NCBI GenBank assembly: GCA_040752595.1
Contig: JBFMGX010000011.1
Coordinates: forward strand, 1-63,773
Origin: Candidatus Zixiibacteriota bacterium
GTDB taxonomy: Bacteria > Zixibacteria > MSB-5A5 > WJJR01
Direction: 5' to 3'
Length of the DNA: 63,773 nt
This document shows, in pieces, positions 1 to 63,773 of the stretch. A program made the position numbers and the translations under genes. Numbering within the stretch: position 1 is the stretch's first letter; the number at the start of each line of letters is the position of its first letter. The notes below the pieces were generated by a model that was not told the origin of the DNA, did no database searches, and saw nothing but the letters and a program-made list of their open reading frames with translations.

Positions 1-1
1 G

Positions 2-535
2 GCAGGCGATGACATCGTCCTTCAGTGGGGCATGCTCAGACTGACCGAGGCCGGTCTGCTCCTCGGTATGCGGATGGGACTGCGCCTGATGGCTCTGGCG
101 GTGTTGGCCGCACTCGCGGCTCTGGTGACCGCACCGTTGGGGATGGCGGCGGGAGTGACGCGGACTCTGCTTCTGCTCAGACGTGTCGGTGTGCGTGTCG
201 AGACCATCTTCTACTTTGTGTTCTTCGTGCTGCGGATGTTCCCGCTCTTGGTTCGGGAGAGCCACGCGATCCGTTTGGCGCAGCAGTCGCGCGGGATTCG
301 TTTCTCGGGATCGCTGCGGGCACGGTGGCGGTCGCTGCCGGCACTGCTGGTCCCGGTCTTTGCGGCGGCGCTCCGTCGCAGCGACCAGCTCGCGCTGGCA
401 TTGGCCGCCCGCGGGATGGATGTGCGCCGCACCCCCGCGATGGTTCTCGCCCTCCGGTTTCGCGGCATCGACTGGTTTCTGACGGTTGCAGCGCTCGCGG
501 GATGGGCCGTCTGGCTATGGTTCCGGCTTCATTGA
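2..535 (+). CDS. ecfT: ECF transporter transmembrane (T) component, 5' truncated
   Basis: C-terminal part of the membrane-spanning T subunit of an energy-coupling-factor vitamin/metal importer, which couples two ATPases to a substrate-binding S protein. The frame is already open at base 2, so the N-terminus lies outside the window. Visible are hydrophobic helices and two short Ala/Ser-Arg-Gly motifs (QSRGIR and AARGMD) of the kind that contact the ATPases in EcfT/CbiQ proteins, followed by a last membrane helix. It ends 11 bases before truA, so the two are probably co-transcribed. The substrate cannot be told because the S and A genes are not in the window. Confidence 0.8.
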   Translation, partial: AGDDIVLQWGMLRLTEAGLLLGMRMGLRLMALAVLAALAALVTAPLGMAAGVTRTLLLLRRVGVRVETIFYFVFFVLRMFPLLVRESHAIRLAQQSRGIRFSGSLRARWRSLPALLVPVFAAALRRSDQLALALAARGMDVRRTPAMVLALRFRGIDWFLTVAALAGWAVWLWFRLH

Positions 536-546
536 GGGATTCAATC

Positions 547-1293
547 GTGCGTTATCGCCTCGATCTTGCCTACCACGGCCGTGACTTCCATGGCTGGCAA
601 CTGCAGCCGGGACTGCGCACCGTGCAGGGGGAGTTGGAAACATGGCTGGGGCGGCTCTTGAGAGTGGGATCCCCCGTGGCCGTGACCGGCGCCGGCCGCA
701 CCGACACCGGCGTTCACGCCGCCGGGATGGTGGCGCACTTCGACACCGACGTTGATGTCGTGCCGGATGAACTGCTGGAACGACTGCGCCGGGCGCTGCC
801 GCCGGATCTGGTTGTGATCTCCGTGGTCCCGGTCGACCCGACGTTTCACGCGCGCTGTAACGCCACCGGCCGCCGTTACAGCTACCGGATCGCCACACGA
901 CCCACGCCGTTCGGCCGCGATCGGCACTGGCTGGTCACTGCACCACTGGAACGCCGCTTGCTGGACGATGCCGCGGCTGTCATTGTCGGGAACCGTGATT
1001 TCTCCGGCTTCTGCCGTGCCGCTTCCCGCAAGGAGAGCAGTCTCTGTTGCGTGACCGAGTCATCTTGGCAAAGCGAGAAGGAGCTGCTCGTCTATCACGT
1101 TCGCGCCGACCGTTTTCTGCATGAGATGGTACGCCTTCTGGTCGGGACGATGGTCGACATCGCCCGCGGGCGATTCGGCAGCGAACGGATGAGCGACGTG
1201 CTCACGACGGGTGATGTGCGCCTGTGTGGCGAGGCGGCGCCGCCGCACGGGTTGACTCTGGAAGCGGTGGACTATGGGATGGGCAGACCGTGA
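547..1293 (+). CDS. truA: tRNA pseudouridine(38-40) synthase TruA
   Basis: Converts uridines 38-40 of the tRNA anticodon arm to pseudouridine. The 248-residue protein has the family length. It shows the N-terminal AYHG..FHGWQ block and the catalytic-loop motif GAGRTDTGVHA, with the nucleophilic Asp near residue 53. I chose the GTG at 547 because RYRLDLAYHG is the normal TruA N-terminus and a GAGGGA ribosome site lies just upstream. The ATG at 517 in the same frame would overlap ecfT and add only unconserved residues. Confidence 0.93.
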   Translation: MRYRLDLAYHGRDFHGWQLQPGLRTVQGELETWLGRLLRVGSPVAVTGAGRTDTGVHAAGMVAHFDTDVDVVPDELLERLRRALPPDLVVISVVPVDPTFHARCNATGRRYSYRIATRPTPFGRDRHWLVTAPLERRLLDDAAAVIVGNRDFSGFCRAASRKESSLCCVTESSWQSEKELLVYHVRADRFLHEMVRLLVGTMVDIARGRFGSERMSDVLTTGDVRLCGEAAPPHGLTLEAVDYGMGRP

Positions 1294-1365
1294 CGCGATT
1301 TCCATTGAATACGCGGACGATGAAGCGTTACTTGAAAGACTCATGGTGAGAGCGAAGGAGGCATT

Positions 1366-2037
1366 GTGAAGATCTTTCTGGATACCGCCAATGTCGACGA
1401 GATTCGCGAGGCGGCCGACTGGGGTGTTCTCGATGGCGTGACGACCAATCCCTCCTTGGTGTCCAAGGAGGGACGCAGTTTCGACGACATCCTGCACGAA
1501 ATCGTGCGCATCGTCAGCGGCCCCATATCGGCGGAAGTTGTCGCCGAGCAGGCCGACGATATGGTCGAGCAGGGTGCACGGCTCTCGCAGGTCGCGCCCA
1601 ATATCGTCATCAAGATCCCCATGACGACCGAGGGACTCAAGGCGATCCGGCAACTGGCCGCCAAAGAGATCGCCACAAACTGCACGCTGGTGTTCAACGC
1701 CACACAGGGACTTCTGGCCGCCAAGGCCGGGGCGACATTCGTCTCACCGTTTCTGGGACGGCTGGATGACATCGGCCACACCGGGATGGAGTTGATCGGA
1801 CAGCTTGTGACCATCTTCGACAACTACGCGCTCGACACCGAAGTCCTGGCGGCCTCCATCCGACACCCCCTCCATGTTGTCGAGGCGGCCTTACAGGGCG
1901 CCGATGCCTGCACAATTCCCTTCAAGGTGTTGCAGGCGATTGTCAAGCACCCGCTGACCGACTTGGGGATTCAGGCGTTCAACCGTGACTGGCAGAAGCT
2001 GACCCCGGCGCAGAGGGTCGCCGCCAGTCGAACCTAA
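1366..2037 (+). CDS. tal: transaldolase / fructose-6-phosphate aldolase family (TalC/Fsa type)
   Basis: Short (223 aa) class I aldolase of the decameric TalC/Fsa type, acting in the non-oxidative pentose phosphate pathway or cleaving fructose 6-phosphate. It starts with MKIFLDTAN and GVTTNPSL as in the family. The Schiff-base lysine is near residue 83 in IVIKIPMT, followed by TLVFNATQ and SPFLGRLDD. The GTG start is set by a strong AAGGAGG seven bases upstream. Transaldolase and Fsa activities cannot be separated by sequence reading alone. It sits between truA and purB on the same strand. Confidence 0.92.
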
Positions 2038-2076
2038 GAGGGAGCGCGCCGACAGCATGCGACCCGCAGGACCGCG

Positions 2077-3369
2077 ATGATCGAGCGCTACACGCGCCCG
2101 GCGATGGCGCAATTATGGTCGGAGGCGAACAAGTTCGCCGTCTGGCTGCAAGTCGAGCTCCTGGCCGCCGAGAAGATGGCGCAGATGGGGCTGATCCCCA
2201 AAGGTGCTCCGGCGCGCATGCGGCGGCGGGCCCGGTTCGATGTACGCCGCATTGAGCGCATCGAGCGCACGACCCGGCATGACGTCATCGCCTTCCTCAA
2301 GGACGTCGGGAGTCATCTCGGAGGCGATGAGCGGTATCTGCACTATGGTCTGACTTCTTCGGACGTCGTCGATACGGCGCAGTCGGTGCGCATGGTGCAG
2401 GCGGGGCAGTTGCTGTTGGGGGCACTCCGTTCGCCGATCCGTCGCACCGCCGCCTTGGCGCGGCGATACATCGACACGCCGATTGCCGGTCGCACGCACG
2501 GCGTTTTTGCCGAGCCGACATCCGTGGGACTGAAGTTCGCTCTCTGGCATGCGGACCTGAAGCGGGGGCGCCGTCGCTTGGCAGCCGCCATTGACTCTGT
2601 CGCGGTCGGCAAGATCTCGGGGGCCGTCGGCAACTTCGCTCACCTCGACCCGTCCGTGGAGGCATATGTCTGCCGGAAGCTGAAGCTCCGTCCGGCGGCG
2701 ATCTCCACCCAGGTTTTGCAACGCGACCGCCATGCCGACTACCTCTTTGCCATCGCTGCCATCGGTGCAACCGTCGAGAAGATCGCCCAGGAGATACGCC
2801 TGTTGCATCGGACGGAGACCGGCGAACTGACGGAGGGCTTCTTCGCCGGGCAACGCGGCTCGTCGGCCATGCCGCACAAGAAGAACCCGATCCTCTCCGA
2901 GCGCATCTGCGGCATCGCCCGTGTCTTGCGCGGGTACGTGCAACCGGCGCTGGAGGATGTTGCCCTCTGGCACGAGCGTGACATCACGCACTCCTCCGTC
3001 GAGCGCGTGATCATTCCCGATGCCACGGCGCTTCTCGATTATCAACTCGCGTTACTGGATCAGGTTCTCTCCACCCTCGGTATTTACCCCCGACGCATGC
3101 GGGACAATTTGCGCCGCTTGGGAGGCGGCGTCTATTCCCAGCGGTTGTTGCTCGTTTTGGCGGAGGCCATCGGCTCCCGCGATGAAGCGTATGCCATCGT
3201 GCAACGCCTGGCGCTCTCCGATGAAGGGACATCGTTCGAGGAGCGCGTTCGCACCGATCCGGTCATTACGCGACATCTGGATCGCCGTGACCTGGATGGC
3301 GTCTTTGATGTGCGGTACTTCCTGCGTCGCGCCCGCATCATCCTCCAACGGGCTCTAAGGGAACCATAG
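2077..3369 (+). CDS. purB: adenylosuccinate lyase PurB
   Basis: Catalyses two fumarate-releasing steps of purine synthesis (SAICAR to AICAR, adenylosuccinate to AMP). At 430 aa it has the length of the short bacterial type. It shows the fumarase/ASL superfamily signature [11 protein letters not shown] (about residues 261-271, with the catalytic loop serines), TSSD at 93-96 and RTHG with the general-acid His at 141. It lies 39 bases downstream of tal, and purS/purQ follow about 1.6 kb later, so purine genes are loosely grouped here. Confidence 0.95.
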
Positions 3370-3383
3370 CGCGAAGGATGTAG

Positions 3384-3406
3384 GTCAGGTGCCCTGTGCA
3401 CCTGAC
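3384..3406. repeat. perfect 9-bp hairpin after purB
   Basis: Inverted repeat GTCAGGTGC / GCACCTGAC with a 5-base loop between purB and psd. No T-run follows on either strand, so it is a weak terminator candidate. Part of the same sequence (gtcaggtgcacagggc) recurs near 59856, which suggests a dispersed palindrome. Confidence 0.5.
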
Positions 3407-3457
3407 AGAACTCCATCACTTCTTGAGCAATGATCGATGGACGCAAGCTGATCTCAT

Positions 3458-4114
3458 ATGGAGCGCGACGGTTGGCGATTCGTGGGTCCGGCCCTGGGCG
3501 TGACAGCGCTCGGGGTGTGGGGTGTCGGGCGCGGCTGGATTTGGGCGTGGCCGGTGCTCTGCCTCGGTGTTCTGGTCGCGGTCGGTTGCGGGTTCTTCTT
3601 CCGCGATCCGGACAGGACTCCGCCCGGTGATCCCGAAGCGGTTGTGGCTACGGCGGATGGACGCATCCTCTCGGTTGTGCCCCACCCGGAGGGTGGGATA
3701 CGAATCGACACGTTTCTGTCCGTCTGGGACGTGCACGTCAACCGCGCTCCCGTGGGCGGCATCGTCGCCGGCAGTCTCTATCGACCAGGTCGATTCCTGG
3801 CCGCGTACAAGCCCAGGGCAGGATCAGACAACGAACGCCACGACCTGACGATCAACAGCACAATCGGGACGATTCAGTCGGCACAGATCGCCGGGATTCT
3901 CGCACGCCGCGTTGTCTGCCGTGTGCACGAAGGCCAGCAGCTTCGTCAGGGCGACAGGATCGGTCTGATCCGTTTCGGGTCGCGGGCGGCGGTGATCGTG
4001 CCGCGCGGTTTCATTGCCGCCGTGAGTCCGGGTGATCGTGTTCGCGCCGGTGAGACGATCATCGCGCGTCGGGTCCGGGATGATGGGGGAAGGCCTGGTG
4101 ACGCCGAAGCGTAA
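3458..4114 (+). CDS. psd: phosphatidylserine decarboxylase (short, proenzyme type)
   Basis: Makes phosphatidylethanolamine from phosphatidylserine at the inner membrane. The 218-residue protein matches the compact class of self-cleaving decarboxylases. It has two N-terminal membrane segments (about residues 8-47), then FFRDPDR, SVWDVHVNR (Asp91, His93) and, near the C-terminus, RFGSR. There cleavage between Gly174 and Ser175 would create the pyruvoyl cofactor. The 3' end overlaps pssA, whose product makes its substrate, so the two are translationally coupled. Confidence 0.93.
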   Translation: MERDGWRFVGPALGVTALGVWGVGRGWIWAWPVLCLGVLVAVGCGFFFRDPDRTPPGDPEAVVATADGRILSVVPHPEGGIRIDTFLSVWDVHVNRAPVGGIVAGSLYRPGRFLAAYKPRAGSDNERHDLTINSTIGTIQSAQIAGILARRVVCRVHEGQQLRQGDRIGLIRFGSRAAVIVPRGFIAAVSPGDRVRAGETIIARRVRDDGGRPGDAEA

Positions 4115-4859
4115 CTTCCGTGGTTTCTTCCCCGGCATGTTCACGATGGGGAACCTGTTCTGCGGGTTTCTCTCGATTCTCGCGTCGATGGACGGAGAAG
4201 TGGAGCATGCCTGCCGCTTCATTCTGCTCGGGTTCTTCCTCGACGGCCTGGATGGTTTCGTGGCGCGTGTCTCCCGTGGGGCCACACGGTTCGGCGTCGA
4301 GCTCGATTCCCTGGCCGATTTGGTCACCTTCGGCATGGCGCCGGCGATCCTCATCTACTCCTTCAAACTCAAAGTCCTGGGACGTTGGGGTTGGGTGCTC
4401 GGCTTCATCTTCGTGATGTGCGGCGCCTTTCGACTGGCCCGCTACAACCTCACGACCAAGACGTCGCCGCGCCGTGGATTCGAGGGTTTGCCCATCCCCG
4501 CCGCGGCATCGCTGCTGGTGGCCTACACCCTGTTCAGCTATGATCTCTGGGAGCAACTCCTCTATGTCAAGTTCCTGGTCGTGACGATGATTGTCACGTC
4601 CGGTCTCATGGTGTCCACGATCGCATACGAGGACAAGCCGACATCGTGGCGAACTCCGAAAGACCGCGTCAAGTTCATCTTCATCTTTCTCGGGATCATC
4701 GCCGTCATGATTGACCTTCCCAAGACGTTCTTTCCCCTGGTTCTCATCTACGTGCTTCACGGCATTGGCCGGGCGGCGGTCGAACTGGTCTCGGGGAACA
4801 ACGGGCACCACGAGCGCGGTCATCGTGACAGCGATGCGACGGTGTCGGATGGCATCTGA
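4080..4859 (+). CDS. pssA: CDP-diacylglycerol-serine O-phosphatidyltransferase PssA
   Basis: Integral membrane enzyme making phosphatidylserine from CDP-diacylglycerol and serine. It carries the full CDP-alcohol phosphotransferase motif D-G-x2-A-R-x8-G-x3-D-x3-D (residues 58-80 from this start) and about seven hydrophobic segments; it is 259 aa long. The start is uncertain: ATG 4080 or 4083 and GTG 4098 all lie inside the psd 3' end. A GTG at 4032 is also in frame but would add unconserved residues. The hydrophilic His-rich C-terminal tail (about 20 residues) is not a family feature. Confidence 0.92.
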   Translation: MMGEGLVTPKRNFRGFFPGMFTMGNLFCGFLSILASMDGEVEHACRFILLGFFLDGLDGFVARVSRGATRFGVELDSLADLVTFGMAPAILIYSFKLKVLGRWGWVLGFIFVMCGAFRLARYNLTTKTSPRRGFEGLPIPAAASLLVAYTLFSYDLWEQLLYVKFLVVTMIVTSGLMVSTIAYEDKPTSWRTPKDRVKFIFIFLGIIAVMIDLPKTFFPLVLIYVLHGIGRAAVELVSGNNGHHERGHRDSDATVSDGI

Positions 4860-4919
4860 TCTGATCCAATCTCATTCAACGTCAAGCGCGGCAAACAGAT
4901 GGCAATACCCAGAAAGTTG

Positions 4920-4948
4920 TTGGGATTCCGCGGAATGGCGGCTATAAT
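4920..4948 (+). promoter_or_regulatory. sigma70-type promoter upstream of purS
   Basis: TTGGGA (4920-4925), a 17-base spacer and a perfect TATAAT (4943-4948). This is one of the best -10 boxes in the window. Transcription would start near 4955, giving a leader of about 49 bases before the purS ATG. I saw no purine riboswitch fold in that leader. Confidence 0.6.
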
Positions 4949-5003
4949 GTAATCTCGGCGGGGGAGATGGCCGCGCGAGCGATCGTGGACGGTTCGAGAG
5001 ACT

Positions 5004-5252
5004 ATGATGATCACAGGGACCGTCACCGTTCGACTCAAGGAGGGAGTCCTGGATCCGCAGGGACTGACGATCCAGCGGGCACTGGAACACATGGGGTACG
5101 AAGGCCTGAACGCCGTGCGCACCGGAAAGACCTTTGAGATCACGTTGGAGGCGGCCGATGCCGCCACGGCGCGCGCCCGGTTGCAGGAGATGTCGGAGCG
5201 ATTGCTGGCCAATCCCGTTGTCGAGACCTTTGCGGTGGAGGTACAGGCGTGA
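5004..5252 (+). CDS. purS: phosphoribosylformylglycinamidine synthase subunit PurS
   Basis: Small (82 aa) structural subunit that bridges PurQ and PurL in the three-part FGAM synthase of purine biosynthesis. The pattern [22 protein letters not shown]...VR.GK.FEI is typical of PurS. The stop codon overlaps the purQ start by four bases (GTGA), so translation is coupled. purL is not in the window. An ATG directly after the chosen one (5007) is an equally good start. Confidence 0.95.
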
Positions 5253-5995
5253 GAGTCGGTGTCGTCACATTCCCCGGGTCGAATTGCGATTATGACGCCT
5301 ACGCCGCCTTTCGTCATGTGCTGGGGTGCCCGGTCGAATTCCTCTGGCATGCCGATCCCGATCTGAAGGACGTCGACTGTGTCATTCTCCCCGGCGGATT
5401 CGCGTTCGGCGACTATCTCCGCGCCGGGGCGATCGCCCGCTTCTCCCCCGTGATGAAATCGGTCATCACCTTTGCGGAGACCGGTGGGTTGGTGTGGGGG
5501 ATTTGCAACGGCTTCCAGGTACTTCTCGAAGCCGGGCTGTTGCCGGGGGCGATGCGCAAGAACGCTTCGATGCGATTCGTCTGCGATTGGGTCCGGCTGC
5601 GGGTTGAGAATGTGCAGACGCCGTTCACCCGAAGCTGTCGTCCGGGGCAAGTCCTGCGCATGCCGATCGCGCACGCGGAGGGGAACTACTATGCCTCCGA
5701 TGACGTCCTGAATGAGCTGGAGCGCACCGGGCGTGTCGTTCTCCGCTATGTCAATGCCGACGGCGCACCCAGCCGGCCGTCCAACCCCAATGGCTCGCGC
5801 CACAACATCGCCGGGATCATCAACGCCCAGGGGAACGTGCTGGGAATGATGCCGCATCCGGAACGCGCGGTGGAGACCATTCTGGGGAGCGCCGATGGCC
5901 TGGCGCTCTTTGATTCTCTCTTGGGGGCCGGCGTCGCCGGTTCGGGCGCCGAGATCGGAACGGGGCGTCCTGCCGAGAGACAGGCACGGGTGTGA
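5249..5995 (+). CDS. purQ: phosphoribosylformylglycinamidine synthase subunit PurQ (glutaminase)
   Basis: Class I glutamine amidotransferase that supplies ammonia to PurL. It has the N-terminus [12 protein letters not shown], the oxyanion region [12 protein letters not shown], the nucleophile elbow GICNGFQ with Cys86, and MMPHPERA with the His/Glu dyad. At 248 aa it carries an unconserved C-terminal tail of about 20 residues after the core domain. The GTG start overlaps the purS stop and its own stop overlaps the next GTG start, so three genes are chained. Confidence 0.95.
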
Positions 5996-6285
5996 AGGGG
6001 CGCGAGCTCACTTTCCTCATCATTGGGATCATCACCGCCGCTGTCGCCGGGGCGCTGGTGGGCGAATTGGTCGGCGCCTTCCTGCCCGAAGGTACGATCA
6101 AAACCCTGTTCCAGACCCACATCGACATCGGGTTGGGGCGCACGGTCGACCTGAAGACCGTCGAGCCGATCGCGATCAATCTCTATGCCGTCGCGCTGGT
6201 CTTCGGCCTGACGGTGCGGATCAACTTCATCAGCGTGCTGTTTGTATTGTTGCTCTTGATCTACTTCCGCTGGTGGTATCTGTAA
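5992..6285 (+). CDS. DUF4321 membrane protein
   Basis: 97-residue protein with two hydrophobic segments (about residues 8-30 and 66-95) separated by a short loop. It matches my memory of DUF4321, a small family of unknown role in Clostridia and FCB-type bacteria. The GTG start overlaps the purQ stop by four bases. The next functional gene, tatA, is also a small membrane protein. The function is unknown. Confidence 0.7.
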
Positions 6286-6354
6286 CGTCTTCCCGACCCA
6301 TGAAGAATCTCATGCACGACACATCGCATTGTGGTAGAAGAACTGATGGGTGGA

Positions 6355-6453
6355 CCCCTCACCCTACCCTGTCCCCAGAGGGGAGAGGGGATTTGATAAC
6401 CTCTCCCTCCGGGAGAGGTCGCTTGGACCGGAGGTCCAAGCGGGTGAGGGATC
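6355..6453. repeat. REP-like repeat, CCCTCACC...GGTGAGGG type (family A)
   Basis: Outer arms CCCTCACC and GGTGAGGG enclose GATAACCTCTCCCTCCGGG and a private inner hairpin (cttggaccggaggtccaag). Other copies lie at 20125-20220 and 59901-60060 with different inner hairpins. This block creates a spurious open frame in front of tatA. Confidence 0.85.
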
Positions 6454-6508
6454 TCTTGCCCGTGTTGCCGGACGCTCCTGGTGCGGTGAGAATGGTCGGA
6501 GGTCGATG

Positions 6509-6760
6509 ATGCTCGGCGGCATCGGCGTACAGGAACTGCTGTTGATCTTCCTGGCCGTGCTCCTCTTGTTTGGTGCCAAACGGATCCCCGACATTGCCCA
6601 TGGCCTCGGCAAGGGGATGCGCGAATTCAAACGCGCCATGCAGGAGACGCAGGACGAACTGAGCCGCTCGATGAATGAGCCCGACAAGAAGCCGCCCGCA
6701 CAATCGACACCGCCGCGCGAATTGGAGGGTCCGGGCAACAAACCTCCCGCGGGCGCGTAG
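6509..6760 (+). CDS. tatA: twin-arginine translocase subunit TatA
   Basis: Pore-forming subunit of the Tat export system for folded proteins. The 83-residue protein has one N-terminal membrane helix (about residues 7-22), the hinge FGAKRIPDIAHGLGKG, an amphipathic helix (GMREFKRAM) and a Pro-rich charged tail. The start at 6509 is preceded by GGAGG; the tandem ATG at 6506 is possible. The same frame runs upstream to 6350 but only through a dispersed repeat, so that extension is not coding. No tatC is nearby. Confidence 0.93.
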   Translation: MLGGIGVQELLLIFLAVLLLFGAKRIPDIAHGLGKGMREFKRAMQETQDELSRSMNEPDKKPPAQSTPPRELEGPGNKPPAGA

Positions 6761-6787
6761 ATGGTCCTATGAGAAGGTCACGTTCAC

Positions 6788-6904
6788 TGTCATTCCGAGG
6801 AGCAGGGCCCGCCATTGGCGGGCACGCGACGAGGAATCTGCTTTCCCCACACCGTGAGACGGAAGAAGACAACAGCAGATCCCTCGCTCCGCTCGGGATG
6901 ACAG
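6788..6904. repeat. dispersed repeat, TGTCAT..CCGAG..GAGGGATCTGCTG type (family F)
   Basis: Two inverted arms (tgtcattccgaggag and ctcgctccgctcgggatgac) about 90 bases apart, with a GAGGAATCTGCTTTCC / CAGCAGATCCCTCG core. Relatives occur near 34714, 39868, 52543 and 58227. Repeats of this wording are common in intergenic DNA of many uncultured bacteria. Confidence 0.8.
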
Positions 6905-6980
6905 ATTGGGTGGTTGTCGTGAGTTGTGACGTATCCCCGGACGGATTTTAGCCGAATCCTCCACTGCGACGAGATCGACC

Positions 6981-7427
6981 ATGTTTGCCGATGATGATAT
7001 TGAAAAGATCGCGGCCTGCTTGCAGCCGGTCGAACGGACGTTTGAGGCCGATCATCACCGCCTGAAACTCATCGGCGGGCATGACCGGCGCATGCTGGTC
7101 CTGGAACTCTACCCCGAGACCCGTCTGGGACGCCACCTCGGCTCGATGGTAGTCGTCTACACCTCCGGCGGTCATCTGCAGTTGCACAACTGCACCGGGT
7201 ATGTCACTTCGGAGGAACTGGGCGAGGTGACCTTTGTCGGCGAGTCCGGCGGACGCCTCTCCGGGCTGGTCGTCGAGCGCGAAGCCGCCTGCTCGCTCTA
7301 CGCCAATGTCACCCGCGACCTCATCTCCGGCGACTTCACCAAACTCGGCGTCGAAGTCATGCTCTCCGGCGTCGCCCTCTCCCTGGCCGAAGGCCTGCTG
7401 AAAGACGACGATAGCCCAGCCTCGTAG
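6981..7427 (+). CDS. conserved-looking hypothetical protein, 148 aa
   Basis: I do not recognise this gene. It is a soluble, acidic protein of mixed alpha/beta character without signal peptide or membrane helix. Notable stretches are LVLELYPETRLGRHLGSMVVVYT, which is read here as several short pieces, and a C-terminal helix rich in Leu and Ala. Codon use is like the neighbours (GC-rich third positions), which supports real coding. It stands alone between tatA and the channel gene, with repeats on both sides. Confidence 0.6.
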   Translation: MFADDDIEKIAACLQPVERTFEADHHRLKLIGGHDRRMLVLELYPETRLGRHLGSMVVVYTSGGHLQLHNCTGYVTSEELGEVTFVGESGGRLSGLVVEREAACSLYANVTRDLISGDFTKLGVEVMLSGVALSLAEGLLKDDDSPAS

Positions 7428-7620
7428 GGTGGGTTCCGCCCGCCGTTGCGCTCCGTGCTGACCAAGGAATGCGCGACTCTAGTTCGTGTGCCCGTCAGCC
7501 CTTGGGCTGAGGTTCGCCCGCGCCAGCGGGATGTGTTCCACTCAGTACCGAATGATCGCATGGACCATTGGGTTCGCGCTCAGCCCGAGGGTAGACCAGA
7601 ATGGGAGCGTGGGGGACGAA

Positions 7621-8352
7621 ATGACAGAACCCAGACCAGACGTTTCTCATGAGACGAGGCGCCTTGCCGAATCGCTCTCTTCTTCTAGCCGATTGGGGCT
7701 CGCCGGTGAAGTGATGCGACTTGTCGACTTTGTGGGCAAATGGTCCTCCATTCTGACGAGGTTCTATGATCCCAAGGACTATACGGCACGAGAGCAGTCG
7801 CTGTCATCTCGATCGAGACAAGCTCGCCACGCGGACATAATGACGATCATCTGGTGGATCCTCTCGCCCGTGCTCTTGCTGATCGCCTCGTTGGAGATTC
7901 CGTCGCTGGTCAAGGTAGCTGTGATTGGGACGCTCGCGCTCCGGATTGTGAATATCACGTTCGCAAACCTGCGGGGTGATCTTAGAGAAGGTCTCTGGGA
8001 TCCCAAGGCAAAGACCATCGTCAATTTCTACTCTATCAGACGCAGATTGGTGCTGGGCATCATGAACTACGGTGAACTCATAGTCTGCTTTGCTGGCATC
8101 TATGCGTCAGATCCGACAGCATTAATGCCGCAGATACCCCGCCCGCTGGATTGGTTTTCACCGCTCTACTTCAGTGCCATCACGCAGCTGGCCATTGGCT
8201 ACGGTGATCTAACACCGGCAGGTTGGGCTCGCGCTGTGTCTATCCTTCAGGGTGGCTGCGGCCTCCTCTTGGTGGTGATGACCATCGGCCGTCTGTCCAC
8301 CAGGCTACAGGTCTCCGATGCGAGTCATCGCCGTAGACTGAGGCTGAGGTAG
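7621..8352 (+). CDS. K+-channel-like membrane protein (Ion_trans_2 pore)
   Basis: 243-residue protein with hydrophobic segments near residues 75-115 and 140-160, then a pore loop with the potassium selectivity filter GYGD (residues 193-196, in TQLAIGYGDLTP) and a final helix. The chosen ATG has a GGGGGA site upstream; the same frame is open to 7486 but there it runs through repeat DNA. No RCK/TrkA-N domain is attached. Third-position GC is visibly lower than in the neighbours, so the gene may have been acquired. Gating and ion are unknown. Confidence 0.75.
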   Translation: MTEPRPDVSHETRRLAESLSSSSRLGLAGEVMRLVDFVGKWSSILTRFYDPKDYTAREQSLSSRSRQARHADIMTIIWWILSPVLLLIASLEIPSLVKVAVIGTLALRIVNITFANLRGDLREGLWDPKAKTIVNFYSIRRRLVLGIMNYGELIVCFAGIYASDPTALMPQIPRPLDWFSPLYFSAITQLAIGYGDLTPAGWARAVSILQGGCGLLLVVMTIGRLSTRLQVSDASHRRRLRLR

Positions 8353-8417
8353 CAACATGGGCTTTGGACTCACCGCCCCGAAACATCCGCCGAACACAAT
8401 CGTAGGAAACTACTGAG

Positions 8418-9350
8418 ATGGAACCGGCGACGGAGCGATTCTCCGAGATGATCAAGGCGCAGGGATGGAAGAGCCGGATCGTCCCCGTTGAGCGACTGGC
8501 CGATCTGCGCGGTGCGATCCGCGGTCGCTATGAGGATGGGCTTCTGGACGAGGCGCTCTACCGGAGTCACTTCGGTTCCTTCTCGTTCGATCCGCCCGCC
8601 GACCTTCCCGGCGTGCGCTCGATCGTCATCGTGGCTGTGCCCACGCCGCCGATGCGACTCTTCTTCCACTGGCAGGGGAAACGCACGCCGATCATCATAC
8701 CACCGACCTACGTGAGCTACACCCCCCGAACGGAGAGTGTTCAGGCCATGCTGGCCGACTGGCTGGGGCGCGAGGGACATCGGCTGGCGAAACCACGGCT
8801 CCCGCTCAAGACCCTCGCAGTGTGCAGCGGCTTGGCAGAATACGGACGTAACAACATCTGCTATGTTCCCGGCATGGGGAGCTACCTCCAGCTTGTCGGC
8901 GCCTTCACCGACCTTGCGTGCGATGGTGATCCCTGGCGCGAGCCCAAGGCACTCGATTTGTGCGACACCTGCGACGCTTGCCTGCGGTGCTGTCCCACTG
9001 GGGCGATCAGCGACGATCGCTTCCTGCTCCGCGCGGAGATCTGCCTGACATATCACAATGAGGCCGACGGCGATTTCCCGTCATGGATCGACCCGTCGTG
9101 GCACCATTGTCTGGTTGGCTGCATGGAATGCCAGACCAAATGCCCGGAGAACAGGGCCGTGCTGGGCTGGTACGAGGATCGGGGCGAGTTCTCCGAGGAT
9201 GAAACCGCCCTATTGCTTCAAAGCGTGCCGCCCGACCGACTCCCCGCAGAGACCGCGGCCAAGTTAAGCAACCTGGAGATCAACGAAGCCCATCATCAAC
9301 TGTGTCGGAACCTCTCGATGGTCATCGGGCGGGAGGGCTCACCGGGGTGA
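8418..9350 (+). CDS. QueG-like double [4Fe-4S] cluster protein
   Basis: 310-residue protein with two ferredoxin-type cluster motifs: C182-x2-C185-x2-C188-x3-C192-P, and C235-x2-C238-x3-C242-P with further Cys at 209 and 231. The layout (N-terminal domain, cluster pair, ICLTYHN between) recalls epoxyqueuosine reductase QueG, the last step of queuosine synthesis. The spacing between clusters is longer than in QueG and the C-terminal HEAT-like region is missing, so I call it only QueG-like. No queuosine gene is adjacent. Confidence 0.7.
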   Translation: MEPATERFSEMIKAQGWKSRIVPVERLADLRGAIRGRYEDGLLDEALYRSHFGSFSFDPPADLPGVRSIVIVAVPTPPMRLFFHWQGKRTPIIIPPTYVSYTPRTESVQAMLADWLGREGHRLAKPRLPLKTLAVCSGLAEYGRNNICYVPGMGSYLQLVGAFTDLACDGDPWREPKALDLCDTCDACLRCCPTGAISDDRFLLRAEICLTYHNEADGDFPSWIDPSWHHCLVGCMECQTKCPENRAVLGWYEDRGEFSEDETALLLQSVPPDRLPAETAAKLSNLEINEAHHQLCRNLSMVIGREGSPG

Positions 9351-9372
9351 GCTGCACCGTATCGTGAAGTAG

Positions 9373-9528
9373 CCCGGACCTTGGTCCGGGTTTGTCTAAG
9401 GTGCCGCGGTCGCAATGTGGGTGCCTTGCACCCACCACAGGGGGCTGAAAGCCCCCTGTCCGCGAGACCGTTGGCCTTGAGGACAGCGGGTCTTCAACCC
9501 GCTGGCAGTGCGTGCGAAGCACGAACCC
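9373..9528. repeat. cluster of four unlike palindromes
   Basis: In order: cccggaccttggtccggg; gtgggtgccttgcacccac; cagggggctgaaagccccctg (family B); and a block gaggacagcgggtcttcaac..gtgcgtgcgaagcac that recurs at 22321-22370. They fill the space between the convergent QueG-like and kinase genes. No T-run marks a classic terminator. Confidence 0.75.
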
Positions 9529-9553
9529 TTCCAGGCTGCGGTATTTTGTGTCG

Positions 9554-12082
9554 CTAAACCCGGAACGCCTTCGCGCCGGCCAGGTCCTCGACGAAGACGG
9601 CCAGGTCGTGCGCCATCTCGTCGGCGGTCTGGTAGCGTTCGCGCGGGTCTTTGGCGAGGGCCTTGCTGATGACGACGTCCAGCAGGCCGGGGATGTTCGG
9701 ATCGATCTTGGAGGGTGGTTCGGGGTTCGTCTGCGTGATGGCGAAGATCAACTGCGAGATGTTGTCGCCGCTGAACGGCCGCTTGTGCGTGAGAAGCTCA
9801 TAGGCGACCACGCCGAGACTGAAGATGTCGCAACGGCGGTCGACCGTCCCGCCCCGCAACTGCTCGGGGGAAATGTAGTACGGTGTCCCGACCGCCACGC
9901 CGGTCTGCGTCATCGACATCGATGACGATTCAAACCGCGCGATGCCGAAGTCGGTGACCTTCACCTTGAAATCGTCCAGAACCATGATGTTCGCCGGCTT
10001 GATGTCGCGGTGCACGATCCCGGCCTTGTGCGCATATTCGAGGGCGTCGCAGACCTGCGTCAGCATCTTGGCGAGGATGCGGAAGTTCAACTGGACCTTC
10101 TTGCGGACGACCTGCTCCAGCGTGTACCCCTCGAGATACTCCATGGCGATGTAGTCGAGATCACCCTCGGTGCCGACGTCGTAGATCGTGACAATGTTGG
10201 GATGCGACAGCTTGCCCGCCGCTTTCGCCTCGCGCACCAGACGTTCGCGCAGTTCCCGGGCCTGATGGGGATTGAATCCCGCTCCGGCGCGGATGGTCTT
10301 CAGGGCGACCATCCGGCCGATCGCCGGATTCTTGCCCTTGTAGACGGTCCCCATCGCCCCTTCACCGAGCATGCCGAGGATCTCATAGCGCCCGAGTCGC
10401 TGTAGATCGGTGACACCAGGCGCCGCTGCTCCGGTCGTGACGGGTGAGTCGGCTTCCTTGTCGAGCCCCATCGGGGAGGGGCTGACATTCATGACGTCTC
10501 GCGGTTGGACCGCCGTGCCATCACCAACGTCGGACGATAGCGGCTCGAATGTCGGCGTCAGCTCAATGGGCCGGTCGATCTTCACTTTCCCGCTCGACGC
10601 CGTCGCCGTTTGCCCGCTGACATCCAGAACCACCGTTTCCGACAGGCCGCTGATCACTCCCGCCGGTGCGCCCTCGCGTACATGGCGCACGGGGACAGCA
10701 TCGGTCGCCGCCGGAGTGCTCACGGGCTTCGGCTTGTCTGCCTCGTCTGTCAGTTTCGCGTGTCTGGCGCGTGGCTTGGTTCGGGCCCGCTGCTTTGGTT
10801 GCAGGATCGTCTCGATCGGCTTGACGAACGGCGCGAAAATCAAGAAGGCCACGACCTCCAAGGTCGGGTAGAGGGTCTTCGTGACCAGTTTGAATGACGT
10901 GTAGAGTATGAAGTTGAGATTCAAGAGGGCAAAGCCCAAGACAAACAGGATCACCAACCGGTAGGTGAGACCCACGCGGGGAAGAACCATGGCGCAAAAT
11001 CCCCCGATCGCCGCCAAAATCAGAAGATCGAGGAACTGCGACATATTCACGGGCGTGATGTAGCGACCGTCCAGCATGTTGGCGGCCACCGTGGCGATCT
11101 TCTCCGCGCGCGGCATGGTCGACGAGGAGCTGGTGCGCAGCGCCGTGCCGTATCCCGAGGCGGTGACGCCCACGACGACGATCTTGCCCGTGATGGCATG
11201 TCCGTCCGCCAGTCCCTCGAGCACCTTCGCGGCTGACATGGAGGGAATCGTCCCTGCCGGTCCGCGATAGTCGATCCGAAACATCCCGGCCTCGTCGGTG
11301 GGGACATGCAGCGCGCCCACGTCGACGCCGCGACCGGGGTCGATCCGCACCTGCGTGCGCGGCGCGTCGGTGGCCAGACGCACCAACTGCAAGGCCATGG
11401 ACGGATAGTAGATTCCTTCGTAGTTCACGACCAGAGGATCGCGACGGATCCTGCTGTCAACGTCCTGCCAGGTATTGATCTGCCCCAACCCCCACGCCGC
11501 CTGGCAGACTTCCGCGTACGGAGCCGAAACGGCACCGGCCGTCGGGTAGGGGAGACTGAGCATACGGCCGGCTTCATCGACAACAATGAGCGCCGACTTG
11601 GCGATGCGGTCGGGGGCGGCAGGACTGAGTCGGTCGCTCTCCGCCAGTGTGAAGCGCATCGGCAGGACGACGTTTCCGGCCCGGGCAATCATCTCGGCGA
11701 GGAACTGGTTTCCGGCCGTGTCCTCGTCGAAACTCTCCGGCAGTTCCAGGTCGAGTCCGATCGCCTTCGGCTTGTACTCGTTGAGCATCCCCACGAGGTA
11801 GCCGACGCGCTCGGAGTTCCATGGCCACTGTCCCAGCTTGGCCACGGCGTCGTCATCGACGTTGACCAGAATCACCTGACTGGGCGGCTCCGGGCGCCGT
11901 CCCAGTGTGACCATCATGTCCTGGATTGCCAATTCCACGGTGGCCAGCCAGCGGTGATTGTCGAGCGACAACACGACGACAAGCAGCGTGATGAGGCCGT
12001 AGAGGAGATACGGCGCGAACCGCCGCAGCAGGACGTTTTCGGCTCCGAGCTTGAAACCGCCAAACCGTGTGCGACGATTCAT
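9554..12082 (-). CDS. CHASE2-domain membrane Ser/Thr protein kinase
   Basis: 842-residue sensor kinase. Order: one membrane helix (about 22-40), an extracytoplasmic CHASE2 sensor (about 45-350, with VNVDDDAVAKLGQWPW and IVVVGVTASG), three membrane helices (about 355-430), a Pro/Ser/Thr-rich linker, and a bacterial Hanks kinase (about 565-835). The kinase has GEGAMG, the ATP lysine in VALK (595), HRDIKPAN (about 692-699), DFG and a full activation segment, so it should be active. The signal is unknown. The FHA gene 24 bases upstream in the same operon is the natural phosphothreonine-reading partner. Confidence 0.93.
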   Translation of the reverse strand: MNRRTRFGGFKLGAENVLLRRFAPYLLYGLITLLVVVLSLDNHRWLATVELAIQDMMVTLGRRPEPPSQVILVNVDDDAVAKLGQWPWNSERVGYLVGMLNEYKPKAIGLDLELPESFDEDTAGNQFLAEMIARAGNVVLPMRFTLAESDRLSPAAPDRIAKSALIVVDEAGRMLSLPYPTAGAVSAPYAEVCQAAWGLGQINTWQDVDSRIRRDPLVVNYEGIYYPSMALQLVRLATDAPRTQVRIDPGRGVDVGALHVPTDEAGMFRIDYRGPAGTIPSMSAAKVLEGLADGHAITGKIVVVGVTASGYGTALRTSSSSTMPRAEKIATVAANMLDGRYITPVNMSQFLDLLILAAIGGFCAMVLPRVGLTYRLVILFVLGFALLNLNFILYTSFKLVTKTLYPTLEVVAFLIFAPFVKPIETILQPKQRARTKPRARHAKLTDEADKPKPVSTPAATDAVPVRHVREGAPAGVISGLSETVVLDVSGQTATASSGKVKIDRPIELTPTFEPLSSDVGDGTAVQPRDVMNVSPSPMGLDKEADSPVTTGAAAPGVTDLQRLGRYEILGMLGEGAMGTVYKGKNPAIGRMVALKTIRAGAGFNPHQARELRERLVREAKAAGKLSHPNIVTIYDVGTEGDLDYIAMEYLEGYTLEQVVRKKVQLNFRILAKMLTQVCDALEYAHKAGIVHRDIKPANIMVLDDFKVKVTDFGIARFESSSMSMTQTGVAVGTPYYISPEQLRGGTVDRRCDIFSLGVVAYELLTHKRPFSGDNISQLIFAITQTNPEPPSKIDPNIPGLLDVVISKALAKDPRERYQTADEMAHDLAVFVEDLAGAKAFRV

Positions 12083-12106
12083 GGAGTGACTCTGCTCCCG
12101 ACGGGC

Positions 12107-12805
12107 CTACGCGGCGCCGCCCGCCACGAAACGGAACACCGACCGTCCGATCTGGATCAAATCAGAGTTCTTCAGTGCGGCCTGGTCAACGGCCACGCCG
12201 TTGACGCGCGTCTTCTGGCGATGCCCGAGATTGTTCAATATGTATTGGCCGTCTTCCGGCGTGATCTTGGCCTGAATGTCGGGAACGAACCATCCGGAGA
12301 CGCGGACGTTGACGAAGTTCGCCTTACCGAAGGTGATCGTGGCCCCGCCCAGACGGATCTCTTCGATGTCTGTGCCCGCCTCCCCGATCAACACGGCTGA
12401 TCCACCGGCCCGGGCGAGGACCTCCCGGTCGCGCCGGTCGGAGGCCAGCCGATCGCGCTGCTTTTTGGTGTTCAGCGTCATGGTGCCGTCGAGGTCCGAC
12501 ATCTTGGTGTCATGGGACGCCTGCGGGTGGAACACCAACGTGTACTTGCCGATCGTGATGACGTCCTCGTCCTTGAGGATTTCCTCTTCCACGCGGCGGT
12601 TGTTGACGAAGGTCCCATTCAGGGATTCGTTGTCGATTAGGACGGCGTCCTGGGGGTTGATTTCGATGGTGGCGTGGCGTCGCGACACGCCGCGGTTGTC
12701 GAGAACGACGTCGTTGTCGGAGTTGCGGCCGATGGAGATGCGCTTCTTTTCGGTGATGACCCGTTCAATGATCTTGTCCTCGTAGCGAACCACGATTTCC
12801 GTCAT
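12107..12805 (-). CDS. two-FHA-domain protein
   Basis: 232-residue cytosolic protein with a complete N-terminal FHA domain (G26-R27, S41-R-R-H44, N63-G64), which would bind phosphothreonine. A second FHA-like fold lies at about 150-225, where GR and SxxH are poorly kept but N202-G203 is present. Between them is a basic, charged linker. The start at 12805 is fixed by GGAGGAGG just upstream; the frame is open 96 bases further but into the divergent promoter region. It is probably co-transcribed with, and phosphorylated or recruited by, the CHASE2 kinase. Confidence 0.9.
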   Translation of the reverse strand: MTEIVVRYEDKIIERVITEKKRISIGRNSDNDVVLDNRGVSRRHATIEINPQDAVLIDNESLNGTFVNNRRVEEEILKDEDVITIGKYTLVFHPQASHDTKMSDLDGTMTLNTKKQRDRLASDRRDREVLARAGGSAVLIGEAGTDIEEIRLGGATITFGKANFVNVRVSGWFVPDIQAKITPEDGQYILNNLGHRQKTRVNGVAVDQAALKNSDLIQIGRSVFRFVAGGAA

Positions 12806-12918
12806 GGCCTCCTCCGTATTAGCCACCGCATGACATGGTTCTGGCGCCATACCGGCGTCGGCGCCGTGATGGCCCGCGCCGAAATTTCCCCACAATCCCA
12901 AGCCGCTTCGGCCCGACG

Positions 12919-12947
12919 TTGCTGTCGGCGCCGCTGACTACTATATT
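12919..12947 (+). promoter_or_regulatory. promoter directly abutting dusB (leaderless)
   Basis: TTGCTG (12919-12924), a 17-base spacer and TATATT (12942-12947). Only six bases separate the -10 box from the dusB ATG, so transcription should begin at or next to the start codon and the message would be leaderless. No Shine-Dalgarno sequence is present. Confidence 0.55.
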
Positions 12948-12953
12948 TTCGTC

Positions 12954-14036
12954 ATGCGGATCGGAAACTTGACGGTCACAGGGCGGGTGGTGCTGGCACC
13001 CATGGCGGGGATTACCGACTCCGTGTTTCGCCGTTTATGCCGTCGCTTCGGTGCCGCGATTGTCTATTCCGAGTTTCTATCGACCGATGGATTGGTCTTC
13101 AAAACCATGAACCAACAGCACAAGCTGGTTGTGGGTGAGGACGAGCATCCCGTTGCCTTCCAGCTATTTGGCGCCCGCACGGAGACATTTGCTCCGTCTG
13201 CTCGCCTGCTGGCTGAGCTCTCACCGGATATCATCGATCTGAACTTCGGGTGCCCGGCGAATAAGGTTGTCGGCCGCAATGGCGGCGCCGCCATATTGAA
13301 GGATCTCGATCTCCTCGGCCGAATCGTCTCCGAGACAGTGCAGGCCGTGCCGCTGCCCGTGACGGTCAAGATGCGGGCCGGCTGGGACAGAGAGACTCTC
13401 GTATTCGAAGAAGCGGCCGAACGCGCGGTCGCGGCCGGGGCGCAGGCGATCACGCTTCATGCCCGGACCCGGGTCGATGGTCCCTGGGGTCCGCACTACC
13501 AGGGGACCGCCGACTGGTCGTACATCACCCGTCTCAAGGCGGCGGTGACCGACGTCCCGGTAATCGGCAATGGTGATGTCACCTCTCCCGAGCGGGCCGA
13601 AGCGATGCTCCGGCAGACCGGTTGTGACGCGGTCATGGTCGGGAGGGCCGCCTTGGGACGCCCTTGGATCTTCGCTGAGATCAACCATTACCTCGCCACG
13701 GGTCGTCTGCTGCCCGAGCCGTCGATTGCCGACAGACTGACGCTGGCATGGATGCACCTGCGAGACAAAGTCGCCGGATCGGCCATCCCCGACGTGATTG
13801 TGCGCAGCCAGCGCAAGACGATGGCGGCGTACCTCCGCGGGTGGCCCGACACACATGAGTTGAAAGCGATCTTCATGAACCTGGAGTCGCTCGCGGATAT
13901 CCGGTCTCTGTTTGTCCGCTACTTGGCGGATCACCCCGATCTGCCTCGTTGCGAAGGCGATGACTGGCTGGACCGGCACGTTGCCTTGGATCGCGACGCC
14001 CTCCGAGGCGCCGCGGCAGCGGTGGTGGCGGCGTGA
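12954..14036 (+). CDS. dusB: tRNA-dihydrouridine synthase (DusB type)
   Basis: FMN-dependent enzyme reducing uridine to dihydrouridine in the tRNA D-loop. 360 aa. It shows VVLAPMAGITDSVFR at the N-terminus, NFGCPANKVV with the catalytic Cys100, the FMN site KMRAGW, ITLHARTR and VIGNGDV..P. The start ATG has no ribosome site and directly follows a -10 box. The stop overlaps the larC start by four bases. Confidence 0.94.
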   Translation: MRIGNLTVTGRVVLAPMAGITDSVFRRLCRRFGAAIVYSEFLSTDGLVFKTMNQQHKLVVGEDEHPVAFQLFGARTETFAPSARLLAELSPDIIDLNFGCPANKVVGRNGGAAILKDLDLLGRIVSETVQAVPLPVTVKMRAGWDRETLVFEEAAERAVAAGAQAITLHARTRVDGPWGPHYQGTADWSYITRLKAAVTDVPVIGNGDVTSPERAEAMLRQTGCDAVMVGRAALGRPWIFAEINHYLATGRLLPEPSIADRLTLAWMHLRDKVAGSAIPDVIVRSQRKTMAAYLRGWPDTHELKAIFMNLESLADIRSLFVRYLADHPDLPRCEGDDWLDRHVALDRDALRGAAAAVVAA

Positions 14037-15226
14037 GACGCGCGCTCTACATCGATGGAGAATCGGGCGCCGCCGGGGACATGCTTTTGGCGGCACTGAT
14101 CGATCTGGGGATCGATGCGACGGCACTGGCCGCCGCGTTGCGGCCGATTGTTCCGTCCCCATTCGCATTGTATGTCGAGCCGGTGACCACATGCGGGATC
14201 GCGGCCAAACGTCTGCGAGTCGAAGTGGCCGCAGAAGCCAAGCATCGGACGTTGGCCGAGGTGGACGACTTCTTGGACAGAGGCGACCTGTCCGAAGGGG
14301 TCCGAACGCGATGCCGTGCGATCTTTCAGCGGCTGGCGACAGCGGAGGCGACGGTCCACGCGTCGACTCCCCAGCGCGTTCACTTCCACGAAGTCGGCGG
14401 CAATGACGCGCTCATCGACATCATCGGCGTCGTCTGGTCGCTGGCGGAACTCCACATCGATGCCGTGTACTGCGCGCCGTTGGTCCTTGGTTCAGGTGTC
14501 GGCCGGTCGGCGCATGGACCGATTGTCTACCCGGCTCCGGCGGTCATGGCGATCCTGCAGGGTCAACCGGTGCAGCTTGTCTCGGGGTTGGGAGAGACAA
14601 CCACCCCGACCGCGGCGGCGATTCTCGCCGAAGTGGCGGAGTTCTCCCGGCAAGTCATGTTGACACCTGAACGCGTCGGCTACGGCGCCGGGACACATAC
14701 CTTCTCGGATCGACCCAATCTCGTGCGCGCGACTCTCGGTCATGTCGACACTCCCGTCGACACGGACCTCCTCTGGTTGGCGACCAGCGACATTGACAAC
14801 ACGCGGCCGGAGGTCTTTGATTGGCTCGCCGACCGGCTGCGTGCGGCCGGGGCGGTAGACGTGATGATCTCCGACGTCGGCATGAAAAAAAACCGGCGCG
14901 GGCACCGTGTGGAAGCGCTCTGTGATGCGCCGTCGCGAGCGGCGATCGCCGATGTCATTCTCACCGAGACAGGGTCGCTGGGGGTGCGCTGGGTTCCGGT
15001 CTGGCGTACGAAACTGCCGCGTGAGATTGTCGCCATCGATACACCCTGGGGGGCGATTCGTGTCAAGGTCGCGCGGACGGCGCACGGTCGGCGCGGGATT
15101 GCGGAATACGATGATTGCCGGGTCGCAGCGGAGCGGGCCGGCGAGCCGCTGGTGAAGATCATCGCGACGGTGGAGCGATTGTTCGACGGATCTTCCGCCC
15201 GTCTTGGGCCTGAACCAAAGGAGTAG
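14033..15226 (+). CDS. larC: nickel-pincer cofactor nickel chelatase LarC
   Basis: 397-residue LarC family protein (old TIGR00299). LarC inserts nickel into the pyridinium-bisthiocarboxylate nucleotide cofactor first found in lactate racemase. It shows MRRALYIDGESGAAGDMLLAALIDLG, HFHEVGGNDALIDIIG, the YPAPAVMAIL block, GLGETTTPTAAAIL and a C-terminal domain from about residue 260. It is a single frame, unlike lactobacilli where a frameshift joins two parts. No larA, larB or larE is adjacent; it is chained to dusB (GTGA overlap) and to etfA (two-base gap). Confidence 0.9.
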   Translation: MRRALYIDGESGAAGDMLLAALIDLGIDATALAAALRPIVPSPFALYVEPVTTCGIAAKRLRVEVAAEAKHRTLAEVDDFLDRGDLSEGVRTRCRAIFQRLATAEATVHASTPQRVHFHEVGGNDALIDIIGVVWSLAELHIDAVYCAPLVLGSGVGRSAHGPIVYPAPAVMAILQGQPVQLVSGLGETTTPTAAAILAEVAEFSRQVMLTPERVGYGAGTHTFSDRPNLVRATLGHVDTPVDTDLLWLATSDIDNTRPEVFDWLADRLRAAGAVDVMISDVGMKKNRRGHRVEALCDAPSRAAIADVILTETGSLGVRWVPVWRTKLPREIVAIDTPWGAIRVKVARTAHGRRGIAEYDDCRVAAERAGEPLVKIIATVERLFDGSSARLGPEPKE

Positions 15227-15228
15227 AC

Positions 15229-16215
15229 ATGGGAGGGTTGTCGATCTGGGTTTTTGCTCAGCAGAAGAATGGTACCGTGGCGCGTAGCGCCTTTGAGTTG
15301 CTGACAGTCGCGCGACGTTTGGCGGATGCCTCATCAGGCACCGTGACAGGTGTTCTATTCGGCCACCAAGTCGGCGATGCCGCGGTCGCTCTGACCGCCC
15401 GCGGGGCCGACCGGGCGCTGGTCGCCGATGACCCCTCGCTGGGGCCGTTCGCGGATGACCTCCAGGCCGATCTTCTCTCGCGCTGGATACGAGCCGACAG
15501 GCCCGATCTCGTCTTGGGCAGCGCCAGTCTGTATGGGCGTGCTCTGTTTCCGCGTGTGGCGGCGATGCTGGACTGCGGTCTTGTGGCGGACGCCGGCGGG
15601 GTCCAGCTCACGGACGGCCGCTTGTCGGTGGTCAAGGCGACCTATGGGGGCAAGGCGTTCACCGAGTACGAGTTCTCAGATCGACGTCCCTGGCTGGTCA
15701 CCATGCGCCCCAAGTCCAATGAAGAAGCTCCGATGGGTGACGCGAAGGGTTCTGTGGAAGCACGGTCTGTGGATGGCCTTGGTCCGGCCCGCGTGGAGGT
15801 GGTCGCTTCGGAGTCCACAGGCGCCGGGAAAGTCAGTCTCACGGAAGCCGACATCATCGTTTCCGGTGGTCGCGGCTTGCGGGCGGCGGAGAACTACGCG
15901 ATGGTGGAAGAGCTGGCCAAGACTCTGGGCGCGGCCGCCGGGGCGTCCCGCGCGATTGTCGACGCCGGCTGGGTACCGTACGACAAGCAGGTCGGACAGA
16001 CCGGCAAGACCGTCAATCCGAAGCTCTATGTCGCCTGCGGCATCTCGGGGGCGATTCAGCATCTCGTGGGCATGCAATCATCCCGCGTCATCGTCGCCAT
16101 CAACAAGGATCCCGATGCCCCGATCTTTAATGTCGCCAGCTACGGAATCGTCGGCGACCTCTTTGCCTATCTCCCGGAGATCACGCGGGTCTTCAAAGAG
16201 AAGTTGGGCGGGTGA
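15229..16215 (+). CDS. etfA: electron transfer flavoprotein alpha subunit
   Basis: FAD-binding subunit of the ETF heterodimer, which passes electrons from acyl-CoA and other dehydrogenases. 328 aa. The N-terminal domain has [11 protein letters not shown]; the C-terminal FAD domain has [32 protein letters not shown] and [14 protein letters not shown], all diagnostic. ATG with AAAGGAG upstream. Unusually, etfB is not next to it; larC is directly upstream and a repeat-bearing gap follows. Confidence 0.94.
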
Positions 16216-16407
16216 ATCCTTCTGAGGATGTGCCCCATGATGAATGGGCCAGATCAAAGAACCGGATCCCGAATCAGCGCCGTGCACGCCACGTGCCCTC
16301 GCGTGGCGTATGTTGTTCGCATGTGCGCCAGCCGAGGGCGGGTGGCACACACAGTGTGTGGCGGCGACGCCACCGTTCTGGCTCTTTCAACACGCCCTGA
16401 TCGGTAG

Positions 16408-16427
16408 GGGCACGGCCTGCCGTGCCC
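16408..16427. repeat. GGGCACGGC palindrome (family E)
   Basis: gggcacggcctgccgtgccc in the 237-base gap between etfA and the phosphatase gene. The same gap holds other imperfect palindromes (cacgccacgtgccctcgcg, cacacacagtgtgtg). Family E recurs at 27358, 27534, 31725, 31926, 63484 and 63648. Confidence 0.7.
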
Positions 16428-16452
16428 ATGTGTCCACGCGCCTGGGACTTCC

Positions 16453-17418
16453 ATGAGGAGCACGCCCCACCGCGTCGCCGTCTGCGACCTCGGCACATTT
16501 TCGGCGCTCTTTCTTGTCGCCGAGAGGCGTCGCGGGCGATTGGTGTCGATCATGGAAGAGCGCCGCAACGTCGATCTGTCGTATGCCCCGTCGTCGCGCG
16601 CCCTCTCCATGGCGGCCATGCGGCGCGCGATCCGCGTGGTGCAACGGTTCCGTCGCCTGATGGAGCGCCACCAGTGCGACAGGGGCGCGATTGTCTGCAC
16701 CGCGGCGATTCGCCGTGCCGCAAATCGTCGCCAAGTCGTCGCCGCCCTGACAGAGGCGACCGATTGCCCTGTGACCGTGCTGTCATCACGGCGGGAAGGG
16801 TTGCTGGCGGCCCAAGGGGCAATGGGCGGGATCCGTGCTGCCGATCGACCAACGCTCGTCGTCGATCTCGGCGGCGGATCCACAGAGATCACCGATCCGC
16901 ACACCGGCACGACGTGTTCACTTCCCTGCGGGGCGGCGTGGCTGACTGGGTATTGGCAGGGTGCCCATCCCCGCCGTTCCAACCAGCGCGCCGATTTCTA
17001 CCGACGCGAGGCCGATGCGGCTGTCGCCAAACTCAACTGTGGTCTGTTTCCGGAGTCATGCCGTCTCGTCGGCGTCGGCGGCACGATCACGACACTGGCC
17101 ACGATCAAAGCGGGGCTACGGGAGTTCGACCCAGCACGCGTCCACGGCATGGCCCTGACTCGCAGCTGGATCGCCCGCATGGCCGTTCAGTTTGCCGGGA
17201 TGAGTACGCACCAGTTGGCGGCATTGGTCCCGTTCGACCGTGCCCGGGCCCGCGTTCTCACCGCTGGAACCTTCCTGTGGGCGTCGGTGTTGAACCGTCT
17301 GGACGCTGCACGCGTGACCGTGTCCGTGCGTGGGCTGCGCTGGGGCATCGCCGAGATTCTCTCCGGCCAATTGAGATCCCAACAACCTCCTGTATATCTC
17401 GTGGCAGAAAGCACTTGA
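16453..17418 (+). CDS. Ppx/GppA family phosphatase
   Basis: 321-residue member of the exopolyphosphatase/guanosine pentaphosphate phosphatase family (ASKHA fold). It has the N-terminal phosphate loop in CDLGTFSALF, IVCTAAIRRAANR, VVDLGGGSTEI (second phosphate loop) and VGVGGTITTLA. It lacks the C-terminal HD-like domains of long Ppx, so it resembles the short GppA-like class. Substrates would be polyphosphate or pppGpp. The first loop reads CDLGTFS where IDxGTNS is usual, a mild deviation. Confidence 0.85.
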   Translation: MRSTPHRVAVCDLGTFSALFLVAERRRGRLVSIMEERRNVDLSYAPSSRALSMAAMRRAIRVVQRFRRLMERHQCDRGAIVCTAAIRRAANRRQVVAALTEATDCPVTVLSSRREGLLAAQGAMGGIRAADRPTLVVDLGGGSTEITDPHTGTTCSLPCGAAWLTGYWQGAHPRRSNQRADFYRREADAAVAKLNCGLFPESCRLVGVGGTITTLATIKAGLREFDPARVHGMALTRSWIARMAVQFAGMSTHQLAALVPFDRARARVLTAGTFLWASVLNRLDAARVTVSVRGLRWGIAEILSGQLRSQQPPVYLVAEST

Positions 17419-17512
17419 CCCTTCGCATTCCAACGCCGAGATTCGCTCCTCTGACGGGGGACCTGCGCTTCTGAGACCACCAGTAACAATCAAGAACGGC
17501 GCTCGCCACCCG

Positions 17513-20092
17513 ATGTCCTCGACGAGTTGGCGCCCGGTCTCTGTGGGTGTCTTGGTCTGCCTGTTCGTCCCGGCGGTCTCAGCGATCTCCGCCGTGCTGC
17601 CGCGGCAATGGAATGTCGGTCCTCAGCAGCAGTCCGTTCTGGTCACCAGCGATACAGTACCCGGCTCGAACAGCATCGTCGATCTCATCTACGCGGAACC
17701 CGACCTTTGGGCCGGCACAGCGCGTGGCGTGAGTCGGCTGACTCTGCCAGGCAAGACGTGGAAGACCTATGCCACGGCGGACGGACTGGCCAGCGCCGAG
17801 ATTCCGGCGCTCAATGCCTTCGACAACGGTGTCTGGGCGGCGGCCAGCCACACCGAAGTGGTCGAGGGACGCACGGTACGTTTCGGCGATGGGATCTTCC
17901 GTCTTGATGCCGGCACGGACCGCTGGGTCGACAAGTCCCCGGCGGGTGAGCAAGCATCGAAACCGTTCATGCTCGCCTATGATCTGGCGCGTTTTCGACA
18001 AGCGACGCTGGCCGGGTGTTTCGCGGGCGGCCTGGTCATCACCACCGATGACGGGAATACCTGGAGGAACATCTTTCCCGACGCGGCGGCGCAGTCCGAT
18101 TTCGAGAACCAGAGCTTCATGGATCTGAACAACCGCGTCTTCTCGCTGGCCGTCGACACCGCGGTGGCGGAGTCGGCCGCCGTCTATGTCGGCACGGCCT
18201 ACGGGATCATCAAGTACATATACCTGAACGATACCCTCAAAGTGACCGGATCGGCGTTCGCCGACTTGTTCCTCGACAGCACTCGGCTCTATGCCGCCAC
18301 CGAGCGGGGTTTGTCACGGACACCCGATCGCGGGTACTCATGGCGGACATTCTACTCGTCCACCGATGGTCTTGCGTCCGACCGGATCAGCACCGTGGCG
18401 GCTCATGGTGACACGATCTGGGCGGGGGTTCTCACTCCCGACCGCAGCGGCGGCGCCGGGCTGGCCTATTCCTACAACGGTGGGCGTGACTGGAATGCGA
18501 TCGGACCGTCGGGGACGATTGGATCGAATCACAGGCCGGTGGCGATCGCGCTGGCCGCCGGGCATGTCTGGGTCGCTGCCGAAGAAGGCGGTCTGATCGG
18601 ACTGCGCGATCCCAGCCACCTGGTCGGCGAGATCGACCCCCGTCCCGCTTATGCGCTCCTGCCGATCGTGTCCGGCGATACGACCCGCCTGTATGTGGGG
18701 CGCGACCGGGGCATCTTCGTCCACACGCTGATTGGGGATTCTCTGCTGACGGGATTCGATTCGTTGTATGTCGGTACGCCCGCCGACGGGCTGAGCCAGC
18801 GCGTGGTGGGGTTGTCATACCAAGTGGGAGCGGCCTGTGAATACCCCGATGGCATCTGGAGTCTCAATCGTTCCAATGGCATCGGGACTGGCCGCGACGG
18901 TTTCGCGGTTTCCCATGATACCGGGACAACGTGGCGGGTTTCCAGCCGGGCTCTGCCGGTGAATGACGTGGCGTTCAATGGCTGCCAGTTCTACCTCGGG
19001 ACCGACAGCGGTCTGGTATTCGGCCACATCCGGAGTCTCGACACCGTCAGCTATGTCAACACGTATGAGGCACTGATCAACAATCTCCGTGTCAGTCGTC
19101 GTGTCCGGGCCGTGACGACCGTGATGGCCAAGAACTTCTCGGGCGGCGACAGTCTGGCCGTGCTCTGGGTGGGGTCTGATTCCGGTTTGGTGCGAAGCGC
19201 CGATCAGGGTGCCTCCTGGACCCGCATCTTCTCCAACCCTGATCCTTATGAATTCGATTTCTATCAGCGGTATGTTCAACTCGGAGTCGATACGGCCACC
19301 GGCAACTTCGTCCAGTTATCGGGGAACTTCGTCACCGCGCTGGCGGTGCAGCCGGAGCCCGGCGGCACACAGGCCCTCTGGGCGGCGACTCAGGGCACCG
19401 GACAGGGGCGCTACACCAATATCTATGTGTCCTCGAGCGAGCGCGACGGCATTTCCGTTTCCCGCAGCCGCGGGCTGACCTGGTCGGTTCCGATCACCGG
19501 GCATCAGGTGTGGAATTTCGCCTTCGATGGTTCCGTCGTCTGGGCGGCATCCTCACAGGGACTGCTGCACTCGACGAACGGCGGCATCACGTGGGACACA
19601 CTGAACAACTTCGTGGATCCTGTCAGCGGTGCGGTGATCGACACGACCGTCGAGGTCTTTGGCGTCGCGGTCGTCGGCGACAGCGTCTGGGTCTCCACTG
19701 AGAACGGCATGGCGATTCTGGATCGGCAGGGTCACACCCGGGCGGTGCGTCGGACCTTCGCCGCCGTCGATGCGGATGTCCCGGGTGGCAAAGGCGGCGC
19801 CTATGCCACGCCGGTTCCCTTCTCGCCCAACCTCACGGCCGGGGGACTGCGCGTGCACTACCGCCCGCCGGTCAGCGGACCGGTGACGATCACGCTCTAC
19901 GACTTCGCCAATCGCGTCGTGCGGGTCCTGGCCGGTGGCCTGCAGCGTGAGGCCGGACGGCAGTACGATGAGACCGATCTGTGGGACGGGCGCAACGGCG
20001 ACGGCGACATCGTCGCCGTCGGCACCTATTTTTGTGTCATCAAGTATAGCAACGGCGATATTCACTGGTGTAAGATCGCCGTGATTCCGTAG
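17513..20092 (+). CDS. secreted beta-propeller protein with FlgD/T9SS-like C-terminal domain
   Basis: 859-residue exported protein. A signal peptide (about residues 1-25) is followed by many repeats of the two-component-regulator-propeller/sialidase kind (WAGTARGVSRL, YVGTAYGI, WVGSDSGLVRSAD, WAASSQGLLHS), suggesting one or two seven-bladed propellers. The last 100 residues (ATPVPFSPN..., ITLYDFANRVVRVL, WDGRNGDGDIVAVGTYFCVIKY) form a FlgD-like Ig / type IX sorting-like domain. Two PorV-like barrels follow directly, which fits T9SS export. The ligand is unknown. Confidence 0.85.
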   Translation: MSSTSWRPVSVGVLVCLFVPAVSAISAVLPRQWNVGPQQQSVLVTSDTVPGSNSIVDLIYAEPDLWAGTARGVSRLTLPGKTWKTYATADGLASAEIPALNAFDNGVWAAASHTEVVEGRTVRFGDGIFRLDAGTDRWVDKSPAGEQASKPFMLAYDLARFRQATLAGCFAGGLVITTDDGNTWRNIFPDAAAQSDFENQSFMDLNNRVFSLAVDTAVAESAAVYVGTAYGIIKYIYLNDTLKVTGSAFADLFLDSTRLYAATERGLSRTPDRGYSWRTFYSSTDGLASDRISTVAAHGDTIWAGVLTPDRSGGAGLAYSYNGGRDWNAIGPSGTIGSNHRPVAIALAAGHVWVAAEEGGLIGLRDPSHLVGEIDPRPAYALLPIVSGDTTRLYVGRDRGIFVHTLIGDSLLTGFDSLYVGTPADGLSQRVVGLSYQVGAACEYPDGIWSLNRSNGIGTGRDGFAVSHDTGTTWRVSSRALPVNDVAFNGCQFYLGTDSGLVFGHIRSLDTVSYVNTYEALINNLRVSRRVRAVTTVMAKNFSGGDSLAVLWVGSDSGLVRSADQGASWTRIFSNPDPYEFDFYQRYVQLGVDTATGNFVQLSGNFVTALAVQPEPGGTQALWAATQGTGQGRYTNIYVSSSERDGISVSRSRGLTWSVPITGHQVWNFAFDGSVVWAASSQGLLHSTNGGITWDTLNNFVDPVSGAVIDTTVEVFGVAVVGDSVWVSTENGMAILDRQGHTRAVRRTFAAVDADVPGGKGGAYATPVPFSPNLTAGGLRVHYRPPVSGPVTITLYDFANRVVRVLAGGLQREAGRQYDETDLWDGRNGDGDIVAVGTYFCVIKYSNGDIHWCKIAVIP

Positions 20093-20124
20093 TGCCTTTG
20101 TGAGAATGAGCAGAGTTCACACGA

Positions 20125-20220
20125 CCCTCACCCCGGCCCTCTCCCTGAAAGGGAGAGGGGGAATGATAACCTCTCCCTCCGGGAGGGGTCGATCCGCCGC
20201 AGGCGGATCGGGTGAGGGTG
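20125..20220. repeat. REP-like repeat, family A
   Basis: CCCTCACCC and GGGTGAGGG arms around GATAACCTCTCCCTCCGGG and a private inner hairpin gatccgccgcaggcggatc. It lies between the propeller and PorV-like genes, in the same position relative to a membrane-protein gene as the copy before tatA. Confidence 0.85.
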
Positions 20221-20240
20221 TCCTTCGCACGCTCGTGCTG

Positions 20241-21257
20241 ATGGGATTGCCGGGATTCTGCCGTAGGCATTGTGTCGCTGCCCTGGTTCTGGCGTTGGCG
20301 ACCGTATGGCCGCCCGTTTCCTCCCGTGCCGCCGACACCGGCGGACAACCGACGGCGATGCTCGCATGGGGTGTGGGGGCGCGCCCGGTGGCGATGGGTG
20401 GCGCCTTCACGGCGATTGCCGAAGGTCCCACCGGCTTCTGGTGGAATCCGGCGGGTGTCGCCCAGATGCGCGAGAACGGCTTTGAGGCGGCCATGCGGCG
20501 GATGAGCTTCGACCGCCAGGCCGGGTACCTGAGCTTTGTTCATCCGTTCGGGAAGGAAGAGGCGGCGATGGGTCTGTCATGGATCTACGCCGGCGTGGGC
20601 GATCTGTACACATTCGATCAGGATGGCATTCCCGGGGATAAAATCTCCGACTACTCCAACGCGTTCGCGTTCTCATTCGCGCGGCGTTTCACGCCGCGCC
20701 ACTCGCCGCTCGCGTGGTCGGTCGGGCTAAACCTGCGTTACCTTCAGCATAATATCGCCAATATCAACGCCTATACTGTCGGATTCGATGTGGGCACGCA
20801 GTTGCGCTACCGGTTGCGTCCGGCGACCCGGGCCGTGACCATCCCTCCCGAGGTCCGAGTCGGCCTGTCCCTGCAACGCCTCAATGAGAAGTACCCTTGG
20901 ACCACGTCCGAGTATTGGACCCAACAGGGGGAAGACACGGGCTCGGATTTTGAGGAGAAGTTCCCGCTTCTGGTCCGCTCCGGGGTGGCGCTGGTCTTTT
21001 GGCAGGGGCGCGCGTTGCTGGCGTTCGACACCGACGTGGACGAGAAGCAGGGGACACGCTGGCATGGCGGCGGCGAGGTCACCGTGCAGTCTCTCTTTGC
21101 GGTGCGCGCGGGGATGGATGATGGCGATCTGACTCTGGGCGCGGGATTCCAGCCCCGGTTGCGTCCCGGCGTGCGACTGGCAATCGACTATGCGTTCGCC
21201 GTTCAACCCGACGACATCGATGCCGAGCATTTGTTCTCGTTGGGTGTCCGCTTTTGA
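20241..21257 (+). CDS. PorV/PorQ-family outer-membrane barrel protein
   Basis: 338-residue outer-membrane beta-barrel. After a signal peptide ending near AADTG it has the family opening of a long-chain-fatty-acid-transporter-like barrel: AWGVGARPVAMGGAFTAIAEG..GFWWNPAG, then alternating amphipathic strands to a C-terminal aromatic (LGVRF). PorV proteins shuttle T9SS cargo. The ATG at 20241 is the first start after the repeat; the frame stays open upstream only through repeat DNA. It is followed by a second barrel. Confidence 0.8.
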   Translation: MGLPGFCRRHCVAALVLALATVWPPVSSRAADTGGQPTAMLAWGVGARPVAMGGAFTAIAEGPTGFWWNPAGVAQMRENGFEAAMRRMSFDRQAGYLSFVHPFGKEEAAMGLSWIYAGVGDLYTFDQDGIPGDKISDYSNAFAFSFARRFTPRHSPLAWSVGLNLRYLQHNIANINAYTVGFDVGTQLRYRLRPATRAVTIPPEVRVGLSLQRLNEKYPWTTSEYWTQQGEDTGSDFEEKFPLLVRSGVALVFWQGRALLAFDTDVDEKQGTRWHGGGEVTVQSLFAVRAGMDDGDLTLGAGFQPRLRPGVRLAIDYAFAVQPDDIDAEHLFSLGVRF

Positions 21258-21313
21258 TTCCGGTCGTGCCGTGTCAGGGTGCGGTTGTGGCTGCCTGCGC
21301 CGATAGCTATTCT

Positions 21314-22246
21314 ATGCGTCCGTCAATCCCAGTCGCGCCCGGGGCCGACGTGTTGCGAAGAGCCGCATGGTTGATCGGAGTGCTTCTGGTACTCTGCGCC
21401 GGGACCGCCACCGCCGTCGACGACACTCAGCCCGGTTTCGCGTTTCTGACCATCGGCGGCGGCGCCCGCGCCGTGGGTCTGGCGGAGACAATGGTCGGGG
21501 ACGATCAGGATGCCTTTGTCACGGAATACAATCCGGCCGCCCTCGTGGACGTCTCGCGTGTCGCGGTTTCGTTCGCGCACAATGTCTTCTATCTGGACAC
21601 GCGTGGCGAGTACGTGGCGGCCGTTGTGCCGCTGCACGCGTGGTCGATCGGGGCCCGTGTCGGCTACGTCGGGACGAGCGACATTCCCATGCGCACCGGG
21701 CCCTCTGATGAGCCGCTCGCTCTGTTTGATGGCTCCAACGCGGTGGTTCAGGGCGCCCTGGCACGCCGGGTGGATGATCGCCTCGCCGTCGGGCTTTCCG
21801 CGGCCTATGTCGCCGAGAACATCAACCTGGAAACGGCTCAGGGATTCACTCTCGGCGTGGGACTGCGCTATCGGCCGGTCCGCAATGTGACGATGGGGTG
21901 CGCCTTCCTGAACGTCGGCCCGGCCACGAAATTCAAGGACCGCGAGTTCCGCATGCCGAGCATCTTCCGTTTTGGCGGCCGTTGGATGATCGGTCGCGCC
22001 TCGGCGCGTGCCGAGCTTGTGACCGCCGACCGCGACAACGTCAAATGGAATCTCGGATCCGAGTACGCGGTGGATCCCAGAGTCTCACTGCGCGGCGGCG
22101 TCCGACTCGGCTATGACACCCAAGTCTTCACCGCCGGATTGGGCATGCAAACTCCCGACGGACGGTTCGGCGTCGACTATGCCTATTCTCCCTACAGCGA
22201 TGATCTGGGTGCCACGCATCGCTTCGGGTTGACCGTCCGACCATAG
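21314..22246 (+). CDS. PorV/PorQ-family outer-membrane barrel protein, second copy
   Basis: 310-residue barrel with a signal peptide (LIGVLLVLCAGTATA) and the same opening motif as its neighbour: FLTIGGGARAVGLAETMVGDDQDAFVTEYNPAAL. It ends with HRFGLTVRP. The two are paralogous in layout but clearly diverged. The frame is open to 21254, overlapping the previous stop, but the ATG at 21314 gives a normal signal peptide. Together with the propeller gene it forms a plausible export cluster. Confidence 0.8.
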   Translation: MRPSIPVAPGADVLRRAAWLIGVLLVLCAGTATAVDDTQPGFAFLTIGGGARAVGLAETMVGDDQDAFVTEYNPAALVDVSRVAVSFAHNVFYLDTRGEYVAAVVPLHAWSIGARVGYVGTSDIPMRTGPSDEPLALFDGSNAVVQGALARRVDDRLAVGLSAAYVAENINLETAQGFTLGVGLRYRPVRNVTMGCAFLNVGPATKFKDREFRMPSIFRFGGRWMIGRASARAELVTADRDNVKWNLGSEYAVDPRVSLRGGVRLGYDTQVFTAGLGMQTPDGRFGVDYAYSPYSDDLGATHRFGLTVRP

Positions 22247-22257
22247 CTGCCATTGTC

Positions 22258-22378
22258 TCGTAGGGCGGGCTCCGCCGCCGTCCAAGGGCTGGAGCCCCAC
22301 GTCTCCGAGATTTCCGGGATTGAGGACAGCGGGTTTTCAACCCGCTGTCGGTGCGTGCGAAGCACGCACCCTACGAAA
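22258..22378. repeat. mosaic palindromes between convergent genes
   Basis: tagggcgggctccgccgcc (family C), aagggctggagcccc (family B-like) and the block gaggacagcgggttttcaacccgctg..gtgcgtgcgaagcacgcacc that also occurs at 9478-9525. Confidence 0.75.
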
Positions 22379-22396
22379 TGGGGCAAGTCGGATAGA

Positions 22397-22630
22397 TCAC
22401 GATCGCAGAGTGGCGATGCGATCAATCTTCTGATTCAGGTCCTCGATCGCCTCGCGCAGCTCTTGGAGACCACCACGCGTTTCGCCTTGATCGCGCGCCA
22501 GCGCATCCAGCTTCGGAAGAACCTGCTCGCGCTGTTCCGACAGCGTGTCCAGGAGTTCTTCCAACTCCCCCAGGGTCTTCTCCAGCGTGTTGACGAGCTT
22601 CTCGATCTGTCCTTCGATTTCGCTGCCCAT
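22397..22630 (-). CDS. small coiled-coil protein
   Basis: 77-residue protein that is almost entirely one predicted coiled coil: heptad-spaced Leu/Ile through IEKLVNTLEKTLGELEELLDTL and again in LQELREAIEDLNQKIDRIATL (each longer run is quoted only in part here). It is acidic and has no signal peptide. It starts 24 bases after the DD-carboxypeptidase stop, so the two are probably one transcript. The function is unknown; an adaptor or oligomerisation role would be a guess. Confidence 0.6.
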   Translation of the reverse strand: MGSEIEGQIEKLVNTLEKTLGELEELLDTLSEQREQVLPKLDALARDQGETRGGLQELREAIEDLNQKIDRIATLRS

Positions 22631-22654
22631 GGCGCGGACTCACGGGTTCTGTTA

Positions 22655-23593
22655 TCACTGCTTCGATGCGGCGGGCGTCAGGTTGAAGGCCCAGCGCAGG
22701 GCATTGGCCAGTGAGCGGAAACGTTGCCCGGATGAACGCGCTCCCAGCACAACCGCGGTGACATCGTCGCCGTCCGGCGACAGGGCGCGTGCCCCGATGC
22801 AGTACCCGGCCGAGACGATGTATCCCGTCTTGGCGCCGACAAAACGCAGATCGGAGTACAGGAGTCGGTTGGTGTTCGACAGATGACTGATCCGGCGTTT
22901 GTTGCGGGGCGCGATCGTGTATTCCCGCGAGGCGCTGATCGTCGCGATGAGGTCGTTCTGGAGGGCGGCATTGACGAGGATGGCGCAGTCGTACGCCGTC
23001 GAGACGTTGTCCGTCGACAGGCCGGTCGGTTCCACGACATGCGTCGCCTTCATGCCGAGGGCGCGGGCCTTGTCGTTCATCCGGGCGATAAACCGCGCCT
23101 GGGGCATATCCGCCGATCGCGACAGGGCGCGTGCGGCGCGATTGTCGGAGACCATCAGCGCCGCATGCAGCAGATCATTCAAGGTGTAGCGTTCGCCCGG
23201 ACGCAGTCGTGACCGCGATGAGCCGTCGGCATCTTCCTTGGTAATCTCTGTCTCGCGGTTGAGGTCAACGCCGCTTTCGAGCAACACCAGCGCGGTCAAG
23301 AGCTTGGTCAGGGAAGCGATGGGGCGGGTCTGGCGCGCGTGCAGGGCGTAGATGATCTCGCCCGCCGTATTGTCCACGACCATCGCTGCGGCGCAACGGA
23401 CTTTGGGAGCCCGGTTCTTACCGGTCGTCGCGGCGGGGATTCGCTCGGTCCACTGCCGGGGCAGCTCGCGCTCGATGCTGCGTTCATGCCACTCCGCCGT
23501 CACCGACGGTTCCAAGACCCGCGCCAGCCCCAACAGGAACACGGTCGCGAGACCAGCCCGTAACAGCGTCTTGTACCAACGACGTGTGCCCAT
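22655..23593 (-). CDS. D-alanyl-D-alanine carboxypeptidase, peptidase S11 (DacA-like)
   Basis: Periplasmic low-molecular-mass penicillin-binding protein that trims peptidoglycan stem peptides. 312 aa. It has an N-terminal signal/anchor helix (about 10-27) and the three active-site boxes S94-L-T-K97, S149-D-N151 and K255-T-G257, all intact. The protein ends soon after the catalytic domain, so the C-terminal beta domain and membrane-binding helix of classical DacA are absent. Confidence 0.9.
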   Translation of the reverse strand: MGTRRWYKTLLRAGLATVFLLGLARVLEPSVTAEWHERSIERELPRQWTERIPAATTGKNRAPKVRCAAAMVVDNTAGEIIYALHARQTRPIASLTKLLTALVLLESGVDLNRETEITKEDADGSSRSRLRPGERYTLNDLLHAALMVSDNRAARALSRSADMPQARFIARMNDKARALGMKATHVVEPTGLSTDNVSTAYDCAILVNAALQNDLIATISASREYTIAPRNKRRISHLSNTNRLLYSDLRFVGAKTGYIVSAGYCIGARALSPDGDDVTAVVLGARSSGQRFRSLANALRWAFNLTPAASKQ

Positions 23594-23736
23594 TGCCCCA
23601 ACGGATGGGAATCGCCCCCCAGGGAACGCCCCCAGCCAATGTTAGCGGCCGCGGCAATGCCCCGCAACTGAAATTATCGGCTGTGCTCCACCTTCGATTT
23701 CGTCCCCTCTCTTTGCACACGATCCCGAAAAGCAAC

Positions 23737-23766
23737 CGAGCCGGGCCCATCCCTGAGCCCGGCTCG
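23737..23766 (-). terminator. Rho-independent-like terminator after the six-Cys peptide gene
   Basis: A perfect 10-bp GC stem (cgagccgggc / gcccggctcg) with a 10-base loop. Read on the minus strand it is followed by GTTGCTTTT, a short U-run. It lies 58 bases past the stop of the small peptide gene and before the carboxypeptidase gene. Confidence 0.6.
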
Positions 23767-23824
23767 TCTTCTGGCAGTATCGGGCAAGAGACACAACAAT
23801 ACTGAACGTGCGCCATTGTCGATC

Positions 23825-24043
23825 TTATGGGAATTCGTCGCACTCGGGAATGATGCAAACGTGTTCCCAGCAATCCGCGCCCACCTTCTTTCCATCGTTG
23901 TACCACCAACCTGTTGACAGATCCTTGCACTTGCTACACCCATCGCACACTGCAGCTTCGGCCTTGAGCGCGGCAGCAGCGGAGAACGCGAAGGTGAATG
24001 CAAAGATCGCCAGCAATGCCAGAGCCAGCGTCTTTCTCTTCAT
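23825..24043 (-). CDS. secreted six-cysteine mini-protein
   Basis: 72-residue precursor. A textbook signal peptide (MKRKTLALALLAIFAF..., cleavage near AEA-AV at about residue 30) leaves a mature peptide of about 42 residues with six cysteines at 33, 36, 39, 58, 63 and 68 in the pattern CxxCxxC...CxxxxCxxxxC. A WWYNDGKK segment lies in the middle. Six Cys could form three disulfides or hold a metal or cofactor. A GGGGGTG ribosome site precedes the ATG. The membrane-anchored thioredoxin-like gene is 35 bases upstream in the same operon. I know no named family for it. Confidence 0.75.
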   Translation of the reverse strand: MKRKTLALALLAIFAFTFAFSAAAALKAEAAVCDGCSKCKDLSTGWWYNDGKKVGADCWEHVCIIPECDEFP

Positions 24044-24078
24044 GATTCTTCACCCCCTTTCTTCTTGCCCCTGCCAGG

Positions 24079-24681
24079 TTATGGTCGTCGTAGAATATGG
24101 TCAATCTCGCGGTCATCGTCACTCCACGTGCCGAGCTCAAGTACGACTGAGTGCGAATCCAGCGTGAAGTATGCCGTCCGAGTCGCAACTCCGAATTGCT
24201 GACGCAGCGCCATGGTATTGTCATACCATACGGGCAACACGACGCCACGGCTGTGAATGTCGCGCAAGAACGCGTGGGCAACCGGACCGCCGCGGTCAGT
24301 GATAATGATAACGTCACGAGCATCCGACCCCAAGGACGCGAACGTCTTGAATACCGACTCGACAGCATCTGCGCACTCATCGCAGCTGGGTGATACAAAC
24401 AAGAGCACGCCACCTCCCGGAATACACTCCGTGACCGGCTGCGCCGTGGAGTCGTCCGTCGACCACACTGGAATGTCAGGAAACGGCGAACCCATGTTGA
24501 TTCCGCGAATTCTCTCCTTCAGCAGAGTCTGTGATTTCTCTCGATCCGCGTGCCCTTGGCGCACGCCCACACTCCGGCCGTACAAGGACCCAAACCACCA
24601 TCCTGCGAGTCCAGTGGCCGCGACTGCAAGCGCCGTTGCCAGCGTCGCCCTTATGAACCGCGGAGATCTCAGGGAGTTCAC
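24079..24681 (-). CDS. membrane-anchored thioredoxin-like (redoxin/TlpA-type) protein
   Basis: 200-residue protein with one N-terminal membrane helix (about 12-33), then a redoxin-like domain outside the membrane. Features are GVLLFVSPSC100-DE-C103, a CxxC redox site in the right place after the second strand, and DVIIITDRGG...PVWYD and TAYFTLDSHSVV, as in TlpA/ResA-type thioredoxins (the cis-Pro position is replaced or shifted). The GTG start has GGAG nine bases upstream. It is the likely disulfide partner of the six-Cys peptide encoded next to it; that link is inference. Confidence 0.7.
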   Translation of the reverse strand: MNSLRSPRFIRATLATALAVAATGLAGWWFGSLYGRSVGVRQGHADREKSQTLLKERIRGINMGSPFPDIPVWSTDDSTAQPVTECIPGGGVLLFVSPSCDECADAVESVFKTFASLGSDARDVIIITDRGGPVAHAFLRDIHSRGVVLPVWYDNTMALRQQFGVATRTAYFTLDSHSVVLELGTWSDDDREIDHILRRP

Positions 24682-24713
24682 CCTTCTCTACTCCAACAAA
24701 GGCGTGATTCGTG

Positions 24714-24748
24714 TTGACAGCGTACCCCCCCCTCATGTTACTTGTCAA
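24714..24748. promoter_or_regulatory. divergent promoter pair with a C8 tract
   Basis: A perfect TTGACA on the plus strand (24714-24719) and a perfect TTGACA on the minus strand (24748-24743) face each other. Each one's -10 position (plus: GTTACT or TTACTT, weak; minus: TACGCT) lies against the other's -35. The shared spacer holds eight consecutive Cs (24725-24732). Plus-strand output drives the giant secreted protein, minus-strand output the thioredoxin/six-Cys pair. Confidence 0.5.
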
Positions 24749-24781
24749 GGGAAATCGCCCGTTGGGGCTTCAAAAAGCCGG

Positions 24782-27358
24782 ATGATAAGGAGCAGGCCCG
24801 TGCTCACGTCGCGGCCGCGACCATCGCGTCAACTCGTTGTCTTGACGACGGTTGCGTTTACTCTGCCGGTGCCCGTCGGGGTAAACGCCTCCACCCCGGT
24901 CGAGGATGCCAGAATCCTCTATGCCGGTCAAGTCTGGCTCTATCTAGCCAACGATGGGGTCATTGGTAGTAGCCCGCATACGCGCAGCGGCGGGGGGATT
25001 GGTTACCCGACCGAGATACGTCCCCGCCAGGAAATGGACGCGCTGCGGATATCTTGGGTCCCGTCATTCGAATTCCACGGAGGAACAAAGACCAACTACC
25101 TGCATCACGCGGGCATAATGATTGGAGGCATCAAGGGCGCAGACACGCTCGTGAGCGGGGCCCTGGGAACCGCACGCAGCAACCAGTTTCTGAGCTTCGA
25201 TTCCATTTGCGTGTCAACCTCGCCCCTTGGTTCCCCCTGTCATGGTCCGATGGCCGCCGGCGACCAACAGTGCTTTGCTTCATATTCGGACACCGCCGCG
25301 ATGATGACGCGGGGCGGGCTCGATGAATTGGAGAACCGCAACCACATACCCCTAGGAATTGAAGTGCACCAAACCAGTTACGCTTGGACGAGCGGCTATG
25401 GAGCCCGATTCATAATTGTCCAGGACTGGATACTCAATACCTCTTCAGACCAAATACGGCAGCCATGTGTTGGCCTGTACGTGCTCCCTTGGGTCGTAAA
25501 CTACGACTTCCCCAACTCATCCCTCGAGACAATCACGGGTTTTCTGCACGTGGTCCCCGGATCGCTGCCGGGAACCACAGACACAGTCAATGTCATGTGG
25601 GGGGCAGACAATGATGGCGACCCGCGGAATGGGTCTTTCTTGCGATATGCTCCGACTGGTGTATTGGGTGTGTGCATTCTCCGTGCCCCAGCGGAATCTT
25701 TGGTGAGTTTCAATTGGTGGACAGAATCATCCGAGCACTCTTGGGGTCCACGGCAGCATAGTAATCGCTTCGGCTTTGCCGGTTCCTTGGGGCGGCCTGT
25801 GGGAGATCGGGGACGCTACCATATGATGAGCAACGGCGAGATCGACTACGATCAAGCATATGTTGCTCTCGACTTCACCGATCAGGGATGGAGCCCTCCT
25901 CCTGATGCAGCCATGGCTCGTGCCATAGCTTTGGGCAATGAGATCAGCCTGTTGACTTCCTTTGGCCCGTTCGAAGATATCCTCCCGGCCGATTCCGTTG
26001 AGTTCGTGTACGCCCTCACAGTTGGAAGTGATTTCCATACACTCCCAGATAACTTCCTGCGAAACGCGTCGCCTGTCGATCCTGAGGCCTACCTGAACAA
26101 TCTTGATCTTTCGGACCTCATCACCATTGCACAGACCGCCGACTGGTTCTATGACACTCCCGGTGTCGACACCGACAACGATGGATATCGGGGGAAGTAT
26201 CATCTCACCAACTGCAATCCCACCGGGACCATCTGTGACACAGTCTGGTACAAAGGGGACGGCGTCCCCGATTGGGCCGGGCCGCAGGCGCCGCCCTCGC
26301 CGCCGTTTGAGTTCAGCACCGCGCCGCACAAGATCACCCTCCGCTGGAATGGGGCGATTCCAGAGACCAGCCGGGATCAACTGTCGCGCAAGCGCGACTG
26401 GGAAGGATACCGGGTCTACTCCTCCCGCTTCGATGTCGACGACAAGTATGAACTGATCGCCAGTTGGGATAAACCGGACGACTTCACCCGATGGGCCTAT
26501 CAGTCCAAGACCAACGACTGGAAACAAGTCTCCTATCCGCTGACCGTCGACCAATGGCGCGCTGTCATGAACGATCCGGCGTTCGATCCCGCGAACTATG
26601 CCCATCCCTCCTTCGAAACCGCCTACCGCGACACGATCATCGACACCGTGGTCGACGTGCACGGGACCATCATCGAGATCGTCCCACGGCTGCGCTACTC
26701 GTATTGGATCCCGGAGAACGCCAACCGGGGGAACCGCTACTGGGGCGCCGACCGTTGGGAGGACAATCTGATCCAGAAGGTCGGCGAGCAGGACACGATC
26801 ATCGATGCCGACACGCTCACCTACGGCGTCTACGAAATGACGCTCGACAATCTGAACGCCGCCATTCCGCTCTACTTCGCCATCACCGCCTATGACTATG
26901 GCGACTATGTCCGCAATGTGACCACGTTGGAAGGGTCCCCCCACACCAACAGCCAATACTGCCACCTGCTGTACTCCTCCGACGTCGTCATTGACTCGGC
27001 CTTGCAGGTGTCGGTCTACCCGAATCCATACAAGATCCAGTTCAAGGATGCCTTCGGTGACTGGACCAGTTACTATCGTGAGGGATATGAGGCCCCCGGC
27101 AAGCCGGTGATGGACGAGCGCGACCGGCGCATCTGGTTCATCAATCTACCGGACACCGCGGAGATCAACATCTATACTCTCGATGGTGATCTGGTGCGCA
27201 AGATTCTGCATCCCGATCCGTTCCTGACGACCTATCCGTCGATCGTCGGCTGGGACCTGATCTCGCGCAACACGCAGGCGGTGGTATCCGGTATCTACAT
27301 CTGGCGCGTCGATTCGCGTTTGGGCCGACAGATCGGCAAGTTGGTGATCATCAAGTAA
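24782..27358 (+). CDS. large secreted protein with T9SS-type C-terminal sorting domain (paralog 1)
   Basis: 858-residue exported protein. It has a signal peptide (LVVLTTVAFTLPVPVGVNAS), a long N-terminal region I cannot assign, an Asp-rich segment (PGVDTDNDGYRGKYH, calcium-binding-like), a fibronectin-III-like part (APHKITLRWNGAIPE) and a type IX-like C-terminus: VSVYPNPYK, AEINIYTLDGDLVRKI, SGIYIWRVDSRLGRQIGKLVIIK quoted in pieces. It has a full-length paralog in opposite orientation at 31946-34576. The chosen ATG follows AAAAAGCCGG; the frame is open to 24257 but only across the divergent gene. Probably surface-attached or released. Confidence 0.8.
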   Translation: MIRSRPVLTSRPRPSRQLVVLTTVAFTLPVPVGVNASTPVEDARILYAGQVWLYLANDGVIGSSPHTRSGGGIGYPTEIRPRQEMDALRISWVPSFEFHGGTKTNYLHHAGIMIGGIKGADTLVSGALGTARSNQFLSFDSICVSTSPLGSPCHGPMAAGDQQCFASYSDTAAMMTRGGLDELENRNHIPLGIEVHQTSYAWTSGYGARFIIVQDWILNTSSDQIRQPCVGLYVLPWVVNYDFPNSSLETITGFLHVVPGSLPGTTDTVNVMWGADNDGDPRNGSFLRYAPTGVLGVCILRAPAESLVSFNWWTESSEHSWGPRQHSNRFGFAGSLGRPVGDRGRYHMMSNGEIDYDQAYVALDFTDQGWSPPPDAAMARAIALGNEISLLTSFGPFEDILPADSVEFVYALTVGSDFHTLPDNFLRNASPVDPEAYLNNLDLSDLITIAQTADWFYDTPGVDTDNDGYRGKYHLTNCNPTGTICDTVWYKGDGVPDWAGPQAPPSPPFEFSTAPHKITLRWNGAIPETSRDQLSRKRDWEGYRVYSSRFDVDDKYELIASWDKPDDFTRWAYQSKTNDWKQVSYPLTVDQWRAVMNDPAFDPANYAHPSFETAYRDTIIDTVVDVHGTIIEIVPRLRYSYWIPENANRGNRYWGADRWEDNLIQKVGEQDTIIDADTLTYGVYEMTLDNLNAAIPLYFAITAYDYGDYVRNVTTLEGSPHTNSQYCHLLYSSDVVIDSALQVSVYPNPYKIQFKDAFGDWTSYYREGYEAPGKPVMDERDRRIWFINLPDTAEINIYTLDGDLVRKILHPDPFLTTYPSIVGWDLISRNTQAVVSGIYIWRVDSRLGRQIGKLVIIK

Positions 27359-27583
27359 GGGCACGGCGTGCCGTGCCCGCATCCGCGATCAAAGATCGCG
27401 GGCACACGCATTCGCACGTAGGGCGGGCTCTGCCCGCCCGCAAGGGGCTGAAGCCCCTTGTCCTCGGTTGTTGCGTCGAATGACGGAAGCCGCGATCAAA
27501 GATCGCGGGCACACATCTCATGTCGCATCCATAGGGGCACGGCGTGTCGGAGATCACGAGCGGAGTCGAGGGGCCGTGCCCGC
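27356..27583. repeat. left arm of a 228-bp inverted repeat
   Basis: A block made of palindrome families E, D, C, B, D and E in that order. Its reverse complement at 31721-31948 aligns without gaps over 228 bases with five mismatches (about 98% identity), two of them in hairpin loops. It begins at the stop codon of paralog 1 and ends 30 bases inside the DUF72 gene, so it supplies that gene's stop codon and last nine residues. Confidence 0.95.
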
Positions 27584-28357
27584 GAGCATGTCCTTGAGCC
27601 GTCGCGCGTCGCGCACGGCCTGGCCGAGGTGGCAATTGTTGAAGAACACGAAGACCTTTCCCACTTGGTGACGGAGCTGGTCTAACCGTCCCACCCACTC
27701 GGACAGCTCCGGATCGGAGTAAGCGTAGTCATAGCGCAGCGGGCCGCCCCCCCACCAATGGGCCGCATTGCGCCCATGCATCCGCACATATCCCACATCG
27801 GTGGTCGCGGCCGACTCGGGCGGGAGCAGATGCGGGAGGCGCGGTTGATCGACGTTGCAATAGCCGATTCCGGCGCGTGCGAGAGCCTCCTTGACGGGCA
27901 GTGCCAGCCAACTGTCGTGGCGGTACTCAACGAAGAGAGGCGTCCCGTCGAACAGGGGCGCATGGCCAATGATGTAGTCGAGGTTGGCATCATTGTATCG
28001 GAACGACCACGGGAATTGCGCCAACAGTCCCGCCAGTTTGCCGGATTCGGCCAACGGGGCGATGGCGTCCAGAAACGGAGGAATCGCCTCTGCAATTCCT
28101 TTCCGCTCGTGCGTGAACGTCTGCGGCGTCTTGACGATGAACTCGAAGCCCGGCGGGGTCTTGCGTTCGATGTTGCGCATCACCGCCGGGTGGGGCGTGC
28201 GGTAGTACGTCGAGTTGATTTCCACAGTGTCGAAGTGCTGAACGTAGTGATCCAGCATCTTCCCCTTGGCAATGTCCTCCGGGTAGAAGGTGCCGACCCA
28301 GTCGGGGAAGGAGTAGCCGCTTGTTCCGACGCGTATCGTCCCGCCCGTGCCGGTCAT
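27554..28357 (-). CDS. DUF72 (YecE-like) protein
   Basis: 267-residue TIM-barrel-like protein of the widespread DUF72 family, biochemical role unknown. It shows IRVGTSGYSFPDWVGTFYP, FDTVEINSTYYRTP, FEFIVKTPQTFTHERKG, LAQFPWSF and VGYVRMHGRNAAHWW, all typical. The ATG at 28357 overlaps the stop of the zinc-ribbon gene (ATGA). The final nine residues (AGTAPRLRS) are encoded by a dispersed repeat block, so the original C-terminus may have been replaced. It is the last gene of a six-gene operon. Confidence 0.9.
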   Translation of the reverse strand: MTGTGGTIRVGTSGYSFPDWVGTFYPEDIAKGKMLDHYVQHFDTVEINSTYYRTPHPAVMRNIERKTPPGFEFIVKTPQTFTHERKGIAEAIPPFLDAIAPLAESGKLAGLLAQFPWSFRYNDANLDYIIGHAPLFDGTPLFVEYRHDSWLALPVKEALARAGIGYCNVDQPRLPHLLPPESAATTDVGYVRMHGRNAAHWWGGGPLRYDYAYSDPELSEWVGRLDQLRHQVGKVFVFFNNCHLGQAVRDARRLKDMLAGTAPRLRS

Positions 28358-28497
28358 TTCTTCGCCTTTGTCTGCCGTTTTCGCGGCACGATCCTCTGGA
28401 AACGCACGCGCTGACAGTCCGGGCAAATCCACTTGCGCTGGCGGTGATAGACCCGCTTCTGCTCGACCATCTGGCTGCGGCACCGTGGGCAGATCAT
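28354..28497 (-). CDS. small zinc-ribbon protein, 47 aa
   Basis: Short gene found by reading the minus strand between the membrane operon and DUF72. MICPRC at the start and WICPDC at residues 23-28 give two CPxC knuckles 18 residues apart, a classic zinc ribbon. The rest is very basic (KRQTKAKK at the end). Its stop overlaps the DUF72 ATG by four bases and it starts 25 bases after the membrane gene, as expected of an operon member. A nucleic-acid-binding role is possible but unproven. Confidence 0.6.
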   Translation of the reverse strand: MICPRCRSQMVEQKRVYHRQRKWICPDCQRVRFQRIVPRKRQTKAKK

Positions 28498-28522
28498 CTT
28501 CGACTCGGCGCCTGGTCCGGAT

Positions 28523-29113
28523 TCACAACCACTTTAACCAGTCCCCCAGCAGGAACTCGACGCGGCCGATCAAGAGTGCCATCCGCGACATGATCGTGTA
28601 CGCGAATGTCGCGCCGAAGAAGATCATCATGAAGTAGCGGCCGATCCGCGTCACATGCCCTGTCAGACCGGCATGCTCCCGCGAGAAAATGAAATACGTG
28701 AGCGTGGCCAGCACGCCAATCATAATCACGAGGCCGTCGAGTGTCGTGCTGCCGGATATGGTCGCGCCCATCTGCGCCAGGACGCGGGCTTGCAGCATGG
28801 CCGGGATTGCGGCGCCGGCGCCGGCGCCGATGACCAGCGCCAGCGGAATGCGCGACCAGGGGCGTGCAGGCGACCAGAAGCGCAGGAACATCGCGCCGCC
28901 CAACAAGATCGGTACCAGCGCCGTCGCATCGCCACGCGCCAGCGGCGCGACCGCCTGTGGGATCAGCACCGACCGGACGGTGATCACCAACGAATACCCC
29001 AGACTCAGCCCCACCAGGAGACGCTCGGCGAACCGGTAGATGGGATTGTCGCCGACCAGAAACGTGTAGATCGCCAGCGTCAGCAGGGCGGTGAGCGTCG
29101 TCTCCCAGCTCAA
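28523..29113 (-). CDS. polytopic membrane protein of unknown family
   Basis: About 196 residues with roughly six hydrophobic helices (starting SWETTLTALLTLAIYTFLVG). I do not recognise it by name. A TTG start overlapping the previous stop by four bases gives translational coupling; an in-frame ATG at 29152 is the alternative. It is the fourth member of a tight operon of envelope proteins (30572-31456, 29924-30553, 29110-29922, this gene). The tight packing suggests the four proteins form one complex. Confidence 0.65.
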   Translation of the reverse strand: MSWETTLTALLTLAIYTFLVGDNPIYRFAERLLVGLSLGYSLVITVRSVLIPQAVAPLARGDATALVPILLGGAMFLRFWSPARPWSRIPLALVIGAGAGAAIPAMLQARVLAQMGATISGSTTLDGLVIMIGVLATLTYFIFSREHAGLTGHVTRIGRYFMMIFFGATFAYTIMSRMALLIGRVEFLLGDWLKWL

Positions 29114-29922
29114 TGCGTCGCCTCCGTGGTTCTCCGGCGTCGTGCGCGCCATGCCTCCAGGTTGCCGACGATGACCAAAAGCACGATCAACCCATGAGCG
29201 ACTGTCTGTGCGGCCATGCCGCGCGATCCCGCCCCCGGTTGCGACAGCAACTGTTCGTACTCGGCTGCCCCCCGGAACCCGGCGACAAGACCTGCCAGTT
29301 GTCCTGCTTCCAAGTAGGGGATGTACGACGTCACCATGACCGCGGACAGCGCCGCCAGAATCCGGGCGTGGTAGCGCACGCCGGCGTACTCGACCCAGTA
29401 TGTCGCCATCGAGCCGTCCGCGACCGACACGATCAGAGCCACATCGCGGTAGTTGTGTATGCGCTGCCCCAGTGGCGTGGCATCGAGCGGTCGTCCGGCA
29501 TAGTCGGCAGAGAACACATCCCGAATCTCTTCGCCCATGCCGAGGATCGCGGCCGTGTACTGCGGGCGATACCCCAGATACAGCCAGTCGCTCCCCTCGT
29601 GCGCATGGCACGCGCCCGCGCCGCGTGCAAGCAGCTCGTATCCGGCGGCCGTTCCCTCGGGGAAGAGCGCCAGCCCGATGATGCGGACGCCGCGTCGGAA
29701 ACAGTGCCGGATGATCGCCTCGCCCAGCGGCCCCACCTCCGGCAGACTGGCGGCCTCGTGATCGAATGAGACCATCACGACGGCGCTGGAGTCCAGCGAT
29801 TCGATCAACTCGAACGCTTGCCTCGTCTCGGGTGAGACTCTCTGCGTCCAATGGAGACGTGCCAGGAGCACGCCGATGACGGCCAGCGCCAGAATCGCGA
29901 AGAGGAGACGCCGTCCGAGCAT
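29110..29922 (-). CDS. double-anchored membrane protein with a globular alpha/beta domain
   Basis: 270 residues: an N-terminal helix (about 5-22), a globular domain (about 30-235) with SSAVVMVSFDHEAASLPEVGPLGEAIIRH, GVRIIGLALFPEGT, DWLYLGYRPQY and VALIVSVADG (read in short pieces), and a C-terminal helix (about 240-258) with a basic tail. The alternating strand/helix pattern suggests a Rossmann-like fold. It has the same architecture as the DUF6754 protein of this operon (helix, alpha/beta domain, helix). No catalytic motif is recognised. One base separates it from the gene before. Confidence 0.65.
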   Translation of the reverse strand: MLGRRLLFAILALAVIGVLLARLHWTQRVSPETRQAFELIESLDSSAVVMVSFDHEAASLPEVGPLGEAIIRHCFRRGVRIIGLALFPEGTAAGYELLARGAGACHAHEGSDWLYLGYRPQYTAAILGMGEEIRDVFSADYAGRPLDATPLGQRIHNYRDVALIVSVADGSMATYWVEYAGVRYHARILAALSAVMVTSYIPYLEAGQLAGLVAGFRGAAEYEQLLSQPGAGSRGMAAQTVAHGLIVLLVIVGNLEAWRARRRRTTEATH

Positions 29923-29923
29923 G

Positions 29924-30553
29924 TCAGCGCCCCCCCAGGTACGTGCGCTCGACGCCGGCGATCACCTTGAGCGCGGTCGTTGCCATTCCCAGTCCGATGC
30001 CGATCAAAATGCCGCGTTTGGCGGCCAGCCCGGGAACGTCCACCAACCATTGTGCCGCCGTGGGAAGATGCGGCGAGATGTATTCGCCCAATGGCACACG
30101 CCCGAGCGTCACGATCAGCGCCGCCAGGATCAGCAGCGTCGATTCCCCCGTCCGGGCACGAAAGCCGCGATATGCCGCCGACGTGATATAGAACGCCAGT
30201 AGTGAGAAGACGGTCGCTTGCATCGGTGCCTGGGCATGATCAAATAACCACAAGAAGAGTGAACCGCGGTCGATCCCGCCTGAGAATCCCGCCACGGCCG
30301 TCAGGACGATCGCCCCCAGTAGCGTGAGGGAATAGAATCGTTCCCGGGGCCGGCGTGACATGGTGATGATGTGGCTGCGCATCACGGCGAGGATGCCCGC
30401 CACGAGCGCGCACGCAAACACCACCTGCATCCACCCGAGGAGCACACGATAGACAGACTGCGCCGCCGGCGCGCCGAGAAAGTACTGCGCGGCCATGAAC
30501 ACTCCCGCCGCCGAGGCCGTCGCGATGGCCGCCTTGTCGCGCAGGGTGCCCAT
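29924..30553 (-). CDS. polytopic membrane protein of unknown family
   Basis: 209 residues, mostly about six hydrophobic helices with short loops; a basic loop (MSRRPRERFY) follows the second pair. No domain is recognised. It starts 18 bases after the DUF6754 gene and ends one base before the next gene. With 28523-29113 it supplies the multi-spanning part of the putative complex, while the other two genes supply double-anchored globular subunits. Confidence 0.65.
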   Translation of the reverse strand: MGTLRDKAAIATASAAGVFMAAQYFLGAPAAQSVYRVLLGWMQVVFACALVAGILAVMRSHIITMSRRPRERFYSLTLLGAIVLTAVAGFSGGIDRGSLFLWLFDHAQAPMQATVFSLLAFYITSAAYRGFRARTGESTLLILAALIVTLGRVPLGEYISPHLPTAAQWLVDVPGLAAKRGILIGIGLGMATTALKVIAGVERTYLGGR

Positions 30554-30571
30554 GAGGTAGTCGGGAAGTGA

Positions 30572-31456
30572 CTATCGAGACAGCAACGCGCTCAAGTCGG
30601 CATGGAACGCCAATAGTCCGACGGCCCCGAACAAGAGGACTGCCAGCACCGCATACTTGAGCCAATCCTGCGCCAGCACGGCGGCCGACACCTTGGGATC
30701 ACCGGAAATCAGGCCGGGGGCCGCAAACAATTCTTCCCCGATCAACGTGTAGTCGCAGGCCACGAGGAAAAAGGCGAGTTGAATCGTCGAATCGGAACCG
30801 GCGATCGTCACCGCCCCGCACTGCTGGGCGCCTTCGGCGAGGATCAGTGCCTCGCCCTCGAACGAACCGATGAGGAAGACCGCGCCCGGTCGCTCGCGCG
30901 CAAAGAGCCCATCGACCGCCGCCGCATATCCGAACTGGCTTTGCGTCACGAAGGTGACCTCGCTGGATTGGATCCACTCCGGACGTCCCGCCAGCGTGGC
31001 CGCCTGATGGATCGTGTCCTCCGCCACCGAGGCGACGATCGGGTCATGCGATGGTACCAGGAGGCGGCTGTTGTATTCGGCGGTGTACGTCGCCACGTGG
31101 GAGAGAATCGCCATCGATGCCATGGTCGTCGGCCGCCCCATGTCGCCCCCCCAGCCGGTGATGTAGACGACCGGTGTCCCCGTCTCGGTGGCGCGCCCGA
31201 CCGCATCGTCGATCGCCTCCATCGGCGCCAGACGGCGAAAGCGGAGTCGGCGTCGTTTACTCCACCACTGCGCCCCGGCAATGGCCAGCACGACGATTCC
31301 AATCGCGATCAACTCCACCGTCCGTTCGCCATGGAACCACGATGTCGGGCTCGATGACGAAGCGTCATCGGCGGAATGCGCAACCACGGATGCCGATGCC
31401 CAAAACAATGCAGAGAACAGAACCGGCAGTTTGCTATGGCGGGGGAAACGGAGCAC
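30572..31456 (-). CDS. DUF6754-like double-anchored membrane protein
   Basis: About 294 residues, first gene of the operon. It has a signal-like or anchor segment near the N-terminus, a membrane helix (VELIAIGIVVLAIAGAQWW), an alpha/beta domain (APMEAIDDAVGRATETGTPVVYITGWGGD; SRLLVPSHDP; GAVFLIGSFEGEA; AGSDSTIQLAFFL, each a short piece) and a final helix near the C-terminus. The LAPMEAIDDA..ETG segment matches my memory of DUF6754; the function is unknown. The GTG at 31456 follows a TTGACC...TAATAC promoter by five bases. The frame is open further upstream only through palindromic DNA. Confidence 0.65.
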   Translation of the reverse strand: MLRFPRHSKLPVLFSALFWASASVVAHSADDASSSSPTSWFHGERTVELIAIGIVVLAIAGAQWWSKRRRLRFRRLAPMEAIDDAVGRATETGTPVVYITGWGGDMGRPTTMASMAILSHVATYTAEYNSRLLVPSHDPIVASVAEDTIHQAATLAGRPEWIQSSEVTFVTQSQFGYAAAVDGLFARERPGAVFLIGSFEGEALILAEGAQQCGAVTIAGSDSTIQLAFFLVACDYTLIGEELFAAPGLISGDPKVSAAVLAQDWLKYAVLAVLLFGAVGLLAFHADLSALLSR

Positions 31457-31720
31457 GTTCGGTATTAACCCGACGCCGCCAGATCGGTCAACAGCAATTG
31501 CGTCCCCACCGATCCCGTTTTGATGTGCTTTGGAGCCCCACCCGAAGGGTGGGATTCCTTTCCCATGGTTCACGCCATGGGCAATGTTCTTTCGCCCCTC
31601 GGGACTGCGATGGTCGCGGACCATCGTCCCACGGCTGACGCCGTGGGCTATGATCTAACGCCCCTCTAGGGCTGCAACTTGGTCACCCACCGAGGACAAG
31701 GGGCTTTCAGCCCCTTGCAG
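31457..31720. repeat. operon promoter followed by palindrome cluster
   Basis: Next to the gene, on the minus strand, lie TTGACC, a spacer of about 18 bases and TAATAC five bases before the GTG. The rest is a series of short palindromes: ccccacccgaagggtggg, cccatggttcacgccatggg, gatggtcgcggaccatc, cccacggctgacgccgtggg, gcccctctagggc and aaggggctttcagcccctt. The ccccacccgaagggtggg unit recurs at 63318 and 63552. No coding sequence seen. Confidence 0.7.
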
Positions 31721-31948
31721 GCGGGCACGGCCCCTCGACTCCGCTCGTGATCTCCGACACGCCGTGCCCCTACGGATGCGACGTGAGATGTGTGCCCGCG
31801 ATCTCTGATCGCGGCTTCCGTCATTCGACGCAACAACCGAGGACAAGGGGCTTCAGCCCCTTGCGGGCGGGCAGAGCCCGCCCTACGTGCGAATGCGTGT
31901 GCCCGCGATCTTGGATCGCGGATGCGGGCACGGCACGCCGTGCCCCTA
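31721..31948. repeat. right arm of the 228-bp inverted repeat
   Basis: Reverse complement of 27356-27583 with five mismatches. It starts at the stop codon of paralog 2, as the left arm does for paralog 1. The last 75 coding bases of the two paralogs agree at only about 80%, so the non-coding arms are much more alike than the genes they follow. Confidence 0.95.
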
Positions 31949-34576
31949 CTTGATGATCACCAGCTTGCCGACTTGTTTCCCCAACCTTGAATCGACCCGC
32001 CAGATGTAGATCCCCGAGGTCACCGCCTGCGTGTTGCGGGAAATCAGGTCCCAGCCGACCACCGAGGAATAGGTGGTCAAAAACGGATCGGGATGGAGAA
32101 TCTTGCGGATCAGGTCACCGTCCAACGAGTAGATGTTGATCTCGGCGGTGTCGGGGAGATTGATGAACCAGATGCGGCGGTTGCGTTCTTCCTCGGTCCC
32201 CTTCCCCGGTCTCTCGTACCCCTGCTCGACATAGTTGGTCCAGTCGCCGTACGCGTCCTTGAACCGGATCTTGTACGGATTGGGATAGACCGAGACCTTC
32301 AAGCCCGAGTCGACGACGACGTCGGCGGAATACAACGGGAACCCGAAGGCCGCCTGGGCCGCGATCGCGGACTCCATCGGTTCCACCGACCGGGCATAGT
32401 CGCCCCAGTCGAATGTCGTCACCGAGAAATAGAGCGGTTTGGAGTCGAGGAGATTGTCGAGCACAAGCTCGTAGACTCCATAGGTGCACGTCTTCCCATT
32501 AACGACCGTATCGCGCTCCGCCACGCGTTGGATCAGGTTCGTTTCCGTGCGTCCGCCGGAGACATAGGTGTTTAGATTGTTCGCATCCTCGGGAAGGAAG
32601 TACGAAATCCGCTCATGGCGGACGATGTCGACGATCTCCTGTTGCACGTTGCGGATCGTGTCCACGGCGCTGTCGCGGTAGGCGGTCTCGAACGACGGCA
32701 GCGGATGCTGCATGGGATCAAAATATGGAACGAGCAGAGCCGCCTGCCACTCGGCGACCGTCAACGGGTCGGAGCTCTGTTTCCAATCGTTGAACTGGGG
32801 ACGGTACGAGAAGCGCTTGAAGTCTTTTCTGTCCCAACTGGCGAGCAATGTGAAGTCATCCGGCTCGGTGGTGTAGGAGGTGTACACTCGAAATCCCTCC
32901 CAGTCGGTCTTGCGGGAGAGGGGATCGCGGGCATACTCGGTCGTGGCCCCGTTCCAGCGGACAATGATCTCGTGGGGTCGGGTGGTCAACTCGCACGATG
33001 GTCCGACCGGCGGTTGTGGCCCGCGGAAGTCGGGGATGCCGTCGCCGCGGTAGTAGATCGTGTCGCAGCCGCTGCCGTCCCCGGCGCAGACGACGTGGAA
33101 CGGCCCTTTGTATCCGTCGCTGTCGGTGTCGACGCCGGGATTATCGAAGATCCACTCGGCCCAGCGGGCGTTGGAAATCAGATCGGTGAAATCGAGCCGA
33201 CTGAGATACGGCGCCGGATTCTCGGGGCGGAAGTTATCGGCGAAGTTGCGCGGGTCGGTATGGAAGTCGGCCCCCATGACAATCGCATACGTGAACGACA
33301 CCGAATCGCCGGGGGCAATTGGGGGTAATGGGCCGCAGGAGAGCAGGAACATGACGTCGGCCCCACGTGCATTCCAGACCCGCAAGCTCTCGTCTTGGGG
33401 TGGCGGATACCAACCGTCCGCCGAGTAGTCGATGGCCGAGTAGGGCGAGTCATAGTCAATCTCCCCGTTGGTCATGCGCTTGTATCGATTGCGGTCGCCG
33501 ACAGGTCCCCCGCCCCACGGATCAGCGAACGATTCCGGCGGAGTCTTCTGACGGGACGGACCCCAGCTCCACCATACCCAGGGAGAGGTACTCCCAACCG
33601 ATCCCCACCGGTTGAAGCTAATGCATGTACCGGGCGGAGTGCGAAGGGGCCGGATACCGAGAACCCCGGTTGTGCTCAAGATGTCGAACCGCCCAGTACT
33701 CTTGTTCGGATCACCGTCGTTGCTGGCGGCCCAAGCCAGGTTCATTGTGTCAGGTATACGCGCAACAACACCCGGGAGGGATTGTATGAAGCCACAGATG
33801 TCATCGGGATCGTCCAATGGAACCTCATCCCAGTTCCAACGGCCCTTCATGATGTGTGGATTCACCTCGATCCCCACAGTGCCCTGCTCGATGGGGCCGC
33901 CGGAGATGTTGACGAACCAAGCATCGACGATGACGAAGCGCCGACTGTAGGACGCGTCCCAAGAATAGGAGGATTGGTGGACTTCGAGACCGATCGCTCG
34001 GTACCTCTGAGGTTCGACTTCATCGTACACATTCCACAGAGTATCGGAGCACACCACGTAGTATTCCTGCTTCGCCTTGGCGCCCGATGCGTATTCTGAG
34101 GACAAGGGATCGGCACTTCGAGCGCGAACCGGCTCGTAGGAGAGGAACTCGTCTGAGGTTTCGCTGACCAATGTGTCGTAGCCGCGGACACATCCAAAGA
34201 GGGAGGCAAGGCCGTTCAAGTAGTAGTTGCCGGAGATGGGCTCGCCGCGAAAGGCAGGAGTGTAAGAGGGTTTGAACGGGAAAATGAGCCAATATAGTGG
34301 GGCGTCCCGAGTGATCCACCACTCCCCCACAACTCCATAGTTCCAAATGGCAACCCGCAAGTCCCCGCAGTCATGGTAGCGTGATCTTCTGATTGCCGCA
34401 GCGCTCATTTCATGTTGAGAGAGGAGCGTGTCACGCAATCGGAGCCGGTCGGGAATCCCCGTCGTCGGCCCGCCCGACGCACGCGGACACAACACCAGCA
34501 CCGCCAGCGCCCCCGCGAAGATCGCCAGAACCAGCCCACGAGGACTGTGTCCATTCCTGTAGCCCTCAGACCACAT
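31946..34576 (-). CDS. large secreted protein with T9SS-type C-terminal sorting domain (paralog 2)
   Basis: 876-residue exported protein. GGGAGGTG precedes the ATG at 34576 and a signal peptide (VLAIFAGALAVLVLCPRASG) follows. It parallels paralog 1 throughout: EVHQSSYSWDASYSRRFVIVDAWF, MTNGEIDYD, PGVDTDSDGYKGPFH, a fibronectin-III-like RPHEIIVRWNGA, and VSVYPNPYKIRFKDA...LISRNTQAVTSGIYIWRV at the C-terminus (pieces). Both carry the strongly kept TRPHEI/APHKI and SRKTDWEG/SRKRDWEG blocks. Surface or extracellular role; no enzymatic motif recognised. The upstream 460 bases hold repeats. Confidence 0.8.
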   Translation of the reverse strand: MWSEGYRNGHSPRGLVLAIFAGALAVLVLCPRASGGPTTGIPDRLRLRDTLLSQHEMSAAAIRRSRYHDCGDLRVAIWNYGVVGEWWITRDAPLYWLIFPFKPSYTPAFRGEPISGNYYLNGLASLFGCVRGYDTLVSETSDEFLSYEPVRARSADPLSSEYASGAKAKQEYYVVCSDTLWNVYDEVEPQRYRAIGLEVHQSSYSWDASYSRRFVIVDAWFVNISGGPIEQGTVGIEVNPHIMKGRWNWDEVPLDDPDDICGFIQSLPGVVARIPDTMNLAWAASNDGDPNKSTGRFDILSTTGVLGIRPLRTPPGTCISFNRWGSVGSTSPWVWWSWGPSRQKTPPESFADPWGGGPVGDRNRYKRMTNGEIDYDSPYSAIDYSADGWYPPPQDESLRVWNARGADVMFLLSCGPLPPIAPGDSVSFTYAIVMGADFHTDPRNFADNFRPENPAPYLSRLDFTDLISNARWAEWIFDNPGVDTDSDGYKGPFHVVCAGDGSGCDTIYYRGDGIPDFRGPQPPVGPSCELTTRPHEIIVRWNGATTEYARDPLSRKTDWEGFRVYTSYTTEPDDFTLLASWDRKDFKRFSYRPQFNDWKQSSDPLTVAEWQAALLVPYFDPMQHPLPSFETAYRDSAVDTIRNVQQEIVDIVRHERISYFLPEDANNLNTYVSGGRTETNLIQRVAERDTVVNGKTCTYGVYELVLDNLLDSKPLYFSVTTFDWGDYARSVEPMESAIAAQAAFGFPLYSADVVVDSGLKVSVYPNPYKIRFKDAYGDWTNYVEQGYERPGKGTEEERNRRIWFINLPDTAEINIYSLDGDLIRKILHPDPFLTTYSSVVGWDLISRNTQAVTSGIYIWRVDSRLGKQVGKLVIIK

Positions 34577-35038
34577 CCGCACCTCCCACGTCGTACCGGA
34601 AGTCCGCCTGAGTAAACGAACAAACCAAGGGAATATACCGCCCTGCCTCCTGCGTATTCCCGGAATTCTCGGCGGAAGCAAGCCAGACTTGTCAGGCCTT
34701 CCGCGGCCCATGGACAGCAGATCCCTCGTTGCGCGCCGCCACATGGGCGTCGCTCCACTCGGGATGACAGGGGGGGCTTCGATCAGGTACAGGACTACCC
34801 CTCCACTCAACTGTCATCCCGGGCGAGTCCCGTGCCTTGGAGCACGGGATGAAGCGAGGGATCTGCTGTTTCCCCCTTATCACAGCAGCGGCGGACCGAT
34901 ACGACGCGGGCTGTCCTGTCGGGCCGAAGGGGCCGGAAAGTGATTGAATCCAGCGATCCCGACGTTTAGCTTAGTCCATTGCAGGTGGTTGTGACGCGGG
35001 CCTGTACCGGGCCGAACACGCGCGAATCCGGGGCGAGC
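34577..35038. other. intergenic region between divergent genes, with a family F repeat
   Basis: 462 bases between paralog 2 (minus) and comM (plus). Most of 34714-34870 is a family F repeat pair: cagcagatccctcg and its inverted partner cgagggatctgctg bracket gggatgacag / ctgtcatcccg. Some Pro/Arg-rich open frames here are artefacts of GC-rich DNA. I see no convincing gene or promoter. Confidence 0.7.
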
Positions 35039-36574
35039 ATGCTGGCCAAAGTGATCTCATCGGCGGTGCTGGGAATCGACGCTTACCTGGTCGAGGTCGA
35101 GGCCGACATCACCCCGGCGTTGCCCGCGTTCGTGACCGTCGGCCTCCCCGATGGCGCAGTGCGCGAAGCGAAAGAACGGGTCGCCTCGGCGATCAAGAAC
35201 TCCGATTACCTGTTCCCCAGCAAGAAGGTCACGATCAATCTCGCCCCGGCGGATGTGAAGAAGGAGGGCTCGGCCTTCGACCTGCCGATGGCGGTCGGAA
35301 TTCTCGCCGCCACCGGACAAGTCCTGCGCGAGGATTTCTCCGACTATGTCCTGATCGGTGAGCTGTCGTTGGATGGTGCTTTGCGTCCGGTCCCCGGCGT
35401 GTTGCCGATGGCGATGCGCGCCTTGGCGGAGAAGAAGAAGGGAATCCTCGTCCCCGTTGCCAACGCCGATGAGGCGGCGATCCCCAGCGGGCTGAATGTC
35501 TATCCGGTCGAGTCGCTGATACAGACCGTCGCCTTCCTCGAAAACGGCGATACGGTCAAGCCGCACACGATAGATGTTCAGGAAATCTTCAATCGCGCCT
35601 TGGTTTATCCCGTCGATTTCACCGATGTCAAAGGCCAGCAGTTGAGCAAACGCGCCCTCGAGGTCGCCGCCGCCGGTGGACACAACGTGATCATGGTCGG
35701 TCCGCCCGGATCGGGAAAGACGATGCTGGCGCGACGCTTCCCTACGATCCTGCCGAACATGACCCTGGACGAGGCGCTGGAAACCACGAAGATCCACTCC
35801 GTCGCCGGATCACTCCCGTCGGGGGCGGCGATGATCGCCACACGCCCGTATCGCTCGCCGCACCACACGATCTCCAATGCCGGTCTGGTCGGCGGCGGCA
35901 CCACGCCGCGCCCGGGCGAGGTCTCACTGGCGCACCATGGCGTACTCTTCCTCGATGAAATGCCGGAATTCAACAAGGACGTCCTCGAAGTGCTGCGTCA
36001 ACCGATGGAGGATGGCCATGTCACCATCGCCCGCGCCGCGCAGACATTGACGTTCCCGGCCCGTTTCATGTTGATCGGGGCAATGAATCCCTGCCCCTGC
36101 GGTTTTTTCGGCTCGCCGCAACACGATTGCCACTGCACGCCGCAGCAGATCACCAAGTATATGTCGAAGATCTCCGGGCCGCTTCTCGATCGTATCGACA
36201 TCCACATCGAGGTCCCCGCGGTGAAATTCAAAGAGTTGTCATCGGAAGAAGCAGGCGAACCCTCGGAGACGATCCGCGCCCGGGTCAACAAGGCGCGCCA
36301 ACGGCAGTTGGATCGTTTCGCCCACGAGAAGGGGATGTACTGCAACGCGCACATGGAATCGAAACACCTGCGCACCTACTGCCCCATCGACAACGAGTCG
36401 CTCGATCTGCTGCGCCGCGCGATCACCAAACTCGGCTTGTCGGCGCGGGCGTATGATCGTATCCTGAAAGTGTCCCGGACAATCGCCGATCTCGACGGGA
36501 CGATGGACATTCATTCGCAGCACATCGCCGAAGCGATCCAATACCGCAACCTGGACCGGACGCTGTGGATGTAA
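35039..36574 (+). CDS. comM: YifB/ComM-family Mg-chelatase-like AAA+ ATPase
   Basis: 511-residue AAA+ protein; ComM is a helicase that aids branch migration during natural transformation. It has an N-terminal Lon-protease-like domain (MLAKVISSAVLGIDAYLVEVE in part, GLPDGAVREAKERV), Walker A GPPGSGKT at 221-228, Walker B LFLDEMPEF, the Cys-rich insert MNPCPCGFFGSPQHDCHC and a C-terminal Mg-chelatase domain ending NLDRTLWM. The ATG at 35039 is the family start; 20 extra residues upstream are not conserved. Natural competence is suggested, not shown. Confidence 0.93.
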   Translation: MLAKVISSAVLGIDAYLVEVEADITPALPAFVTVGLPDGAVREAKERVASAIKNSDYLFPSKKVTINLAPADVKKEGSAFDLPMAVGILAATGQVLREDFSDYVLIGELSLDGALRPVPGVLPMAMRALAEKKKGILVPVANADEAAIPSGLNVYPVESLIQTVAFLENGDTVKPHTIDVQEIFNRALVYPVDFTDVKGQQLSKRALEVAAAGGHNVIMVGPPGSGKTMLARRFPTILPNMTLDEALETTKIHSVAGSLPSGAAMIATRPYRSPHHTISNAGLVGGGTTPRPGEVSLAHHGVLFLDEMPEFNKDVLEVLRQPMEDGHVTIARAAQTLTFPARFMLIGAMNPCPCGFFGSPQHDCHCTPQQITKYMSKISGPLLDRIDIHIEVPAVKFKELSSEEAGEPSETIRARVNKARQRQLDRFAHEKGMYCNAHMESKHLRTYCPIDNESLDLLRRAITKLGLSARAYDRILKVSRTIADLDGTMDIHSQHIAEAIQYRNLDRTLWM

Positions 36575-36638
36575 TGGAGGATTGAATAGTGTGCCACTGA
36601 CCTTGGTCAGTGGGAAGATGGAGTGATAGTCCACATGG

Positions 36639-36699
36639 CCGCGATCTTTGATCGCGGTGTTCCGATGCAAAGCCGCGATCGGAGATCGCGGGCACACAG
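36639..36699. repeat. two CCGCGATC-loop-GATCGCGG hairpins (family D)
   Basis: ccgcgatctttgatcgcgg (36639-36657) and ccgcgatcggagatcgcgg (36673-36691) followed by gcacaca. The stems are identical and only the three loop bases differ. Other copies in the inverted-repeat arms and near 63625 have loops aaa, caa, aga (or complements) and ttg. Confidence 0.85.
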
Positions 36700-36747
36700 A
36701 ACACACAAGCATGTATCGAATGTGACTCTTGATGTGAGGTTGCGATC

Positions 36748-37533
36748 ATGGTGGCACCCGAACTCAAAGACGCCGTCTGGCAGGTCCTGGAATCGTACGC
36801 GAAGAAGGATCCGTCGATGACGATTCACTCCGACCTGGTGATTCGCAAGTTTCCCCAGGTGAATGAAATCGAACTGATCAATGCCTTGGGCGAGTTGCTC
36901 AACGAAGGGAAGATTACCGCCAAGGCGGCGACCGTCGATGCCCATGGCAATGCCACGGCGTATCACATTCGCGTGCGCGGGATCGAGGAACGTCCCGGCG
37001 GACTTTCCGAACCGCCCCGCGGCGCCGCCGGCGGATTCAGCATCGGTTTCGGCGATACCACGGCGGCATCCTCAACGCGCGAGACCGAGCCGCCGCCCGG
37101 ACCTCGCAAGGTCGGATTGACGATCAAGGACGGGAAGATTGATATCCGTCCCGACACCGGCGGCGTAAAGGAACAGGAACGCCCGCCCGAGGAGGAAGGT
37201 CGCGAACGGATCAAGGTCTCGGTCGGCGGAACGCAGGAAGCCGTCTCCGCGATGCAGGAGGAAGCCGAGCAGAATTTCGCCGATGAGGTCGCCTCGTTCT
37301 TCGCCGAGTTGCAGGCCTATCCCGCCCGTGATGATGAAGCGAAGAAGGAACTGATCGATCAATTGGCGATTCTCATGGCGATGTTCCAATCCGCCGATGC
37401 CGCCTCCTTCACCACCTCCGTGGGCAAGCTCGCCGCGCTGAAGCTGCGTGTCAAACAGGTCGCGCCCGACCTCGTGAACGATTATGTTCTCCTGGTCCAG
37501 ACCGGCGTGCGCGCCTGGCTGGGACGGGTGTGA
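36748..37533 (+). CDS. hypothetical protein, 261 aa, three-part
   Basis: Not recognised. The N-terminal 75 residues look helical with a winged-helix flavour (ELKDAVWQVLESYAKKD..MTIHSDLVIRKF, then EIELINALGELLNEGKI). A Pro/Gly/Glu-rich, probably disordered middle (about 80-160) follows, and then a C-terminal helical domain (about 165-255) rich in Ala and Leu. No signal peptide. Typical codon use supports coding. The ATG lies just after family D hairpins. A regulatory or scaffold role is only a guess. Confidence 0.6.
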   Translation: MVAPELKDAVWQVLESYAKKDPSMTIHSDLVIRKFPQVNEIELINALGELLNEGKITAKAATVDAHGNATAYHIRVRGIEERPGGLSEPPRGAAGGFSIGFGDTTAASSTRETEPPPGPRKVGLTIKDGKIDIRPDTGGVKEQERPPEEEGRERIKVSVGGTQEAVSAMQEEAEQNFADEVASFFAELQAYPARDDEAKKELIDQLAILMAMFQSADAASFTTSVGKLAALKLRVKQVAPDLVNDYVLLVQTGVRAWLGRV

Positions 37534-37617
37534 GGGGGAATCGGCTCGGCCTGGAGTTATTGGGCGGATTCTGCCCGCCGTTCTTCTTCCCCATGCCGAA
37601 CAGCAGACGAATTGTGC

Positions 37618-37677
37618 GTAGGGTGGGCTCCGCCCACCTCTTTTGTGGCGTCGCATGGTGGGCAGAGCCCACCCTAC
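37618..37677. repeat. REP-like inverted pair left of the RAYT gene (family C)
   Basis: gtagggtgggctccgcccacc (37618-37638) and, inverted, ggtgggcagagcccaccctac (37657-37677), separated by 18 bases. A further degenerate unit (tgggcggattctgcccgcc) lies at 37560-37578. The pair ends 12 bases before the transposase start. Confidence 0.9.
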
Positions 37678-37689
37678 ATTGAATGACCG

Positions 37690-38244
37690 ATGTCCGAATA
37701 CCGCCGATGTAGGACTCCAGGCGGGACCTACTTCTTCACGGTCGTCACGCATGAGCGCCGTCCGATTCTATGCCAAGACGGGGTTGCCGATCAACTTCTC
37801 GCCATCATAAGCGTTGTGGCCGAGGAAATCCCGTTCCAGGTCGAGGCCTATGCGCTTCTGCCGGACCATCTCCACTGCATTTGGCGCCTCGGCGATGACA
37901 CCTGCGATTTCTCCCGAGCGTGGGCGCTGGTGAAGTTGCGATTCACGAAGCGCATGGTCGCCCTGTCTTCGTTCCGGCCCGAGACGGAGACACGGAGCAG
38001 GTCGAAGATTGCCCGGAGCGACAGTGCCATTTGGCAGAGGCGATTCTGGGAGCACAAGATCCGCAACGAGGCTGACTTCGAGGCCCATTTTCATTACATT
38101 CATTTCAATCCTGTCAAGCATGGGCTTGTCAGGAGACCGATGGAGTGGCGGCATTCGACATTCCATCGGTATGTCGAGGAAGGCATCTACGCGCAGGATT
38201 GGGGCGGGCTGGATGAGTGGCCGGAAGGAATCGGAAACGAGTAG
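37690..38244 (+). CDS. REP-associated tyrosine transposase (RAYT)
   Basis: 184-residue HUH/Y1 single-strand transposase of the IS200-like RAYT class. It opens YRRCRTPGGTYFFTVVTHERRP, has the HUH metal motif D-H60-L-H62 and the expected single catalytic tyrosine at about residue 136 in HFHYIHFNPVKHGLV. RAYTs bind and cleave REP palindromes, and family C palindromes flank this gene on both sides. The stop codon (TAG) is itself part of the right-hand palindrome. It is intact, so it may still mobilise the repeats of this genome. Confidence 0.92.
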   Translation: MSEYRRCRTPGGTYFFTVVTHERRPILCQDGVADQLLAIISVVAEEIPFQVEAYALLPDHLHCIWRLGDDTCDFSRAWALVKLRFTKRMVALSSFRPETETRSRSKIARSDSAIWQRRFWEHKIRNEADFEAHFHYIHFNPVKHGLVRRPMEWRHSTFHRYVEEGIYAQDWGGLDEWPEGIGNE

Positions 38245-38348
38245 GGTGGGCTCCGCCCACCGTTGTTTCTTCCGTTCAATGAGAAGGTGGGCAGAGCCCA
38301 CCCTACAGGACTCTCGCTCGAGAAAGAGGTGGGCAGAGCCCACCCCAC
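38241..38348. repeat. REP-like units right of the RAYT gene (family C)
   Basis: gtagggtgggctccgcccacc (38241-38261), ggtgggcagagcccaccctac (38286-38306) and ggtgggcagagcccaccccac (38328-38348). The first is direct and the other two inverted relative to it, matching the left-hand pair. Together gene and repeats form a REPtron-like unit inserted between the 36748 gene and lpxC. Confidence 0.9.
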
Positions 38349-38358
38349 AAGACCGAGG

Positions 38359-39756
38359 ATGCACAAACACCAACGCACCATTCAAAAAGCGGCGGAACTG
38401 ACCGGCACCGGTCTGCACACAGGACAGGCGTGCACGATCCGATTCCTTCCCGCGCCGGCGGGGACCGGGGTCGTCTTCCGCGTGCCCAATGGCGACAATG
38501 TGGCTGAGATCAAGGCGGATATCGATCTCGTCAAGGATGTCAACCGCGGCACGACGCTGGCCCAGGGAGACGCGAAAGTCCACACGGTCGAGCATGTCCT
38601 CTCGGCGCTCGCCGGGATGGAGATCGACAACTGCGTCTGCGTCCTCGACAACAACGAGCCGCCGATCATCGATGGGTCGAGCAAGCCATTTGTCGATGTC
38701 CTCCTGTCGGCGGGAATTTCGGTGCAGGATGAGCCGAAAACCTACTTCGAGCCGGAGGGGCCGATCAACTACTCCGAGCCGGGGCGCGGCGTCGACTTGA
38801 TCTGTGTCCCGTCGGAGGACTTTCGCGTCACCTTCATGGTCGACTACCGCAACCCCGCGCTCGGCACTCAGTACACGACATTGGCGTCGCTCGAAGGGGA
38901 ATATGCCAACGAGTTCGCCCCGGCGCGGACATTCTGCTTTATGTCCGAGGTCGAGGCGCTGCACAAGCAGGGATTGATCCGCGGCGGGAACCTCGACAAT
39001 GCGGTTGTCATCTGCGACGACGGCTATTCGCAGATCGACGCCGACCGGCTCCGGGAAGCGATCCACTACCCCGGCCCCGTGTCCATCGGCCGCACGGGGA
39101 TTCTCAATGACGTCGCGTTGCGTTTTCCCAATGAACCGGTACGGCACAAGGTGGTCGATCTCATCGGCGATCTGTCGCTGATCGGCATGCCGATCAAGGC
39201 GCACATCCTCGCGGCGCGTTCCGGGCATGCCGCCAACGTCGGTCTGGCGAAGAAGATCCGCGCCGAGATGGAGAAGAAGCGTCTGGCCGAGAAGTACAAG
39301 GCGCCATCCACCGGACGCGGCCTGCAACTGGACGCCCAGGCCATCGCCGGTATCATGCCGCATCGCTATCCGATGCTATTGATCGACCGTATTCTCGATC
39401 TGGAACCGGGCCAGCGCGTGGTGGCCATCAAGAACGTCACGTTCAATGAACCGTACTTCGTCGGGCATTTCCCCAACCATCCGGTGATGCCCGGCGTGCT
39501 GATCGTGGAGGCGATGGCGCAGGCGGGCGGCTTGATGCTTTTGAACATGATCGAGAATCCCCAGGAGAAGGTCGTCTACTTCATGGGGATCGACAACGCC
39601 CGCTTCCGCAAGCCGGTGCGCCCCGGCGATCAACTGCGCTTCGAGGTCGAGATGGTGACCTTCCGGCGCGGCATGTGTAAAATCGCCGGCAAGGCGTTCG
39701 TCGATGACGTGGTGGTCACCGAAGCGACCATGATGGCGATGCTGATGGAGAAGTGA
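38359..39756 (+). CDS. lpxC-fabZ: bifunctional UDP-3-O-acyl-GlcNAc deacetylase / 3-hydroxyacyl-ACP dehydratase (LpxC-FabZ fusion)
   Basis: 465-residue fusion. Residues 1 to about 275 are LpxC, the committed, zinc-dependent step of lipid A synthesis ([45 protein letters not shown] with zinc ligands). Residues about 315-465 are FabZ of fatty-acid elongation ([37 protein letters not shown] with the His/Glu pair). Such fusions are known in Bacteroidetes and relatives and link lipid A and fatty-acid flux. The ATG at 38359 follows the last REP unit by 10 bases; upstream in-frame residues are repeat-encoded. Confidence 0.95.
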
Positions 39757-40090
39757 GGCGCGTGTCGTTCGGCGGTCAACAAGGGGCTTGAGCCCCTTGT
39801 CCTCGAATGAGAACGGCTGTGGTGTCTTGGCGAGACCAGGAGGGTGCTGACAAACCATCCAACACTGTCATTCTGAACCCCGCCGCTCTTCGGCGGGGTG
39901 AAGAATCTGCTGTCTTCTGATAGGGGAGGAAAAGCAGATGCTTCGCTTCGCTCAGCATGACAAATCCGCTTTTCGGGCGTTCTGACGTGTCTTTCAGCAG
40001 CCTGCCAGGTGAACTGCGTGCAAGGGATTGAAACCCCTTGTTGACGAGATTTGTGAGGTCAAGTCGGTGATAACGGGCCACGTGGCAGGA
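39757..40090. repeat. repeat-rich gap inside the lipid A operon
   Basis: 334 bases without a gene. It holds caaggggcttgagccccttg (family B), a family F block (ctgtcattctgaaccccgcc...gaagaatctgctg...ctcagcatgacaaatcc) with an inner gccgctcttcggcgg hairpin, and caagggattgaaaccccttg (family B variant) near 40021. The block may weaken read-through from lpxC-fabZ into lpxA. A frame open from 40028 is mostly repeat-derived. Confidence 0.8.
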
Positions 40091-40891
40091 ATGGACAGCG
40101 TGCAGACGACGTCACAAGAGACACGGATTCACTCGACAGCAATAGTGGATCCGACGGCGCGTCTGGATGTCGGCGTGACCGTCGAGCCGTACGCTGTCAT
40201 TGATGGCGATGTCGAGATTGGCGCCGGATCCGTGATCGGTTCGCACGCGCGCATCGCCGCCGGGGCGCGTTTGGGACGCGAGGTCCGCGTTTACGATGCC
40301 GCGGCGGTGGGCAATCCGCCCCAGGATCTGAAGTTTGGCGGCGAGCAGACCGAATTGATCGTCGGTGATCGCACGGTGATCCGCGAGTTTGCCACGCTAA
40401 ATCGCGGCACCAAGGCGAGCGGGCGCACGGTCATCGGCGCCGACTGCCTGATTATGGCCTATGGCCATGTGGCACACGACAACGAGCTTGGGCACCATGT
40501 GATCCTTGCCAATGCCGTGCAACTGGGCGGGCATGTTCACATCGGCGATTGGGCGATCATCGGCGGTGGGACCGTCGTCCACCAGTTCTCGAAGATCGGC
40601 GCCCATGCAATGGTCGGCGGCGGGTTCCGCGTGACACAGGATGTTGCGCCCTATGTGATCGTCGGTGGCTATCCCCTGAAGACGCTCTCGATCAATCGCA
40701 TCGGCCTGGAACGTCGCGGCTTCAGCGCCGAGCAGGTCGCCGCCGTCAGCCGGTCCTTCCGCATTCTCTTTCGTTCCGGATTGAACATGACGCAGGCGAT
40801 GGAAAAGCTGCGCGCCGAGGCACCGGATACTCCGGAAACGCGCTACCTCATCGAGTTCGTCGGCGGTTCCGAGCGCGGGATCGTTCGCTGA
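40091..40891 (+). CDS. lpxA: UDP-N-acetylglucosamine O-acyltransferase LpxA
   Basis: First enzyme of lipid A synthesis, transferring a 3-hydroxyacyl chain from ACP. 266 residues with left-handed beta-helix hexapeptide repeats (IHSTAIVDPTARLDVGVTV, in pieces), the catalytic His region GGHVHIGDWAIIGGGTVVHQF (pieces) and the C-terminal helices ending FVGGSERGIVR. The ATG has GGCAGGA upstream. It stands 18 bases before an oxidoreductase gene, which is of interest because some LpxA enzymes use an amino-modified sugar. Confidence 0.95.
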   Translation: MDSVQTTSQETRIHSTAIVDPTARLDVGVTVEPYAVIDGDVEIGAGSVIGSHARIAAGARLGREVRVYDAAAVGNPPQDLKFGGEQTELIVGDRTVIREFATLNRGTKASGRTVIGADCLIMAYGHVAHDNELGHHVILANAVQLGGHVHIGDWAIIGGGTVVHQFSKIGAHAMVGGGFRVTQDVAPYVIVGGYPLKTLSINRIGLERRGFSAEQVAAVSRSFRILFRSGLNMTQAMEKLRAEAPDTPETRYLIEFVGGSERGIVR

Positions 40892-40909
40892 TCCCGCCGG
40901 CGTGTCGGT

Positions 40910-41941
40910 ATGGCATCGCAGCCGACCATCGGTGTCATCGGTGTCGGGCATCTGGGTGCCCACCACGTGCGCCTGCTGGCCGACTCGCCGCTCTGGCATC
41001 TGGCCGGGGTGTTTGATATTGATCCAAACAAGAACACCACGGCCGCCGCGCAGTATTCCCTCCCTGTTCTGACGTCGGCCGGGGAGCTGCTGGAGCATTG
41101 CGACGCCGTCGTCATCTGCACGCCGACCGATTCCCACTTTGAGTTAGCCCGGCTGGCGATGGAACGGGGACGCCATGTGTTTGTTGAAAAGCCGCTGTGC
41201 GCCAGCGACGAGCAGGCAGCGAGGCTGGTCATGTTGGCCGAGCAACATCGCATTATTGGCGTTACTGGGCACATCGAGCGCTTCAATCCCGCGTTCGTCG
41301 CCGTGCTGCCGGAGATTGTCCGGCCGCGGTTCATCGAGGCGCACCGGCTCAACCAGTTTTCGCCGCGCGGCCTGGCGACCGACGTCGTCCTCGAACTGAT
41401 GATCCATGATATTGATCTGGTCCGCAGTCTCGTCGGTGCCGAACCGGTCGAGATCCGCGCCTCGGGCGTGCCCGTCTTGTCGGAAACCGACGACATCGCC
41501 AACTGCCGGTTGGCGTTCCCCGATGGTTGCGTCGCCAATCTGACCGCCTCGCGCATCTCGGCGTCGCCGATGCGGAAGTTGCGCGTCTTCTCGACCGACC
41601 GCTACACGACCATCGATCTGGCGCAGAAGACTTGTGAGTCCTTTCAGCTCTTTGGACCGGGCGCGGCTCGCGGCGAACGATGGCGGCCCGTGGTCGAGTG
41701 GCAGGGGCGCATGATTGCCCGGCGGTCATTCCCGCCTTTGGAGGCGAATGCTCTGGCGGCGGAATTGGAAGACTTCCATCGAGCGATCACAACCGGCGGT
41801 GCGCCACGCGTCGATCTGCGCGAAGGCGCCGCGTCCCTGCGTGTGGCTCTAGCGGTGGCGGCCGCCTGCCGCGAGGCGGCGCGCACCGACAACAGCCCCG
41901 AAGCGCGAGAGCTCCTGACGACGTCACGCCCCACGGCGTAG
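40910..41941 (+). CDS. Gfo/Idh/MocA-family oxidoreductase between lpxA and lpxB
   Basis: 343-residue NAD(P)-dependent sugar oxidoreductase: Rossmann start IGVIGVGHLGAHHV, CTPTDSHFELA, the catalytic-lysine motif VEKPL, then VTGHIERFNPAF and a GMIHDIDL-like ELMIHDIDLVRSLVG. Its place between lpxA and lpxB suggests lipid A sugar modification; GnnA, which oxidises UDP-GlcNAc at C3 before amination by GnnB, is the known precedent. No GnnB-like aminotransferase is in the window, so the assignment stays open. Confidence 0.85.
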   Translation: MASQPTIGVIGVGHLGAHHVRLLADSPLWHLAGVFDIDPNKNTTAAAQYSLPVLTSAGELLEHCDAVVICTPTDSHFELARLAMERGRHVFVEKPLCASDEQAARLVMLAEQHRIIGVTGHIERFNPAFVAVLPEIVRPRFIEAHRLNQFSPRGLATDVVLELMIHDIDLVRSLVGAEPVEIRASGVPVLSETDDIANCRLAFPDGCVANLTASRISASPMRKLRVFSTDRYTTIDLAQKTCESFQLFGPGAARGERWRPVVEWQGRMIARRSFPPLEANALAAELEDFHRAITTGGAPRVDLREGAASLRVALAVAAACREAARTDNSPEARELLTTSRPTA

Positions 41942-41956
41942 ACGTGCGGACTTCCC

Positions 41957-43102
41957 ATGCCAAGTCCATCGCTTTGCCTGGTCGCCGGCGAGCCGTCGGG
42001 AGACCTGCACGGCGCGCTCCTGATTGCGGCGTTGCGGCGCCGTCATCCGGATTGGCGACTCTGGGGCGTTGGCTCCGACCGGATGGCCGCCGCTGGGTGC
42101 GATCTGTGGCAACACTCCCGTGATTGGGCGGTGATGGGATTCGCCGAGGTCCTGCGTTCCCTGCCGCAGTTTCGCCGCCGGCTCCGTCGTCTGCACTCGG
42201 AGATCATAAGCCGCCGGCCGGACGGCGTCGTCTTCATCGACTACCCCGGATTCAACCTGCGCCTGGCGCGACGGCTCCGTGGTTCAGAAGTTCGCACACT
42301 ATACTACATAGTGCCGCAGATCTGGGCCTGGGGCCAGGGACGGATCGAGATCTTCCAGCGTTGCATCGACCGCACGATCGTTGTCTTCCCGTTCGAGCGG
42401 GAGTTCTTCGCGGAACGCGGCGTGACGGTCGACTGGGTCGGTCATCCCTTCGTGGACTGGGTCCGTCCCTCAGCGCTGCGGGATGAACTGCGCGCGCGTT
42501 TGGGTGTCGGATCGACGGCGACGTTGATGGCGCTCCTCCCGGGGTCGCGCGTCCAGGACTTTGGTCATCACCTACCCGTGTTCATGTCTGCCGCCCAACG
42601 GCTCAGGAGCGTCATCCCGGGTTTCCATGCCGTGCTGGGTTTGGCGCCGTCAGTAAAGGCCCAGGCGCCGTCAGGGGCGCTGCGAAACGTGTCGATACCG
42701 TCGACCGACGCGATCTATGATCTCATAGCGGCGGCTGATCTGGTTCTGACCAAGACGGGAACGGCAACTGTAGAATGCGCCTTGCTGGGCACTCCCATGG
42801 TCTGCGCCTTCCGCACTGGAGCGCTGAATTACGCCATCGGTCGACGACTGGTGCAGGTTCGCTATGCCGCAATGCCCAATCTGATCGCCGGACGACAGGT
42901 CGTGCCGGAGTTCATCCAGAAAGCCGCCACGGCGGAGGCGTTGGCCGCTGCGGCCGCGGAATTGCTGACCAGACCCGATGCGGCCGCCCGTCAGCGCGAA
43001 GACCTGGCGAATGTCCGCGCCCGACTCGGTTCGCCCGGCGCCGTGGAACGCGCCGCCGATGTCATCGATCAGTGGCTGGAGTCGGTGCCCCGGCACAATT
43101 GA
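41957..43102 (+). CDS. lpxB: lipid-A-disaccharide synthase LpxB
   Basis: GT19 glycosyltransferase joining UDP-2,3-diacylglucosamine and lipid X. 381 residues with CLVAGEPSGDLHGALL, WGVGSDRMAAAG, VMGFAEVLRSLP, VFIDYPGFNLRLA, YYIVPQIWAWGQGRI and VGHPFVDWV. It is the normal family length and starts 15 bases after the oxidoreductase gene. Peripheral inner-membrane enzyme. Confidence 0.95.
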   Translation: MPSPSLCLVAGEPSGDLHGALLIAALRRRHPDWRLWGVGSDRMAAAGCDLWQHSRDWAVMGFAEVLRSLPQFRRRLRRLHSEIISRRPDGVVFIDYPGFNLRLARRLRGSEVRTLYYIVPQIWAWGQGRIEIFQRCIDRTIVVFPFEREFFAERGVTVDWVGHPFVDWVRPSALRDELRARLGVGSTATLMALLPGSRVQDFGHHLPVFMSAAQRLRSVIPGFHAVLGLAPSVKAQAPSGALRNVSIPSTDAIYDLIAAADLVLTKTGTATVECALLGTPMVCAFRTGALNYAIGRRLVQVRYAAMPNLIAGRQVVPEFIQKAATAEALAAAAAELLTRPDAAARQREDLANVRARLGSPGAVERAADVIDQWLESVPRHN

Positions 43103-43139
43103 GCGCGTGGCCAGCGGTTCGTCGCCATGCGAATCTCGC

Positions 43140-43169
43140 TTGGGTGGTCCCGGCAGGTTTCACTATCTT
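43140..43169 (+). promoter_or_regulatory. promoter-like sequence abutting waaA (leaderless)
   Basis: TTGGGT (43140-43145), an 18-base spacer and TATCTT (43164-43169), then six bases to the GTG start of waaA. The -35 is weak. The geometry is the same as at dusB, and there is no Shine-Dalgarno sequence. Confidence 0.4.
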
Positions 43170-43175
43170 CATAGC

Positions 43176-44579
43176 GTGATAACCGCTCCCATCGGTCCCG
43201 CCGTCCGCGACCTCTCTCCTCCGTCGCCAGACGCGTTGCGCGAGCCGATACGCCACGGGTTCTGGGTGCGCCGCCTCACGAATGTCTACTCGCTCGCAGC
43301 TTTTGGGATGGCGCCTCTCTCCGCCTGGTGGTTTGGACGGTCAGGCCGTTGGCCGAAAGAGGGAATCCGGCAGCGCCAGGGACGTCAACTACCCCCGATG
43401 CCATCCTCCCAGCCGATCTGGATTCACGGCGCCTCGCTCGGTGAGGTGCGCGTCGGTGGCTTCTTCGCCGAGGCACTCCAACGCCATGGTCAGGCGGTCA
43501 TTGCCTCGGCCATGACCGAGCCGGGGTATTGGTTGTGTCGAGAGGTCCATCGGGAGGATACCGCTTGCTTTCGTCTTCCGTTCGATCTGCCCGGCCCGGT
43601 CGGTCGCGCTCTGTCACACTGTCGCCCACGTGCGTTGATCCTCGTCGAAACCGAATGGTGGCCCAATCTGATCCTCGGAGCCGCGGCCTGCGACGTGCCG
43701 GTCTTCGTCATCAATGGCCGTGTTTCGCAGCGCGCCTACCGACGCTACCGTCTTCTGTCCCGGTACTGGCGTGCCCTGCTGTCCGGCGTGGAGTTCTTCT
43801 ATATGCGTTCTGAATCGGATGCGCAGCGATTGGTCTCGTTGGGGGTCGACCACAGGCGAGTGGCCGCGACGGGACTGCTGAAGGTCCTGCCGTCGCCTGA
43901 TGCGTCGACCGACCCGAGTTCAATACCGCTTGTCTCAGAACACGGGGTGCCCTTGGTCTGGGTCGCCGGATGTACACGACCAGGGGAGGAACCGACCGTG
44001 TTGTCTGCCTTCCGCTCGCTGCAGTCCGAGTTCCCCAATCTGCGGTTGTGGTTGGCACCACGGCACCCGGATCGCTTCGATGAAGTCTCCAGGCTGGTGG
44101 AGCAGGCCGGATATCGTCCGCTCCGGTGGTCGCAGTGCCAAAAGGAATCGCCGGACCGGACCTGTGCTCCTGTCCTCATCATCGATCAGATCGGGATCTT
44201 GGCCGGGCTGTACCGACACGCCCAGGTCGCCTTCGTCGGGGGGAGTCTGAAGCCGTTCGGTGGTCACAATCCTCTCGAACCGGCATTGGCGGGTGCCATG
44301 GTCTTCTTCGGTCCGCACATGGACGAACAGCATGACGCCGCGGCCCTGGTGTTGCAGGCAGGTCTGGCCCAACGCGTGTACGATGCGCCTTCTCTGGCGC
44401 GTGCCGTTGCTGATGAGTTGCGCTCGTCCCGCTCCCGTGAGCAACGTCAGGCCCAAAGCGACGAGCTCCGCGATCGCCTCCTCCGTGTGCGTGACGACGT
44501 CGCGGACGATCTTCTCACCCGACTGGAGGCACTTCCAACTCGGGGGCGACAACAAGCGAGAGGGCATTCGGCCGCGTAG
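43176..44579 (+). CDS. waaA: 3-deoxy-D-manno-octulosonic acid (Kdo) transferase WaaA
   Basis: Adds Kdo to the lipid A precursor. 467 residues with an N-terminal membrane segment (VYSLAAFGMAPLSAWWF), then the GT30 pattern: IWIHGASLGEVRV, LPFDLPGPVGRAL, LVETEWWPNLI, VFVINGRVSQRAYRRY, VWVAGCTRPGEE, and GGSLKPFGGHNPLEPALAG near the C-terminus. The start is uncertain; GTG 43176 is chosen because a -10-like box sits six bases before it and upstream in-frame residues belong to the lpxB overlap. Confidence 0.92.
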   Translation: MITAPIGPAVRDLSPPSPDALREPIRHGFWVRRLTNVYSLAAFGMAPLSAWWFGRSGRWPKEGIRQRQGRQLPPMPSSQPIWIHGASLGEVRVGGFFAEALQRHGQAVIASAMTEPGYWLCREVHREDTACFRLPFDLPGPVGRALSHCRPRALILVETEWWPNLILGAAACDVPVFVINGRVSQRAYRRYRLLSRYWRALLSGVEFFYMRSESDAQRLVSLGVDHRRVAATGLLKVLPSPDASTDPSSIPLVSEHGVPLVWVAGCTRPGEEPTVLSAFRSLQSEFPNLRLWLAPRHPDRFDEVSRLVEQAGYRPLRWSQCQKESPDRTCAPVLIIDQIGILAGLYRHAQVAFVGGSLKPFGGHNPLEPALAGAMVFFGPHMDEQHDAAALVLQAGLAQRVYDAPSLARAVADELRSSRSREQRQAQSDELRDRLLRVRDDVADDLLTRLEALPTRGRQQARGHSAA

Positions 44580-44626
44580 ACCGATCGTGTCTTGCTTGAG
44601 GACGGGGCGCACGCCGAGTCGTCGTG

Positions 44627-45709
44627 ATGCTGGAATTCCTGACCCGGGCATTTGTGGATTGGAGCGCTGGAGACCGCCGCCTGGCACTCTATTGTTATGG
44701 GATATTCGCCCGACCTGCCGGATGGATCTACCGTATGGTTGAGTGGTTTGCCCGATGGCGGCATCGCGGCGGTGTTCTTGCGGGGCCGCATCGCGCGCAG
44801 TTGATTGTGGTCTCCTCACCCGTGGCTGGCGGGGTCGGCAAAACGCCGCTTGTCGCCTTCATCGCCGACCGCCTGCAGCAGCAGGGGAGACGCGTGGTGA
44901 TCGTGACGTTGGGATACGGTCGCACCGGACGGGGGACGGTTGGTCTGGGCGATGCACGCCGCACTGTCGATGTCGCGGAGAGCGGGGACGAGGCTCTGGA
45001 ACTGCGGCAGCGGACGAACATCCCGGTGCGGGTGGGGGACGAGCCGGCGGATATCGTCGCGGAGTTGGATCGTGACAGCAGGACCGACGCCGTTGTGTTT
45101 GATGACGGCGTACGCCGGCGGTGGGAACATGAACGTCGCCTGGCCGTTCTGACCTCCCGCGATCTTGAAGCGCCGGTCCGGTACCTTCCGGATGGGCGCT
45201 GGCGCACGACGCCGCGGACCGTGGCGAGGGCCGCGGCTGTCGCCGTCACCGATGCCTTCGACTGCTCCGATTCGGTCCGCGAACACCATCGACGAATCCT
45301 GGCCGGTTGGAAATTCACCGGTCCGGTCGGCTGGTTTGCGACGCGTGTCATCGCGTTGAGTCCGATCGTCGGCATGTCCGCCGGCAGCGGAACGGTCCCC
45401 TCTGGCCGCCCCTTCGTCTTCTGCGGGTTGGGACAGCCACGGCGCTTTCTCGCCCAAGTCCGCAGTGCTGGTTTCGAACCGGGCGGATTCCACTTCTATA
45501 CCGACCATCACCGCTACCGGCGAGCGGACGCCGAACAGCTTGACAGGCGACGGAGCAATCGTCAATGCACGTGGTTTCTGACAACGCACAAGGATGCCGT
45601 CAAAATCGACCCGGCATGGCTGGGGTCAACGCCGGCGTACTTCCTGCGTATATCGCTCCAACAGGTCGCGGGCGATGACCTGTTCACGACGCTTGCGGGG
45701 AACCTGTAG
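44627..45709 (+). CDS. lpxK: tetraacyldisaccharide 4'-kinase LpxK
   Basis: Phosphorylates the 4' position of the lipid A disaccharide at the inner membrane. 360 residues with an N-terminal hydrophobic segment, the Walker A-like SSPVAGGVGKTPLVAFIAD (about residue 65-80), LGYGRTGRG, GDEALELRQRT, VFDDGVRRRWEHERRLAVL and FCGLGQPRRF. In most LpxK the loop reads GGxGKTP, kept here. GTG 44624 directly before the ATG is an alternative start. It ends the lipid A/Kdo cluster. Confidence 0.93.
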   Translation: MLEFLTRAFVDWSAGDRRLALYCYGIFARPAGWIYRMVEWFARWRHRGGVLAGPHRAQLIVVSSPVAGGVGKTPLVAFIADRLQQQGRRVVIVTLGYGRTGRGTVGLGDARRTVDVAESGDEALELRQRTNIPVRVGDEPADIVAELDRDSRTDAVVFDDGVRRRWEHERRLAVLTSRDLEAPVRYLPDGRWRTTPRTVARAAAVAVTDAFDCSDSVREHHRRILAGWKFTGPVGWFATRVIALSPIVGMSAGSGTVPSGRPFVFCGLGQPRRFLAQVRSAGFEPGGFHFYTDHHRYRRADAEQLDRRRSNRQCTWFLTTHKDAVKIDPAWLGSTPAYFLRISLQQVAGDDLFTTLAGNL

Positions 45710-45726
45710 CGGACAGCGCGCAGACC

Positions 45727-45867
45727 ATGGATGAATCTGACACGAACGCGCCTCCGATGACGGAATCAAGTTGTTCTTCCCGGCCCAGTCTGCCAGGTTG
45801 GCTGCCTGAGATCGGCTCCCGGATGGTGCCGTTCGGATCGCATCGCCCGCGAATGGAACGTCTATGA
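45727..45867 (+). CDS. possible 46-aa leader peptide before nadB
   Basis: A short open frame starting 17 bases after lpxK and ending exactly in an ATGA overlap with the nadB start. The product (MDESDTNAPPMTESS..., then PGWLPEIGSRMVPFGS) has no recognised motif and no signal peptide. The overlap is what speaks for it; length and composition do not. It may be a translational coupler, a gene remnant, or chance. Confidence 0.3.
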   Translation: MDESDTNAPPMTESSCSSRPSLPGWLPEIGSRMVPFGSHRPRMERL

Positions 45868-47495
45868 ACAAGATCCCAAAGAAGGCATCCACGACGTTCG
45901 AGACATCAGAAGCGGACTTTCTGGTCATCGGATCCGGAATCGCGGGCTTGTGGGCCGCCCTCCGTCTGGTCGAACATGGCAGCGTCGTCGTTGTGACGAA
46001 GAAAGACGAGGCGGAGTCGAATACGAACTACGCCCAGGGAGGGATCGCCGCGGCGGTCTCCCAATGGGATACGGTCGAGGCGCATGTCCGTGACACCATG
46101 TCGGTGGGGGCAGGACTGGCACGCGGTCCAATCGTCCGCGCCGTGGTCCGTGCCGGCCCCACGCTGGTTGCGGCGTTGGCCGAAGCCGGTGTTCGCTTCA
46201 CCTATCGGCAGAGACCGTATCGGCTTCGCAATCTCGATCTGGGTCTGGAGGGCGGCCATTCCATGCCGCGCGTCGTGCACGCCGCTGACCTGACCGGTCA
46301 GGAGATCGAGTCGGCCCTCGTCCACGCTCTTTCTGTTCATCCCCGCGCCCTTCTGTTGACACACCACCTCGCCATCGACCTGTTGCATCACGGGACCGGC
46401 GTGGCCACGCGTTGTACCGGCGCTTTCGTCTTCGATCGCTACCGTCGTGTGATCAAGTGCATCCATGCGCCGGTGACGATCCTGGCCACCGGCGGTGCCG
46501 GTCAGGTCTATCGCCACACGACCAATCCCGACATTGCCACCGGCGACGGCGTGGCGATGGCATACCGCGCCGGCTGCCGTGTCGCGAACATGGAGTTTGT
46601 ACAATTCCATCCGACCCGGTTGTTCGCTCCGGGGGCGGGACGGTTCTTGATCTCCGAGGCGTTGCGCGGGGCAGGAGGCATCCTCCGCAACAGCCGCGGA
46701 GAAGCATTCATGGCGAAGGTCCATCCCCTCGGTGATTTGGCACCCAGGGACGTCGTGGCCAGGGCCATTGTGGCCGAATGCCGTCGCACGAAATCGCGCT
46801 CCGCGTTCCTCGACATGACGCACCTGAAACCGGGGTTCCTGCGTCGGCGCTTTCCCAACATCGATCAGCGTTGCCGCCAACTGGGGATCGACATGACGCG
46901 CCAACCGATCCCGGTCATCCCGGCGGCGCACTACATGTGCGGTGGCGTGATCACCGACCGTTCCGCTCGGACCGATATGCCGGGGCTGTGGGCTGCCGGC
47001 GAAGTGGCCTGCACCGGATTGCACGGTGCCAACCGGCTGGCCTCGAATTCCCTTCTGGAAGCGATGTTCTTCGCCGAAGCCGCGGCCCAATCCGCCGCTC
47101 GCTCACGCGCGCACCTCAAACGCCGGCTGACGGCACCAGCCGAAGATGGGCCGCTGCCTTGTGTCGGTCCGATCTCGCGCGATCGCAGGGAATGGGCCTC
47201 GCTCCGTGACACGATGTGGAATGATGTCGGCATCATCCGTGACCGCGCCGGATTGACGCGGGCCACGAAGGTGCTCCGGGGGCTGTGTCGCGAAGCCGAG
47301 GCGAAATTCCGCCGGCGCGGCGTCAATGCCGACACGATCGAGTATCGCAATGCCACGTTGGTGGGATTGCTGATCGCCCAATCCGCCCTGGCGCGTCGCG
47401 AGTCCCGTGGCCTCCACGAGCGCACCGATTGGCCGCGCAGCGACGACGTGCACTGGAAGCACGATACGATCATGGCGCCCGGAGGGCGGCGATGA
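45864..47495 (+). CDS. nadB: L-aspartate oxidase NadB
   Basis: FAD enzyme oxidising aspartate to iminoaspartate, first step of de novo NAD synthesis. 543 residues with the dinucleotide motif VIGSGIAGLWAALR, NTNYAQGGIAAAV, GGHSMPRVVHAAD, TGGAGQVYRHTTNP, EFVQFHPT, PAAHYMCGGV and GANRLASNSLLEAM. The C-terminal helical domain is complete. The stop overlaps the guaA start (ATGA). nadA and nadC are not in the window. Confidence 0.95.
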   Translation: MNKIPKKASTTFETSEADFLVIGSGIAGLWAALRLVEHGSVVVVTKKDEAESNTNYAQGGIAAAVSQWDTVEAHVRDTMSVGAGLARGPIVRAVVRAGPTLVAALAEAGVRFTYRQRPYRLRNLDLGLEGGHSMPRVVHAADLTGQEIESALVHALSVHPRALLLTHHLAIDLLHHGTGVATRCTGAFVFDRYRRVIKCIHAPVTILATGGAGQVYRHTTNPDIATGDGVAMAYRAGCRVANMEFVQFHPTRLFAPGAGRFLISEALRGAGGILRNSRGEAFMAKVHPLGDLAPRDVVARAIVAECRRTKSRSAFLDMTHLKPGFLRRRFPNIDQRCRQLGIDMTRQPIPVIPAAHYMCGGVITDRSARTDMPGLWAAGEVACTGLHGANRLASNSLLEAMFFAEAAAQSAARSRAHLKRRLTAPAEDGPLPCVGPISRDRREWASLRDTMWNDVGIIRDRAGLTRATKVLRGLCREAEAKFRRRGVNADTIEYRNATLVGLLIAQSALARRESRGLHERTDWPRSDDVHWKHDTIMAPGGRR

Positions 47496-49081
47496 CCGAT
47501 CATGTTCTGGACACCGCGGCCGGAGACGTCTCCCGGCCCGATGTACACAAGGGGGAGGCGGTTTGGATCCTCGACTTCGGCTCGCAGTACACCCAGTTGA
47601 TCGCGCGGCGGGTCCGTGAACTCGGCGTCTTCTCCCGTGTCGTCCCCCACACGGTCCGCTACGAAGAGATCGATTGGGATGAGGCCAGGGCGCTCATCTT
47701 CTCCGGCGGCCCGGCGTCGGCGACGGCGCCCGATGCGCCGGGCTGCGATGAGCGACTCCTCCGTTCCCCGGTGCCGAAATTGGGGATCTGCTATGGTCTG
47801 CAGCTCTACGGCAGGAGCCGCGGTGGTATGCTGGCGCGCTCCCACACGCGCGAGTACGGGCGGGCGCGATTCACTCCCGATCATCACGACCCGCTCTGGG
47901 AGGGGCTGCCCGCATCGTTCGATGTCTGGATGAGCCACGGCGACACGTTGACCTCGATCCCGGAGGGAATGCGCATCATCGGGGAGACCGCCTCCGTTCC
48001 GGTTGCGGCTGCGACCGATACCGCTGCCAAGTTCTGGGGACTGCAATTCCATCCTGAGGTCGAGCACACGGAGCATGGACGCGACATCCTGCGGACCTTT
48101 CTGTATCGCCTGTGCGGTTGTCGCGGCGGCTGGGACGCCGGCGTCTTTGTCGATGAAGCGATTACCGCTGTCCGACGGCAGGTGGGTGAGGGACATGTCA
48201 TTCTCGGTGTCTCCGGCGGGGTCGATTCCGCCGTCCTTGCGGTGCTGATGCAGCGCGCCATCGGCGATCGCGCCTATCCCGTGCTGATCGACTCTGGTCT
48301 GCTCCGCGGCAATGAGACCCGCGAAGTCACCGAAGCGCTGGCCGCGGCGGGAGTCCATGTGCGCGTCGTCGATGCCGCCGATCATTTCCTCCGCGAGTTG
48401 GACGGTGTCACCGATCCCGAGGCCAAACGCAAGATCATCGGCCGCGTCTTCATCGAGGAGTTTGAGCGGGAGGCACATCAACTCGGCGCCGTCGAGTTCC
48501 TGGCCCAAGGGACGCTCTATCCCGACTGGATCGAAAGCGTCTCCGTGCGGGGACCCTCGGCGGTCATCAAGTCCCACCACAACGTCGGCGGACTGCCGGA
48601 GAAGATGCATCTGCGCCTGGTCGAACCGCTCAAGTGGCTCTTCAAAGATGAAGTCCGCGCCGCCGGACGACGTCTCGGCCTGCCCGAGGGTGTTCTCGGA
48701 CGTCACCCATTCCCAGGACCAGGGTTGGCCGTGCGGATCATCGGTCCGATCCGGCGTCCCGATCTGGATCTCTTGCGCAAAGCCGACCGCATCTTCATCG
48801 ACGAGCTGCGCCGTGCCGACTGGTACGACCGCATCTGGCAGGCCTTCTGTGTGCTTCTTCCGGTGCAGACCGTCGGCGTGATGGGAGACGAACGCACCTA
48901 CGAACGCGTCATCGGCCTGCGCGCCGTAATCTCGACCGATGGTATGACCGCCGATTGGGCCGAAATTCCACCGTCGCTCTTGAAGATCATCTCCAACCGC
49001 ATCATCAATGAAGTCCCCGGCGTCAACCGCGTCGTCTACGACATCTCCTCCAAGCCCCCGGCGACGATCGAATGGGAGTGA
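47492..49081 (+). CDS. guaA: GMP synthase (glutamine-hydrolysing) GuaA
   Basis: Converts XMP to GMP. 529 residues: N-terminal glutamine amidotransferase (LDFGSQYTQLIARRVRE, GICYGLQL with the nucleophile Cys, FHPEVEHTEHG), PP-loop ATP-pyrophosphatase domain (VSGGVDSAVLA) and C-terminal dimerisation domain (HPFPGPGLAVRI, DISSKPPATIEWE). The ATG follows GGAGGG and overlaps nadB. The last 41 bases recur 1.72 kb downstream at 50761-50801. guaA 3' ends are known chromosomal insertion sites for genomic islands. Confidence 0.96.
   Translation: MTDHVLDTAAGDVSRPDVHKGEAVWILDFGSQYTQLIARRVRELGVFSRVVPHTVRYEEIDWDEARALIFSGGPASATAPDAPGCDERLLRSPVPKLGICYGLQLYGRSRGGMLARSHTREYGRARFTPDHHDPLWEGLPASFDVWMSHGDTLTSIPEGMRIIGETASVPVAAATDTAAKFWGLQFHPEVEHTEHGRDILRTFLYRLCGCRGGWDAGVFVDEAITAVRRQVGEGHVILGVSGGVDSAVLAVLMQRAIGDRAYPVLIDSGLLRGNETREVTEALAAAGVHVRVVDAADHFLRELDGVTDPEAKRKIIGRVFIEEFEREAHQLGAVEFLAQGTLYPDWIESVSVRGPSAVIKSHHNVGGLPEKMHLRLVEPLKWLFKDEVRAAGRRLGLPEGVLGRHPFPGPGLAVRIIGPIRRPDLDLLRKADRIFIDELRRADWYDRIWQAFCVLLPVQTVGVMGDERTYERVIGLRAVISTDGMTADWAEIPPSLLKIISNRIINEVPGVNRVVYDISSKPPATIEWE
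49041..49081. repeat. guaA 3'-end direct repeat, left copy (attL-like)
   Basis: The last 41 bases of guaA including the first base(s) of its stop. They match 50761-50801 at 36 of 41 positions in the same orientation, with a 19-base perfect core cctccaagcccccggcgac (49047-49065). The interval between copies is 1,720 bases and holds the two nuclease-family genes. Confidence 0.85.
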
Positions 49082-49162
49082 GACGAGCGCACCAGATAAC
49101 TGGAGCTTGCGACGTGCAGCCGAATCATTTTTCTTGCTGGGAGGGAAGGAAGTGATTGACGA

Positions 49163-49798
49163 ATGATGGTATGGCGAGACTACATCCCCGTGGACGTCGC
49201 TGACCTGTATGAGGTTCACGACTACCATCATGCGGCGGCGATTCTGTCCAACGAGTTCCCGTCCGAATTCAGGGATGTTTGCACTGTACTGCGCAAGTTC
49301 AGGATCACGAGAGAGAACCTGCTTGGGTCTACTGGCTACGAAGGCGCTCGCAGGAAGTTCTCCGATGTACTCGGCCCCCTTGGATGGGGAGAAGCCAGCT
49401 TCGATGTCAACCTGGCGGTAGACGGGGCAATCGTAGGACGGAGTCGGCTCACGGTGCAGCACCTCAAAGGGCGCGTTGCGTTCTGCAGCCTTTGGAGTGC
49501 AGAGCATATGGCTCCCGAGCGAGACCTGTGCGCTTTCAACAGACTTTTCGCATACGATCAGATCAGCGTTGGTGTTCTCGTCGTTGCAAGTTGTGAGATC
49601 GCACCGTGCTTTGAGTCCCTGATAGCACTTGCTGAGCAGTACGATCCCGCTTGCGGCGCGACCACAGCCCCGAGGCTTGGCCCAGACGGGATTCTGGGGT
49701 GTTCTTTGGGGCTCCGCTCGGAGTCAAGGAGCGGTTGCCCTGTCTTAGTCGTGTGGACTACACCGAAGTTGCTCCTCCACCAGACAGCATTGTCGTGA
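49163..49798 (+). CDS. BglII/BstYI-family restriction endonuclease-like protein with altered active site
   Basis: 211 residues. The pattern VHDYHHAAAILSNEFPSEFRDVCTVLRKFRIT, LGPLGWGEASFD, ERDLCAFNRLFAYDQISVGVLVVAS and GCPVLVVWTTPKLL (given in pieces) matches the BglII/BstYI type II endonuclease family, whose members cut GATC-centred sites. In the family as I recall it the active site is D..K..VALEVEW; here the same stretch reads Q99-H-L-K102-G-R-V-A-F-C108-S-L110-W, so the usual acidic residues are missing. It may bind DNA without cutting. AGGAAG precedes the ATG. No methyltransferase is adjacent. Confidence 0.65.
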   Translation: MMVWRDYIPVDVADLYEVHDYHHAAAILSNEFPSEFRDVCTVLRKFRITRENLLGSTGYEGARRKFSDVLGPLGWGEASFDVNLAVDGAIVGRSRLTVQHLKGRVAFCSLWSAEHMAPERDLCAFNRLFAYDQISVGVLVVASCEIAPCFESLIALAEQYDPACGATTAPRLGPDGILGCSLGLRSESRSGCPVLVVWTTPKLLLHQTALS

Positions 49799-49846
49799 GC
49801 AGCACTGATCGTCTCTGCTCCCACCGTCAAAGGAGACTCTTCGCTA

Positions 49847-50620
49847 ATGGATCTGACGATGAACCCTCACGTGGCCACAGGCTACAAGAGCGGTTCGCAG
49901 ATCGCAAGGCGCATGACCGAAGACTGGTGCTTGAGGAATGTCTACTGCGCGGCCTGTGACACCGACCGGCTGGACGCTACCCTCCCGAACACGCGCGCAT
50001 ACGATTTCTCTTGCGGCAGTTGTGGAGCCCGGTATCAGCTGAAGGCAGGCATTCGATGGAATGAGCGCCGTGTTCCCGACGCGGCCTACGATACGATGGT
50101 TCAAGCGATCCAGCACGATACGACCCCGAACCTTCTTCTGCTTCAATACACTGCAGCCTGGACCGTCAGGAACCTCATGTTGGTGCCACGCTTCTTCCTG
50201 AATCTGTCGTGCATAGAGAAGAGAAAGCCCCTCGGCGCCAGCGCGCGTCGGGCTGGGTGGGTTGGGTGCAATATCTGTCTGACCTCGATTGCCCCGGAGG
50301 GGAAACTCCCTGTCGTCGACAGAGGCAGAGTCCTGGATGCCGCCCAGGTCCGGGATATGTATGGTCTGGTGCGTCCCCTGTCTACCCTTACGCCAAAGCG
50401 TAGAGGGTGGACGGTGGATGTTCTACGGTGCGTTCACTCCTTGGGCGGCCCGTCATTCGAACTTGCCGACGTGTATGCTTTTGAGTCCCAGATGGCCGCA
50501 CTCTATCCTGGTAATCGGAACGTGCGTGCGAAGATGAGGCAACAATTGCAGGAGTTGCGTGACATGGGGCTGATCTCTTTCTTGGGGGGCGGACGGTACA
50601 GATTCGCTCACTCCCGCTGA
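49847..50620 (+). CDS. DpnI-family (methyl-directed) restriction endonuclease-like protein
   Basis: 257 residues, colinear with DpnI, which cuts GATC only when the adenine is methylated. Shared features: QIARRMTEDW, four zinc cysteines (34, 37, 56, 59), the PD-(D/E)xK region, IEKRKPLGASARRAGWVGCNI (pieces) and a C-terminal winged helix that reads methylated DNA (RGWTVDVLRCV...MRQQLQELRDMGLISFLG, pieces). Asp53 and Lys66 match the DpnI catalytic positions, but DpnI Glu64 is Gln64 here (QLK); some Mrr-like nucleases do use QxK. AAAGGAGA lies upstream. Such an enzyme needs no partner methylase. Confidence 0.88.
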   Translation: MDLTMNPHVATGYKSGSQIARRMTEDWCLRNVYCAACDTDRLDATLPNTRAYDFSCGSCGARYQLKAGIRWNERRVPDAAYDTMVQAIQHDTTPNLLLLQYTAAWTVRNLMLVPRFFLNLSCIEKRKPLGASARRAGWVGCNICLTSIAPEGKLPVVDRGRVLDAAQVRDMYGLVRPLSTLTPKRRGWTVDVLRCVHSLGGPSFELADVYAFESQMAALYPGNRNVRAKMRQQLQELRDMGLISFLGGGRYRFAHSR

Positions 50621-50760
50621 CAGGGCGCAGATTCAACGCTAGCGACAATTGGTTCGAGGACCTCGTTCCTCCGAGGGACATGGTCCCCTGAGCTCTCGTA
50701 TCGACGACAGGCGATATCGGGCACCTTGGAATGAAGGGAGATGTCGACCGGGAGTCCGCC

Positions 50761-50801
50761 ACATACCCTCCAAGCCCCCGGCGACAATCGAGTGGGAATG
50801 A
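50761..50801. repeat. guaA 3'-end direct repeat, right copy (attR-like)
   Basis: Same orientation as the guaA terminus, 36 of 41 bases identical. Three of the five differences (g/a, a/g, g/a) are at third codon positions when read in the guaA frame, and the copy still encodes SKPPATIEWE-stop after one changed residue region. It is therefore a true relic of a guaA 3' end, not chance. Confidence 0.85.
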
Positions 50802-50851
50802 GCCGCCGAGCGAGATTGTGACAACCTCGGCCGCCGGTGATGAATTTCGGC

Positions 50852-50881
50852 TTGACTCTCCTGCTGAATTGGAAAAATACT
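50852..50881 (+). promoter_or_regulatory. candidate promoter of the ATP synthase operon
   Basis: TTGACT (50852-50857, five of six), an 18-base spacer and AATACT (50876-50881, four of six). It lies about 95 bases before the atpZ start and downstream of the guaA-repeat, so the operon keeps its own promoter whatever is inserted upstream. Confidence 0.4.
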
Positions 50882-50974
50882 TGTGTTTCGACCCGGTCGG
50901 GCTTGCAAGTCTCGTCACAAGATTGCAGACCGGCCGGATGCCGATTGTGGGCCAAGGCCAACGGGGAATGGACG

Positions 50975-51217
50975 GTGAAGAAACCCGCGGCCGAGAGGGC
51001 CGGGCGATCGATGCGGCCCGTCGGTCTGCTGACCGCGATTCCATTCGTGCTCTTGGTTGGGCCGCTGATTGGGTATTTCGTCGGCGACTGGCTGGATCGA
51101 AAATGGGGAACTTCCCCGTACCTGATGGTCCTTCTGATTGTTCTGGGATTCGTGGCCGCAGGAAGGGAAGTCTGGGGACTGATCAAGCGCGCCGCGCGCG
51201 ATCAGGAGAACGAGTGA
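50975..51217 (+). CDS. atpZ: AtpZ/AtpI-family ATP synthase accessory membrane protein
   Basis: About 80 residues with two hydrophobic helices (LLTAIPFVLLVGPLIGYFVGDWLD and LMVLLIVLGFVAAGREVW, in pieces) and the GDWLDRKWGTSP turn of the AtpZ/Tim44-like ATP synthase gene 1 family. These proteins help assemble or load ions into F0. The GTG with GGGGAA upstream is chosen; ATG 51011 is the alternative. It opens the atp operon. Confidence 0.8.
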   Translation: MKKPAAERAGRSMRPVGLLTAIPFVLLVGPLIGYFVGDWLDRKWGTSPYLMVLLIVLGFVAAGREVWGLIKRAARDQENE

Positions 51218-51235
51218 GACGGTAGCCACGGCGCG

Positions 51236-51640
51236 ATGGACCTGGAGTTTCTGAAGCGGATCGGTCGAACGACAGCAGCGCTGGGAGCGCTGGTTTTCGT
51301 TTTTGCCGCCGTCTACTACCGCGTCGATTTCGCGCTCGGCGTGCTCGTCGGCTGCCTTTGGGGCGTCGCGAATTTCGCGGCACTTGCGGGCGTGCTAACC
51401 GCCACCATCCGGCCCGGTGGCGTGGATCGGCGGCGCGCGCTGATTCTGGCGACCGTGAAGTTCCCCGCCCTCTACGGAGTCGGCTATCTCATACTCCACA
51501 GCGGCTGGTTCGGCCCCATCCCATTGCTGGCCGGTTTTTCCTTGCTGTTTTTCGTGACTTTGCTGAAGGCCTTGGGACGTTTGTATCTGAAACTCGATGA
51601 GCGGACATCGACTTCGCCGGCGAAAGCGGTCTCGCGCTGA
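51236..51640 (+). CDS. atpI: ATP synthase subunit I (AtpI-like)
   Basis: 134 residues, four hydrophobic helices (ALGALVFVFAAVYYRVDFALGVLVG, in pieces; LLAGFSLLFFVTLLKALG). It matches the loosely conserved ATP synthase I family found between atpZ and atpB, thought to help c-ring assembly. Its stop shares one base with the atpB ATG (TGATG). Confidence 0.8.
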   Translation: MDLEFLKRIGRTTAALGALVFVFAAVYYRVDFALGVLVGCLWGVANFAALAGVLTATIRPGGVDRRRALILATVKFPALYGVGYLILHSGWFGPIPLLAGFSLLFFVTLLKALGRLYLKLDERTSTSPAKAVSR

Positions 51641-52500
51641 TGTTTTCCCCACTGGCGATCATCGGTCCTCCCCTGCTGGCGACGGTGTCGCACGGCGGCG
51701 ATCATGCCGCACCCGCCTCCGGGGCGCCGGAATTGCCCAATGTCATCACGCTTCTGTCGGCGCGTCTCCATGAGTCGCCTGTGATCGCGTTTCTCCATCA
51801 ATGGGAAAACGTGATCTTCGCCTTCGTGGTGGCGATCGGTCTCTCGCTTCTGTCGCGGCTGGCGACACGGCGCATGACCATGGTGCCGCGGCCGCTGCAA
51901 AATGTCTTCGAGATGGTCGTGCAGGGGCTCGATGACTTCTTCGCCGGGATTCTCGGGCCGGAGGGACGGCGCTTCACGCCCTTCCTCGGCACGCTCTTCA
52001 TCTATATCTGGTGCATGAACCTCTTCGGCCTGGTCCCCGGCATGATGTCGCCGACCGGCGGCAAGAACGGGATCAACACGACGATCGCGCTGGCCGTCTG
52101 CGTCTTTCTCTATGTCCAGTATGCCGGCATGAAGAAGCTCGGAATCGGCGGCTATGTCGATCATCTCATGGGAACCCCCCGCAGCGTCATCCAGTGGGTG
52201 CTTGTCCCTCTGAATCTCCCGGTCCACATCATCGGCGAGCTCGCCAAGCCGTTGTCGCTCTCGTTGCGTCTTTTCGGCAACATCACCGGAGAGGATGTTC
52301 TCCTGGCGGCGTTTGTCGGTCTCGGCGTCGCCTGCACGGCGTTCCTGCACATTCCCTTCGGCGTACCGCTGGAGTTGCCGTTCATCTTCCTGGCGTTGCT
52401 GACCGGAACAATACAGGCCTTGGTCTTCACATTGCTGTCCACCGTCTATTTCTCGATGATGGTGAGCGGCCACGAGGAGCACGAAGGGCACGAACACTGA
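51640..52500 (+). CDS. atpB: F0 ATP synthase subunit a
   Basis: Proton-channel subunit of F0. 286 residues with five to six membrane helices. The key stretch NLPVHIIGELAKPLSLSLRLFGNITGED (pieces) carries the essential Arg (SLRLFGN) and the helix Glu. The N-terminal extension contains His-rich SHGGDHAAP and the C-terminus ends HEEHEGHEH, both unusual, perhaps metal-binding or only decoration. Confidence 0.95.
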   Translation: MFSPLAIIGPPLLATVSHGGDHAAPASGAPELPNVITLLSARLHESPVIAFLHQWENVIFAFVVAIGLSLLSRLATRRMTMVPRPLQNVFEMVVQGLDDFFAGILGPEGRRFTPFLGTLFIYIWCMNLFGLVPGMMSPTGGKNGINTTIALAVCVFLYVQYAGMKKLGIGGYVDHLMGTPRSVIQWVLVPLNLPVHIIGELAKPLSLSLRLFGNITGEDVLLAAFVGLGVACTAFLHIPFGVPLELPFIFLALLTGTIQALVFTLLSTVYFSMMVSGHEEHEGHEH

Positions 52501-52542
52501 CAGGGTAATGGACAGCATGTATCTTGTGCATCGACACCATCA

Positions 52543-52603
52543 CTGCTGTCATCCTGAGCGACTCGTCCCGAGCGAAGCCGAGGGAAGCGATGGATCTGCC
52601 GTT
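52543..52603. repeat. family F repeat between atpB and atpE
   Basis: ctgtcatcctgagcgactcgtcccgagcgaagccgag...gatggatctgccg in the 218-base gap. It separates subunit a from subunit c inside the operon. Confidence 0.7.
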
Positions 52604-52659
52604 CTTCCGGCTGTGAAAACGCAACGGGACACCTGTGCCGGTCATAGTGTTCTGTGGGA

Positions 52660-52687
52660 TTGCAGATAGTGTGATTGTTTGTATAAC
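52660..52687 (+). promoter_or_regulatory. possible internal promoter before atpE
   Basis: TTGCAG (52660-52665), a 16-base spacer and TATAAC (52682-52687, five of six). An extra promoter here would raise subunit c, which is needed in about ten copies per complex. The -35 is weak. Confidence 0.3.
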
Positions 52688-52718
52688 GCTGGTTCAAAGC
52701 AGAAAGAGGAGAGGCACA

Positions 52719-52952
52719 ATGGACTTCAAGACCGCACTGTCGTTTGCCCTGCCATTCGGTCTCGCCCTGGCGGCCATCGGGTCGGGCCTGGGGTTGGGGC
52801 GCGCCGTCGCGGCGGCGATGGATGCCATGGGACGCCAGCCGGAGGCCGCCGGCAAGATCCAGACCGGCATGATCATCGGCTGCGCCCTGATTGAAGCGCT
52901 CACCATCTACGCGCTGGTGGCGTTCTTCATCCTCCAGGGGCGAATCGTCTGA
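52719..52952 (+). CDS. atpE: F0 ATP synthase subunit c
   Basis: 77-residue hairpin of the c-ring: helix 1 with [29 protein letters not shown] (pieces; the RQP loop contacts F1) and helix 2 with [19 protein letters not shown], where Glu is the ion carrier. Helix 1 lacks the Gln/Glu typical of sodium-binding c subunits, so proton coupling is likely. A strong AAAGAGGAGAGG site fits its high expression; the frame upstream to 52635 is not coding. Confidence 0.96.
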
Positions 52953-53037
52953 TTGTCGGCGATCGTGACGCGTGCTCGGGTCGTGGTCCGGTCCGGGCGG
53001 CGGTGCCGTGGACCGGGCCCGGGAGAGCAGAGGCACC

Positions 53038-53535
53038 ATGAACGTTGATATTCAGCAGATCATCACTCATATCATCGGCTTTCTGATTGCGCTGTGGATT
53101 CTCCGGCGGTATGCGTGGAAGCCGCTGTTGGGGATTCTCGAACAGCGGCGGCAGAAGATCCAATCCGACTTCGATGCCGCCGCCGAGAAACGCCGCGAGG
53201 CCGAGGCCGCCGCGGCAGAGTACGCGGCGCACCTCAGGGACATCGAGGCCGAGGCGAGGGCCAAGGTCCAGGAGGCGATCGCCGATGGCCGTCGGATCGC
53301 CGGCGAAATCCGCGAGGAGGCCCGGGCCGAGGCCCACAAGATCATCGACAAGGGCCGCGCCGATCTGCAGCAGGAACTGGCCAAGGCGCAGGTCGCGCTG
53401 AAGGAACAGATCGTCGGCATGACGATCACCGCCGCGGAGCGGGTCATCCGACGCTCGCTGGACGAGGAAGGCCACCGTCGGCTGGTGGCCGGTTTCATCA
53501 ATGAACTGGAGCAGCAGAGCTCGCGCCCGGCGTGA
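53038..53535 (+). CDS. atpF: F0 ATP synthase subunit b
   Basis: 165-residue peripheral stalk protein: one membrane helix (about 8-25, IITHIIGFLIALWILRRYAW) and a long charged coiled coil (QRRQKIQSDFDAAAEKRREAEAAAAEY, pieces) ending QQSSRPA. ATG 53038 follows AGCAGAGGC. Only one b-type gene is present. Confidence 0.94.
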   Translation: MNVDIQQIITHIIGFLIALWILRRYAWKPLLGILEQRRQKIQSDFDAAAEKRREAEAAAAEYAAHLRDIEAEARAKVQEAIADGRRIAGEIREEARAEAHKIIDKGRADLQQELAKAQVALKEQIVGMTITAAERVIRRSLDEEGHRRLVAGFINELEQQSSRPA

Positions 53536-53553
53536 TGCACGCGGACGAGTTTG

Positions 53554-54111
53554 ATGATCATGGAGTCACGGGTCGCCAAGAAATACGGCACGGCGCTGTT
53601 CGCGTTGGCGCAATCGCGCGGCATCGCTCAGTCCGTGTGGAATGATCTGGTGGTGCTTGGCGACATCCTCCGGGAGGACCCGCAGCTCATGCGCATTTGG
53701 GCGGCGCCGCAGATTCCCGATCAAGACAAACAGAACCTGGCGCGCGACCTGCTGGCCAACGCCGAACCGACGGTCATGAACTCCGTCCTGTTCGTCATCG
53801 ACAAACGGCGCACCGCCGACCTGCCCGGAATCATCGCCTTCTATGGCCGGCTTCTGGATGAATCGCAGGGCGTCGTCGAGGCGACAATCACCAGCGCCGT
53901 CCCGTTGCAGGACGATGAGGTGCAGCGCATTCTGGCGCATCTGGCGACACTCACCGGCAAACGGGTCCGCCACGAACTCGTCGTCGATCCGACCATTCTC
54001 GGCGGTGTTGTGATCATCGTCGGTGGGGAGATCATCGATCACTCGGTGCGGCATGACTTGACACGGCTGCGCGACGCCCTGCAGGCCCTGAAGGTCCACG
54101 CGGCGGCGTGA
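53554..54111 (+). CDS. atpH: F1 ATP synthase subunit delta
   Basis: 185 residues, the cap connecting F1 to the b stalk. VAKKYGTALFALAQSRG at the N-terminus and the C-terminal GKRVRHELVVDPTILGGVVIIVGGEIIDHSVRHDLTRL (pieces) are diagnostic. TTG 53551, ATG 53554 and ATG 53560 are possible starts. Confidence 0.94.
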   Translation: MIMESRVAKKYGTALFALAQSRGIAQSVWNDLVVLGDILREDPQLMRIWAAPQIPDQDKQNLARDLLANAEPTVMNSVLFVIDKRRTADLPGIIAFYGRLLDESQGVVEATITSAVPLQDDEVQRILAHLATLTGKRVRHELVVDPTILGGVVIIVGGEIIDHSVRHDLTRLRDALQALKVHAAA

Positions 54112-54168
54112 GATGTCACGCATCTTGGCGCTGTTATTAATGCCGTATAGTAAGGGAGAATATAAACG

Positions 54169-55677
54169 ATGGCGTTGAAACCGGAAGAAGTCTCATCCGT
54201 CATTGCCCGCGAGATCGGCCAATATCAGGGTCGGCTCGAAATGGAATCGGTCGGCACCGTGCTCCAGGTCGGCGATGGCATCGCGCGCGTTTGGGGCTTG
54301 CAGGATGCGATGATGTCGGAGCTGGTCAGTTTCCCCGGCGACATCATCGGCTTGATCCTCAACCTGGAGGAGGACAACGTCGGCTGCGCGATCTTTGGTT
54401 CCGACCGCAACATCAAAGAAGGCGACACGGTTCGCCGGACCGGGCGCGTCGCTTCGGTGCCGGTGGGCGATGCCCTGATCGGTCGTGTCGTGAACCCCCT
54501 CGGGCAGCCGCTCGATGGTGCCGGGCCGATTGTCACCGATCGTTTCCGACCGCTCGAAGGTCATGCTCCCAGCGTCGTGGAGCGCCAGCCGGTCAAAGAG
54601 CCGGTGCAGACCGGACTCAAGGCGATCGATTCGATGATCCCGATCGGGCGTGGCCAGCGCGAGTTGATCATCGGCGACCGTCAGATCGGCAAGACCGCCA
54701 TTGCCGTGGATATGATCATCAATCAGAAGGGGACAGACCTCTTCTGTATCTATGTCGCGATCGGCCAGAAATCCTCGACCGTCGCACAGGTCGTGGAGAC
54801 ATTCCGCAAGCATGGCGCCATGGAGTACACGACCGTCGTCGTCGCCTCGGCGACCGACCCGGCGCCGCTGCAATTCATCGCCCCGTATGCCGGCGCCGCG
54901 ATGGGCGAGGAGTTTCTGCACAGCAAGCGCCATGTCGTCTGCGTCTACGACGATCTGTCGAAGCATGCGACGGCCTACCGCCAGTTGGCGTTGCTCTTGC
55001 GTCGCCCGCCGGGACGCGAGGCCTTCCCCGGTGACATCTTCTATCTGCACTCGCGGCTGTTGGAGCGCGCTGCCAAGCTGAATGATGAGAAGGGCGGTGG
55101 CTCGCTCACAGCGCTGCCGATCATCGAGACGCAGGCCGGGGACGTGACCGCCTACATTCCCACGAACGTCATCTCGATTACGGATGGGCAGATCTATCTC
55201 GAGGGCGACTTGTTCTACTCCGGCGTGCGTCCGGCGGTCAATGTGGGTCTGTCGGTGTCGCGCGTCGGCGGTAATGCGCAGACCAAGGCGATGAAGAAGG
55301 TCGCTGGTTCGCTGCGTCTCGATCTGGCGCAGTACCGGGCCCTGGCGGCGTTCGCCCAGTTCGGGTCCGATCTCGATGAAGCGACCCGCCGCCAACTCAC
55401 GCGCGGCGAGCGCATGGTCGAGCTGCTCAAGCAGGATCAATATGTCCCGGTGGCGGTCGAGGATCAGGTGATGGTGATTTGGGCCGGGACGCACGGGTTC
55501 TTGGATGATCTCCCCGTGGCGGCCGTGCGCAAGTTCGAACGCGAGTTCCAGGAGTTCATGCACAAAGAGTATCCCGATGTCGGCCACACCATCAGATCCA
55601 AGGGGCAATTGACCGACGATCTCGACGCCAAGCTGAAGGAGGCGTGCGCGAAGTTCCGCAAGGCCTTCGTCGCCTGA
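54169..55677 (+). CDS. atpA: F1 ATP synthase subunit alpha
   Basis: 502 residues, normal length. Non-catalytic nucleotide site with the P-loop [44 protein letters not shown] and the alpha/beta signature in [24 protein letters not shown] (pieces). AAGGGAGAATAT precedes the ATG. Confidence 0.97.
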
Positions 55678-55726
55678 TCTGATTGGGAGGGCGACGCTCC
55701 TGCGGAGCCGCCTTCCATATTGAATC

Positions 55727-56587
55727 ATGCCCTCGTTACGCGACATCAAACGCCGGATCCGCACGGTCAATTCGACCCAGCAGATCACCAAGGCCATGGA
55801 GATGGTGGCGGCCGCCAAGTTGCGGAAGGCGCAACAGCGTGCCGAGCGGGCCCGGCCGTACGCCCGCAAGCTGGAGCTCATTCTCACCAATCTGGCACGG
55901 GCGACGCAGGGCGGTGCGACACCACATCCCTACTTCGATGTCCGCCCGGTCCGGAAGACCACCATCGTGCTGGTGACCGCCGACCGCGGCTTGTGCGGGT
56001 CGTTCAACGCCAACCTGATTCGCCGCACCTGGCAGTTGCTCGGTGAATACGACACACAGAGCGCAGAATTGGTGTTGATCGGCAAGCGCGGTCACACCTG
56101 GTTCCGGAAACGCGGCTTCCCGATTGTCGCCGCCCACCTCGACTTCGGCGGCAACCTCGACTTCGCGCGCGTGCGCCGGATCTCATCGGAGTTGACGCAA
56201 CGATTCACCGGCGGCCAAACCGATGCGATCCACCTGGTCTATGCCCGTTTCCTGTCGATCGCCCGCTCGGAGGTGACGGTGGCCCGTTTCCTCCCGATTG
56301 CGACGTCTGAGGCGCAGGTGGGAGCCGCGGCCGACTACATCTTCGAGCCCGATCCGGCATCGATCTACAATGACTTGATGCCGCGCTACGCCACCACGGT
56401 GATTCAGACCGCGCTGGCCGAGTCGTTCGCCGCCGAGCATGCGGCGCGCATGCTCGCCATGGGGGCGGCGACCAAGTCGGCGGGCGAGATGATCGACGCG
56501 TTGACGTTGCAGTACAACAAGGCGCGCCAGAGCGCCATCACCAAGGAGTTGTTGGATATCGTCGGCGGCGCCAATGCGGTGCAATAG
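55727..56587 (+). CDS. atpG: F1 ATP synthase subunit gamma
   Basis: 286-residue central shaft subunit. N-terminal helix RDIKRRIRTVNSTQQITKAMEMVAAAKL (pieces), VTADRGLCGSFNANL, and C-terminal MIDALTLQYNKARQSAITKELLDIVGGANA (pieces) are the family landmarks. 49 bases after atpA. Confidence 0.96.
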   Translation: MPSLRDIKRRIRTVNSTQQITKAMEMVAAAKLRKAQQRAERARPYARKLELILTNLARATQGGATPHPYFDVRPVRKTTIVLVTADRGLCGSFNANLIRRTWQLLGEYDTQSAELVLIGKRGHTWFRKRGFPIVAAHLDFGGNLDFARVRRISSELTQRFTGGQTDAIHLVYARFLSIARSEVTVARFLPIATSEAQVGAAADYIFEPDPASIYNDLMPRYATTVIQTALAESFAAEHAARMLAMGAATKSAGEMIDALTLQYNKARQSAITKELLDIVGGANAVQ

Positions 56588-56653
56588 ATGTTGCTGGCGG
56601 GCGTTGTGTGTTCTGGATTGGATGCAATGACAATGGCCTTCCGGATCGGTCAA

Positions 56654-56673
56654 CAAGGGGCTTAAGCCCCTTG
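56654..56673. repeat. CAAGGGGCTTAAGCCCCTTG palindrome (family B) between atpG and atpD
   Basis: Perfect 20-base palindrome in the 150-base gap. As RNA it makes an eight- or nine-pair hairpin inside the operon transcript, where it might act as an mRNA stabiliser or attenuator. Confidence 0.8.
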
Positions 56674-56716
56674 CCCGCGCTTTGTTGCGGCGTCGGGAGA
56701 TTGACTGGATCTGTAG

Positions 56717-58159
<1,443 letters not shown>

Positions 58160-58226
58160 ACGGTTGAGCTCCCCGCTTGAGGCAGGGCTTGAGGCGTAGT
58201 GAATCGCAATGGCCATCGACCTCCGG

Positions 58227-58262
58227 TTGTCATCCCGGGCGAAGCGAGGGATCTGCTGTTCG
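58227..58262. repeat. family F repeat between atpD and atpC
   Basis: tgtcatcccgggcgaagcgagggatctgctgttcg, the half-unit of the family F repeat, in the 159-base gap. It is almost the same wording as 34813-34870. Confidence 0.75.
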
Positions 58263-58318
58263 TCTTAAACGCTCGTATCGCAACATGACATTGAGGGTGT
58301 CAACCGGTCCCTGAGGAT

Positions 58319-58744
58319 ATGTCCAAGTTCCATCTCTCCATCGTCACGCCACAGGAAACGGTCTTCGACGAGACCGTCGCCTCGATCATTGTCCCCGGCG
58401 CCAAAGGGTACCTCGGTGTCTTGGCGCACCATGCCCCCTTGATCACCCCTCTCCAGCCGGGCAAGATCACCATCACCCTGCCTGAGGGCGCCGAGTTGAT
58501 CCTGGCGGTTTCCGGCGGGTTTCTGGAAGTCGCCGACAATCGCGCGACGATCCTCGCCGATGCCGCCGAACAGGCCGACAAGATCGACCGCGATCGTGCC
58601 CTGCGTGCCCTCGAACGCGCCCGCGACCGCCTGCACAACCACAGGCAGTACGAAGGCCTCGACCTCGACCGCGCCACCGCCGCCTTCCGCCGCGCCCAAA
58701 ACCGGGTGCGAATCGCGGACAGCATCCTGGTGGACAGGTCGTGA
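58319..58744 (+). CDS. atpC: F1 ATP synthase subunit epsilon
   Basis: 141 residues: the N-terminal beta sandwich (FHLSIVTPQETVFDETVASIIVPGAKGYLGVLAHHAPLIT, pieces) and the C-terminal helical hairpin (ALRALERARDRL.., RAQNRVRIADSI) that can inhibit rotation. It closes the operon, which is complete and in the classical order. Confidence 0.95.
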   Translation: MSKFHLSIVTPQETVFDETVASIIVPGAKGYLGVLAHHAPLITPLQPGKITITLPEGAELILAVSGGFLEVADNRATILADAAEQADKIDRDRALRALERARDRLHNHRQYEGLDLDRATAAFRRAQNRVRIADSILVDRS

Positions 58745-58931
58745 CGGCTGTGTGCGAGCCAGTAGTCACGTCAGTAGATGTGTCGTAACGGGCTTTGCCC
58801 CAGCAGGTTCGGGCGGCCTTGCTGCATGGGATCTAACGCCGTTGGCGGGCGTAGAATGCAGTTGCGTGCGCCGGTCTGTAGGCGTTTATTCCTGCGATTC
58901 CAATGCAAGGAACTCAAGGGAGGATGAGTTG

Positions 58932-59750
58932 ATGAAGACAATGCGAAACGTCATGTCATGTTGGCCCACTGTACTCGGGATGCTGTTCGTCATCGGTTTG
59001 TGGGCGGCTCCCGTGGCGATGGGTCAGCAACAGATGCCAGACTCGATGAAGGCGGCGGCTGACTCCGCCGCTCCGGCCAGGTCTGTGGAACCGGCGAAGG
59101 CCGACTCGGCGACCAAGGAACCCGCCGCGACGACACCGGCAGCGAAGCCGGAAGAGCAACCGAAGCTGGAAGAAAAACCCAAAGCGGAAGAGCAGCCCAA
59201 AGCGGAAGAGAAGCCCAAGACGGAGGCCGCACCGGTGGATCCCAAAGCACCCTACAAGTCCGTGACCTTCGCCAAGGGCGAGAAACCGCGTATCGTGATG
59301 GAGACGACGCAGGGGAAGATCGTTATCGAGTTATGGCCGGATGTGGCCCTCAAGCATTGCCAGAGCTTCGCCTATCTGACGGAGAAGGGCTACTTCGACT
59401 CGCTCACCTTCCACCGTGTCGTGCCCGGGTTTGTCATTCAGGGCGGCGATCCCAAGGGGAACGGCACCGGCGGGCCGGGATACACGGTCCCGGCGGAGTT
59501 TTCCCAGACGCTGTTGCACGAGGATGGCATCCTGTCGATGGCCCGCCGCGGCGATGATATCAACTCGGCCGGCTCACAGTTCTTCATCTGCTTGGGACGA
59601 CTGCCTTCTCTCGACAAGCAGTACACGATCTTCGGCAAGGTGGTCGAAGGTCTCGACGTCGTTCACAAGATCGAGAAGGTCCCGGTGCAGGGTGAACGAC
59701 CTGTCACCCCGGTCGTCATGACCAAGGTTTCCCTCGAGCAGAAGGATTGA
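58932..59750 (+). CDS. exported cyclophilin-type peptidyl-prolyl isomerase
   Basis: 272 residues. Signal peptide (VLGMLFVIGLWAAPVAMGQQ), a low-complexity Ala/Pro/Lys/Glu region (about 35-105) with repeated KPEEQPK / KAEEQPK units, and a C-terminal cyclophilin domain: TQGKIVIELWPDVALKHCQSF, FHRVVPGFVIQGGDP, GTGGPGY, LSMARRGDDINSAGSQFFIC, FGKVVEGLDVV (pieces). Catalytic Arg (FHRVVPGF) and Gln/Phe are kept. ATG after GGGAGG. The charged spacer may span the periplasm or bind peptidoglycan. Confidence 0.9.
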   Translation: MKTMRNVMSCWPTVLGMLFVIGLWAAPVAMGQQQMPDSMKAAADSAAPARSVEPAKADSATKEPAATTPAAKPEEQPKLEEKPKAEEQPKAEEKPKTEAAPVDPKAPYKSVTFAKGEKPRIVMETTQGKIVIELWPDVALKHCQSFAYLTEKGYFDSLTFHRVVPGFVIQGGDPKGNGTGGPGYTVPAEFSQTLLHEDGILSMARRGDDINSAGSQFFICLGRLPSLDKQYTIFGKVVEGLDVVHKIEKVPVQGERPVTPVVMTKVSLEQKD

Positions 59751-59769
59751 GTTCAGCCATGAGCAGTCG

Positions 59770-59808
59770 GAGGCGGGTCTGCATACAGCACGACCCGCCT
59801 CTGTTTTT
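59770..59808 (+). terminator. Rho-independent terminator after the cyclophilin gene
   Basis: Perfect 10-bp stem gaggcgggtc / gacccgcctc, 12-base loop, then TGTTTTT. It is 20 bases after the stop codon and the clearest intrinsic terminator in the window. Confidence 0.85.
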
Positions 59809-59900
59809 CGGAGGCACGATTTCCTGACAGATCGCTGGATGTCTGCCGTCGTGTCAGGTGCACAGGGCCCCTAGCCCACAGTCCGATAGTGGAAGAGCAT

Positions 59901-60060
59901 CCCTCACCCGTCCGGGGGAGGTCAACGTATAACCTCTCCCTCCGGGAGAGGTCGCGCGGCCCTTCAGGGTCGCGCGGGTGAGGGAGTTTCGGGCGAGTCC
60001 AATCTCTCCCTCCGGCAGTGTCCCGAACGGAGTGAGGGAGAGAAGTTAATCCGCCTCGGC
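59901..60060. repeat. family A repeat, one and a half copies
   Basis: catccctcacccg...ataacctctccctccgggagagg..private hairpin cgcgcggcccttcagggtcgcgcg..ggtgaggg, then a second partial unit tctctccctccggcagtg...gagtgagggagag and gatccgcctcggcggatc, which resembles the inner hairpin of the copy at 20125. Confidence 0.85.
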
Positions 60061-60107
60061 GGATCGGTCGAGGGGTTGGCAGGCGGGTTAGGACCGAACG
60101 GCGAGAG

Positions 60108-61286
60108 ATGGCCACACCCAAGCCCATCGGCATCATCGGTTCCACCGGTTCGATTGGTGAAAGCACGCTGCGGGTCGTCGACCGCCATCGCGACCGGCTA
60201 CGCGTGGTTGCCTTGGCGGCAGGGCGCAATGTTGCCCGCCTGGCCGAGCAGGCCGAGCGCTACCGGCCCGAGGCCGTGGCCGTAGCCGATGCAAAGTGCG
60301 TCGATGAGCTGCGCGCTCGACTGCGCGGCAAACTCGCGACCGAAATCCTCGCAGGCGGGGAAGGGATCGCCGCCATCGCCGCTTGGACCGGCGTGGCGAC
60401 CGTCGTGGTGGCTGTCGTCGGGTTCGCGGGCGTGCGACCCACCCTGGCCGCGATCACCGCCGGGAAAAACGTCGCTCTGGCCAACAAAGAGACGCTCGTC
60501 GCTGCCGGTGCCGTCGTCATGCCTTTGGCCAGGAAGCACGGCGCTGCGATCTCTCCGATCGATTCGGAACACAGCGCCATCTGGCAGTGTTTACGGGCCG
60601 GGCGGCGGGAAGAAGTCAGGCGCCTGATCCTGACCGCCTCGGGGGGGCCTTTTCGCACCCGACCTCTATCCACGTTCGGCCAGATCACCCCGGACGAGGC
60701 GCTGGCGCATCCGACCTGGTCCATGGGGCCGCGGATCACGATTGACTCGGCGACAATGATGAACAAGGGTTTCGAAATCCTGGAAGCATCGTGGCTGTTC
60801 GATGTCGACCCGGCCTGCGTCGACGTTGTGATCCATCCCCAGTCCATTGTGCATTCGCTGGTCGAGTTCCACGATGGCTCATCGGTGGCCCAGATGGGGG
60901 TCCCCGACATGACGCTGCCCATTGCCTATGCGCTGTTTGCGCCGGAGCGTGTCGAGTCAGCGCCCGACCTGCACCCGTTTGATTTGGCGTCATCGGGTCC
61001 TCTGGAGTTCATGCCCCCGGAAGCGGAACGATACCCGGCCCTCGACCTGGCGCGCCGGGCGGGAATTGTTGGTGGGACCGCCGGGGCGGTGCTCAATGCC
61101 GCCGATGAGGTTGCCGTCGCCGCCTTCCTCGACCACCGCCTTCCGTTCACCGGCATTGTGTCTCTGGTCCAGGCAGTACTCGATGAGCATGATGTTGTTT
61201 TCGACCCCGGCTTTGACGATATAGTGTCCGCGGATCGCTGGGCGCGTGCCCGAGCGGAGCAACATCTCGGCATGTCGCGTCGCTGA
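60108..61286 (+). CDS. dxr: 1-deoxy-D-xylulose 5-phosphate reductoisomerase
   Basis: Second enzyme of the MEP isoprenoid pathway. 392 residues with the NADPH motif IGIIGSTGSIGESTLRVVDRH (pieces), ALANKETLVAAG, IDSEHSAIWQCL (metal and substrate), LTASGGPFR, TWSMGPRITIDSATMMNKGFE (pieces) and VVIHPQSIVHSLVEF. It stands 22 bases before rseP; dxr-rseP neighbourhood is common in many phyla. Confidence 0.96.
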   Translation: MATPKPIGIIGSTGSIGESTLRVVDRHRDRLRVVALAAGRNVARLAEQAERYRPEAVAVADAKCVDELRARLRGKLATEILAGGEGIAAIAAWTGVATVVVAVVGFAGVRPTLAAITAGKNVALANKETLVAAGAVVMPLARKHGAAISPIDSEHSAIWQCLRAGRREEVRRLILTASGGPFRTRPLSTFGQITPDEALAHPTWSMGPRITIDSATMMNKGFEILEASWLFDVDPACVDVVIHPQSIVHSLVEFHDGSSVAQMGVPDMTLPIAYALFAPERVESAPDLHPFDLASSGPLEFMPPEAERYPALDLARRAGIVGGTAGAVLNAADEVAVAAFLDHRLPFTGIVSLVQAVLDEHDVVFDPGFDDIVSADRWARARAEQHLGMSRR

Positions 61287-61307
61287 GGCCGCCTGCGAGG
61301 AGTCGGA

Positions 61308-62375
61308 TTGACTACGACCATTCTCTCAACTGTTCTGGTTCTCGGTGTCCTGATCTTCGTCCACGAGCTCGGGCATTTCCTCGTGGCCAAGTGGGCCGGA
61401 ATCAGAGTCGAGCGCTTCTCGCTGGGATTTCCCCCGAAATTGATCGGCAAGACCGTCGGCGAGACCGAGTACTGCATCTCCTGGGTGCCATTGGGCGGCT
61501 ATGTCAAGATGGCGGGTGAGAACCCGGAGGATGGCGAGCCGACCGGGGACCCGCGCGAGTTCATGGCCAAGTCGGTCGGCACCAGGGCCCTGGTGATACT
61601 CGCGGGCCCGGTGATGAACTTCGTGACTGCCATCATCCTCTTCGCCGCCGTGTTCATGATCTGGGGTCGCCCGGTTGTCGACCCGGACCATGTCGTCGTG
61701 GGCCCTGTCATGGCCGATTCCCCGGCCCAGCAGGCGGGCATCGCACCCGGCGACATCATTGTGGCGGTCGATCACCATCCCGTCTCCTCGTTCGAGGAGA
61801 TGGCGCGGATGATTCACGCCCGTCCCGGCGATACGGTCGACATCGTCTGGAAACGCGGCGATGATCTCTACTCGGCGCTCGTGCGCTCAGCCGTCGATAC
61901 CGTCCAGACCACCGCCGGCACCGACAGCGTCGTGGGGCGCATCGGTGTTGGACTGGGATACGGCACGGAGCGCCTCTATCCCTGGACCGCCACCGTCGCC
62001 GCCGTGGGGCAGACCCTCGACATTACCAGAGAGATGTTCCGCTTCCTCGGCGGGCTGCTGTCCGGGCATGTCTCGATCAAGATGGTCTCCGGTCCGGTCG
62101 GCATCGCCAAGATTGCCGGCGATGTGGCGCGTGAGGGGTTGAACGTGTTGCTCGGCTTCATGGCGCTTCTCTCGGTCAACTTGGCGATTCTCAATGTTCT
62201 GCCGATCCCGATTCTCGACGGTGGCCACTTGGTCTTTCTGGTGGCCGAGAAGTTGCGGGGGCGGCCGTTGACCTTGCGGCAGCGCGCCATCGCCCAACAG
62301 GTCGGCCTGGCTCTGCTGTTACTCCTGATCGTGACCGTGACCTACCACGATGTCCTGCGTCTCTTCCGTGGGTGA
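61308..62375 (+). CDS. rseP: site-2 zinc metalloprotease RseP
   Basis: Intramembrane protease that cuts membrane-bound anti-sigma factors and leftover signal peptides. 355 residues: first helix with HELGHFLVAKW (zinc site), FPPKL, one PDZ domain (about 120-195: PVMADSPAQQAGIAPGDIIVAVD, pieces) and the last helices with NVLPIPILDGGHLVFL. It has one PDZ domain rather than the two of E. coli. The TTG start is supported by GAGGAG seven bases upstream. Confidence 0.95.
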   Translation: MTTTILSTVLVLGVLIFVHELGHFLVAKWAGIRVERFSLGFPPKLIGKTVGETEYCISWVPLGGYVKMAGENPEDGEPTGDPREFMAKSVGTRALVILAGPVMNFVTAIILFAAVFMIWGRPVVDPDHVVVGPVMADSPAQQAGIAPGDIIVAVDHHPVSSFEEMARMIHARPGDTVDIVWKRGDDLYSALVRSAVDTVQTTAGTDSVVGRIGVGLGYGTERLYPWTATVAAVGQTLDITREMFRFLGGLLSGHVSIKMVSGPVGIAKIAGDVAREGLNVLLGFMALLSVNLAILNVLPIPILDGGHLVFLVAEKLRGRPLTLRQRAIAQQVGLALLLLLIVTVTYHDVLRLFRG

Positions 62376-62512
62376 CGGCGCGCCACGTTGTTCTGAACTC
62401 TCACCCTCATGGCAGCGTATGATTCACTGAACATGTCCGTCGACGGGCAAAAGACGGGCCTGACGGAAGAGTCTCTGCCCATCAATGACAGCAGGGGATA
62501 CGGGGAGGATCA

Positions 62513-63250
62513 GTGAAGAGTCGGGGTCAAGAACCGTCGCTGGATCAGAGGACACGACCCGGTGGGCCGCTGCACGTGATCTGGGAGTATGCCAAGTCGC
62601 TGGTCATCGCCTTCCTGCTGGCGATCGTAATCAAGACCTCCATCGTCGAGGCCTACAAGATCCCCTCCGGATCGATGGAGGACACGCTGTTGGTCGGCGA
62701 TTTCCTTCTGGCCAACAAATTCCTCTATGGCTCGCACCTGCCCCTGATCGATTACCGTCTGCCCGCCATACGCGACCCCAAGCCGGGCGACGTCGTCATC
62801 TTCAAGTTTCCCAACGACCCCTCGGTTAACTACATCAAGCGCTGTGTCGCGGTCGGCGGCCAGACCGTGGAGATTCGCAACAAGCGCTTGTATGTCGATG
62901 GCGAGTTTGTACCGCTCCCGTCCAATGGGAAGTTCACCAATGGCGAGCAGGTCGAGCCCGGCGCCCGTAGCGCCCGCGATAATTTCGGCCCCTTCAAAGT
63001 CCCCGAGGGCAGTTTCTTCATGATGGGGGACAACCGCGACAACTCCTATGATTCGCGCTTCTGGGGACCGGTGCCGCGCGATTTGATCCAGGGCAAGGCC
63101 ATGGTGATCCACTGGTCGTGGGGCACCGACCCGAAGTCGCCGCAGTGGTCTTGGAGCGATCCTGTCTCGGTGGGGCAGGCCTTCCTCTACAACGCCGCCC
63201 ATTTTGTCAGCCGCGTGCGCTGGAGCCGTCTCGGCGACATCATCCATTGA
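62513..63250 (+). CDS. lepB: signal peptidase I
   Basis: Removes signal peptides of exported proteins. 245 residues: one N-terminal membrane helix (SLVIAFLLAIVIKTSIVEAY), catalytic Ser in PSGSMEDTL, catalytic Lys in YIKRCVAVGGQ, and the GDNRDNSYDSRFWGPVP box. GTG start with GGGGAGGATC upstream. It is the last gene, 137 bases after rseP. Confidence 0.95.
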   Translation: MKSRGQEPSLDQRTRPGGPLHVIWEYAKSLVIAFLLAIVIKTSIVEAYKIPSGSMEDTLLVGDFLLANKFLYGSHLPLIDYRLPAIRDPKPGDVVIFKFPNDPSVNYIKRCVAVGGQTVEIRNKRLYVDGEFVPLPSNGKFTNGEQVEPGARSARDNFGPFKVPEGSFFMMGDNRDNSYDSRFWGPVPRDLIQGKAMVIHWSWGTDPKSPQWSWSDPVSVGQAFLYNAAHFVSRVRWSRLGDIIH

Positions 63251-63773
63251 CGCGTCTCCTTCGTCTTGTGTAGGGTGGGTGCTCTGCACCCACCGGGTGC
63301 TGATCCTGCTCTTGGTACCCCACCCGAAGGGTGGAGTTCTTCTCGCATGGCACCAGTGCCCCTACCGATCATTCCGCGTGATGCAGGAGGACAAGGGGCT
63401 TCAGCCCCTTGAATGCAGCTCGAACAACGACACGCGGACAGGGGGCTTTCAGCCCCCTGAAGGTGGGTGCAAAGCAACCACCCTACGGGCACGGCCCCTC
63501 GACTCCGCTCGTGATCTCCGACACGCCGTGCCCCTACCAATCCTGCCTTTGGTGCCCCACCCGAAGGGTGGGATTCTTTGCGCGAGGCAGTCCGTTCCCT
63601 ACCGATGCGATGTGGGATGTGTGCCCGCGATCTTGGATCGCGGATGCGGGCACGGCACGCCGTGCCCCTTGTATGTCGTTTCCGGTGTATTTTGTGAATG
63701 GTGGTTTTGTGGGCGTGACAGACCGTGTGCCCCTTGGGTATGGAACTCGTGTTGTAGCGAGGTCGTCACGCCA
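63251..63773. repeat. repeat field at the window end
   Basis: At least ten units: gtagggtgggtgctctgcac (C), ccccacccgaagggtgg (G, twice), aaggggcttcagcccctt and agggggctttcagccccct (B), ggtgggtgcaaagcaaccac (C), the block gggcacggcccctcgactcc..gtgatctccgacacgccgtgc also present in the 228-bp arms, cgcgatcttggatcgcg (D) and gggcacggcacgccgtgccc (E). No gene seen. The same order E-D-E as in the inverted-repeat arms is partly kept. Confidence 0.85.

Follow-up and report, generated by a model that had tools for sequence, protein, structure and literature searches.

A 1.72-kb insert made of two + strand genes lies between guaA and the atp operon in the window, i.e., the whole 63,773-nt stretch that was analysed, corresponding to contig C11 in a draft genome of 2.94 Mb. 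Judging from its sequence, the first gene (ORF1) encodes a dead nuclease of the BglII/BstYI family, and the second one (ORF2) encodes a DpnI homologue. The insert is probably (probability of about 0.6) a switched GATC restriction locus, in which DpnI would have supplanted the methyltransferase of an RGATCY pair, leaving an orphan nuclease that would have been disarmed. As proposed by the initial annotation of this DNA, both genes point to GATC.

The insert and its integration site

The edges of the insert are a 52-nt direct repeat whose copies correspond to the 3' end of guaA (83% identity, spacing 1720). The coordinates and frames first given for the two genes proved exact, and the features of the locus are the following:

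47285..49081, + strand: guaA (GMP synthase), insertion target, host gene outside the insert (coordinates of a mechanical ORF; the real start is probably further in)
49034..49085: left repeat copy, guaA 3' end including the stop codon
49163..49798, + strand: ORF1, full-length BglII/BstYI-family (PF09195) nuclease homologue lacking the catalytic residues, 211 aa
49457..49492, + strand: ORF1 codons 99-110, lost active-site strand, VQHLKGRVAFCSLW; relatives, IDYVKGRVAFDLEW
49847..50620, + strand: ORF2, homologue of DpnI-family methyl-directed endonucleases (PF06044 and winged helix PF17726), D53-Q64-K66, 257 aa
50036..50038, + strand: ORF2 codon 64, Gln (cag); Glu in DpnI
50754..50805: right repeat copy, guaA 3' end, immediately ahead of the atp operon

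The same-genus relative G127 carries an empty site (locus L032), where guaA is followed by the atp genes with neither the insert nor a second copy of the repeat. In G130, which belongs to the same family, part of the guaA end recurs 73 bp beyond guaA as a second copy (L034, around 1786-1944). The duplication of the guaA 3' end in both the window and G130 indicates a recurrent insertion site.

ORF1 has lost the active site of the BglII/BstYI family

ORF1 matches PF09195 (Endonuc-BglII) with an E value of 4.2e-12. Its AlphaFold2 model (pLDDT 82, pTM 0.81; alignment including 19 relatives from viral contigs) was compared with known structures by Foldseek, and the sole PDB matches at E <= 0.001 are BstYI (2p0j, 1sdo and 1vrr); the structure-based comparison thus bears out the BstYI-like nature attributed to this protein by the initial annotation. 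In the family-profile alignment, D119/E128/Q130 of BstYI correspond to Q99/C108/L110 of ORF1, three columns where close-family proteins have D, E or D, and E, respectively. The catalytic D-E-Q/E triad of BglII and BstYI is therefore absent from ORF1, as had been read from the sequence at first; the three positions then given are right, but the D...ExE motif expected there is not exact, the third residue of BstYI being Gln and not Glu. An alignment placing the acids elsewhere in ORF1 was looked for with the profile and the relatives: no alternative acid aligns, which rules out their relocation within the motif. A frameshift is likewise ruled out, the frame running unbroken to the C-terminus after a start like that of L061. 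L061, the closest relative of ORF1 (38–41% identical), retains D/D/E, and its active-site stretch reads THKIDYLKGRVALDLEWNSKDQTYDRDLYAF where ORF1 has RLTVQHLKGRVAFCSLWSAEHMAPERDLCAF. The acids are kept in the relatives that have a complete motif region and in nearly all full-length family members from the class of G132. Within this class, the motif of L169 is divergent yet acid-bearing, and that of L167 was not scored, a low-complexity segment having been retrieved in its place. Viral contigs encode 28 nuclease relatives of ORF1, and only winged-helix matches were found there for DpnI.

The loss is uneven along the protein. ORF1 retains 24 of the 43 conserved columns, when single intact relatives retain 40–43 of 43–47. 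Its identity to relatives, expressed relative to L061, is 1.04 for residues 15-55, 0.47 for residues 94-130 and 0.48 for residues 161-211, and the conserved columns kept are 10/12 before residue 94 versus 14/31 after it (Fisher p 0.039). The frame is open across 211 codons and the GC pattern by codon position resembles that of coding genes. When neutral decay of intact relatives was simulated to an equal loss of conserved residues, indels being left out and all loss being taken as later than inactivation, the frame stayed open in 0.3–2.4% of runs, or in 2–7% if drift was limited to the part after residue 93. As so few runs stay open, some selection may still act on ORF1, be it on a function of the protein or on the open frame itself. 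Taken together, the open frame and the well-conserved residues 15-55 fit a retained function better than a freely decaying pseudogene. ORF1 would thus be dead, with a frame that residual selection maintains or that has not been disrupted so far.

These data also bear on another reading, namely that ORF1 is a maintained pseudo-nuclease that binds RGATCY/GATC without cleaving it or that dimerises, and whose role would be to shield host sites, to repress the pair or to modulate ORF2. The intact frame despite the loss of so many conserved residues, the preserved N-terminal half, the confident BstYI-like model and the coding-like GC pattern would all agree with it, as would the arrangement of ORF1 and ORF2, which are neighbours on one strand and are each preceded by a Shine-Dalgarno-like stretch. 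However, the conserved DNA-contact residues of ORF1 were lost together with the catalytic ones, residues 167-181 of the model have a pLDDT < 50, the kept N-terminus could simply mean recent inactivation, and no second full-length dead nuclease (R) gene was found beside a DpnI gene among about 530 genomes of two groups. On balance, this pseudo-nuclease reading appears unlikely.

A probable missing partner of ORF1

Among the relatives of the ORF1 subfamily whose neighbourhood was read, those from plasmids and phages (L041-L043, L052-L057) adjoin MT-A70 or Dam-type methyltransferases, those from the phylum of the window (L047, L048) likewise lie beside an adenine methyltransferase, and L061 is followed after 16 nt by an MT-A70-like gene. 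ORF2 occupies the position held by the methyltransferase in these relatives. One of them, L052 in the alignment (29% identical to ORF1), is R.Nph3I (NRS3_08), which cuts RGATCY; its partner M.Nph3I (NRS3_07; MT-A70 by Pfam, E 5e-32) makes RG6mATCY, a product that is cut by DpnI (PMC10734518). Since the product of such an RGATCY methyltransferase is a DpnI substrate, this methyltransferase and an active DpnI cannot coexist in a cell.

The insert encodes no methyltransferase, and tblastn detected no trace of MT-A70 in the window, which confirms that no methyltransferase is next to the two genes, as first noted, and led to the rejection of a methyltransferase remnant inside the insert. As no trace of it remains in the window, the former methyltransferase is deduced from the relatives.

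Neither a Dam-type nor an MT-A70 match was found in the host genome, the MT-A70 search having detected its positive controls G093 and G007; five PF01555 matches are present, which may or may not be directed at GATC. No avoidance of GATC is seen in the window, which contains 627 such sites versus 516 expected. With GATC so frequent in a host devoid of Dam or MT-A70 match, cutting of unmethylated GATC by ORF2 would be lethal, and a methyl-directed activity of ORF2 (or none) is therefore expected. Elsewhere in this genome, on contig C32, a predicted DNA methyltransferase (TSPPFALRRKKSYGN) is located directly downstream of a winged-helix-like ORF (L160:1426-3128).

ORF2 is a DpnI homologue with Gln64

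ORF2 matches PF06044 (E 9e-52) and PF17726 (E 5e-24), the PD-(D/E)XK nuclease domain and the C-terminal winged helix being full length, and aligns with the DpnI structure 4esj across residues 1-252 (E 1e-54). This full-length match agrees with the initial annotation in that Glu64 of DpnI is replaced by Gln64 and that Asp53 and Lys66 are kept. In DpnI, Gm6ATC is read by S17, Q18, N48, D78, R126, L129, R135, W138 and G140, and by K229 and R231 of the winged helix, and Glu64 is a metal ligand (PMC4117772). All the tested Gm6ATC-readout residues of DpnI, including K229/R231, are present in ORF2.

Among 52 full-length DpnI homologues from two genome groups, position 64 is Gln in 30 and Glu in 22, and D53 and K66 are invariant. 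About three Gln/Glu changes at this position are found on an IQ-TREE tree. The small clade of ORF2 includes L153 (Gln64) and L106 and L152 (Glu64), none of which adjoins a methyltransferase. Gln64 is thus no lesion, being found in 30/52 homologues, and its interpretation as a decay mutation was rejected, as it is carried by a whole clade. The view that both proteins are altered alike does not hold, Gln64 being the commoner state and interchanging with Glu within the small clade of ORF2: as far as can be judged from sequences, the loss of the acids of ORF1 and the Gln64 of ORF2 differ in kind. ORF2 has most likely remained functional as a methyl-directed (type IIM) nuclease.

Methyltransferase genes or gene pieces adjoin, on the same strand, 18/30 Gln64 homologues versus 0/22 Glu64 homologues (Fisher 3e-6), a count that leaves out short Dam-type and other stubs, which are below the search threshold, and that is uncorrected for kinship. 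These Gln64 homologues (L118-L120, L123, L125-L129, L131-L133, L137, L139-L141 and L145, which are DpnI loci from the class of G132, and L044) mostly form a single clade, and nearly all of them keep the Gm6ATC-readout residues. Most of the adjacent enzymes are beta-class adenine methyltransferases (PF01555) encoded directly upstream, with CcrM as the nearest solved structure; they are mostly full length, apart from a few that are truncated at a contig end or exist as fragments. This beta-class enzyme may resemble DpnA. As an active DpnI together with a GATC-methylating beta-class enzyme would destroy the host, either the specificity of the latter differs or Gln64 alters the behaviour of the DpnI homologue.

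It could therefore be argued that ORF2 is inactive or of altered specificity through Gln64, the insert being a dead island or encoding a non-cutting Gm6ATC reader. The replacement of a metal ligand and the restriction of adjacent methyltransferases to Gln64 homologues, which suggests that Gln64 changes behaviour, would speak for it. Nevertheless, D53 and K66 are invariant, the frame of ORF2 is intact, Gln64 has been kept across a large clade with about three interchanges with Glu, no methyltransferase is adjacent in the clade of ORF2 itself, and activity is known for PD-QXK nucleases, Mrr among them. An inactive or altered ORF2 is rather improbable. A more elaborate proposal is that the Gln64 homologues constitute a distinct subfamily with a complete Gm6ATC-binding site, many members being coupled to adenine methyltransferases, which would either be nucleases under regulation or serve to read the methylation of GATC; in the window, ORF2 would partner ORF1 as a selected dead DNA-binding BstYI-type scaffold, forming a two-protein GATC sensor without methyltransferase. 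We regard this sensor as quite unlikely.

BglII-family genes and methyltransferase stubs next to DpnI genes

Four genomes, namely those of the window, G262, G845 and G740, carry BglII-family genes close to DpnI genes. In the three that lack a methyltransferase there (the window, G262 and G845), the R gene has no working core. In G262, the DpnI start is overlapped by the end of an 81-aa stub that corresponds to the N-terminal part of a BglII-family protein; G845 encodes a 157-aa BglII-family piece that stops before the catalytic core, on the opposite strand and about 335 nt from DpnI. G740 carries an intact BglII-family R gene of another subclade with its own methyltransferase. The initial annotation had proposed that one of the two proteins licenses or guides the other; this finds no support in R proteins reduced to N-terminal fragments (G262 and G845), nor in G740, where R is intact and has its own methyltransferase. 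The dead nuclease beside DpnI is more simply explained by mutual incompatibility, the product of the RGATCY pair being a DpnI substrate (PMC10734518).

The DpnI genes of G262 (L101/L105) and G845 (L146) are sisters, each with a truncated BglII-family nuclease gene at <0.4 kb, strands and sides being different; these two genomes may reflect one shared event. In G740 (C126, L138/L139), an intact BglII-family nuclease, a PF01555 methyltransferase with a TSPPYN motif and a Gln64 DpnI homologue are encoded in a one-strand tandem.

Within 2 kb of 51 DpnI genes, 4 BglII-family genes were seen versus about 0.006–0.009 expected, i.e., a probability of about 1e-10 for four neighbours and 1e-7 for three, as calculated from 60/531 genomes with such an R gene, assuming random placement and ignoring defence-island clustering. 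Co-occurrence is thus only partly as the initial annotation envisaged: the two families are neighbours in four genomes, above chance, but the same pair of a full-length dead ORF1 and DpnI was not found again. No co-inherited pair of this kind was detected in 132 + 396 + 399 genomes (partly overlapping), 50,697 phage records and 72,556 plasmid records, and none of the nearest DpnI relatives of ORF2 (L106, L152 and L153) has a full-length dead R gene.

Remnants of methyltransferase genes also occur at this position. Dam N-terminal stubs precede DpnI in G060, G439 and G141 (Pfam D12 positions 1-56, 1-68 and 1-36 of 253, respectively) and a 50-aa methyltransferase-like stub directly precedes it in G827. 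The stubs break off at or just ahead of the DpnI start codon. The five stub loci comprise three of Dam type, one of another methyltransferase-like type and one of BglII type:

L022, 470-817: stub before DpnI
L094, 1187-1486: stub before DpnI
L095, 2043-2213, - strand: stub before DpnI
L158, 3904-4053: stub before DpnI
L105, 7066-7308, - strand: stub before DpnI

Small ORFs are found right after DpnI at L094 (2271-2570) and at L022 (MKTFEIQITEKL.. and MKKYKVEITETL.., respectively). They may resemble DpnD, the L094 ORF having no NCBIfam match.

The recurrence of these neighbourhoods bears on whether ORF1 and ORF2 are chance neighbours, i.e., two unrelated remnants brought together in one guaA 3'-end insertion hotspot or in a defence island. 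The recurrent use of the guaA 3' end, with its second copy in G130, and the lack of conservation of the pair in the nearest relatives are in keeping with this. It is, however, difficult to reconcile with four BglII-family/DpnI associations where about 0.01 would be expected under random placement, and with stubs of GATC-type genes that directly abut DpnI starts in several genomes, so that fortuitous proximity is very unlikely.

A model for a putatively switched locus

The order of events, the activity of ORF2 and the recognition sequence of the ancestral nuclease are those that we infer in the following model. The ancestor would most likely have been an RGATCY-type pair, i.e., a gene encoding a BglII/BstYI-family nuclease followed by that of an MT-A70 adenine methyltransferase making RG(m6A)TCY. 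A DpnI-type gene encoding a cutter of fully methylated GATC would then have come into the place of the methyltransferase gene. Once the methyltransferase was gone, the RGATCY sites of the host would be unprotected and the nuclease therefore had to be disarmed; ORF1 would thus have lost its catalytic residues and a part of its DNA-contact residues. ORF2 would now destroy incoming Gm6ATC-methylated phage or plasmid DNA and would do no harm in a host that lacks Dam and MT-A70. The lack of any methyltransferase trace in the window, the open frame of ORF1 with its conserved N-terminal region, the R piece of G845 located on the opposite strand and the possibility of a single event behind G262 and G845 count against this replacement.

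Relationship to known systems

Rather than being categorically new, the locus is probably a variation on the dam-replacing theme in which the nuclease is dead but its frame intact. The drg gene of Neisseria (NmeBII) encodes a DpnI homologue and has replaced dam, the drg and dam genotypes excluding each other (PMC516771). The locus in the window would resemble drg in that its DpnI homologue may stand where a gene for GATC methylation used to be, but the gene replaced there is dam, whereas the one missing here would be of MT-A70 type and would have been paired with a BglII/BstYI nuclease; moreover, the window keeps the orphan nuclease as a full-length dead protein. In Streptococcus pneumoniae, methyl-directed and methyl-sensitive GATC systems alternate at one locus as DpnI/DpnII cassettes (PMC3573125); in the window, there is no clean cassette swap, as a dead nuclease from another family (BglII/BstYI) is still present next to the DpnI-type gene. 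A further precedent is the remark that, in some cases, the methyltransferase gene immediately next to one of DpnI type was frame-shifted (PMC11037411).

The R.Nph3I/M.Nph3I pair of the Nitratiruptor phage NrS-3 shares with the window a PF09195 nuclease of the ORF1 subfamily, and its MT-A70 partner makes a DpnI substrate, but its nuclease is active with an intact D/E/E and the methyltransferase is present (PMC10734518). BstYI and BglII have the fold of ORF1, which differs from them by the lack of both catalytic residues and a methyltransferase partner. R.DpnI (4esj, 4kyw) and FcyTI resemble ORF2 in their full-length fold, winged helix, tested readout residues and lack of methyltransferase partner; ORF2, known here from its sequence, differs from them at position 64, where Gln replaces the metal-binding Glu.

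The locus raises the question of why methyltransferases adjoin Gln64 homologues and never Glu64 ones, though both keep the Gm6ATC-binding residues. Taken as a whole, it would mean that 'dam-replacing' is not confined to Dam genes but also concerns RGATCY systems with a BglII/BstYI-family nuclease, and it suggests a general rule, according to which a methyl-directed DpnI and a GATC-methylating system exclude each other, the leftovers being truncated or disarmed.
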